From: Vasconcelosia minhoensis LEGE 07310
Lineage (GTDB): Bacteria; Cyanobacteriota; Cyanobacteriia; Phormidesmidales; Phormidesmidaceae
Assembly: GCF_015207255.1 (NCBI RefSeq)
Contig: NZ_JADEXG010000055.1
Span: forward strand, 1 to 37,651
Length of the DNA stretch: 37,651 nt
Direction of reading: 5' to 3'
The translations under genes were made by a program, and so were the position numbers. Under the pieces are notes generated by a model. That model was not told the DNA's origin. It saw only the letters and a list, made by a program, of their open reading frames with translations, and did no database searches. This document shows, in pieces, positions 1-37,651 of this stretch (positions are counted from its first letter, which is position 1; every line of letters starts with the position of its first letter).

Positions 1-47
1 GGTAGGGGTGGGGTTTCCCCACCTGCGCAGCGAGGTTGTCAGGATTA
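1..47 (+). repeat. GTAGGGG hairpin repeat, copy A
   Basis: A 7-bp perfect stem (GGTGGGG at 7-13, CCCCACC at 17-23, loop TTT) is followed by a GCGCAGCGAGGTTGT tail. The same layout, with a different but still self-complementary stem, occurs on the minus strand at 22920-22964. It lies just past the leuD stop, so it may also end leuD transcription. The left edge is cut by the window start. Confidence 0.6.
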
Positions 48-66
48 GCGAGAATAGGCGGCGGAG

Positions 67-687
67 TTAGGTGTGCCAGGTTAGGTAGGGTAGGGTTTGG
101 GCAGTGGTTTGGATGGCTTCGACCTGGGCGATGAGCTGGCCGCAGGCGTCCCAGGTGCCGCTGAGGAACATCTGGCGGGGGCCGGGTTCGATTTGGATAG
201 GCCAGGCTTGACCATTGGCCTGGATGGTTTGGGTGGCCAGATCGACGGTGAGGATGGTGGTAGGCTGGGCTGCGATCAGCTTTTGGAGCTGGGCGATCGC
301 GGTGGGTTCAGCCCTGACGCAGGGCACCCCGATGGCGATGCAGTTGCCGAAGAAAATCTCGGCGAAGCTCTCGCCGACGACCGCCTGAATGCCCCAGCGG
401 GCGATGGCCTGGGGGGCGTGCTCGCGGGAGGAGCCGCAGCCGAAGTTGCGGTTGACGACTAAAATTTTGGCGTTTTGATAGGCGGCCTGGTCAAAGGGAT
501 GTTGGCCGGCTGCCCGATCGTCGATAAACACCTGCTCGCCCAGGCCGTCAAAGGTGACCGAGCGCAGAAAGCGGGCTGGAATAATCCGATCGGTGTCGAT
601 GTCATTGCCGACCAGGGGCAGGCCCGGGCCGCTGACCATCTGGACGACTGTTTGGATGTCTGCATTGACCTGAGAGGGCTGGCTCAT
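67..687 (-). CDS. leuD: 3-isopropylmalate dehydratase small subunit
   Basis: LeuD is the small (swivel-domain) subunit of isopropylmalate isomerase. With LeuC it interconverts 2- and 3-isopropylmalate in leucine biosynthesis in the cytoplasm. The 206 residues match the usual length. The N-terminal segment [15 protein letters not shown] and the swivel motif [15 protein letters not shown] are diagnostic, followed by [10 protein letters not shown]. The ATG at 687 gives the expected N-terminus. leuC is not adjacent in this window, which is common in cyanobacteria. The next gene is divergent with only 61 bases between, so the two promoters share a short spacer containing a HIP1 site. Confidence 0.95.
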
Positions 688-748
688 CTTGCGATACCCT
701 GGACTTGACTGAATTTAATTGAAACCGCGATCGCTATGGTAGCCCGAT

Positions 749-1303
749 ATGGCCAAAGTATTTGAGCAAATCACGCCTGAGCTAGCTGACTTCATTCAGC
801 GACAGGCGCTGTTTTTTGTCGCAACCGCCCCGCTGACGCCAGACGGCCATGTCAACCTGTCACCCAAGGGATTCGACAGCTTTCAGATTCTTTCGCCAAC
901 CCGGGTGGCCTACCTCGACCTGACCGGCAGCGGCAACGAAACCTCCGCCCACCTCCAGGAGAACGGTCGGATCACGCTAATGTTTTGCGCCTTTGAAGGC
1001 GCGCCGATGATCCTACGGCTCTACGGTCAGGGGCGGACGGTGCTACCCGGCGAGCCGGAGTGGGCGGAAATGTGCGATCGCTTTCCCAAAATTCCCGGCA
1101 GCCGCCAGATCATTGTGGCTGACCTGCACCGCATCCAGACCTCCTGCGGCTTTGGCGTGCCGCTGCTGAGCTACGAAGGACAGCGCGACATGCTGGTCAG
1201 CTGGGCCGAGAAAAAGGGACCCGAGGGTTTGGCAGCGTATCAGCAAAAAAAAGGCAGCCGCAGCATTGACGGATTAGCCACGCCAATCGGCAATAGAAAC
1301 TAG
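749..1303 (+). CDS. PNPOx-like FMN-binding split-barrel protein
   Basis: This 184-residue protein belongs to the pyridoxamine 5'-phosphate oxidase-like split-barrel family. Residues about 20-110 (FVATAPLTPDGHVNLSP, then YLDLTGSGNETSAHL and GRITLMFCAF) form the FMN-binding barrel. The second half matches the uncharacterised subgroup that often carries a general 'pyridoxamine 5'-phosphate oxidase family' label. True PNPOx activity is unlikely to follow from the fold alone, so the substrate is unknown. It starts at an ATG, stands alone and is divergent from leuD. Confidence 0.85.
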   Translation: MAKVFEQITPELADFIQRQALFFVATAPLTPDGHVNLSPKGFDSFQILSPTRVAYLDLTGSGNETSAHLQENGRITLMFCAFEGAPMILRLYGQGRTVLPGEPEWAEMCDRFPKIPGSRQIIVADLHRIQTSCGFGVPLLSYEGQRDMLVSWAEKKGPEGLAAYQQKKGSRSIDGLATPIGNRN

Positions 1304-1356
1304 AGCACTGACATCAGGGTAAGCAGCCAACCATTCACCCACTACCCACCACCCAC

Positions 1357-1995
1357 TCAACCAATATCCAACGCCTCAGGACAAACCACCAGCTGCCGCT
1401 GCTGAATACTGAGCCAGCCCTCCTGCTTAAAGTCGCGCAGCAGCCGAGTAACGGTGACCCGGGTGGTGCCAATGACGGTGGCTAGCTGGTGGTGGGTAAG
1501 CCGCAGGTTGATGCGGACGCCGCCGGATTCGACCTGGCCGAATTCCTCCGCGAGCAGCTGGAGCAGGTGACGCAGCCGATCGGCGACCAGCCGCTTGCCC
1601 GAAAGCGCCAGCCAGGCTTCCGACTGATGCAGCCGCCGCACCAGATGCGAAAAGATACCCGCCATCAGCGCCGGAGAGCTTTCTACCTCAGCCATGGCTA
1701 AAGGCAGCAGATCGACATCGGTGAGCGCCGTTGCCCAGTAGGGATCGGTAATCGTCAGCGGCAGGCCAAAGGTCATCGACGGACCGACTAACCCGAGAAG
1801 CGTTTCACTGCCGTCGGGATGGATGGTGTGGAGCTGGATGACGCCGCGATAAATGACATAAATCTGACCCGGGTTGAGCGGTACGGTGCGCCCGGTCACG
1901 TAGGAGGCCAATGTCCTTTCGTGATAGAGCTGCTCAAGCAGGACGACAAACTGATTGGCTGATTCGTAGAGCTGTTGAGACGTCGTGGCAAACAA
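1357..1995 (-). CDS. Crp/Fnr-family transcriptional regulator
   Basis: This is a 212-residue cytoplasmic DNA-binding regulator. Residues about 30-120 are a cyclic-nucleotide-binding-type beta roll (VPLNPGQIYVIYRGVIQL). Residues about 165-205 are a winged helix with the recognition segment VIGTTRVTVTRLLRDF, close to that of NtcA and other cyanobacterial Crp-like factors. The rest differs from NtcA, so I do not assign that name. The start is a TTG at 1995, supported by GAGGAA about seven bases upstream; no ATG lies nearby. The effector and target genes cannot be read from sequence. It is convergent with the PNPOx-like gene. Confidence 0.85.
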   Translation of the reverse strand: MFATTSQQLYESANQFVVLLEQLYHERTLASYVTGRTVPLNPGQIYVIYRGVIQLHTIHPDGSETLLGLVGPSMTFGLPLTITDPYWATALTDVDLLPLAMAEVESSPALMAGIFSHLVRRLHQSEAWLALSGKRLVADRLRHLLQLLAEEFGQVESGGVRINLRLTHHQLATVIGTTRVTVTRLLRDFKQEGWLSIQQRQLVVCPEALDIG

Positions 1996-2174
1996 AACGA
2001 TTTCCTCAGTCGGCTAACGCCATTGCTGAATTTGGGAATTGACTGACGGCCAGCTTCAATCATTAGGCATCAATAGCGGTTGAGCTAGCCTGAAGTCAGA
2101 AAAGCCAGATCCTGCCAATATCCTTGCGCTGTCATCTTGCAAGCAGTGCATTAAGAGAGCATCATCATCAGGTT
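1996..2174. other. Intergenic region between divergent genes
   Basis: This 179-base spacer separates the Crp/Fnr regulator from the NACHT/toxin-antitoxin region. I see no gene in it and no convincing operator. It presumably holds divergent promoters. Confidence 0.4.
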
Positions 2175-2353
2175 AAGAAGGGGGAAACTTATGCTTAAAC
2201 AAATGGCCTCGTGCGGAAGAGCTGTCAGAGCCAGATTCTGATGCAGCTGCTCAAAGCCGTCAATCACTCCTCAAGGGTTATTCGGATAAGATTGAGGAAA
2301 TCAGGTCAGCTAAGTTTCCAGCCCTTACCTCCTATGACAAGCGCGAGTCCTAA
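2175..2353 (+). pseudogene. Open fragment without start codon, overlapping NACHT start
   Basis: A frame open from 2175 to a TAA at 2351-2353 reads like coding sequence. It has an acidic helical stretch (AEELSEPDSDAAAQSRQS) and then KIEEIRSAKFPALTSYD. No ATG or GTG start exists in this frame, and an ATG at 2191 is in another frame. It overlaps the first codons of the NACHT gene by about 20 bases. It may be the tail of a decayed upstream gene or a frameshifted small ORF. I do not recognise the family. Confidence 0.25.
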
Positions 2354-3035
2354 CCCTTTTGGTGCCTTTGAAGACCCGGTTGCAGGCGGGCTGACTCGCA
2401 TTGTGCTGGACGTGGCTAGAAAAGTGGGTGGAGCACTTTTTGAAGCGGTTAAAGACAAGCGCCAGGCAAAAGCCGCTTTAGAGCGCTACGAAGCTAAATA
2501 TCGCCAACGCTACGGTTCGGTACGAATTTTAGGGATGAGGCAAGACTATGCGCTGGAGCAGGTTTATACTAAGGTTAAGTTTCTAGACGACCTCAGCATT
2601 CGCCGGTTTGAGTCTCTGGAATCGCTAGAAGACGAATATCGTGGTAGGAACGTAAGGCAGTTCAACACCCGAGAACGGACTCCCCAGGATGGCACGAACG
2701 TCGTCAATGCTCATTCAAAACTGACTGTACTAGGACAGCCTGGAGCCGGAAAATCCACCTTTTTGCGAAGATTGGGTTTAGCCGCCTTCAAGGACTCCGT
2801 CGAATTTTCTTTAGGAATTGACCAAGAATTTATCAGCCAAGCCAGGAAAGACTGGTTGAAATCTTTGAGTCTAAATCCCGAAATTATAGAGTTTTCTAAA
2901 CATGAAATTGATAGACTTGGACAATACTTGTCTGTTAGTCAGCTTATTTTAGAGTGCAAAGATTCGGCACTGCGCGTTTCTAAGAATACTTGGGAAGTCA
3001 TTGAAAGCCGCATGTTTACCTTGTGGGAGGAGTGA
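2334..3035 (+). CDS. Internally deleted NACHT NTPase-like protein
   Basis: The 233-residue product starts at the ATG at 2334; a GTG at 2211 opens a longer frame without family-like sequence. Residues 1-130 resemble the N-terminal region of cyanobacterial NACHT (STAND) proteins. Residues 134-142 are a clean Walker A (GQPGAGKST) followed by FLRRLGLAAFK. Almost at once the protein changes to a helical segment, about residues 193-224 (LGQYLSVSQLILECKDS). This resembles the C-terminal helical domain found at the far end of full NACHT proteins. Walker B, the sensor motifs and the rest of the ATPase are missing. The frame is kept across the junction. Full-length relatives are immune-like or signalling NTPases; this product is unlikely to hydrolyse NTP. 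The stop overlaps the next ATG (TGATG). Confidence 0.6.
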   Translation: MTSASPNPFGAFEDPVAGGLTRIVLDVARKVGGALFEAVKDKRQAKAALERYEAKYRQRYGSVRILGMRQDYALEQVYTKVKFLDDLSIRRFESLESLEDEYRGRNVRQFNTRERTPQDGTNVVNAHSKLTVLGQPGAGKSTFLRRLGLAAFKDSVEFSLGIDQEFISQARKDWLKSLSLNPEIIEFSKHEIDRLGQYLSVSQLILECKDSALRVSKNTWEVIESRMFTLWEE

Positions 3036-3370
3036 TGATGCCTCTAGTGAGATTGAATGTTTCTAGAAATCTAGTTGAAAACTTCTGCCGACGTTGGAAG
3101 GTATCTGAGCTATCTCTGTTTGGTTCTATCCTGCGAGATGACTTCCAGACTCATAGCGATGTTGATATTCTTGCCGCTTTCGCTCCAGAGGCTGCCTGGG
3201 ATTTGCTTGACTTAGTCAATATGCAGCAAGAGCTGGAGGGTATTTTCAATCGAAAAGTTGATTTGCTTGAAAAGCGGGCGATTGAAAGTAGTGATAATTG
3301 GATTCGTCGTCAGGAGATTTTGAGCAGTGCTCAGGTGATCTACTCTCAGGCTCATGAACTCGCGGGATAG
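3035..3370 (+). CDS. mntA: MntA-type nucleotidyltransferase antitoxin
   Basis: This is a small minimal nucleotidyltransferase of about 111 residues. The hallmark GS-x10-DxD motif is present (FGSILRDDFQTHSDVDI), as is the downstream strand RKVDLLEK that carries the third acidic residue. In MntA/HepT modules this enzyme adds AMP groups to a tyrosine of the HepT RNase and so neutralises it. GGAGG at 3026-3030 precedes two tandem ATGs at 3035 and 3038, and either can be the start. The first overlaps the NACHT stop as TGATG, which suggests translational coupling. The stop lies inside the start of the hepT frame, the usual layout of this module. Confidence 0.85.
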   Translation: MMPLVRLNVSRNLVENFCRRWKVSELSLFGSILRDDFQTHSDVDILAAFAPEAAWDLLDLVNMQQELEGIFNRKVDLLEKRAIESSDNWIRRQEILSSAQVIYSQAHELAG

Positions 3371-3695
3371 TGCGTCATTGCTGGATGCGTTCAATGCGGC
3401 GCGGCTGGCGTTGGAGTTTGTGCAAGGACTGAGCGAAGCGGAGTTTGGGCGCGATCGCAAAACCCAATCAGCCGTTCTCTAGCAAATCACCATCGTTGGG
3501 GAAGCTGTTAAACGGCTATCTCCAGAACTCCGGCAGCAGCACAGTGAAATTCCCTGGTCTGCGATCGCCGGTATGCGAGACAAGCTGATTCACGACTATG
3601 ACGAGGTCGATGTGCAGAGGGTTTGGCTAACCTTGCAAAGAAGTATTCCGGCCTTTGTACAAGCAATTCAGCCTTTGCTGCCCACGTCGGACTAA
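3354..3695 (+). pseudogene. hepT: HepT-type toxin interrupted by an in-frame TAG
   Basis: The frame opens with an ATG at 3354, overlapping mntA by 17 bases, and would encode 113 residues ending at TAA 3693-3695. A TAG at 3480-3482 interrupts it after residue 42, just before the family segment QITIVGEAVKRLS. The catalytic HEPN motif RX4HxY is intact after the stop (RDKLIHDY). A single base change restores a sense codon, so the lesion looks recent. Unless the stop is suppressed, the toxin is truncated before its active site while the antitoxin remains whole. A sequencing error at this base is an alternative. Confidence 0.8.
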
Positions 3696-3696
3696 A

Positions 3697-3728
3697 AAAG
3701 GAGTGCAGCCCTGTAGCTACACTCCTTT
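3697..3728. terminator. Bidirectional hairpin terminator
   Basis: AAAGGAGTG at 3697-3705 pairs perfectly with CACTCCTTT at 3720-3728. The A-run before it and the T-run after it give a U-tract on both strands. It sits between the convergent hepT remnant and the giant RTX gene and can end both. Confidence 0.75.
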
Positions 3729-3751
3729 CCTAACTCAGACCAGCGGAGAAA

Positions 3752-6700
3752 CTAAACTGGCGTGAATGCGGACTCTGTCAGCACAGAGGTATTGACGCCC
3801 TGCAGAATGGCCAGGGTTTCGTCGCCGAGGCTGATGGTGTCGCCGCTGAAGGTCAGCGACCCGAAGCTGAGGCCATCGGCCAGACCGATGAAGTCGATAC
3901 CGATTTCGAAGTCGGTGATGGTGTCGGTGCCTTCACCCGCCGCTAGGACAAAGGTGTCAGCGCCCTGGCCGCCGGAGAAATTATCGCCGGTCAGGCGGTC
4001 GTTGCCGAGTCCGCCGCGCAGCAGGTCGTCGCCGTCGTCGCCCCAGATGGCATCGTCGCCAGCGTCGCCGAACAGCTGGTCATTGCCGCCCTTGCCACCG
4101 ATGCGGTCATTGCCTGCGCCGCCAAAGATGAGGTCGTCACCGCCCTGCTTGCCCTGGGGACTTCTATTGTTCAGGTCGCCCCGGAGGATATCGTCGCCGT
4201 CGCCGCCGCGAATGGTGTCATTGCCTTGCAGGCCCGCGATGGTGTCGTTGCCTGAGGTTCCCTCCAGGTCGTTGGCATCAGCTGTGCCTAGAATCTCCTG
4301 GCCTGTCTGACCGCCACCGCCATTGCCGCCGCCAACATCGCCATCGATGACGGTGTCCTCTCGGAAAGCTAGGTTTTGAATTCGGGTATCCAGCTCAGGC
4401 GCGGTCTCTGGGTTATTGAAGGGCATCTCAGCGCCGAAGTTGTCTTCCAGGTACTCGGCTAGCGCGTCCTGCTCTGAACCATCGGGCGCAAAGGTGGCGT
4501 CGCCTGTGCGAGGCGCATCTTCTTCCTGAGCTAGCTGCACCACGTCGCGATCGGGGAACGGATAGCCGTCGCCGCCACCCGCCAGGAAGCTCAGCGTCAC
4601 CATGCGGAAGGTCCGACCCGGATCGCCGACCAGCTCGCTGTCCTGCACGATCACCTCAGCGTCGTTGCCTTCCTCATCCAGGATGACCAGGGACTGGACG
4701 CGATCGCCAGGAGCCGCAGTTGGGTCAAAGCTAAACTCAAGGCCGCTGACCTGGGGGAACTGGCCTGGTGTCGCACCTTCTTCAGTCGCTGCAACGCCGT
4801 GCTCGACAACGGCCAGCAGCTCCTCAGCGGTAATCGTCAGCAGGGTCAGGCCGTTGTTGAACCGCAGCGTATTAGCGATGTCATTTTGAGAAATTCCGCC
4901 CTCCGGCTTGACGCCAGGAATGCCTTCGTTGGGTAGGAACTCAGGGTCGCCTGTGCCGCCGGCAGGGACGATGACCTGGCCAATGTCGTCGCGGATGCCG
5001 CCGCCGTTCTTAAGCGATATAACGACTTCAGAATCGGCCTGCTTGGCGATCGCTAAGTTCGCATCCGCCGTCAAATTTCCTAGATTAGTTTCCTCAGTTC
5101 TGACTTCGCTACGTCTGCCGTCGAGATAGACCTCGCTGATGCCAAAGACGTTGCTCTCATTGGCAATAATTACCTCTTCTAGAGCTTTGACAATGGTTTG
5201 AATCTCTGGATCGACCAGACTTTCGGCATTCAAGTCCGCTACGCCCTGGTCATCGGTGGCGAAAGCGCCGCTCACCTCTGGGTTATAGCTCTCAGGAAGC
5301 AGAATACCGTTCTGGTCAAAGTCAACTACCAGCCGCCCGACATACTTATAGTTGCCGTCAGTATTGACAACCGCAACCGGGTTGCCGTCAGCGTCCGTCG
5401 TGAAGATGGGGTAGGTTCCCTGAGCCGTATCGCCATCCCGGAAACGATCAGTTTCATCCACCAGGCGAGTGTTAGAGCCGCCCGCTACGATGATGTCTAC
5501 GTTGCTCAGGCGAGTCGCAAGTTCTTGCTCAATGCTGATTTGCTGCATATGCGCCAGCAGCACTACCTTGTTCAGCCCTGGGTTGAGCGCCAGCAGCTGA
5601 TCGACATCGGTCTGAATTTCAGCCGCTAGAGCGTCTAGCTGCTCTGGCGTCGGGTTACCGTCAAAGGGCTGCGGATTGACTGTGACGTCTCCCGGGCTAG
5701 AGATCGTAGGGAGGGTGGGCGTTGTCGCACCTACCACACCAATTTTCCCACCGTTGACTTCGATCACCGTAGTCGCCGCGATGCTATTGGGCTGGGGCGG
5801 CTGATCGTCGGGAACGACCAGGTCGGCCAGGTCGGCGCTGGTGCTGAAGTCCAGGTTGGCACTCAGGTAGGGGAACTGTGTGCCGATGAAGGATTCATCG
5901 ATGTCAGGCGTAGAGGGGTCATCTTCTGCTCCGGCAATCAGGTCGCGAAGCAGCGCGGTGCCCTGGTCAAATTCGTGGTTGCCAAACGCGATCGCTTCAA
6001 AGCCCAGCTCATTCTGAATCAGAATATCGGCGCGACCGGGCCCGCCGTAAACGGCTTCACTGGCTGAAAAGAACAGACCCGGGATAATCGCATCGCCGGA
6101 AGACAGCACCAGCGTATTCTCAAAGTCGTCTCTGAGCGCGTTCAGCACCGCAGAAAATCTGGGAGCGTCCTCAAGGGCGGGAATACCGGCTTCTTGGTCA
6201 GCCGCATGGAGCAGCTGTAGGGTAAAGGCAGAGGGCATAGGGGTTACTTCATCCAGAGTAAATTTTCCAACAATGGGCTCGTGGTCGCTCGCAACAACGG
6301 TGTCAGCAAACCGCACACCGCCATCATCGCGAGGGAAATCGTTGTTGACATGAACAATGTCGAACTTAGCCTCATCCAGCAGCGCGTCAGTGACGAACAT
6401 ATGGTCGAGCACCTGACTGTTGCCATCGAAGATGAAGGTATAGGCGTCGTCATCGTTGACGGCTTGCTGAACCAGGTTGGTCAGCACTTTTTCATCCCCC
6501 GTGCCGGGCAAGATTTCGCTCAGGTCATCGGTGAATTCAAAGGTATTCAGGTCGCCTAGCACAATTACTTTGGCGTCTGGGTTGGTGCTGGCGACGCTGT
6601 CAACAAAGTCGTTTAGCGCCTGAGCCTGGGCTTCTCGCTCGGCTTCACCCGCCTGGATAAAGGGCTGCGGGCCGCCAAAGATCGGCGTCGAGCCAAAGCG

Positions 6701-9700
6701 TGAGGTCAGGTGGTTGTTGACGACGGTAACGAGATTGCCGTTGAAAACAAAGTTGCCGACCAGCGGATTGCGAGTCCCCTCAAAGGCCGGATTTTGGTCG
6801 ATCGAGGCAAAGGAATCCAGGGTCACGCGCTCTGGATTGTAGAGAAAGGCGTTGCGCAGATTGCCGCCGGGGACGCCGCCCGAGGTGTCATCGACCGGTG
6901 CCACATCGAAGAATTCGTAGGTCGGGCCGCCCGCTGCCGCAATGGCATCGACGAGAGCCTGCAACGTCTCTGTCGCATCGGTCACCTCGCTATCGGGGCC
7001 ATTGGTCGTGCCGTCATTGTCCTGAATCTCTTGAAGTCCAACAATGTCAGGTGCGCCTAAGTTAGTGACAATTTGCTCTGCCAGCAGCATCCGCTGGGCA
7101 TCGTCTTCGGCTAGCGGGCTCAGATTCAGCACGTTGTAGCTAGCAACGGTGAGCTCATCCTCATCACCGGCCAGGTCGGTAACTTCCTGAGTTAGACCGC
7201 TAGGCATGATTTCAAAAGCTTCGGTAACGTTGACCTCGAAGTTGCCAAAGCTATAGCCGACGACGCCAGTCACATCGCCTAGCCGATCGCCCACCGTCAG
7301 TGCCGGGGTATCAAAGCCTTCGGGCAGCAAATTTGGGTTGAACTGGATCTGCACCCGCTCGGGATTCTGGTCGCCGGTATTATCTGGCCCAGAGACGAGG
7401 TTGATGCTGCCGCGCTCGGTCAGCACCCCGTCTGGGGTGGCAAAGGCTCCCTGGTTGGGTAGGGTGAAAGCTTCGGCAGAAAATTGGCTAAAGACCCGGG
7501 TAGGGGATACGGCCAGGGCGTCCTCCACGGTAACGCGCATTCCTTCCAGGCTTTCATAGAAGTCAATCGCGTCCTCGTCAGGGTCAAATTCGCCAGCGGT
7601 TTCCTGGAGATTCACCGGCAGTTCGTCATCGCTGATCACAATTTCAGTTGGCGGCACCCACCCACTCTGGCCAATCACAACCGCCTCCGGCAGGTCATTC
7701 GCTGAAGAGAGAACGACAACATCTGGATCTCTCATCTGGGTGATCGAGAGATTACCGGTATCGGCCCCGCCAGAGATAAACTCGCCGACTTCTCCAAACA
7801 GCCGCACCTCATCGCCGATGCTGACGATAGGGCTATCGCTGGTGGAGATAAATAAACCCTCGGAAGTCGCCGCATCGCCGTCATCAATCGCGGACTGGAC
7901 GTAGAACCCTCTGAAATCGACCGCTGTAACAATGCCTTCGGTCTGCACCAGCTCGCCCACCAGCGGCGAAATTTGGCCCGCGCCCTGGATCTCAGCGATG
8001 GTAGAGGCTGGAATGTTTGTTTGGTAAACGGCAACCGTATCAGATTCCTCATTGGCAATCGCCAGCAGCGGCTGACCGTTGGGGCTCTTAGCTGCCGGAA
8101 TGAAGGCCAACCCCTCTGGGGCAATATCCTCGTCACTGCGGGCGTACTGAACGAACTCAGGATTACGGGGATTGCTGAGGTCATAGACCAATACGCCGCC
8201 GCCAGCCCGCTCCAGGCCGACGAAGGCAAAGGGTCGTCCGCCGATGATGCCGACGGTGAGGGCTTCGGGCTCTGCGCCCTTATTATCGGAGCGGGTGTCA
8301 AACTCTTCCGGGTCGCCGTCGTTGGCGTTGAATAGCTCGGGGGTCAGCTCGGCGGTGATTTTCGCGATCATATCGCCGCTGTCGAAGACCAGATTTCCCA
8401 GCTCGTCGTAGATCGAGAAGGAACGCCCACCGTAGCTAAAGAGCTGGTCTAAATCGCCGTCGCCGTCCAGGTCGCCGTCTAGGGAGGACACGACGAGTCG
8501 GCCCAGGGCGTCGTCTGCCGCGATCGCGGGAACAAAGCGCTCGTCCAGGGCCAGACCGTCACGGCCAAAGGAGGTCACATCCGCCAGGTCACCAATCCGA
8601 ATCGCGTCGCCAAACTCATCTTCATCAGCATCGCCCCGATCGTCTCCCTCATTGGCCGTGACAAAGTAGGTGACGTCGTCGCTCTCAAAAGTAGCGATGC
8701 TGTCGGGCATCTTCAGGCCGAATACCGGCGCATTCTGCAAGTTAATACCGCCGTCTTTGTCATTGGGGTCCAGAGTATTGCCTGCGGGAAAGTCAATGAT
8801 GCCCAGCTCTACCGCTTCAGCTTCGGGCTCAAGACCAAAGTCGTTGTCGTTAAGCACTGCCAGCCGCCCGTCGGGCAGTAGCGCCAGTCCTTCTGGTTTA
8901 TCAGAGGGTAAATAGCCGATAGAGGGCAGGTTCGTTACCTTGATCTTGTTCACCGGCTGTATTCCCATCTCAGCCAGCTCATCAGGTGACTGCTGTTCCA
9001 GGGTTTCAGCCCCGAAGTCCGTGCCCAGGACGTTGGTTGCTCCGGTCAGGTCCACCTCAAAAACGAACTTCTGAGCGGTCGGATCGAGGGACGAATCCCG
9101 CTCCATCACGAAGAATTTGCCGTCTCCGGCGTACACCGCGTCGCCGATCTTATCGACGTTGCCGCCGACATCGGGCTTTTGCAGCAGGTAGACGTATTCT
9201 GCAACCGGTTCGCCCGTGGCGGGGTCGATTCCCAGCATCCGAATGACGCTGGACGCATCGCCGGCATCCCGGTCGGGATTACTCAGCGGCGTCTGGATAA
9301 AGGCGTAGAGAATGCCCGCATCGGTATCTAGGGCCATGCCCTCAAAGCCCCGATTGGCCCGGCGATTGTTGTACTCAGCGGGCAGGGTTTCGCTGCCGAA
9401 ATCACCCGTCTCAAACTCGGCACCGGGATTGACTGCATTGGCCAGGTCGGCAATTCCCTCAGGAACGAACCGATCGATCAGCACCCCATCTTCCGCAAAG
9501 TGGTAGATGGCCGGACGGTATTCGTCCACCATCCAGAAGCTGCCGTCGGGCGCTCGGACGATACCCTCCAGGTCAGCGCCAAAGGGGTCGTAGTCAGTGC
9601 CAAATTCTTCAAATCCTTCCAGGAAAGGCAGATCGACAAAATTTCCCGCCGCGTCTACCGCCCGCTCGTCAAAGTTGGGAACGTTGGGCAACCCGGTGAT

Positions 9701-10759
9701 CAGCGTGCCGTCGGGGCGGGTCAGCAGCAGCTCGCTGGCGATCGCAACTTCGCCAGTTGCCTCATTCACTTCTAACGTGACAATTCGGGCCTGATAGTCG
9801 GGCAGCAAAAAGGGGCGGTTGCCATCGACCGGCTCCCCGTTGGGGCCGCGATCGGGCACGGCTAAAAACTTGAGATTGCCGCTATCCGCGACGCCGTCGA
9901 ACCAGAGTCCCGAAAAGCCCCCCAGCTCGATGGTTTCGCCCGTGGCTGTAGTTAGAGGCTCGCCGCCGTTGGTGATCGGGCCGCGATCGCTGATTGCATA
10001 GCTGGTCAGCTTGGGCTCGCCTTTGCTGAAGTCCTTGACGCCCAGCGGCGCAATTCCCAGCACGGTAGCCGATTCGATATCGACGATCGCGACCGCGTTA
10101 TTTTCCTGAAGCGTCACAAAGGCGGTAGTGCCGTCGGGGGAGACACCGATGTACTCGGGCTCAAAGTCGTTGGCGGCGGCGCGGTCTGGAAAAATCCGAA
10201 CGCCGTCAGAGCGGAGGTCGGCTTCGCGCCCGTTAAAGGCGGTGAAGTCGGCAGTGGCAACGTTCGCCTGGCTGAGGCTGGCAAAGTCACCAGAGACGTC
10301 AATGATGGAGACCGAGCCTTCCGGGTCTACGCCATCATTGGGCTCTCCTTCGTTGGCGACGAGTACTTTGCTACCGTCTGGCGTGAAGGTCACCATGTCC
10401 GGCAGAGCGCCGACCGTGAACACTTTCGCAGCGGCTAGAAAGTCGTCACCAACGGATGGCAGCAGGCCGATGTTGACCAGCGCTAGGAGACCCGGGTCAG
10501 TGGCAGTTTCAGCTTCGATCGCGACCGCCAGCAGCCCATTGGCGTAGGCAATGCTATTGATGCCGCCCACTGGCGTACTAAAGTCGGCAATATTGACGGT
10601 GTCAACCTGGCTGATGTCTGTAGGGTCGCTGACGTCTAGAATTTGCAGCTCTGTCCCTCCCGAAACCACGTAAAGCAGCTGATTCTCCGGGTCATGGGCG
10701 ACGATCTCCGCCCCAAACTCACTTTCGAATCTGCCAATATTTTCGAGTAGGTCCGCCAT
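3752..10759 (-). CDS. Giant secreted multidomain RTX phosphoesterase
   Basis: This 2335-residue protein has, in order: a choice-of-anchor I type beta-propeller (about 1-250 and 650-900); a phytase-like esterase domain (about 255-645; FSGLWFDGV, VPDRGPNGEP, SDKPEGLALL) inserted into that propeller; an OB-fold region (about 920-1190); an endonuclease/exonuclease/phosphatase domain (about 1203-1492; ASYNVLNL, GLQEIQDN, VLGDLNTFEF, ASDHEPIVG); a metallophosphoesterase/5'-nucleotidase (about 1510-1820; LLHAADQEAG, SSGDAI, FGNHEFDQG); a 5'-nucleotidase C-terminal domain (about 1890-2070; LGNLTADANLAIAK, NGGGIRDD); and RTX nonapeptides (about 2157-2262; GNDTIRGGDGDDILRG). It lacks an N-terminal signal peptide, and RTX proteins leave the cell by type I secretion with calcium-dependent folding outside. 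The likely role is release of phosphate from extracellular nucleotides and esters, as for atypical cyanobacterial PhoA. AAGGAG lies eight bases before the ATG. A Pho-box-like array lies about 90 bases upstream. Confidence 0.85.
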   Translation of the reverse strand: MADLLENIGRFESEFGAEIVAHDPENQLLYVVSGGTELQILDVSDPTDISQVDTVNIADFSTPVGGINSIAYANGLLAVAIEAETATDPGLLALVNIGLLPSVGDDFLAAAKVFTVGALPDMVTFTPDGSKVLVANEGEPNDGVDPEGSVSIIDVSGDFASLSQANVATADFTAFNGREADLRSDGVRIFPDRAAANDFEPEYIGVSPDGTTAFVTLQENNAVAIVDIESATVLGIAPLGVKDFSKGEPKLTSYAISDRGPITNGGEPLTTATGETIELGGFSGLWFDGVADSGNLKFLAVPDRGPNGEPVDGNRPFLLPDYQARIVTLEVNEATGEVAIASELLLTRPDGTLITGLPNVPNFDERAVDAAGNFVDLPFLEGFEEFGTDYDPFGADLEGIVRAPDGSFWMVDEYRPAIYHFAEDGVLIDRFVPEGIADLANAVNPGAEFETGDFGSETLPAEYNNRRANRGFEGMALDTDAGILYAFIQTPLSNPDRDAGDASSVIRMLGIDPATGEPVAEYVYLLQKPDVGGNVDKIGDAVYAGDGKFFVMERDSSLDPTAQKFVFEVDLTGATNVLGTDFGAETLEQQSPDELAEMGIQPVNKIKVTNLPSIGYLPSDKPEGLALLPDGRLAVLNDNDFGLEPEAEAVELGIIDFPAGNTLDPNDKDGGINLQNAPVFGLKMPDSIATFESDDVTYFVTANEGDDRGDADEDEFGDAIRIGDLADVTSFGRDGLALDERFVPAIAADDALGRLVVSSLDGDLDGDGDLDQLFSYGGRSFSIYDELGNLVFDSGDMIAKITAELTPELFNANDGDPEEFDTRSDNKGAEPEALTVGIIGGRPFAFVGLERAGGGVLVYDLSNPRNPEFVQYARSDEDIAPEGLAFIPAAKSPNGQPLLAIANEESDTVAVYQTNIPASTIAEIQGAGQISPLVGELVQTEGIVTAVDFRGFYVQSAIDDGDAATSEGLFISTSDSPIVSIGDEVRLFGEVGEFISGGADTGNLSITQMRDPDVVVLSSANDLPEAVVIGQSGWVPPTEIVISDDELPVNLQETAGEFDPDEDAIDFYESLEGMRVTVEDALAVSPTRVFSQFSAEAFTLPNQGAFATPDGVLTERGSINLVSGPDNTGDQNPERVQIQFNPNLLPEGFDTPALTVGDRLGDVTGVVGYSFGNFEVNVTEAFEIMPSGLTQEVTDLAGDEDELTVASYNVLNLSPLAEDDAQRMLLAEQIVTNLGAPDIVGLQEIQDNDGTTNGPDSEVTDATETLQALVDAIAAAGGPTYEFFDVAPVDDTSGGVPGGNLRNAFLYNPERVTLDSFASIDQNPAFEGTRNPLVGNFVFNGNLVTVVNNHLTSRFGSTPIFGGPQPFIQAGEAEREAQAQALNDFVDSVASTNPDAKVIVLGDLNTFEFTDDLSEILPGTGDEKVLTNLVQQAVNDDDAYTFIFDGNSQVLDHMFVTDALLDEAKFDIVHVNNDFPRDDGGVRFADTVVASDHEPIVGKFTLDEVTPMPSAFTLQLLHAADQEAGIPALEDAPRFSAVLNALRDDFENTLVLSSGDAIIPGLFFSASEAVYGGPGRADILIQNELGFEAIAFGNHEFDQGTALLRDLIAGAEDDPSTPDIDESFIGTQFPYLSANLDFSTSADLADLVVPDDQPPQPNSIAATTVIEVNGGKIGVVGATTPTLPTISSPGDVTVNPQPFDGNPTPEQLDALAAEIQTDVDQLLALNPGLNKVVLLAHMQQISIEQELATRLSNVDIIVAGGSNTRLVDETDRFRDGDTAQGTYPIFTTDADGNPVAVVNTDGNYKYVGRLVVDFDQNGILLPESYNPEVSGAFATDDQGVADLNAESLVDPEIQTIVKALEEVIIANESNVFGISEVYLDGRRSEVRTEETNLGNLTADANLAIAKQADSEVVISLKNGGGIRDDIGQVIVPAGGTGDPEFLPNEGIPGVKPEGGISQNDIANTLRFNNGLTLLTITAEELLAVVEHGVAATEEGATPGQFPQVSGLEFSFDPTAAPGDRVQSLVILDEEGNDAEVIVQDSELVGDPGRTFRMVTLSFLAGGGDGYPFPDRDVVQLAQEEDAPRTGDATFAPDGSEQDALAEYLEDNFGAEMPFNNPETAPELDTRIQNLAFREDTVIDGDVGGGNGGGGQTGQEILGTADANDLEGTSGNDTIAGLQGNDTIRGGDGDDILRGDLNNRSPQGKQGGDDLIFGGAGNDRIGGKGGNDQLFGDAGDDAIWGDDGDDLLRGGLGNDRLTGDNFSGGQGADTFVLAAGEGTDTITDFEIGIDFIGLADGLSFGSLTFSGDTISLGDETLAILQGVNTSVLTESAFTPV

Positions 10760-10787
10760 CAGCTGTGCTCCTTAGAATCTCAGGTCC

Positions 10788-10829
10788 GGGTTTTTACTGA
10801 GTCGCTAAAAGCGTTTTTGGTAAAAACCC
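10788..10829. promoter_or_regulatory. Hairpin in the leader of the giant RTX gene
   Basis: GGGTTTTTAC (10788-10797) pairs with GTAAAAACCC (10820-10829), and the loop contains a smaller CGCT-AAA-AGCG stem. It lies 29 bases before the start of the minus-strand gene and below its Pho-box-like array, so it would be in or near the 5' untranslated leader. It could be an mRNA stability or attenuation element; this is inference. Confidence 0.45.
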
Positions 10830-10848
10830 ATACAAAACTCCCATCCCA

Positions 10849-10878
10849 ACGTAAAAACCAGGTAAAGGCGTCGTTAAG
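10849..10878 (-). promoter_or_regulatory. Pho-box-like array for the giant RTX gene
   Basis: Reading the minus strand, three octamers CTTAACGA, CTTTACCT and TTTTACGT are separated by exactly three bases (CGC, GGT). This is the 11-base spacing of cyanobacterial Pho boxes bound by the response regulator PhoB/SphR, whose consensus octamer resembles CTTAACCT. A possible -10 (TATGGG, 10832-10827) lies about 16 bases downstream of the array. It is about 90 bases before the start codon. Confidence 0.6.
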
Positions 10879-11042
10879 GTTGCGGGAATTTACGCAAGCT
10901 TTAAGAAAGCATTACGGAGATGGTCGGGAACCGCATTCTGAGCAACCCAGTTCCCGGCTCCAATCGGATTTGAGTATGATTAGTCATAACCAAGTCAATT
11001 CGAACCGTTCCCTCAGCCCGTTCCCCTCTGCTGGAGAGCGCC

Positions 11043-11447
11043 ATGACGAGCGCAGCTGATCTCAACCTCGATGTCGATTATCCCGAATCGGATGGTAAGC
11101 CGATGGCCGAGAGCGACTACCAGCGGCCCTACATCGCCTACGGCACTGAAATTCTCAACATCTTCTTTGCCAACCAGCCTCAGGTCTATGTCTCTGGAAA
11201 TCTGCTGATCTACTACGAAGAAGGGAATCCCAAAGCCTGCGTCGCCCCCGATGTCTTCGTCGTCCTGAATCGGCCCAAGGGCAAGCGCAAGTCCTATAGG
11301 GTCTGGCAGGAAAACAACCAGTCCCCAGCGAAGCTGCTCAGCCATGCTGAAGCTGAAGCCGCCCGGCAAGCAGTCCAAGATCGAGCCGAACGGCTAGCCG
11401 CCCGGCTAAGAGAACTGGGGGTTGATCCAGATGAAGCACTAGAATAG
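11043..11447 (+). pseudogene. Internally deleted Uma2-family nuclease
   Basis: The 134-residue frame starts like an Uma2 (DUF820) PD-(D/E)XK nuclease: MAESDYQR, GNLLIYYEEGNP and the acidic segment ACVAPDVFVVL. After KSYRVWQENNQSPA it jumps to the charged coiled-coil tail seen at the end of many Uma2 proteins (SHAEAEAARQAVQDRAERLA). The core with the second acidic residue, the lysine and the GVxEYW segment is missing, so nuclease activity is not expected. The frame is preserved across the junction. GGAG seven bases before the ATG looks functional, so a short product may still be made. Confidence 0.65.
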
Positions 11448-11472
11448 GGTCAAGCTTGAAGGCTACCTGCTT

Positions 11473-12063
11473 ATGCGTTCTCCAATTCTGTCTCAGTCCC
11501 AAGATGCTGAACAGCGTGTCTTACTGCATGGTGTGGATTGGCAGCAGTACGAGGGGCTGCTGAGAGTTCTGGGAGATAACTTCCCAACCTTGCGAATGAG
11601 CTATCTGGAGGGCACTCTGGAGATTATGACCAATTCCCCAGAGCATGAAGACCTGAAAAAAATGGTTGGAATGCTGGTGGAAGCCTATTTGCAAGAAACG
11701 CGGACGCGATTCCATGCAGGTGGCTCCACAACGTTTCGCAAGGCCGCTAAACAACGGGGCTTAGAACCCGATGAATGCTACTGTCTAGGGACAAAAAAGG
11801 ACTTTCCTGACCTGGCGATTGAAATCGTCATTACCAGTGGGTTAGTCGATAAGCTCAACATTTACCGGGGATTGGGTGTCGCTGAAGTGTGGCAGTGGCA
11901 GGCAGGAGCATTTTCGATCTACTGCCTGCGCTCTTCTGGATATGAGCGGGTCGAAACCAGTGAACTGCTGCCGACCTTAGATTTGACAATGCTGGTGAGC
12001 TATGTGAAGCCAGAAGCCCAGTTCGATGCGGTGATGGCATTTCGAGACGCTATCCGGCAGTGA
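11473..12063 (+). CDS. Uma2-family endonuclease-like protein
   Basis: This 196-residue protein belongs to the Uma2 (DUF820) family, very abundant in cyanobacteria and built on a PD-(D/E)XK nuclease fold. Visible features are VDWQQYEGLL near the start, RMSYLEGTLEIMTNSPEHE, the catalytic-like PDLAIEIVITSG, the following lysine (DKLNIYRGLG) and VAEVWQW. The length is normal and the frame intact. Its cellular function is unknown; the family is often linked to mobile-element biology, but no partner gene shows that here. It lies 25 bases after the deleted Uma2 copy, so the two probably share a transcript. Confidence 0.8.
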   Translation: MRSPILSQSQDAEQRVLLHGVDWQQYEGLLRVLGDNFPTLRMSYLEGTLEIMTNSPEHEDLKKMVGMLVEAYLQETRTRFHAGGSTTFRKAAKQRGLEPDECYCLGTKKDFPDLAIEIVITSGLVDKLNIYRGLGVAEVWQWQAGAFSIYCLRSSGYERVETSELLPTLDLTMLVSYVKPEAQFDAVMAFRDAIRQ

Positions 12064-12194
12064 CGCTACTCGGCAGCAAAAATAGCTGTTGAGCCAGAGA
12101 GAAATTCCTGCCTAACAAGGCTCAATGCTGCTGCGTCCGTATATTGGGAGGAAGGCGCGGATAGCTCTTAGAGAATCGCGCCTCCCCCGACTTT

Positions 12195-15011
12195 TTATGA
12201 GGCAAAGAGGTCCGCTACGGCAACCAGCAAATCGCTGCCGAGAAACTGGAGAAACTCGATGCTGAACAGCGAATTCTTGCCCGTCCCTGGCCCCTGCACC
12301 GTGAAGCTGTCTACCGTGCCCATAAAGGTGTAGTCAGTCTGAAGCCCTTCATACTGAGCCGTATCCTGGCCGCCGCCGCCGAGTATCAGATCCTTACCCC
12401 TACCGCCGTTTAGCAGGTCATCGCCGTCACCGCCAAACAGCAGATCCTTGCCGTTGCCGCCGTTGAGAATGTCATCGCCAGCGAAGCCAAAGACAGAATC
12501 TTTACCGTTGCCACCGGAGAGAATGTCATCCCCCTCAGTTCCCTCAATAGTGTCCTTACCGTTGCCGCCGTTGATGACGCCGCCGGGGGCAGAAGAGGCT
12601 AGGTTCAGCCCAACGATTAGCGGGTCGTGATCGGAATTGCGGTAGGGGATAGTGCCATCAAACAGGCTCGGATCTCGGCCAAAGTCGAGGTTATAGTCCA
12701 GCGCATCGGGCTCGTCGGCGTTGACGTGCCATTCGGTGACGCCTGTCACCTGAGATAGCAAAGCGGGGTTGGCGAGGGCGTAGTCTAAGGTACCTAGCTG
12801 ACCATCAAAGACGAAGGAGTAGGCATCGCTGCCGATGAATTGCTCGGCCAAATTGGTATAGCCTGAATTTTCTAGGAAAGTAACCGGGTCTTCCTGGGCA
12901 TAGGCGTTGAGGTCTCCCACGATTAGAAAGTCTTCATCGCCGCTGCCGGTCGGATCGCTGCCAAGCCAGGCATTCACAGCTTGAGAGGCTTTCAGCCGAA
13001 TCGCATTGTTGCGACCCTGGCCGTCGCCAATGTCCTCGTTACCCTCGCCAGGGGAGAGGCTCCCTTTAGACTTGTAGTGGTTAACGGCAAGAGTAAATTT
13101 TTCGCCGCTACTGAGTTCCTCAAACGTGACGGCGAGGGGAGCCCGGTTGGTGCTCGGCCCGTCGAAGACCGGTCCCTCCAGACCTAGAGCCGACAGGTCG
13201 GCGTCGGTTAGGATTTCTACAGTCGTCCCCTCGGCAATTTTGACGGCGCTGGTTTTATAGATAGCCCCGACTGAAATGGCGTCGCCGGTATCCACAAAGG
13301 AAGTCCCCGGATCGACGTAGGCGTAGGTTCCAGCCCCGGCCTCGGCGTTGAGGGCGTTGACTAGGGTGTCAATTGCAAACTGGCCGTCTCCGTTAACGTC
13401 GGTGAACTCATTTTCCAGCTCAACCAGTCCCAGTACGTCGGCGTCAATATCCAGAATGGCGGTGGTCAGCTTTTGCAGCTGCCGGTCAAACTCAGCCTGG
13501 CTGTCAGCGCCGCGCGGTTCCAGGTTGTTGGGGCCGCTGCCGGGATTTCCCTCCACGTCTAGGGTGGTGAAGAAATTCAGTACGTTAAAGCTGACTACCT
13601 TGAGCGAACCGCCGACATCGTCCGGCGTGGCCGGACGCGGATTAGTGGGCTGGAAGTCTACCCCCTCGTTCGTCTGAATCCGGTAGTCGCCAAAGCTAAA
13701 GCTCAGTACCCCGGTCAGGTTTTCAACCGTATCGCCGCCCCGCAGCGTATTCGAGGAGCTGAGGGGCTCTCCACCGCGACCGAAGATAAGGGTGTCTGGA
13801 TTTTGTACCCGGCTACCGTCGTCGAGCACGATCTGACGGGTCGCTAGGGCTTCCTGATATTCGGCAAAGCCGGTGACGCTGGGATCATTGAACTGGGTGT
13901 ACTGGTCGAGGCGGCCATCGGTGCCGGGCGCGTTGCTGGGTGCGTCAGAGGCCAGGCGAACTTCTCCAAAGCGGTCTAAGTTAAAGTATTCGGTGACGAA
14001 TAGGGTATCAGGAATTGTGATCCGCATCCCTTCGACGGCTTCTAATTCATCCAAGCTGGCGATCGGGAAGCTAACCGTAGCTGCCGTGGGTAGGGCCTCA
14101 TCCACGCTCAGTACGGAAACCTTGGTCACGTCCGTAAGCTCGGTCAGCTCAAAGAACTCATCGACGGTGCCCGCCACCTGCACCTTGTCGCCGACGCTGA
14201 CATCGACGCCGAAGTCTTTATCGAAGACAAAGATGCCCTCTGAGGTTGCCGCATTCGTATCGGCGTCGGCATCCTCTTCTTGAACAAAGAAGCCGTTTAA
14301 GCCGTTGTCACCTTGAAAGTCGCCAACGACGATGCCCTCGATTAAGACGCTGCTGCCCTCAATCGGGCTGACCGTGCCGCTGCCCTGAATCTCGTGAATT
14401 AGGGTAAGGGGCGCATCGTTGTCGGCAATGGTGACAGCTTGAGCAATCCTCAGGCTGTCGATCGCGATATCCTCATCGCCAGAATCCAGCGCAATGGTGA
14501 GGCGCAGGTCTAGCAAGCTGCCGGTGCCCGCGATCGCGGCCTTAAATTCCTGAGCCGTCGAAGTCAGAACGGCCCCATCGCCGACGCCGTCGAAGTCGGT
14601 GTCCTGGCTGGGGGCCGAGTTGAAGGTGCTACCGTCGTTTTCAAAGGCCAGCAGATCCTGAAAAGCGCCGCCGTCGATGGCGTATTCAAACTTGACGAAG
14701 TCGGCAGCATCCCAGTCTTCATTGCCATCGGAAGCGTCATCTTCGGCAAACAGGCCGCTAAATTCCAGGTTTGACTGCCCAGAAATATCCAGATCAGACC
14801 ACAGCAGCTCGACCGTCGCGGGACCGCCTTCGCCGTCGAGGTCCTGAGCCGCTAGGAACGGGCCGTCAAAGCCGCTCAGCTCGACGAAGGAGCCAATGTT
14901 GGACCCGTCAGTCAGCGTGAAGTAGTCCCCTGACCCATCGGAGAAGAAGGATGTGCTGACAGCAAACTGATTGTCGTCGTCAAAGGATTCTTGAAAGGCT
15001 GAGGTAGGCAT
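12195..15011 (-). CDS. Secreted ExeM/NucH-type endonuclease with RTX repeats
   Basis: The protein has 938 residues. About 1-190 is an acidic beta-rich N-terminal module. About 200-450 holds OB-fold-like strands (LIHEIQGSGTVSPIEG, GFFVQEEDADA). About 470-800 is an endonuclease/exonuclease/phosphatase domain with VSFNVLNFF, LGLVELENEF, LIVGDLNAY and NSDHDPLIVG, covering the metal-binding and catalytic residues of extracellular DNases such as ExeM/NucH. About 808-886 has RTX calcium-binding nonapeptides (GGNGKDLLFGGDGDDLLNG). Type I secretion is inferred from the RTX repeats and the lack of a signal peptide. It likely degrades extracellular DNA or RNA. A Pho-box-like array upstream pairs it with the giant RTX phosphoesterase. 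The start is ATG; no clear Shine-Dalgarno is visible, and a 16-base direct repeat abuts the start. Confidence 0.88.
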   Translation of the reverse strand: MPTSAFQESFDDDNQFAVSTSFFSDGSGDYFTLTDGSNIGSFVELSGFDGPFLAAQDLDGEGGPATVELLWSDLDISGQSNLEFSGLFAEDDASDGNEDWDAADFVKFEYAIDGGAFQDLLAFENDGSTFNSAPSQDTDFDGVGDGAVLTSTAQEFKAAIAGTGSLLDLRLTIALDSGDEDIAIDSLRIAQAVTIADNDAPLTLIHEIQGSGTVSPIEGSSVLIEGIVVGDFQGDNGLNGFFVQEEDADADTNAATSEGIFVFDKDFGVDVSVGDKVQVAGTVDEFFELTELTDVTKVSVLSVDEALPTAATVSFPIASLDELEAVEGMRITIPDTLFVTEYFNLDRFGEVRLASDAPSNAPGTDGRLDQYTQFNDPSVTGFAEYQEALATRQIVLDDGSRVQNPDTLIFGRGGEPLSSSNTLRGGDTVENLTGVLSFSFGDYRIQTNEGVDFQPTNPRPATPDDVGGSLKVVSFNVLNFFTTLDVEGNPGSGPNNLEPRGADSQAEFDRQLQKLTTAILDIDADVLGLVELENEFTDVNGDGQFAIDTLVNALNAEAGAGTYAYVDPGTSFVDTGDAISVGAIYKTSAVKIAEGTTVEILTDADLSALGLEGPVFDGPSTNRAPLAVTFEELSSGEKFTLAVNHYKSKGSLSPGEGNEDIGDGQGRNNAIRLKASQAVNAWLGSDPTGSGDEDFLIVGDLNAYAQEDPVTFLENSGYTNLAEQFIGSDAYSFVFDGQLGTLDYALANPALLSQVTGVTEWHVNADEPDALDYNLDFGRDPSLFDGTIPYRNSDHDPLIVGLNLASSAPGGVINGGNGKDTIEGTEGDDILSGGNGKDSVFGFAGDDILNGGNGKDLLFGGDGDDLLNGGRGKDLILGGGGQDTAQYEGLQTDYTFMGTVDSFTVQGPGTGKNSLFSIEFLQFLGSDLLVAVADLFAS

Positions 15012-15042
15012 AGAACGCTATGTAAAGAGAACGCCATGTAAA
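15012..15042. repeat. Tandem direct repeat abutting the nuclease start codon
   Basis: Two 15-base copies, AGAACGCTATGTAAA (15012-15026) and AGAACGCCATGTAAA (15028-15042), differ at one base and sit immediately upstream of the nuclease ATG on the opposite strand. They occupy the position of the ribosome binding site. Confidence 0.55.
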
Positions 15043-15400
15043 TAGAGCAGACTTATAGGATTTTGCTTCAGTCCCGGATTGGTGGCGAAAGCGCGATCGC
15101 AGCTCCCCCCGTCCACCGGCAATAGCAAAACCTCGCCAAGCGTCCCAGGTCAAGATAAAGCCAAGGTAAAGCGAACGTTAAAAGTAGCCAAATTTACCAA
15201 AGCTTTATCGGGTCACTTCGGACAGCCGTTTAGACCCCGGTGAAGCTGGCTTTGCTGAGCGCCGCAGCGGCAACGCCCTGAAGCACAGCTAGGGATTATC
15301 GAAACCTTATGGAAAGGTTGGCCCGCTGGGATGCCTGCGCTCCCCACCGAAGCCGTAGCGGCACCAGGCCAGCCTGCTGGGCCGGGAGCTCGAAAAGCGG
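15043..15400. other. Intergenic region, mostly unassigned
   Basis: Apart from the Pho-box-like array at 15153-15182 and a possible -10 (TATAAG on the minus strand, 15057-15052), I see no gene here. Frames in 15213-15400 are short and broken by stops. The sequence may be decayed coding DNA leading into the short ORF at 15401. Confidence 0.35.
15153..15182 (-). promoter_or_regulatory. Pho-box-like array for the RTX endonuclease
   Basis: On the minus strand the octamers TTTAACGT, CTTTACCT and CTTTATCT are separated by three bases each (TCG, TGG), again an 11-base period. The central octamer CTTTACCT is identical to the central octamer of the array before the giant RTX gene. It lies 142 bases before the start codon. 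The match to the known cyanobacterial Pho-box layout is direct; binding by SphR/PhoB is inferred. Confidence 0.6.
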
Positions 15401-15577
15401 ATGCATCCAGACGACAATAAGATATTCGCACCCTACGTAAAAGGGCTACAGGATATGTTCTCACTCGATGTTTTCCCAGAGGACGATCCAATCTGGAGCA
15501 ATCATCCCGATACGATTCGCTTTATGAACTCGGCTCGCGATTTGCTCAGGGAGCTGATGAAGTCAATGCCGTCTTAA
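15401..15577 (+). CDS. Short unrecognised ORF, possibly a 3' gene remnant
   Basis: This is a 58-residue frame from an ATG at 15401 to a TAA at 15575. The sequence looks coding (NKIFAPYVKGLQDMF, then IRFMNSARDLLRELM). The frame is open back to 15359 with plausible sequence (LGRELEKR) before a TAG, so it may be the tail of a longer decayed gene. The FAPYVKGLQ segment vaguely recalls sulfotransferase C-termini, but this is not enough to name it. No good ribosome binding site is near. Confidence 0.35.
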   Translation: MHPDDNKIFAPYVKGLQDMFSLDVFPEDDPIWSNHPDTIRFMNSARDLLRELMKSMPS

Positions 15578-15636
15578 GCTGTCTTAATTGAAGAATGGGG
15601 TGACAGGCAGGCCTATCGATGGGCCAGTTCCTTCTG

Positions 15637-15642
15637 TATGAT
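15637..15642 (+). promoter_or_regulatory. Possible -10 element for the Rubisco activase gene
   Basis: TATGAT lies about 31 bases before the rca ATG. No clear -35 is visible, so the call is tentative. Confidence 0.3.
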
Positions 15643-15672
15643 TAGCTACAGAATCCATCGCTTGCAGGCCCC

Positions 15673-16971
15673 ATGTCCTATTACATTTCTCCCCGCTTTC
15701 TCAATAAGCTGGCCGTTCATATCACCAAAAACTACCTCGACCTGCCGCAGGTGCGGATGCCGCTCATTTTAGGCATTCATGGTCGCAAGGGTGAGGGCAA
15801 AACCTTTCAGTGCGAGCTGGTGTATGAGCGGATGGGGGTCCTGGTCGTCCATATCTCGGGCGGTGAGCTAGAGAGCCCCGATGCAGGCGACCCGGCTCGG
15901 CTGGTGCGGCTACGCTACCGGGAGGCGGCAGAGCTGGTACGGGTGCGAGGTCAGATGGCGGTGCTGATGATCAACGATCTAGACGCCGGGGCCGGGCGCT
16001 TTGACCGGATGACCCAATACACGGTGAATACGCAGCTGGTCAACAACACGCTGATGAATATTGCCGACAATCCGCACAATGTGCAGCTCCCAGGCAGCTA
16101 CGACGAGACGCCGCTGCCGCGCATTCCGATTGTGGTGACTGGAAATGACTTTGCCACCCTCTATGCGCCGCTGATTCGCGAGGGGCGAATGCAGAAATTT
16201 TACTGGGAGCCCGATCACGCCGATCGGATTGGTATCGTCAGCGGTATCTTTGAACCAGATGGGCTCTCGGCTAGAGAGATTGAAGAATTAGTGGATCGGT
16301 TTAGCGGTCAGGCGATTGACTTCTTTGGCGCGCTCAGAGCCCAGATCTATGACGAACAGATTACAGACTTTATTCACCAGGTGGGGATTGAGAACGTCTC
16401 TCGCACTGTTGTCAATACCAAAACCCCGCCCCAGTTCAAAAAGCCCAATTTTCAGCTGGCTCACCTGCTCGACGTCGGTCAGCAGATGCTCAGCGAGCAG
16501 GATCTCGTCCGCACCATGGGTCTAGTGCGCGAGTACAATCAGGCAATAGACAGCGGGAACGGTCATCAGCCCCCATCAGTGCCTCAGCCGCCGCCTGATC
16601 GCGGCGATGAGATTAGGGACGCTACATCTAAACAGCACCAGCAGCCGTCTACCCAAAGCTCAGGCCGCGAACCACAGAAAACATTTCTCAAAAAGCAGAC
16701 AGCCGTTCAGTCCCTCTCTGCGGAGGCCCGTGAGCACATTCAGTCACTGTTGAATCAGGGCTACCGAGTGGGTCTAGAACACGCCAACTCGCGACGGTTT
16801 CGGGCCAATGCCTGGCAGAGCAGCGCCATTCAGGCTCAAGATGAGCGAGCGGCTTTAGCGGAGGTAGCCGCTCGGCTAGCAGACTTTCGCGATGACTATG
16901 TAAGACTGATTGGGATTGACCCACAGAGCAGGCGGCGAGTATTAGAAGCAATCATTCAGCGTCCTGCTTAG
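15673..16971 (+). CDS. rca: Rubisco activase with C-terminal SSUL domain
   Basis: This is a 432-residue AAA+ ATPase that remodels Rubisco to release inhibitory sugar phosphates. The N-terminal AAA+ core (about 1-290) has Walker A GRKGEGKT, Walker B-like MINDLDAG, and the activase-specific stretch VNTQLVNNTLMNIADNP followed by IVVTGNDFATLYAPLIR. A Gln/Pro-rich linker (about 295-345) joins it to a small-subunit-like domain (about 346-432; LLNQGYRVGLEHANSRRFR). In other cyanobacteria this SSUL domain docks the activase onto Rubisco and into carboxysomes. Only a subset of cyanobacteria carries rca. rbcLS is not in the window, so it is transcribed apart from its substrate genes here. The ATG start gives the usual compact N-terminus. 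Confidence 0.93.
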   Translation: MSYYISPRFLNKLAVHITKNYLDLPQVRMPLILGIHGRKGEGKTFQCELVYERMGVLVVHISGGELESPDAGDPARLVRLRYREAAELVRVRGQMAVLMINDLDAGAGRFDRMTQYTVNTQLVNNTLMNIADNPHNVQLPGSYDETPLPRIPIVVTGNDFATLYAPLIREGRMQKFYWEPDHADRIGIVSGIFEPDGLSAREIEELVDRFSGQAIDFFGALRAQIYDEQITDFIHQVGIENVSRTVVNTKTPPQFKKPNFQLAHLLDVGQQMLSEQDLVRTMGLVREYNQAIDSGNGHQPPSVPQPPPDRGDEIRDATSKQHQQPSTQSSGREPQKTFLKKQTAVQSLSAEAREHIQSLLNQGYRVGLEHANSRRFRANAWQSSAIQAQDERAALAEVAARLADFRDDYVRLIGIDPQSRRRVLEAIIQRPA

Positions 16972-17012
16972 GACAGCTTGCGCAGGGTGCGTTGCCGCTC
17001 AGCAGACGCCCC

Positions 17013-18215
17013 CTACCGGCAGCTAGGCGGAGCTGGGGATTGCGCCTTTGTAAACAGCTTAAAATAAATGGTCTGACCCAGCTCCTTCAGCGGAAACAGC
17101 AGATAGGTCAGGGGATTGATCGTCACCACGATGTTGCGGAAATCTCGCTTGGCTAGCGCCACGATCGCGCCTGCCACCCAGTCCGCCGACATCACCCCGA
17201 TCGGATTCAGGTTGCTCTTAAACGGGCCGAGCACCAGCTTGCGGATCACGCAGGGGGCGTCGGTGCGGCGCAGGTTGACCAGGTCGCCGAGCAGCCGTTT
17301 GGAGACTTCGTAAAGCGGGCTAAAGGCCGGGTTGACTTCGGCTTCGGAGGTGTTCACCCAGACTTCTTTGGTCGCCCGACCGGTGTCGTCATCAACGGTA
17401 CTGAGGAAAACCTCCAGCAGCCGCCAGGCCGAGAGGGCATTGACCTCTAAGGATTTTTCGATAGCGGTGGGGGTGCGATCGCTATGCACATTCAGCCCGT
17501 GATTGATAATCAGAATATCGACCTTCTGCAGTCGATCTGCAAGCTTGGCTTCGGCACCCACCTGCCAGCTGACGACGCTGACCGCGCCCTCAATCTCAGT
17601 ATCCGCAGAAGTGCTCAGCCCAATCGGCTTCGCCCCCTGCCGGGCCAGCTCGCGAATCAGGGCTCGGCCCAACGTGCCAGATGCGCCGGTCACCGCGACC
17701 GTTTTTCCTTTGAGCGAGAGAGCCGTACCCATGACCTTGTCCGTAATGGTGAAATGGCCGGCGTAATAGGCGTTGGTTTGGTCAAAGTGATGCCGCCAGT
17801 GATAGGTGCGGTTCACCCGCCAGGGATGGGGCAGCTCGGTCAGGGGGCCGGGTTCGTGGGTCAGGTCGCTGGCATAGAGCCAGCCTTGGGACCGCAGCAG
17901 CGCCGCTAGCAGAAAGCCGGTGGCGTAGAGGCCGCCAAGCCAGAGAGCGGGGTGATGGGTGAGAAACGCGATCGCGCCGATCGACACCAGCATAAACAGC
18001 GCTTCGGGGGCATCGTTATAGAGCTGCGATCGCCGATAGATTTCTCCGTTCACCGGCGTAAAGTCCTTTTTGTAGGCCCGATGATGCCAGCTGTGCAGCC
18101 GCTGCAAGGGCTCCCAGCCGTGGCTGGCCACATGGTATAGGTCCCGCAAAATTTCTACTAGAACAATAGAAATCAGTCCCCATAGTCCCTGAAAGATGAG
18201 TGACTCTACCCCCAT
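17013..18215 (-). CDS. Bifunctional sterol desaturase/short-chain dehydrogenase
   Basis: This is a 400-residue fusion. Residues about 1-160 are a membrane-embedded fatty-acid-hydroxylase/sterol-desaturase-type domain with hydrophobic helices and histidine boxes HSWHH and HWRHH for a di-iron centre. Residues about 165-390 are a Rossmann short-chain dehydrogenase with the cofactor loop TGASGTLGRA, an NHG motif (INHGLN) and the catalytic YxxxK (YEVSK). The fusion is known in cyanobacteria and suggests that hydroxylation or desaturation and oxidation of a lipid occur at one membrane site. The substrate is unknown. The ATG is at 18215. It is convergent with rca. Confidence 0.85.
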   Translation of the reverse strand: MGVESLIFQGLWGLISIVLVEILRDLYHVASHGWEPLQRLHSWHHRAYKKDFTPVNGEIYRRSQLYNDAPEALFMLVSIGAIAFLTHHPALWLGGLYATGFLLAALLRSQGWLYASDLTHEPGPLTELPHPWRVNRTYHWRHHFDQTNAYYAGHFTITDKVMGTALSLKGKTVAVTGASGTLGRALIRELARQGAKPIGLSTSADTEIEGAVSVVSWQVGAEAKLADRLQKVDILIINHGLNVHSDRTPTAIEKSLEVNALSAWRLLEVFLSTVDDDTGRATKEVWVNTSEAEVNPAFSPLYEVSKRLLGDLVNLRRTDAPCVIRKLVLGPFKSNLNPIGVMSADWVAGAIVALAKRDFRNIVVTINPLTYLLFPLKELGQTIYFKLFTKAQSPAPPSCR

Positions 18216-18337
18216 ACCCCACGTTTCCTGCTCCCCCTTTGACTCGGGCTTTGCTAACTGTCATCACCACACTATAGGATTTGCGGACTTCTTGCTGAGC
18301 CAAAATCACTCCCAGCGCTGCTATCGGCCCAATGGGA

Positions 18338-18367
18338 AACCCCCAGCATCGGTCAGCGCTAGGGGTT
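18338..18367. terminator. Hairpin after the small membrane protein gene
   Basis: AACCCCCAGC (18338-18347) and GCTAGGGGTT (18358-18367) form a 10-bp stem with one wobble pair and a 10-base loop. It lies 46 bases downstream of the minus-strand gene ending at 18413. There is no long U-tract, as is common in cyanobacteria. Confidence 0.45.
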
Positions 18368-18412
18368 CAAAAGCCATCAAATGCTTCGATCAGGCGCAAT
18401 CGCTCAACGCAG

Positions 18413-18613
18413 CTAGTCGGCTTCCCCCAGCGGCTGCCACATCCCAGCAGCGTGGGGTAGCGCAGTCGTTTCGGGATTGAGAAGGCTCATGCCGACGAGG
18501 GGGATTAGGCCGGCGGCAAACGACGCGACCACGACGAGCAGAACTAAAAGCCCGGGATGCTCAGATTGCTGAGCCTTCTGATGAGAACGGGTATAGGTTT
18601 GATGCTGTTGCAT
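18413..18613 (-). CDS. Small single-span membrane protein
   Basis: This 66-residue protein has a polar, Gln/His-rich N-terminus (1-20), a hydrophobic span at about 21-45 (GLLVLLVVVASFAAGLIPLVG) and a short polar tail. I do not recognise the family. Reality is supported by a strong ribosome binding site (AGGAGA, seven bases before the ATG), a TATAAT -10 at 18700-18695 and a downstream hairpin. It resembles the small one-helix proteins common in cyanobacteria, but no chlorophyll-binding motif is evident. Confidence 0.65.
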   Translation of the reverse strand: MQQHQTYTRSHQKAQQSEHPGLLVLLVVVASFAAGLIPLVGMSLLNPETTALPHAAGMWQPLGEAD

Positions 18614-18694
18614 AGAAATATCTCCTGATCAAAATTGCTGATTTAAGCGATAGATTCAACCTCAAGCTTATAAAATCAGTAGCTATTGATACAG

Positions 18695-18728
18695 ATTATA
18701 AAATAAACTGTAACAAGATTTACAGTTT
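18695..18728 (-). promoter_or_regulatory. Promoter and palindrome upstream of the small membrane protein
   Basis: On the minus strand a perfect TATAAT occupies 18700-18695. Just upstream, AAACTGTAA (18705-18713) and TTACAGTTT (18720-18728) form a 9-bp inverted repeat with a 6-base spacer, where a -35 or an operator would be. It could also act as a weak terminator for the GAF-kinase gene that ends at 18782, being followed by an A/T-rich run. Confidence 0.5.
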
Positions 18729-18781
18729 CGTCTAAAAATTCTTCAGGAAAGGCTTGATGCTGAGCTGGGCACAGATACCTT

Positions 18782-21562
18782 TTACGGATTGTCCAGCGGC
18801 AAGATGACGCGACTGAGCGTACGCTGGTCATCCATCTGAGCCAGGATAAACTCGCCGCCGAGCTGCTTCATCAGCGACTGACAGATGTGAAAATGACGGC
18901 CCTCTGACTGGTTCAGCAGGGTGCTAGACAGCAGGTCGGTGGGGCGGCCCCGCTGGAGTTCTTGAATCAGCTCAGCGTTGATCAGGCCGCTGTCGGTAAT
19001 CGAGACTTCCAACCAGCGGTCGTCAAACGGCCGGCACCAGACATCGATGCGGCTGCCCGGGGGAGAGCGATCGCAGGCCGCCGCAATCAGCTCGTACAGC
19101 ACGAATTCAATTTTAGTAATATCGCCCCCCAGGCTCAGGTTGCTTTCGCAATGCACCTTAGTCCAGAGCTGGCGACTCTGGATGAGAGGATTCGCTCGCT
19201 CCATCAGCCGCTTAATGAGTCCTACAATCGCCATCGTTTCCTGACCCGGCTGGAGCTCCCAGCGCTCATACTGATTGAGTCGGACCAGGCGATTATTCAG
19301 ACTCATGAGCTGGTGTATGGCCTGCTGCTGACGCTGGCCTAGCTGCGATTCTACGCCAGCCAGAAGGACTTTCAGCGGTTCTAGGCTCTGATTGAGCAGC
19401 TGCTCCATGCTGTCAAGGTGGTGCTGCTTGTACCAGTTCAGCTCGGATAGCTGCTGCCCCTGGATGGCCAGCTGGCCGGTCAAGTTAAGGTGACGACGGC
19501 ACCAGGCCAGCTGGTTCACCACCATCGCCAGTAGCGTCGTCTGCTCATCGCTCCAGCGGCGATCGCTGCGGTCGGCGAGCACCATGACCGCGTTCGGCTC
19601 GTGTTCGGGGGCTGTTCGCAGCGCCATCACCAGTACCTGACAGGCCTCTGGTCCAGAGATCCAAGCGCGAGTTTCATCGGTCAGGTCTTCCAGGCTGAGG
19701 GAGAGGAGCCCGTCGGTATGAGCAGCCCAGTTAATCAGCGCGTCTGACTGAACCTCAATTGCGGCCTGAGGGTCGATCTTAAATTTCTTATCGCGCACCA
19801 TCGCGCTCGCGATTCGGGCTCTGGCATCGCCGTTGGGCCAGGCGACTAAGGCGACCAGCGGCACCTGTAGGAGCTGGGCAATATGCTTGGTGCCAGCCTG
19901 ATCGAGCAAATCAATTTGAAATAGGCGCTGTAGGTTGCGCAGCCCCCATTGCAGCGTGTCATACATCTGGGCCTGCTGGCTGGCCTGACGCTGTAGCTGC
20001 CACTGGTGCAAAATCAGCCCTAGCTGCTGACTCACCGCCTGCACCAGCTCGCGCTCTGCCTGACTCCAGTGGCGGCTGACGCTATCGGCGACCATCACCA
20101 GCCCCCGGGGCGCCTGCCCCGGTGAGACATTACAGACCAGCAGCGATTGAATGCCCATTTCTAATAGCCGGGGGCGCCAGGCGATCAGCTTCAGGTTGTC
20201 TTCAATTTGCTCCACACCGATGGGGGCATGGCTGCGCTCTAGCATTTGTCGATCGACGTCGGCCAGGATTGGCCAGTGGCGTTGGGCGGCGATGCCGGTG
20301 AGCCGCTTGCCGCTGATGTGTCTGACTTCAAAGCCGCCATGGACCGGGTCGGCACTGAGGACGATCAGCCGATCGACGCCAATCCGGGCTGCGAGCTGGC
20401 TGGAGCAGAGTTCGAGGACGCGCCGCCAGTCGCCATCGCTGTGGATGCTGCGGGTTAGCCCGGCAGTGAGCAGCTGGTCTGACTTGACCTGCTCTAAAAT
20501 CTGCTCCAGTTCTGCCGCGGGTAGAGACAGGCTAACCAGCCGAGCCGCTCCCTGCACAAACTGCTGATCAGTCTCACTCCAAACCCGACCGCTGGCCCCA
20601 GAGACGGCTAAAAACCCCAGTAGCTCGCCCCGACAGAGAATCGGCGAGGCCATCAGCGACGGTGCTTCCAGCAGCTGCTTTAGACGCAGGGCTAAGCCCG
20701 CCTTAAGCGATCCCTCAGCAGCTTCTTCCAGCACGACCAGCTGGTCTGCCAGCAGCATCTGGTAAGCATCTTTGATCTGCTCGACGGAAATTCGCGATCG
20801 CGAATTGGCCGCCTTCTCGACCACCGCTAGCGGCCGCCGGGCCTGTCCGCCTACCCGCTGCCAGAAATAGCGACCGCGGGATTCAAACCAGTAAATGCTG
20901 GTCTGCTGGCTGTCCGTAAATCGGCGGGTCGCTTCGACCACTGCGCCCAGCCGCTGGTCCAGGCCGGATAGCTTACCCAAGTCTTCCAGCAGCGTCAGCA
21001 GCGGCTGCGCTGGCTGCTTGACCTGCTGACGCTGCTGTTCTTGAATGTGCTGATGCATGGCCTCAGCTAGGGCCCGGGTCACCGTAGAGAGGGTGGCATT
21101 TTCGAGCAGGCCGGAGGTCACTCCCCAGCGCGGTGAGCTGAGAACCAGTACCCCAAAGCAAACATCGCGGCGGCGAATCGGCAGTATGACGGTGCCCTGA
21201 AGACCCAGTTTTTCGGCAATTCGAGCCCAGGCCCCAGCCCGCGGCTCCAGCTTCAGGTCGGGGATGACCAGCGGTCGCTGCTGGATCAAGACCTGCTCCA
21301 TCACGTCCCCAGGATGGATTGCCAAGGATATTGAAGGGAAATGCTCCCGCTTGGGGGCAATCAGACCGCGGGTGGTGAGCTGGTGGTGGGTCCGGTCGTG
21401 GAGCCCAACCCAGATCAGCGAATGGTCAAATTCTGCTTGAATAGAATCCAGGCCCGTCATGATCGCCTGGTCGAGACTGCCGGCTTCCCAGATTGCCGCC
21501 AGCACCTGGCTGAGGTTAGCGCTCTGAGATTTGACTGACTTGGCTGCTTTGGAGGTGACCAT
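18782..21562 (-). CDS. Multi-GAF sensor with degenerate histidine-kinase ATPase domain
   Basis: This is a 926-residue cytoplasmic signalling protein. About four GAF-like domains are spread over residues 15-700 (IWVGLHDRTHHQL, ILCRGELLGFLAVSG, LIVLSADPVHGGF, ALRTAPEHEPNAVMVLADR). A helical segment about 720-780 and a HATPase_c-like domain (about 785-920) follow. The ATPase G1 box DSG is present (SITDSG, near 855). The N box reads YELIAAACDRSP near 818, lacking the conserved asparagine. No canonical HExRTPL phosphoacceptor box is seen before it. It may bind ligand and a partner kinase without phosphorylating. It starts at ATG 21562 and is divergent from pyrD. GAF ligands (bilin, nucleotide) cannot be assigned. 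Confidence 0.75.
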   Translation of the reverse strand: MVTSKAAKSVKSQSANLSQVLAAIWEAGSLDQAIMTGLDSIQAEFDHSLIWVGLHDRTHHQLTTRGLIAPKREHFPSISLAIHPGDVMEQVLIQQRPLVIPDLKLEPRAGAWARIAEKLGLQGTVILPIRRRDVCFGVLVLSSPRWGVTSGLLENATLSTVTRALAEAMHQHIQEQQRQQVKQPAQPLLTLLEDLGKLSGLDQRLGAVVEATRRFTDSQQTSIYWFESRGRYFWQRVGGQARRPLAVVEKAANSRSRISVEQIKDAYQMLLADQLVVLEEAAEGSLKAGLALRLKQLLEAPSLMASPILCRGELLGFLAVSGASGRVWSETDQQFVQGAARLVSLSLPAAELEQILEQVKSDQLLTAGLTRSIHSDGDWRRVLELCSSQLAARIGVDRLIVLSADPVHGGFEVRHISGKRLTGIAAQRHWPILADVDRQMLERSHAPIGVEQIEDNLKLIAWRPRLLEMGIQSLLVCNVSPGQAPRGLVMVADSVSRHWSQAERELVQAVSQQLGLILHQWQLQRQASQQAQMYDTLQWGLRNLQRLFQIDLLDQAGTKHIAQLLQVPLVALVAWPNGDARARIASAMVRDKKFKIDPQAAIEVQSDALINWAAHTDGLLSLSLEDLTDETRAWISGPEACQVLVMALRTAPEHEPNAVMVLADRSDRRWSDEQTTLLAMVVNQLAWCRRHLNLTGQLAIQGQQLSELNWYKQHHLDSMEQLLNQSLEPLKVLLAGVESQLGQRQQQAIHQLMSLNNRLVRLNQYERWELQPGQETMAIVGLIKRLMERANPLIQSRQLWTKVHCESNLSLGGDITKIEFVLYELIAAACDRSPPGSRIDVWCRPFDDRWLEVSITDSGLINAELIQELQRGRPTDLLSSTLLNQSEGRHFHICQSLMKQLGGEFILAQMDDQRTLSRVILPLDNP

Positions 21563-21625
21563 GTTGTTAGGCTATAGGAAGGGTGCGATCGCGCGATCGG
21601 TCTAGCGGCTGAGCAGGCAGTGGGG

Positions 21626-21665
21626 CCAAATGACAAAATCGCGCAAAGCCAACTCTGTCATTTGG
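21626..21665. promoter_or_regulatory. Inverted repeat between divergent GAF-kinase and pyrD genes
   Basis: CCAAATGACA (21626-21635) and TGTCATTTGG (21656-21665) are perfect 10-base inverted repeats separated by 20 bases, in the middle of the divergent intergenic region. The spacing suits a dimeric or looping regulator for one or both genes. Confidence 0.5.
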
Positions 21666-21734
21666 AATACCCAGATTGCCCCCCTGAATCACCACATTCA
21701 ACTGCGCTTTGCTTGATTTCGATAACCGTTACCG

Positions 21735-22910
21735 TTGCTGACTTTGGCGGATACACCCCCCAATTTCTATAAAACTGGCCTCAGGCCGCTGTTGTTCAAC
21801 GCCCTCAATGCCGATCCAGAGCGGCTGCATCAGCAAACCCTGGGCCTGTTGGCCTGGCTGGCGGCGAACCCCGCCGAGGGCGGCTGGCAGCAGCCCCTAC
21901 GACGGGCTGCCCAGAGCGGGCTAAAAGCCGCCTACTGTCAGTCTGACAGCCGCCTGAGCCAAACCCTGTGGGGCCTGCACTTTGACAGTCCGCTGGGGCT
22001 AGCGGCAGGCTTCGACAAGGACGGACAAGCCGCCCGAGCCTGGCCGCTGCTGGGCTTTGGTTTTGCCGAACTGGGTACGGTAACGGCTCAGCCCCAGCCG
22101 GGCAATCCCCAACCGCGGCTGTTTCGCCTACCGGCCGATGCTGCCGCCCTGAACCGAATGGGCTTTAATAACCAAGGCGCAACCGCCCTGGCCAAGCGGT
22201 TAGAAGCCCTCTGGCACCCTCTAGATTGCCCAATTCCGCTGGGGATTAACCTGGGCAAGTCCAAGGTCACACCGCTGGAGCAGGCCGCCGCCGACTATCT
22301 CGCCAGCTTCAAAGCGCTGAAAGATTGGGGCAGCTACTTCGTCGTCAACGTGTCTTCGCCGAATACGCCTGGCCTGAGAATGCTCCAGGCCCGCGATCAG
22401 CTCGAACCGATTTTGGCCGCCCTCCAGTCTGCCAATCGACCCCGGCAACCGCTGCTGGTCAAAATTTCTCCCGACCTAGCCGATGCCGACCTGCTAGATA
22501 TCATTAACCTGGCTCAAAGCTACGAACTCGCCGGCATCATCGCCACCAATACCACCATCAGCCGTGAGCACCTGCAAACTCAGACCCTCGCCACCGGCGA
22601 ACCCGTCCGCCATCAGCCCGGCGGCATCAGCGGCGCTCCCGTCCGCCAGCGCGCCACCGAAGTCATCCGGCTAATCTATCAGCACACCCAGGGACAGCTC
22701 CCGATCATCGGCGTCGGCGGCATCTTCAGCGCCGCCGACGCCTGGGCCAAAATCACCGCCGGCGCTTCCCTAGTTCAGGTCTACACCGGCTGGGTCTACG
22801 AAGGCCCAGGACTCGCCCGCCAAATCTGCCAAGGCTTACTCAACCAGCTCGACCGCCACGGCCTCAAATCCATATCTCAGGCCGTTGGACTAAATTCCAT
22901 CGAATCCTAA
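21735..22910 (+). CDS. pyrD: Dihydroorotate dehydrogenase (quinone), class 2
   Basis: PyrD oxidises dihydroorotate to orotate and passes electrons to quinone at the membrane in pyrimidine synthesis. The N-terminal helix [14 protein letters not shown] typical of class 2 enzymes, [20 protein letters not shown], the catalytic serine loop [12 protein letters not shown], the FMN-binding [12 protein letters not shown] and [13 protein letters not shown] are all present in 391 residues. No ATG is available before the conserved helix; the frame begins with TTG at 21735 (alternatives CTG 21738 and TTG 21744), so a non-ATG start is used. It is convergent with the aldo/keto reductase gene. Confidence 0.93.
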
Positions 22911-22919
22911 ACCCGGCTC

Positions 22920-22964
22920 TAGCCCAACAACCTCGCTGTGCGAGCTTGGCAACCAAGCCCCTAC
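22920..22964 (-). repeat. GTAGGGG hairpin repeat, copy B
   Basis: On the minus strand GTAGGGG is followed by a CTTGG/CCAAG stem and the tail ACAGCGAGGTTGT. The tail matches copy A at the window start, while the stem differs by paired changes. It lies between the convergent pyrD and aldo/keto reductase genes. Confidence 0.6.
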
Positions 22965-23012
22965 TATCTGCTCCATTACCCGATCACCCACTACCCTCCA
23001 CCCATTCACCCC

Positions 23013-23981
23013 TCACTCCCGCCACTCCGCCGTCACCCCACCAATCTTCTCCTGCTCCTCCGCAGTCAGTGACCAGCCCAGCGCGCCAGCATTCTGCTCC
23101 GCCTGGCTGGCGTTCTTAGCACCGGGAATCGGAACCACATTGCCCTGATGGATCAGCCAGTTCAGAGCAACCTGGGCCGGGGTGCGATCGCGCGCTTTCC
23201 CTATTGCTTTTAAAGTTTGAATGACCGGCTCAATCTTACGTAGGCCGTCCTGGCTAAAGCGCGGGTTGAGGCTGCGGGCTCCAGCCGGTTTCTGACCGCC
23301 GTCGGGGCTGTACTTGCCGGTGAGCAAGCCCTGAGCCAGGGGACTATAGGCCAGAATCGTCATCTCCAGGTTCCAAGCTGCTTCCAGAATGCCGTTGGTT
23401 TCAATCTTGCGGTTGAGCAGCGAATAGGATACCTGATTCACGGCCAGCGGAATGCCGCGCTGAGCCAAATAGCTATGAGCCTCACGCATTTGCTGCGCCG
23501 AGTAGTTGCTCACCCCAACCGCCGCAATCCGGCCCTGCTTCACTTCCTTGGCCAGGGCATTCATCAGGGTTTCCTGGCTCATGAAAAAGGTAAACGGCTG
23601 ATGCACCTGATAGAGCGCGATCGCAGGCACCTGGAGCCGCTGTAGGCTGGCGGTCAGGGCATCGGCTACCGCCTGCTCTGAAAATCGCCAAGGCACCGGA
23701 AAATATTTGGTCGCCACGATCGCAGTTTGCTCGCTATCCTGCATAAACTGCCCAAGCAGCTTCTCCGACTCGCCCAGTCCGTAGACCTCTGCCGTATCAA
23801 AAAAATTGACCCCAGCCGCCAGAGACGCCTCAAACGCAGCCTTCACCTCGTCTCGGCCATAGTCCTTGCCGTACTGCCAGAAAAGCGAGTCTCCCCAGGA
23901 CCAGGTGCCAATGCCCAACGCCGGTACCTGCGGCCCCTGCGGCCCTAGCTGTACGGTTTGTTGACTCGTCTGACCTGCCAT
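23013..23981 (-). CDS. Aldo/keto reductase
   Basis: This is an NADP(H)-dependent TIM-barrel oxidoreductase of about 322 residues. The catalytic tetrad is visible: Asp and Tyr in NFFDTAEVYG, Lys in VATKYFPVPW and His in LYQVHQP. The C-terminal cofactor site contains VPIPGAKNASQAEQN. It resembles the cyanobacterial and plant pyridoxal-reductase-like or Tas-like group; the substrate is unknown. The ATG at 23981 is preferred over an upstream TTG because GGAG lies six bases before it. Confidence 0.88.
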   Translation of the reverse strand: MAGQTSQQTVQLGPQGPQVPALGIGTWSWGDSLFWQYGKDYGRDEVKAAFEASLAAGVNFFDTAEVYGLGESEKLLGQFMQDSEQTAIVATKYFPVPWRFSEQAVADALTASLQRLQVPAIALYQVHQPFTFFMSQETLMNALAKEVKQGRIAAVGVSNYSAQQMREAHSYLAQRGIPLAVNQVSYSLLNRKIETNGILEAAWNLEMTILAYSPLAQGLLTGKYSPDGGQKPAGARSLNPRFSQDGLRKIEPVIQTLKAIGKARDRTPAQVALNWLIHQGNVVPIPGAKNASQAEQNAGALGWSLTAEEQEKIGGVTAEWRE

Positions 23982-24059
23982 GTCATTCTCCAACGGTTAT
24001 GGTCCTACTTTAAAAAACCTACATCCAAAACGGTAACGAATTTCCACCCATCCACTCCA

Positions 24060-24084
24060 GGCAGGGGAACCCTGCCCCTACCCC
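24060..24084 (-). terminator. Hairpin after ruvC, partial GTAGGGG repeat (copy C)
   Basis: GGCAGGG (24060-24066) pairs with CCCTGCC (24070-24076). On the minus strand it reads GTAGGGGCAGGG then the complementary arm, matching the head of the repeats at 1-47 and 22920-22964 but without the tail. It is placed to terminate the chlI-ruvC transcript. Confidence 0.45.
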
Positions 24085-24092
24085 ACCACCCT

Positions 24093-24587
24093 TCACCCCT
24101 CCCGAAACCAAGCCGTCAGCGCCACCGCCAGCGCATCCGCCGCGTCATCCGGCTTGGGAATGGCGTCGAGCTTCAGCTCGCGGGCGACGGCTTCCTGCAC
24201 GGCGGACTTATCTGCATTGCCGTAGCCGGTGAGGGACTGTTTAATCTGGGCCGGGGTAAATTCCACAAAGGGGAGGCGATGCTGGGCCAGCACCAGCATG
24301 ACGACGCCGCGGGCCTGGGCTACCAGGATGGTATTGCCCATGCGATAGAAAAATAGCTTCTCAATTGAAACCAGGTCGGGCTGATAGCGTTCGACGACAC
24401 TATGCAGGTCTTCAAAAATGGTGCAGAGCCGCTGCCCGGTTTCGGTACCGGCCGGGGTTTGGATAATGCCAAAATCCTGCACGGTGACGTGAGGCGACCT
24501 GTCGCGGGTCGTCGCCGGGTCATATTCGATCACGCCAAATCCCAGAATCGCCAGGCCCGGGTCTAACCCCAGAATGCGTTTGGCCAC
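24093..24587 (-). CDS. ruvC: Holliday junction resolvase RuvC
   Basis: RuvC is the Mg-dependent endonuclease that cuts Holliday junctions with RuvAB. The 164 residues match the family length. Catalytic acidic residues lie in LGLDPGLAI (Asp8), SIEKLFF, and [12 protein letters not shown] near the end; the [12 protein letters not shown] basic segment is also present. The start is a GTG at 24587, sharing one base with the chlI stop (TAGTG), so translation is likely coupled to chlI. Confidence 0.95.
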
Positions 24588-25660
24588 TAGCGCACGCCGG
24601 TAGGCTGACGGCCGTTAGCCGCAGTCGGCTCCGCTAGGCCAAAGACCTGGCTGAAGGTTTTCTCCACCTTGTAGCCCGAATCGACCGACTCTAGCGGATC
24701 TTTGCGCAGCCGATGGCGCAGGCAGAGCGCAATCACTCGCTGGATGTCTTCAACGGTGACTTCGGTGCGGTTTTCATAGGCGGCCAGGGCTTTGGCGGCG
24801 CGATTGGTGACGATGTCGCCCCGCAGGCCGTCTACGTCTAGCTCTGAGCAGACCTGGGAAATTTTTAGCCGGTACTCGGGCTCTAGGGTGACCTGGGGAA
24901 GCCGTTCCTGAGCGCCGACAATCTGCTGCTGCAGGGCGTCCTGCTCAGCCTGGTGCTGAGTTAGAAAGCGCTGCGGATCTCGGTCAAATTCAGACCGCTG
25001 CTCGACGATCTGGACCCGCAGTTCGGGTTCTCTGACCGTGCGAATTTCGGCATGCATGCCAAAGCGGTCGAGCAGCTGGGGGCGGAGCTCGCCTTCTTCG
25101 GGATTACCTGAGCCAATCAGCACAAACTGGGCCGGATGGCGGATAGAGATTCCTTCTCGCTCGACCGTATTCCAGCCCGAGGCGGCAGAGTCGAGCAGCA
25201 CATCGACCAGGTGGTCGTCGAGCAGGTTGACCTCATCGACGTAGAGCAGGCCGCGATTGGCCTTGGCCAGCAGGCCCGGCTCAAAGGCCTTAACCCCTTC
25301 GGCCAGGGCCTTTTCAATGTCAATGGTGCCGCAGACACGGTCCTCGGTCGCGCCCAGCGGTAGATCCACCATGGGCACTTTCTTCTGGGTTTTAGGCAGG
25401 TCGGCGCGATCGCGCTGCACTTCCGGATCGTCAGGCGCTCGATTGAAAGGGTCGTCGGCCACCACGTCGATTTTAGGCAGCAGGTCGGCCAGGGCGCGGA
25501 TAGTGGTGGACTTGCCGGTCCCGCGATCGCCCATGATCATGACGCCGCCAATCTTAGGGTCGATCACGTTCAAAATTAGGGCTAGTTTCATATCTTCCTG
25601 ACCAATCACCGCAGTGAACGGGAAGACGGCGCGGGTTAGCGGTTGGCTGACGGTACTCAC
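24587..25660 (-). CDS. chlI: Magnesium chelatase ATPase subunit I
   Basis: ChlI is the AAA+ motor that, with ChlD and ChlH, inserts Mg into protoporphyrin IX in chlorophyll synthesis. The 357-residue protein has Walker [10 protein letters not shown], the ChlI-specific stretch [19 protein letters not shown], Walker [18 protein letters not shown] and the sensor segment [20 protein letters not shown]. The start is GTG at 25660, as no ATG lies before the conserved [15 protein letters not shown]. It forms a two-gene unit with ruvC, overlapping by one base. Confidence 0.96.
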
Positions 25661-25954
25661 AGGCTTACAGGTATGGAACGGGTCTTTAGTTTAACTGTGC
25701 TCTATTGTGCCACGAGCTTGCCCCCGCTGAGGCGAGTGCAGCCCTGAGCTGACCCGCCGGCCTGGCGAGACCTAACTGTTTGTTGATAACCAGACAAATT
25801 AGGGCAAGGCAAAAGGTGATGAATATTCCTTCGCTAGGAACATGGCATTCAAAAATGCAATTGTTAAAGTCTGGATAAGGCATGAGCTTTCATACCTATT
25901 TCGGGTTTGGGTTCAGCAATCGCTCTGTCTTAGGAAGATTTGAGCTGACAGGCT
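25661..25954. other. Intergenic region between chlI and the sulfotransferase gene
   Basis: This 294-base divergent spacer presumably holds the chlI promoter and that of the sulfotransferase. I see no convincing gene or repeat in it. Confidence 0.35.
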
Positions 25955-26731
25955 ATGAAAAACCGTATCATCATCTGTGGATATCCCAAGAGCGGTAATA
26001 CCTGGCTGACTCGCTTAACCGCGGAGATGGTCGGCTGTCCCGTCGCCGGATACTGGTGCGAGCCCTTCAATCAGGATGAATGCATTGAAGGCACTGACCG
26101 AGAGTCTGAGTTTGAATGCTACAAAGCTCACCACAGTATTGAGCAGCTCAATCACACCCTAGCGCTGTATGGCAACGGCAATGAAAAGGTGATCTATGTT
26201 GTCCGCGATCCTAGAGATGTTGTTGTTTCTGCGTCCTACTATTTTCGCCTGCGGCCTCGCTATGTCAAGCTGTATCAGCTGATGTCTCTGCACCCTATCG
26301 GCAAACGGCTATATTCCAGACTATTTCATACGAAAAAGCACCAGATCGACCGGCTGACCAAGGGCCTGCTACGCGGAACGAAAGATGGCTTTTGGCTAAC
26401 TGTCCCCTGGGAAGAGCATGTGAAGGGGTATTTAGAAAGCGATGTCATGATTGTTAAATATAGCGATCTAAGACGCGATACGCTATCTGAAGTTAAGAGA
26501 ATTTGCGAGCATCTGGGTATAGAAAGAAGTGAAGAAGATTTAAAACAAGCGATTCATAATCAGAGCTTTGAGAATAAAAAGAAAGCGCTCTTAGCCAGTA
26601 ATGAGCTGAAGAAAGCGAGTTCTCTGCGCAAAGGTGAAAATGGAGATTGGAAGGAAGCGCTTGGGCACAAAAATGTTGCGGCGATAGAGCATAAAATAGG
26701 CGGCTTTATTAAAGAGCTTGGATACGAGTGA
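25955..26731 (+). CDS. PAPS-dependent sulfotransferase domain protein
   Basis: This 258-residue protein resembles cytosolic-type sulfotransferases that move sulfate from PAPS to an alcohol or amine. The 5'-phosphosulfate loop YPKSGNTW (about 10-17), the 3'-phosphate motif YVVRDPRDVVVS (about 80-92) and the C-terminal RKGENGDWK (RxGxxGDWK) are all present. The acceptor is unknown; polysaccharide or small-metabolite sulfation is possible. The second half is clearly richer in A/T than the surrounding genes, which suggests acquisition by transfer. The start ATG at 25955 has only a weak ribosome binding site. Confidence 0.85.
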   Translation: MKNRIIICGYPKSGNTWLTRLTAEMVGCPVAGYWCEPFNQDECIEGTDRESEFECYKAHHSIEQLNHTLALYGNGNEKVIYVVRDPRDVVVSASYYFRLRPRYVKLYQLMSLHPIGKRLYSRLFHTKKHQIDRLTKGLLRGTKDGFWLTVPWEEHVKGYLESDVMIVKYSDLRRDTLSEVKRICEHLGIERSEEDLKQAIHNQSFENKKKALLASNELKKASSLRKGENGDWKEALGHKNVAAIEHKIGGFIKELGYE

Positions 26732-26776
26732 TGCAGCCCATTGCTGTTCAAACAGATTCAATCCGAGATTTCTAGA

Positions 26777-29700
26777 CTAATGGTTAATCAGCCTGGCGAC
26801 GACGGCGACCACGTCATCTAGGCTGACCGGCTTGGCCAGGTGATGCTGAAAACCAGCGGCGAGGATGTCCTGGGCTTCGGCTTCGGCCGCGAAAGCGGTG
26901 AGGGCGATCGCGGGCATCTCCCCCCCTTGCTCAGCCGGACGCGATCTCACCCACCTGACCAGCTCCAGGCCGTTCATATGGGGCATGCCCACATCGCTGA
27001 TTAGCAGATCGGGCGGCTGCGCTTCGATTTGCGCCATCGCCGCCGCCGCCGAGTTAGCGGTGACGACAGTCGCCCCCTGGGTTTCCAAAACGAAGGTCAG
27101 CGGGTCCAGGTTGCTCTCCTGGTCATCGACCAGCAGCAGCCGCAGCCCGGTCAGGCAATCGCGGCCGGGATCGGGCGGCGCGGCGGCGGGCTCAGCCGGG
27201 GTATTGGCCACCACCAGCGGCAGGCTGACGATGAATGTCGCCCCCTGGCCCTCGCCATCGCTGGCGGCAGCGACCGTGCCGTTGTGGGCTTCGACCAGGT
27301 AGCGGACAATTGCCAGGCCCAGCCCCAGACCGCCGTAGCTGCGAGTCGTTGAGCTGTCGTCCTGACGGAAGCGGTCAAAAATGTAGGGCAGCATGTCGGC
27401 GCTGATCCCCTTGCCGCTGTCGGCGACCTGAATCTGAATCACCGTCTGGCTATAGGTCAGCTGCACCGCCACCTGGCCGCCCTCTGGGGTGAACTTGATC
27501 GCATTGGTCAGGAGGTTCAAAAACACCTGCTGGAGCCGTTCAGCGTCGGCTAGGATGCTGGCCGGGGCCGGGGCTAAATTGGCTTCCAACCGAATCTGCT
27601 TGCGTTCAGCGTCGGGCTGGAGCGTCTCAATCACCGACTGCATCACCCGGGTCAGGTTGGTCGGGTGCATCGTCAGCTGCAGCTTGCCCTGAATGATCCG
27701 CGACAGGTCGAGCAGGTCTTCGATCAGCCGGGCCTGGCTGCGAGCGCCGCGCTGGATCGCCTCTAGCGCCCGGGTCAGCACCTCTGGCTTTGGCGGCCGC
27801 CGCAGCAGAATGTCGGACCAGCCGAGAATGCTGTTGAGCGGCGTCCGCAGCTCGTGGGAGAGCATCGAGAGAAATTCGTTTTTGCGAATGTTTTCGGCTT
27901 CGGCCTCGGCCTGGGCCTGCCGGGCTAGCAGCAGCCGGGTGCGCTCGGCCTCGGCCTGCTTGCGATCGCTAATATCCTCAATCGCCAGCAATATTTTGCG
28001 ACCCTCATTGCCCTGGGTAAACTCCCGCGCGTTCAGCAGCATGGTTCTAGGTCCGATTGACTCAAAGTCATGCTCAATTTCAAAGTCTTGCAGCTCGACC
28101 TGGTCGGGGAGGATATCTTCCAGGCGCGATCGCAAGTCTTGAATGTCCCACTGACCGTTGCCCAGCTCAAGAATTAGCCGCCCTTCGGTCTCCTCGGGCG
28201 ACACCTGGAACGTGTCATAAAAGGCCCGATTGACGCTCAGCACTTGCAGCTCGGTATTGAGCACCAGCAGCGGCTGCCGCACCGTTTCGACGATGCTTTC
28301 GGCATAGTCGCGGGCGACTTCAAGCCGGGCCTGGGTGCGCTTCAGATCGTCGATATCGACCAGCGCCAGCACCGCGCCGTCGATCTGGTTTTCCATGGTC
28401 TTGTAGGGTCGAACCCGCAGCAGGTGCCAGCGGCCTTCTCGATCCTGCACTTCTCGATCCTGCACCGTCAGGCTATCGATCACCCCCATGATCAGGTCTT
28501 CCAGATCGGGCAGGTCAATATTCAGCCGGATATGGCTAATCGGTCGGCCCACGTCGGACGAAATCAGGTTAAAAATTCTCTGGGCGGCGGGCGTAAACCG
28601 GCGGATGCCCAGATCGCTGGAGAGCATCAGGATGGGGATATTAACATTGCTGAGCAGATTGAGCAGATCGTCGTTAATCAGCCGGGCTTCCTGGTTGCGG
28701 CTGTGAAGTTCTTCATTGGTCGTCTTCAGCTCTTCGTTCGCCGCCTGAATTTCTTCCTTGGCCGTTTGCAGCTCTTCGTTAATGCTCTGCAGCTCTTCGT
28801 TGCTGGATAGAATCTCCTCGTTCGCCGTCGTCAGGCTCTGGTTCGTCGCCTCCTGGTCCTCAATCGTCGTTTGCAGATGGGCCTGGGTATCCAGCAGCTC
28901 CTGCTTGGCCTCGGCCAGCTCCCGTCGCAGCTGCATGATTTCAGGCTGCGCTTCGGGGGGGGTGGGGTCAGCGGCGCGCTCCTCAGCCGGCGGTGCGATT
29001 GGGGAAAACAGAACCAGCAGATAGGGCTCCTCAGCCTCGGGCAGACTGAAGGGAATCACCTCAATGCTGACGTGATCCAGTAGCGCGCTGCCTTCTCGCT
29101 GCTTGGTCTGAGTTGCCGAATCCCCTCGCCGCCGGGCCTGGTTGATCGCGGTGCGCACCTCCAGCAGCAGCTCTGGGCGAATCATCTTGAGCAGGTTGAA
29201 GCTGGGCTCTCCCGCTGCCGGTCGGAGATAGGCGCTGGTGTCGCCGCGAAACTGCAAAATGTCCAGGCTGTGATTCACCACGACCCCGTCTGGTGCATAC
29301 TGGCGGAGGATAATCTGATCCGCCTGCTGCTTCACATTCAGCTCATTCCGAACATTCGCCGCCTCGCTGGGCTTGGTTGCGACCATCAGATGGTCGCTAG
29401 AGATATAGTCAAAACTCAGGCCAGAGGAGATGGCCGCGCGGCTGTAGAGCCGATGCTGTTTATCGACCACCCGAAACAGGTCGGACGCCTCGCCGATGCT
29501 CTCAGACCGGCCCAGCAGCAAAAAACCAGTCGGGTTCAGGCTGTAGTGAAAGATCGGCAGCACCCGCTTCTGCAAGACTGAGGCAAAGTAAATTAGCACG
29601 TTGCGGCAGCTGACCAGGTCTAGATTCGAAAAAGGCGGATCGCTGATCAGGTTTTGCCGGGCAAAAACGCACATCTCCCGCACCGATCGATTCACCTGAT

Positions 29701-30898
29701 AGCCGCTTTCCACTTCGACAAAAAAGCGGCGGCGGCGCTCAGCTGAGACCGGAGTCATGTGGCTCTCGGCATAGATGCCAGTGCGGGCTTTATCGATCGC
29801 GACATCGCTGATGTCAGTGCCAAAGATTTGAATATTCGGCTTCACCCGCTGGGTGGCCAGCAGTTCCAGCAGGCAAATCGCAATGGAGTAGCACTCTTCC
29901 CCAGTGGCACAGCCCGCCACCCAGACCCGAATGGTTGAGTCAGCCGACTTTTCATTCAGAATTCTGGGCAAGACCTGATCGCTCAGGGCGGCGAAGGTGT
30001 CGGCATCGCGAAAGAAGCTGGTCACCGTCAGTAGAACGTCCTGATAAAGCGCCTGTAGCTCCTCTGGGTGATTTTCCACATAGGCAACGTAGTCTTCTAG
30101 CGCTTCCAGCTTATACAGGGCCATCCGCCGTCTGAGCCGACGGCTGAAGGTGTTGTGCTTGTAGTGGGTGAAGTCTACGCCAGTCGCCCGCAGCAGCAGG
30201 CCAAAGACAGCGTTCAGAGGGGCCACCCGAGTCGCGCCAGCAGCCGGAGTCTCCGCCGCTTGCGGCGGAGACTCCGGCTGCTGCACATAGGGATGCTGGC
30301 TAATCCGCACCAGCTCTCTGGCAATTTCCACTGGCGGCAGGATAAAGTCAACGTCGCCCGTCGCCGCTGCCGTATTGGGCATCTGGCTAAACTGGGCCGT
30401 GCCTTCGCACTGCGCCATGGTAATCCCGCCCGCCGCCCGAATCGCCTTCAGACCCAGCGCCCCGTCGCCGTTGCTGCCCGACAGGACGATGCCAATGGCG
30501 CTGCTGTCCCAGGTCTTGGCCAGGGAGTGAAAAAAATGGTCAATCGGCATAAACTGCCCCGGCCTGATATTGCGCGCCTCGACCTGAAACCGCTCCCGCT
30601 CAGCGTCGATTGTGATCTGGGTATCCGGCGCGATCACATAGACGCAGTTGGGCGCGATCGCCATGCCGTCGGTGATCTCATTCACCGGCATAGTTGTCTG
30701 GTTAGCCAGCAGCTCGGTCAGCAGGCTGTGACGATCGGGCGCTAAATGCTGAATCAGCACAAAGGCCATCCCCATATTGGTCGGTAGCTGGCTGAGCAGC
30801 TCTGAGGTCGGCTTTAGCCCGCCAGCAGAGGCCCCAATGCCGACAATGGGATAGCGATCGCGAGACTCCGAGGACTGCTGGGCAGGCGGATTGGCCAT
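26777..30898 (-). CDS. CheB/CheR-PAS-histidine kinase-receiver hybrid
   Basis: This is a 1373-residue hybrid sensor. Domains in order: CheB methylesterase (about 15-195; GIGASAGG, LIQHLAPD, VLSGSNGDGALG hold the Ser-His-Asp triad); CheR methyltransferase (about 228-490; NTFSRRLRRRMAL, the SAM motif VAGCATGEECYS, SCRNVLIYF); a long coiled coil (about 636-740); two PAS domains (about 745-985); HisKA with the phosphoacceptor in FLSMLSHELRTPLN (about 1005-1020); HATPase_c (about 1115-1230; NLLTNAIKF, DSGKGIS, GGLGLGLAI); and a receiver (about 1257-1370; VDDQESN, SDVGMPHMNG). Such proteins integrate sensory input without a classical chemotaxis array; no MCP is adjacent. A 46-base perfect palindrome encodes the CheB-CheR linker. 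Another 45-base palindrome lies six bases before the ATG, and no clear Shine-Dalgarno is visible. Confidence 0.93.
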   Translation of the reverse strand: MANPPAQQSSESRDRYPIVGIGASAGGLKPTSELLSQLPTNMGMAFVLIQHLAPDRHSLLTELLANQTTMPVNEITDGMAIAPNCVYVIAPDTQITIDAERERFQVEARNIRPGQFMPIDHFFHSLAKTWDSSAIGIVLSGSNGDGALGLKAIRAAGGITMAQCEGTAQFSQMPNTAAATGDVDFILPPVEIARELVRISQHPYVQQPESPPQAAETPAAGATRVAPLNAVFGLLLRATGVDFTHYKHNTFSRRLRRRMALYKLEALEDYVAYVENHPEELQALYQDVLLTVTSFFRDADTFAALSDQVLPRILNEKSADSTIRVWVAGCATGEECYSIAICLLELLATQRVKPNIQIFGTDISDVAIDKARTGIYAESHMTPVSAERRRRFFVEVESGYQVNRSVREMCVFARQNLISDPPFSNLDLVSCRNVLIYFASVLQKRVLPIFHYSLNPTGFLLLGRSESIGEASDLFRVVDKQHRLYSRAAISSGLSFDYISSDHLMVATKPSEAANVRNELNVKQQADQIILRQYAPDGVVVNHSLDILQFRGDTSAYLRPAAGEPSFNLLKMIRPELLLEVRTAINQARRRGDSATQTKQREGSALLDHVSIEVIPFSLPEAEEPYLLVLFSPIAPPAEERAADPTPPEAQPEIMQLRRELAEAKQELLDTQAHLQTTIEDQEATNQSLTTANEEILSSNEELQSINEELQTAKEEIQAANEELKTTNEELHSRNQEARLINDDLLNLLSNVNIPILMLSSDLGIRRFTPAAQRIFNLISSDVGRPISHIRLNIDLPDLEDLIMGVIDSLTVQDREVQDREGRWHLLRVRPYKTMENQIDGAVLALVDIDDLKRTQARLEVARDYAESIVETVRQPLLVLNTELQVLSVNRAFYDTFQVSPEETEGRLILELGNGQWDIQDLRSRLEDILPDQVELQDFEIEHDFESIGPRTMLLNAREFTQGNEGRKILLAIEDISDRKQAEAERTRLLLARQAQAEAEAENIRKNEFLSMLSHELRTPLNSILGWSDILLRRPPKPEVLTRALEAIQRGARSQARLIEDLLDLSRIIQGKLQLTMHPTNLTRVMQSVIETLQPDAERKQIRLEANLAPAPASILADAERLQQVFLNLLTNAIKFTPEGGQVAVQLTYSQTVIQIQVADSGKGISADMLPYIFDRFRQDDSSTTRSYGGLGLGLAIVRYLVEAHNGTVAAASDGEGQGATFIVSLPLVVANTPAEPAAAPPDPGRDCLTGLRLLLVDDQESNLDPLTFVLETQGATVVTANSAAAAMAQIEAQPPDLLISDVGMPHMNGLELVRWVRSRPAEQGGEMPAIALTAFAAEAEAQDILAAGFQHHLAKPVSLDDVVAVVARLINH
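30238..30283. repeat. 46-base perfect palindrome inside the CheB/CheR hybrid gene
   Basis: Two perfectly complementary 22-base arms (30238-30259 and 30262-30283) flank a TT loop. In the coding frame it encodes a linker of about 15 residues (QQPESPPQAAETPAA) between the CheB and CheR domains, so the frame and both domains are intact. Confidence 0.9.
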
Positions 30899-31205
30899 GT
30901 ATTACATCAGTGCTAGGCTTAACCTTGAAGGTTAAGCCTAGCACTGATGCTGAGATATCCTGCTCATTGTATCCTGCTCATGAGTAGAAGTTTCAACTGA
31001 AGGCTTCTAGGTCTGATCGGCAGATTTATCATGATTGTTTTTAGCTAAATTTTTATCTGGCGAAACTAAAATTGAGTGAGCAGTTATACCGCATGAAAGC
31101 CGCCCATGAGCCATTTTTTGACGGCCAATTCAGAACCATCCGATTACATCTTAATTAAAATAATTGCTGAGCTGCTCCAAATTTGACTACCCCTCGGATA
31201 AAAGC
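30899..31205. other. Intergenic region between the hybrid kinase and Uma2 remnant
   Basis: Besides the palindrome at 30905-30949 this 307-base spacer is A/T-rich and holds no gene that I can support. Promoters for both flanking genes presumably lie here. Confidence 0.35.
30905..30949. repeat. 45-base perfect palindrome before the hybrid kinase start
   Basis: Two 22-base arms (30905-30926 and 30928-30949) are perfectly complementary around one base. The element begins six bases before the start codon of the CheB/CheR hybrid, so in mRNA it would form a very stable hairpin at the ribosome entry site. Its core contains CTTAACCT and its inverse AGGTTAAG three bases apart. Confidence 0.9.
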
Positions 31206-31388
31206 ATGGCTACTTCGGCTCCGGTGACGATTCCAATTCGGGCCATGACGCTGTCTCCGGGCAGTCATCTCCTGATCGAGAATGTTTCCTGGCAGCAATA
31301 CGAATCGCTTTTAGCTGAGCTAGGGGAAGCCAGACGGGTTCCTAGAGTTAACTATTGCCGCAAAATGCTCAGGCAGCTGCGTCAGTAA
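31206..31388 (+). pseudogene. Internally deleted Uma2-family remnant
   Basis: From the ATG at 31206, residues 1-45 match an Uma2 N-terminus (SHLLIENVSWQQYESLLAELGEAR, compare VDWQQYEGLL of the intact copy at 11473). After RVPRVNYC, where the intact protein has EGTLEIM, the frame jumps to KMLRQLRQ and stops, which resembles only the last residues of such proteins. The nuclease core is absent, so it is not functional as an Uma2 enzyme. Confidence 0.6.
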
Positions 31389-31391
31389 CCC

Positions 31392-32081
31392 CTAAACAGC
31401 GCCTCCATAGCGGGCTATCTGAGCCTGAGCCGTCCAGGCCCAAAGCTGGTCGCCCTGGGAAAAATGCCACCATTCGTGGGGATGCTGGCAGAACCCGGCC
31501 TGGGTCATGGCTTGGGAGAGGAGGGCGCGATCTCGATTGTACTGCTGCTCTTCTGGCTCAGCACTCTCCGCAAAATAATTCGGATAGGAGCGCGGCGACA
31601 GCTCGTCGATAGCAGACCCCATATTCACCTGCATCCCTTCCGCATCGGCTAAAGTCAGGTCAACGGCAGCTCCGGTACTGTGCGGCGGCGGCGTTGCCGG
31701 GTCGGGGCTGGGCGGTGCCCAAAATTGGAAAACCTGGCTTTGCAGGTCGGTCTGCTGAGCTGGGGTAAGGGCAGCGGGGTCTAAATCATGCGATCGCGCC
31801 AGCTGCTCAAAAGTGTAGTCCACCATAAACTGTTGCACTGCCACCGGACGGTAGGCGTCAAAAATTTGCAGCCGCCAGCCGGGCCGCTGAACCTGAAGCC
31901 AGCCCTGAGCCTGATAAAGCCTGTCCAGGACCGACTGCCGCAAAAAATAGGGACCGCGATCGCCATAGGGAGCCCCCAGCATTGCATAGGGATGGGGCAT
32001 CACCACCGCAAAATCAGCCAGTGGAATCTCCACCAAAGGCTCACCGCAGTCCTGAATCGGAATCTTCTGGTAGAGCTTCAC
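31392..32081 (-). CDS. D-alanyl-D-alanine dipeptidase (VanX-like, M15D)
   Basis: This 229-residue zinc peptidase resembles VanX/DdpX and would hydrolyse D-Ala-D-Ala dipeptides, recycling cell-wall precursors. The zinc and catalytic motifs are visible: SxHxxGxAxD as HSTGAAVDLTL (about 135-145) and ExWH as HEWWHFSQGD (about 202-211). The upstream YRPVAVQQ arginine is also present. The start is GTG at 32081. No vancomycin-resistance genes are nearby, so a recycling role is more likely than resistance. The stop is four bases from the Uma2 remnant stop, and the genes are convergent. Confidence 0.87.
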   Translation of the reverse strand: MKLYQKIPIQDCGEPLVEIPLADFAVVMPHPYAMLGAPYGDRGPYFLRQSVLDRLYQAQGWLQVQRPGWRLQIFDAYRPVAVQQFMVDYTFEQLARSHDLDPAALTPAQQTDLQSQVFQFWAPPSPDPATPPPHSTGAAVDLTLADAEGMQVNMGSAIDELSPRSYPNYFAESAEPEEQQYNRDRALLSQAMTQAGFCQHPHEWWHFSQGDQLWAWTAQAQIARYGGAV

Positions 32082-32096
32082 CGCTTCCCTCTCTCT

Positions 32097-33413
32097 CTAC
32101 TCACTACCCTCTTCCCTCTCCCCTTTCCTCTTTCCTCTTCCCTCTCCCCTTTCCTCTTTCCTCTTCCCCCTCCCCTCCCCTCCCCACACCTCAACCAAAT
32201 TCCCCACCGCCCGCTCCCAGCTCTGCTGCGCGGCCACCGCTCGCCCCCGCTGACCCAAAGCCTGCCTCAGATCGGGCTGACCGATCAGCCGCAGTAGCTT
32301 CTGACCAAAGTCGGCCTCATCCCCAGGCGTAAATAGATAGCCTGTTTCGCCGTCCCGCAGCGTTTCCACCACGCCACCGGCTCGGGGCGCGATCGCGGGT
32401 ATCCCCGCCGCCATCGCTTCTAAAACCGTCAGGCCAAAGGTCTCCTTTGTAGAAGTCGTCACGTGCAGGTCGCCGTTCACTAACAGCGGTGGCACCGCTG
32501 CCGGGGCAATCCGACCCAGAAAGTAGGCATTCAGCCCCAATTGCTGAAATCCTGCCTGAATCTCTGCCTGGAGTTCACCGTCACCCGCAATCAGAATCGC
32601 GACATTGTTGAGCGAGTCTGCCAGCTTGGCAAAGGCTTTGAGCGCAAACTTCCAGCCTTTGTCCGGCGTCAGCCGACCCAAAAAGATAAGTTTGGTTTGC
32701 GGATCGACGGCTGGCAAACCATAGTGGGTTTGGAAGAAATCAGGGGCGAGATCGCTGGGCCGATATCGGTCCAGGTCAACGCCTAGAAAATCGCCCCGCC
32801 GGACGTTGCGAATGCCCATCTGGCGAGCCATTGTCTCAGTCACCCCGTTGGCCACCAGGGTCCTATCGTAGGCGTTGAATACGCGATGAATAATCTGCTG
32901 CGATCCCCACTGCAAGCTGCCCAGCGTCCAGGTGGGCAGGGGAGAAAAGTCTTCGATGTACTCAATAAAGTTGGTGTGCAAAAACGCGGTGCAGGGGATA
33001 TTGTGCTGCTGAGCAAAGGCGACGCCTGGCGCGGTGAGCATTCCCAAAAAAATCCGGTCGGGCTCATCCACGTGGATTACATCCGGCTGAAAGGTTTCTA
33101 GCGCCTGCTGTAGCGGTTTCAGGGCGGCCCGCGCCAGATTGCGCTCAAAGGCAACGCCAATGAACGGCTCGCTGGGCAAGGGGATAACTTCGACCCCGGG
33201 TAAGATTGCCCCGACATCGTCCTGCCAATGGGGATAGATAGCCGCGATCGCGCTATAGTCCGGGCAAAATACCCGCACCTGATGACCCTGCTGGCTGAGC
33301 TGCTGCAATCGGTTAAAGACCGTCACCGTCACCCCATCGACCACGGGCAAAAAGCCGGAGGTGACCAGGGCAATTTTCAGGACGGGCGAGGAATGCATTG
33401 TTGCTTCGGTCAT
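32097..33413 (-). CDS. GT4-family glycosyltransferase
   Basis: This is a GT-B glycosyltransferase of about 438 residues. The N-terminal KIALVTSGFLPVVDGV with a glycine-rich loop, IHVDEPDRIFLG, the donor-site segment FLGRLTPDKGWKFALKAF and the E-x7-E region (STKETFGLTVLEAMAAG) are typical of GT4 enzymes acting on membrane lipids or polysaccharides (compare SqdX and PimB types). The ATG at 33413 overlaps the upstream stop as ATGA; alternatives are 33398 (ATG) and an upstream in-frame codon at 33452. The last 28 residues are a Gly/Arg/Glu/Lys-rich tail made from 26-base DNA repeats and are not part of the usual fold. The acceptor is unknown. Confidence 0.85.
   Translation of the reverse strand: MTEATMHSSPVLKIALVTSGFLPVVDGVTVTVFNRLQQLSQQGHQVRVFCPDYSAIAAIYPHWQDDVGAILPGVEVIPLPSEPFIGVAFERNLARAALKPLQQALETFQPDVIHVDEPDRIFLGMLTAPGVAFAQQHNIPCTAFLHTNFIEYIEDFSPLPTWTLGSLQWGSQQIIHRVFNAYDRTLVANGVTETMARQMGIRNVRRGDFLGVDLDRYRPSDLAPDFFQTHYGLPAVDPQTKLIFLGRLTPDKGWKFALKAFAKLADSLNNVAILIAGDGELQAEIQAGFQQLGLNAYFLGRIAPAAVPPLLVNGDLHVTTSTKETFGLTVLEAMAAGIPAIAPRAGGVVETLRDGETGYLFTPGDEADFGQKLLRLIGQPDLRQALGQRGRAVAAQQSWERAVGNLVEVWGGEGRGKRKEERGEGRGKRKGEREEGSE
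32109..32175. repeat. 26-base pyrimidine-rich tandem repeat in the glycosyltransferase tail
   Basis: Two identical 26-base copies (32109-32134 and 32135-32160) and part of a third follow each other. They encode the charged C-terminal tail of the minus-strand glycosyltransferase. As 26 is not a multiple of three, each copy is read in a different frame and copy-number change would alter the C-terminus and stop. Confidence 0.85.
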
Positions 33414-34195
33414 CTGACGGGAGCCGCAGCTGAGGTAGACCGAGCTTCCCATTCCCTAACCCGTTCTTTGCCGCTCTGCACATAGGGCGACCAGGCAATC
33501 AGCTGGATCATCAGCCGGTTCAAAACGGCATCGGGAAACCGCATCGGCCTGACAAAATCGACGAATAAAACGACGCGGATCTCGTCGCTGTCGTTCCAGG
33601 CTGCATGGGGAAACGTATCGTCGAAGACCAGACTGCACCCCTCCTGCCAATGTCGGGTTTGCTGCCCGACGCGCAGGCGGCAGGCATCCGGCTGAGGCAC
33701 CTTCAGCCCCAGGTGGTAGCGCAGCAGCCCCTTGTAGGGACCGCGATGCTCCCCAATCTGCTTGTGGGGTAGCAAAATAGAGAAAAAGGCGGTCTTCATC
33801 GCCGGAATTTGTTCAATCAGCCGCGTGGTTTCGGGGCAGCGATCGCAGTTTTGCTTAGCCTTGAAGCCATAGCCGTAGAAAAAGTAGGTCTTCCACCGAT
33901 TATCCTGGGTAATGCTGAGCTGGTCGGCGGAAATGTCCTGAAAGTTGGGTAGCGCCTGAACGGATTGGAGTACCCCGTCCAGCTCGCGGCGAATCACCTG
34001 CCAGTTAGCCTCTAGCTCAGCGATCCAGGGAAACTGCCCACAGTCAAAAAAAGCCGCATCTCCCACTGCGGACTGCCGACCAATCCGCCGCTCCAGACTG
34101 CGGACAAACCGCTCCCCCTGGGTGATGGCAAACTGATGATGCCGCTGATTGAGCACCGAAAGCAGAGCGCGAATGCGCTGCGAAAAAGCCGTCAT
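33410..34195 (-). CDS. Aspartyl/asparaginyl beta-hydroxylase family protein
   Basis: This is an Fe(II)/2-oxoglutarate dioxygenase of about 261 residues. The iron ligands and co-substrate arginine are in HRGPYKGLLRYHLGL (about 160-175) and FDDTFPHAAWNDSDEIRVVL (about 205-225). The family includes human AspH and LpxO, which hydroxylates lipid A acyl chains; the substrate here is unknown. The ATG at 34195 is preferred to a TTG at 34207. The stop overlaps the glycosyltransferase start, so both are likely co-translated and may act on the same glycolipid or envelope molecule. Confidence 0.85.
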   Translation of the reverse strand: MTAFSQRIRALLSVLNQRHHQFAITQGERFVRSLERRIGRQSAVGDAAFFDCGQFPWIAELEANWQVIRRELDGVLQSVQALPNFQDISADQLSITQDNRWKTYFFYGYGFKAKQNCDRCPETTRLIEQIPAMKTAFFSILLPHKQIGEHRGPYKGLLRYHLGLKVPQPDACRLRVGQQTRHWQEGCSLVFDDTFPHAAWNDSDEIRVVLFVDFVRPMRFPDAVLNRLMIQLIAWSPYVQSGKERVREWEARSTSAAAPVR

Positions 34196-34303
34196 GGGCC
34201 AACTCAAAACAAAGCTGACAGTAGTTTATAGCAGCGCTGTCCCCAGACCGCATTTTCCTGCCTGATCCAGGCAGAGAAAATCTAGGCCGCCCGTAGACGA
34301 CGT

Positions 34304-35203
34304 TTAGCGGCAGGGCGATGCATTAGCAAGAAAGTCCAGTACGGCTGCACAGAACTTTTCGGGTGCATCTTGCTGGACCCAATGGGATGCGCCCTCAATG
34401 GCTTGAAAGCGAGCACCCGGAATTTCTTGCGCCAGCTGCTGACCATCTTCCGATTTCTGCCAGGGGTCATCCATGCCCCATAGGATCAGGGTCTGGGCCG
34501 AGATGTCGCCGTGGCGATCGACAAGTGCCATGGTTTGGTTAGCATTGAGCGCAGAAGCATTCCGCAGCAGGCTGAGTTTACCCTCCTCGCTGGCCCAAGG
34601 GGCAATGATGCCTCGCCGAAACTCAGTCGTGAGTCGGTGCGGATTGGAAAGACCTGCTGCGAAACTGTCTTCCAGTGCGTCAACCAAATCTGCTATCGGG
34701 CGAGGCTTCCATCGGAGCGGATGGCCAAAATCGAGCATATCATCGTCGAATCGGTCATAGCAGACCGAGTTCGAGATGACGAGACGATTGACATACTCCT
34801 GATGCTCAATGGCTAAAATAAGCGCGACTGCGCCACCCGTGTCGTGTCCAACAACATCCACCCGCTCTAGCTCAAGCGCGGACAGCAGAGTGACAATCAT
34901 CCGGGCCTGATCTTGAAAAGACCGATCAAAGCGATCACGGCGATCCGACCATCCATGACCCAAAAAGTCTGGAGCGATAACGCGATAACCGGAATCCACC
35001 AGGATCGGGATAACGGCATGGTAGAGGTATCCCCAAGTCGGAATACCATGCATCAGCAGGATCGTACCCTGCTGGGCTTCCCCCGCGTCAATATAGCGAA
35101 CGGAGACAGGAATGTGAGCAACCTGACCTGCAGGCAGAAGAACTTCCCGCTGCGCAGCCCTAAATTCCTCCCACGTGCCCCAGTCATTTGCTCCTGATTT
35201 CAT
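34304..35203 (-). CDS. Alpha/beta hydrolase, haloalkane-dehalogenase-like
   Basis: This 299-residue protein has the alpha/beta hydrolase fold. The oxyanion segment HGIPTWGYLYH, the nucleophile elbow GHDTGG with Asp as nucleophile, the acid-carrying strand LILWGMDDPW and the catalytic His in GASHWVQQDAPE are visible. An Asp nucleophile places it with haloalkane dehalogenases and epoxide hydrolases rather than esterases. Halide-binding residues cannot be confirmed by eye. It starts at ATG 35203 and lies downstream of the pentapeptide-repeat gene on the same strand, with a 119-base gap. Confidence 0.83.
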   Translation of the reverse strand: MKSGANDWGTWEEFRAAQREVLLPAGQVAHIPVSVRYIDAGEAQQGTILLMHGIPTWGYLYHAVIPILVDSGYRVIAPDFLGHGWSDRRDRFDRSFQDQARMIVTLLSALELERVDVVGHDTGGAVALILAIEHQEYVNRLVISNSVCYDRFDDDMLDFGHPLRWKPRPIADLVDALEDSFAAGLSNPHRLTTEFRRGIIAPWASEEGKLSLLRNASALNANQTMALVDRHGDISAQTLILWGMDDPWQKSEDGQQLAQEIPGARFQAIEGASHWVQQDAPEKFCAAVLDFLANASPCR

Positions 35204-35322
35204 CTCGCTTCTCTATTGAGTCAATCTCTTCTTAACGACCCCAACTACCGGATACCATAACGCTTTGCAAATCGCTGATTGCCTCACTTTCAGTGAATTG
35301 GAATTGTCAGGCATCATCTTGA

Positions 35323-36234
35323 CTAGTCCCACCGATGTTGCCGAGCTTCATTGACGATTTCTTGAGCCTCTTCAAGGGAGATATCATAGCGAGCACTCAA
35401 AAGCTGGGGAATGCGATCGCAGGCGCGATTGGGATTCACATCTGGTCGGCTGGAATAAGCAGGCAGTGCAACATTACATAAAAAAGGCAAAGGTTTCGCC
35501 TCTAGCTGAAACGGTTCGAGATTTAGAACTTCTCGTAAATTGATAAAAAAGAGCAAGGCCCCGCTGAGATTGGCATCGCTGAGGTTGGCATCGTTGAGCA
35601 GGGTACAGTTGAGGTCGGCCCCGCTGAGGTTGGCATATCTAAGGTTGGCACATCTGAGGTTGGTATATCTGAGGTCGGCCCCGCTGAGGTTGGCATATCT
35701 GAGCTCAGCCCCGTTGAGGTTGGCCCCGCTGAGGTCGGCACTGATGAGGTCGGCGCCGCTGAGGTTGGCCCCACGGAGATCGGCCCCCCTGAGCTCAGCC
35801 CCATTGAGGTTGGCCCCGCTAAGATCGGCCCCGCTGAGGTCAGCATTGCTGAGGCTAGCCCCGTTGAGCTCAGCCCTGACCAGGTTAGCCCCGCTGAGCT
35901 TAGCCCCGCTGAGCTCAGCCCCGCTGAGGTTGGCGCCGCTGAGCTCGGCTGTCTCCGCATTTTTGTTGGCAATGCGGAAGTTGAGCAATAGGAAAACTCC
36001 ACCGGCAACCGCTGCAATCGTCCCAATACCGCCAATCAGGGTGTCACGATGGGGGTGAGCAAGGGCCGCTTTTTCGCTGTGGGAGAGGCGACCATCATCT
36101 GGCGGAAGTTTACGATCGGGGAGTACCCAAAGCCACCCCACCACCCAGAGAAAGACTGGAGTCGCGATCGCGCCAATCACCCACCACTTATTGATTCTTG
36201 TCTTTGGCAGCCACTGCTTGAATCGCTCCCGCAT
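35323..36234 (-). CDS. Pentapeptide-repeat membrane protein
   Basis: The 303-residue protein has two N-terminal membrane spans (about 17-38 and 66-86), then about 28 pentapeptide repeats (about 96-236) of the A(D/N)LxG type forming a right-handed quadrilateral beta-helix. A C-terminal domain (about 240-303) has three cysteines and a helical [12 protein letters not shown] segment. Function is unknown; such proteins are very common in cyanobacteria. The 15-base repeats at the DNA level are partly near-identical blocks (compare 35700-35735 with 35790-35825), which implies recent internal duplication. The repeats leave long but meaningless open frames on the other strand. Confidence 0.85.
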
Positions 36235-36398
36235 TCTTGAGATTCCCTCAATGCTGAACCTATGATCGCTCCCCTGATTCGGGAACGCTCTAAATAATTA
36301 TGCACGCTTAACCACCCCGTCTACTCTAAAGTAAACGGACCTCTTTCGACATATTCCGGGCGGCTCCGGTGCGATCGCGGCGGCATCCCTTTCGCGAC
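36235..36398. other. Intergenic, upstream of the pentapeptide-repeat gene
   Basis: This short spacer separates the hydrolase remnant from the pentapeptide gene. It contains one HIP1 site and no gene that I can support. Confidence 0.35.
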
Positions 36399-36503
36399 TC
36401 ACATCGATGTCACCCCGTCTAAATAATGCATTACAGCTTGATTAAATAGCTCGGGAAATTCCATCCAACAGCGATGTCCGCCACGCGCTAAGTAGTCGAA
36501 CAA
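36399..36503 (-). pseudogene. C-terminal remnant of an alpha/beta hydrolase
   Basis: The minus-strand frame reads FDYLARGGHRCWMEFPELFN and then QAVMHYLDG to a TGA at 36401-36399. This is the typical tail of alpha/beta hydrolases, with the catalytic His in GGHRCW. The frame stops a few codons upstream (TAA at 36512-36510), so over 200 residues are missing. It is not a copy of the intact hydrolase at 34304. Confidence 0.6.
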
Positions 36504-36538
36504 AATTAATTACACATTTTTTACAAAGGAGAGTCTGA

Positions 36539-36685
36539 TGTCATGCCGTATAGCCCAAGGGGCATGAACCCGCGGAGCGACGCTGAAAGCGTAACTTGTC
36601 GAGGCATCTCACCCTAAAGCATCAGCATTCGAGAGATTCCACCCTGCGGGAAGCCGCAAGCGTCTACGCTCTACTCGGAATGACA
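36539..36685. mobile_element. MITE-like repeat with TGTCATnCCG ends
   Basis: The element begins with TGTCATGCCG (36539-36548) and ends with CGGAATGACA (36676-36685), inverted copies with one mismatch. Inside are AGATTCC-type segments and short palindromes (ACGCT-GAA-AGCGT, AGCGT-CT-ACGCT). It resembles the non-coding GTCATTCCGAG...AGATTCC repeats dispersed in many bacterial genomes. At 147 bases it is non-autonomous. Confidence 0.65.
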
Positions 36686-36710
36686 AGTTCTTTTATGTAA
36701 ATTTCAATGC

Positions 36711-36830
36711 TCAGGTACTTACCACCGGCAAGCCAGGTTTGTTGTGCCGTGCCTGAATCGAAAAGCCAATCACGATCGCGGTTAAGATCACCGCCTGGAG
36801 CACCAGATCGGCGTAGGACACCGCTAAAAC
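36711..36830 (-). pseudogene. Fragment of a MrpC/NuoK-like antiporter subunit
   Basis: The minus-strand frame reads VSYADLVLQAVILTAIVIGFS and then IQARHNKPGLPVV before a stop at 36711. The LQAVILTAIVIGFSIQA segment matches the conserved third helix of Na+/H+ antiporter subunit C (MnhC/MrpC) and NuoK. Upstream sequence in the frame is not family-like and runs into brnA, so this is a C-terminal fragment. The identification rests on one short motif. Confidence 0.4.
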
Positions 36831-36834
36831 GCAC

Positions 36835-37095
36835 TCATTTTGCTGCACGAAGTTCTTGAAGCTCCTCTTGAATAACTCGACGTAGTGTTTCTTCATCTAG
36901 GGGCTGCTTCACTTTTTCTAGATACAGCCGCAAAGCTTCATTCATCATAGTTTGATAACCTTTTCCAGCAGACTCACTTCGCTCTCGGAAAGTTTCTAGC
37001 ACATCGTCATCGATGTAGATTGTGATACGTGTTTTACCTGTTTGAGGAATAACGGCCTCTCGTTTAGCCTGACTAAAATCATATTCCGCTTTCAT
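36835..37095 (-). CDS. brnA: BrnA-type antitoxin
   Basis: BrnA neutralises BrnT and represses the operon. The 86-residue product starts at the ATG at 37095; an upstream in-frame codon at 37146 would overlap brnT too far. It has an N-terminal neutralising arm (MKAEYDFSQAKREAV) and a ribbon-helix-helix domain (RITIYIDDDVLETFRERS, then GYQTMMNEALRLYL). The C-terminal part is unusually long and charged (VIQEELQELRAAK). It overlaps brnT by 17 bases, the usual order of this module (toxin first). Confidence 0.9.
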   Translation of the reverse strand: MKAEYDFSQAKREAVIPQTGKTRITIYIDDDVLETFRERSESAGKGYQTMMNEALRLYLEKVKQPLDEETLRRVIQEELQELRAAK

Positions 37096-37351
37096 ACTGT
37101 CTTCTCTCAGAACGGGTTGCAGGACGGGCTGAAATAAGGCGAACAAGATTCCCCCGATCGGTATAAACCACGACTAGCAGTCGCCAGAGATGATCCATTC
37201 CAATCACGACGAATCGCTGTTCTCCTTGAGCCGTTGTATCTTCAAAAGAAAGCGCATTCGGGTCAAACAAAACTGCCTCAGCGTCAGAAAAGTGTACACC
37301 ATGTTTTCGCAGGTTAATAGCTGGTTTATTTGGGTCCCATTCCACTTCCAT
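37079..37351 (-). CDS. brnT: BrnT-type toxin
   Basis: BrnT is a small RNase toxin of the RelE-like fold that blocks translation. The 90 residues have the signature WDPNKPAINLRKHGVHFSDA, the middle segment RFVVIGMD and the C-terminal RLISARPATRSERRQYE carrying catalytic-type Arg and Tyr residues. It starts at ATG 37351 with no ribosome binding site in front; the start lies inside a palindrome with the promoter. Confidence 0.92.
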   Translation of the reverse strand: MEVEWDPNKPAINLRKHGVHFSDAEAVLFDPNALSFEDTTAQGEQRFVVIGMDHLWRLLVVVYTDRGNLVRLISARPATRSERRQYESGI

Positions 37352-37370
37352 GCATATATTATATGCATGG
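37348..37370 (-). promoter_or_regulatory. brnTA promoter palindrome overlapping the start codon
   Basis: CCATGCATATA (37348-37358) and TATATGCATGG (37360-37370) are perfect 11-base arms around one base. The element contains a TATAAT -10 on the minus strand and the brnT ATG. A transcript starting the usual distance after TATAAT would begin at or near the A of ATG, so the mRNA would be leaderless. The symmetry suits the ribbon-helix-helix BrnA dimer, giving autorepression. Confidence 0.65.
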
Positions 37371-37393
37371 GAATAAGTTTTGTGCTAGGTAAT

Positions 37394-37651
37394 GGCTTTG
37401 TTGCACAAATCGTTCGATAGGCAGTTGTGATGAGCAAGAATGAATCGATACGGTTGAGATAATAGTCGAAGTAAGGGAGAGCATGAAAAGCCGCTACCGC
37501 ATCTGCAACTGGTCAGAGTATAACGCCGCCTTGGAGGCCCGAGGGAGCCTGACCGTTTGGATAGATGAAGGGGTGCTGAGCGCCTGGAAGAACAAGCAAA
37601 AGACTGGCAAGCGAGGCGCGTCGAATACCTACAGTGACCTAGCGATAGAGA
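37394..37651 (+). mobile_element. Left end of an IS5-family insertion sequence (partial)
   Basis: GGCTTTGTTGCACAAATCG starting at 37394 has the form of a terminal inverted repeat of IS5/IS903-like elements. A transposase starts 89 bases inside it. The right end lies beyond the window, so the full inverted repeat and target duplication cannot be seen. Confidence 0.7.
37483..37651 (+). CDS. IS5-family transposase, N-terminal part
   Basis: The visible 56 residues (MKSRYRICNWSEYNAALEAR, then GSLTVWIDEGVLSAW) match the N-terminus of IS5-group DDE transposases. GGGAGA six bases before the ATG is a ribosome binding site. The frame is open to the window edge, so it is truncated only by the window. 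The catalytic DDE residues are outside. Confidence 0.85.
   Translation, partial: MKSRYRICNWSEYNAALEARGSLTVWIDEGVLSAWKNKQKTGKRGASNTYSDLAIE

Follow-up and report, generated by a model that had tools for sequence, protein, structure and literature searches.

A palindrome at the start of a CheB-CheR-kinase gene

The window, by which we mean the whole stretch of 37,651 nucleotides that was analysed, carries on its minus strand a gene whose product has the Pfam domain order CheB, CheR, PAS, HisKA, HATPase, receiver (Table 1). The ATG of this gene lies at 30898-30896, and a perfect palindrome ends six bases 5' of it. The earlier note had placed the palindrome six bases from the ATG and given it 22-nt arms and a 1-nt loop, and all of this is borne out by the sequence at 30905-30949. 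Its further statement that the palindrome replaces a ribosome binding site is misleading: a Shine-Dalgarno-like word was present in 0 of the 17 gene starts examined (relatives of the CheB-CheR-kinase gene and the paralogue described below), so that none was replaced by the hairpin. The hairpin was also considered as an in-frame peptide code and rejected as such, an in-frame TAA being located between the stem and the ATG in the window copy.

Table 1. Positions of the palindromes, their parts and the associated gene in the window
Feature	Position	Strand	Remarks
Perfect palindrome, candidate leader hairpin	30905..30949	-	22-bp stem, 1-nt loop (C on gene strand)
Palindrome arms	30905-30926 and 30928-30949		22 nt each, 100% complementary, 1 nt between
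Core GGCTTAACCTTCAAGGTTAAGCC	30916..30938	-	same in the paralogue's leader; only two genome sites at up to 3 mismatches
Compensated pairs, 5' side	30939..30943	-	30943, 30941 and 30939 in + strand numbering
Compensated pairs, 3' side	30911..30915	-	positions 30911, 30913 and 30915
Linker from stem to ATG	30899..30904	-	six bases, TAATAC on gene strand; without Shine-Dalgarno
CheB methylesterase - CheR methyltransferase - PAS - histidine kinase - receiver gene	26777..30898	-	1373 aa
Second perfect palindrome	30238-30283		22-nt arms, loop 2; in variable CheB-CheR linker coding sequence

Matching hairpins before two diverged paralogues

The genome holds one close paralogue of the CheB-CheR-kinase gene, 70% identical over the whole length and located on contig C54. 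A perfect hairpin with 20-nt arms and a 1-nt loop lies 10 bases 5' of the ATG of this paralogue. On the gene strand the window copy of the hairpin reads CATCAGTGCTAGGCTTAACCTT-C-AAGGTTAAGCCTAGCACTGATG and the paralogue copy reads TCAGGGTTGGGCTTAACCTT-C-AAGGTTAAGCCCAACCCTGA, with the central 23 bases, GGCTTAACCTT-C-AAGGTTAAGCC, identical in both. All pairs in both stems are Watson-Crick. When the 20 pairs shared by the two stems were compared, 17 were unchanged, three were altered on both sides and none was broken; the two-sided changes between the leaders are A-U/G-C, C-G/U-A and U-A/G-C, with no G-U pair and no mismatch. The three altered pairs fall within five positions, and the stem-loops are identical at 35 of 41 bases, all six differences being confined to the three restored pairs. 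Sliding the partners by 1-3 columns left 10-55% of cells paired and produced no two-sided change. In 59 of 500 column shuffles the observed values were attained, a test that is weak with two sequences. The two genes share an alignable block of 64 columns that starts shortly 5' of the stem, extends to the ATG and runs in one direction in both. Compensatory changes are present at the matching place before homologous genes, in 3 of 20 pairs and between two sequences only.

The sequence around the hairpin has diverged far more. Fourfold-degenerate sites of the two paralogues are 50% identical overall and 39% identical in the first 200 codons, and an identity of 32% is expected at such sites from composition. 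Judged by these values, the two CheB-CheR-kinase genes are old copies whose synonymous sites are close to saturation. The DNA further upstream than the hairpin no longer aligns significantly between the two genes (best local score 24, shuffle maximum 27). The coding sequences diverge straight after the ATG, and since divergence starts right at this codon, a recent gene conversion across the gene start seems unlikely. Against fourfold sites at 39-50% identity and an unalignable upstream region the hairpin stands out as retained. We conclude that the hairpin at the start of this duplicated signalling gene is real, is not a product of chance and has been retained.

Long palindromes in the genome and occurrence of the core

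Palindromes were counted in 2.01 Mb of the 5.26-Mb, cyanobacterium-like genome (loci L002-L038 and L059-L138), allowing loops of up to 12 and using an arm cut-off of 12. This sample contains 25 perfect hairpins with arms of at least 15 and 8 with arms of at least 20. A control generated from this sequence by a first-order Markov model gave no arm above 13, so the palindrome at 30905-30949 is not a product of chance. Arm lengths of the perfect hairpins in the sample are continuous from the cut-off of 12 up to 24, and equal arm length is therefore not the mark of a class; perfect palindromes are a general feature of this genome. The earlier note had held that two palindromes of equal arm length in one gene are unlikely by chance and may form one mobile class. 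Equal length as a class mark does not stand; the genome search gave long perfect hairpins in numbers far above chance and of variable arm length. The two palindromes of the gene have no sequence in common. That at 30238-30283 is located within the variable linker. The paralogue lacks it, with a different linker in the protein alignment and no such palindrome in locus L079, and thus the two palindromes are of different kinds.

By a rough gene caller, the long hairpins of the genome sit inside genes, at gene 3' ends or near starts. Perfect ones number 18 in the sample versus 9 with one or two mismatches, an excess that suggests recent origin or active correction. Arm-to-arm scores among the other palindromes, leaving aside the hairpin pair of the two paralogues, are 7-10 at best, and a kinship of the arms at 30905-30949 with palindromes in L031 (score 8) and L029 (score 7) was discarded because these scores do not rise above the background seen between other palindromes. 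Among the palindromes near starts are an AT-rich perfect one with 22-nt arms (L031:2626-2670), 35 nt 5' of an ATG whose gene by eye resembles class I fructose-bisphosphate aldolase, and a perfect one with 16-nt arms (L093:12630-12661), which lies 34 nt 5' of an ATG, is followed by a good Shine-Dalgarno and precedes a gene that by eye resembles a small mechanosensitive channel.

At up to 3 mismatches the core has no third site in the genome, both sites being starts of the duplicated gene. It was not found in 58 relatives at up to 3 mismatches, nor in 387 other genomes sampled from the class at up to 2 mismatches. No viral contig contains a somewhat shortened, loop-tolerant version of the core. 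Among genome contigs a long pattern had no match, and the shortened one has seven matches, in Tepidibacter, Tepidanaerobacter, Acinetobacter, Vibrio and Marinomonas, all of them distant organisms and not cyanobacteria. About 1.6 are expected by our own estimate; despite this small excess we took the matches to be unrelated. No comparable hairpin was found before homologues in other genera of the family, which are mostly 52-59% identical over the CheB-CheR part. Two weak RNA-model matches in the family (E 0.003 and 0.02) were also rejected, with other core sequences and no CheB-like gene seen directly behind. No Rfam family matched above its gathering threshold in the window or in the stretch carrying the paralogue. 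As far as the genomes examined show, all of them from other genera, the hairpin is specific to this lineage. With the core present twice in this genome and absent from the 58 relatives and 387 class genomes, a mobile class of equal-arm palindromes is unsupported. The other option raised for this palindrome, control of translation, is favoured, since both paralogues have kept the hairpin ahead of their start codons and three of its pairs have changed in a compensated way.

A candidate leader stem-loop and its alternatives

The hairpin is most likely a leader stem-loop, which is a known kind of element. The predicted RNA stem energy is -39.6 kcal/mol for the window copy and -36.8 kcal/mol for the paralogue, and the whole leaders compared with shuffles give z = -7.0 and -5.7, respectively. 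We propose, with confidence about evenly divided, that the palindrome is the 5' leader stem-loop of the CheB-CheR-kinase message, that both copies received it through a gene duplication within this lineage and that both have kept it. Its probable role is that of a control structure preserved in the two messages, as opposed to a mobile element. We infer that the hairpin acts as RNA, that it is part of the transcript and that it keeps ribosomes off the start.

The region 6-10 bases 5' of an ATG is normally covered by the ribosome. Both stems end at this distance, inside the usual ribosome footprint, and would block ribosome entry; with no Shine-Dalgarno to help, translation would remain low for as long as the stem is neither opened nor cut. 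As A-form RNA, a stem of 20-22 bp makes roughly two helical turns. RNase III cuts duplexes of this kind, and cutting by this enzyme might free the start, a step that is a guess. The genome has two canonical RNase III genes, both above the family cut-off. Many of the E. coli substrates of RNase III are also cut by the cyanobacterial enzymes (PMC10989914), and the E. coli adhE leader, in the passage of PMC5371410 that cites Aristarkhov et al. 1996, has a structure hiding the ribosome binding site that is cut by RNase III; together with the two genes, this makes RNase III a reasonable candidate. As adhE is portrayed in that passage, it resembles the present case in that a strong secondary structure lies where translation of one gene begins, and in being a possible RNase III substrate. 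It differs in that a ribosome binding site is hidden there and no Shine-Dalgarno exists here, while the element described here is a single perfect 20-22-bp stem known from sequence alone.

Several observations weigh against the hairpin acting as leader RNA. Only two sequences carry it and the covariation amounts to three pairs, for which one template-switch event could be the source. The absence of G-U pairs fits DNA somewhat better than RNA. Homologues in other genera lack the hairpin, and it matches no Rfam family. Scanning either gene gave no sigma-70-like promoter, such scans being weak evidence, and the place of the hairpin in the transcript is the main uncertainty.

A DNA-level role would be that of an operator, in which the dyad core GGCTTAACCTT-C-AAGGTTAAGCC, overlapping the start region, is where a dimeric transcription factor binds to regulate the two paralogues; in one variant the paralogues are autoregulated through the dyad core. 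The core sequence itself, beyond its pairing, is identical in both genes, the exclusively Watson-Crick pairs make the site symmetric on both DNA strands, and the site sits at gene starts, all of which an operator would explain. Yet a protein site does not need the perfect complementarity seen in the changing outer 9-11 bases of each arm, and an operator whose end lies 6-10 nt from the ATG is uncommon, except for a message with almost no leader. The lack of a third site in the genome at up to 3 mismatches also speaks against an operator with a regulon, but a site specific to the two genes is still compatible with it. We regard the operator as a possible but doubtful explanation. It is unlikely, in our judgement, that the stem has no function and is upheld by mutation, the palindrome having arisen once before the duplication and template switching (quasipalindrome correction) keeping its arms matched thereafter. 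Template switching makes perfect stems in one event as well as multi-base compensatory changes (PMC8794818). It would account for the absence of G-U pairs, and the clustering of the three altered pairs within five positions is explicable by one event; the many unrelated long perfect hairpins of the genome, with their excess of perfect over mismatched stems (18 and 9), point in the same direction. However, this process keeps arms alike and does not keep their sequence, yet the loop and 17 of 20 pairs have stayed as they were where fourfold sites are 39-50% identical and the other upstream DNA does not align significantly, and it leaves the kept closeness to both ATGs unexplained. Compared with the template-switch-maintained RNA hairpins of Monttinen and Loytynoja 2022 (PMC8794818), the present hairpin has the same perfect stem and clustered two-sided changes without G-U intermediates, but it differs in the conservation of its core sequence, for which the mutational process creates no need. 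A combined origin, in which template switching supplies the changes and selection keeps the stem, is quite possible.

An intrinsic terminator or attenuator in the leader would fit the very stable stem and the TTTT that follows it in the paralogue, but no T run follows the stem of the window copy and a terminator scan finds nothing at either stem, which makes this highly improbable. The chance is slimmer still that a mobile palindromic element, either REP/MITE-like or of an in-gene palindromic class, was inserted here and in the linker of the gene. Two long perfect palindromes in one gene and many in the genome would be in keeping with such an element, and REP and MITE elements are likewise palindromic and intergenic. 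They differ from the present case, in which there is no dispersed family and the only two copies, which occupy equivalent positions in the duplicated genes, were apparently inherited with the gene. In addition, the other palindromes form no sequence family (best arm-to-arm scores 7-10), and the core is found in 0 of 387 other class genomes and in no viral contig.

If the reading as a leader stem-loop is right, the hairpin would be an undescribed leader element that controls the CheB-CheR-kinase fusion pair. It would also provide a clean natural case for separating selection on a perfect stem from template-switch maintenance, since the copies came near synonymous saturation while the stem stayed perfect. 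The covariation between the paralogues is the part that deserves specialist attention. Because the identical core is self-complementary, it is conceivable that the leaders of both messages pair with each other in a 23-bp duplex by which the copies sense each other's abundance, for example through RNase III cutting. We consider this a long shot; if true, two duplicated receptor-modification kinases would be linked by a leader element acting in cis and in trans.

The leaders have two other features of note. Directly upstream of the window hairpin TATCCTGCTCAT (ATGAGCAGGATA on the gene strand) occurs in tandem at 30957-30968 and 30970-30981, and this pair is missing from the leader of the paralogue. 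In the latter (L079:9690-9770), AAAATCAGGG lies slightly upstream of the hairpin and is complementary to CCCTGATTTT at the hairpin's end, a possible alternative pairing.
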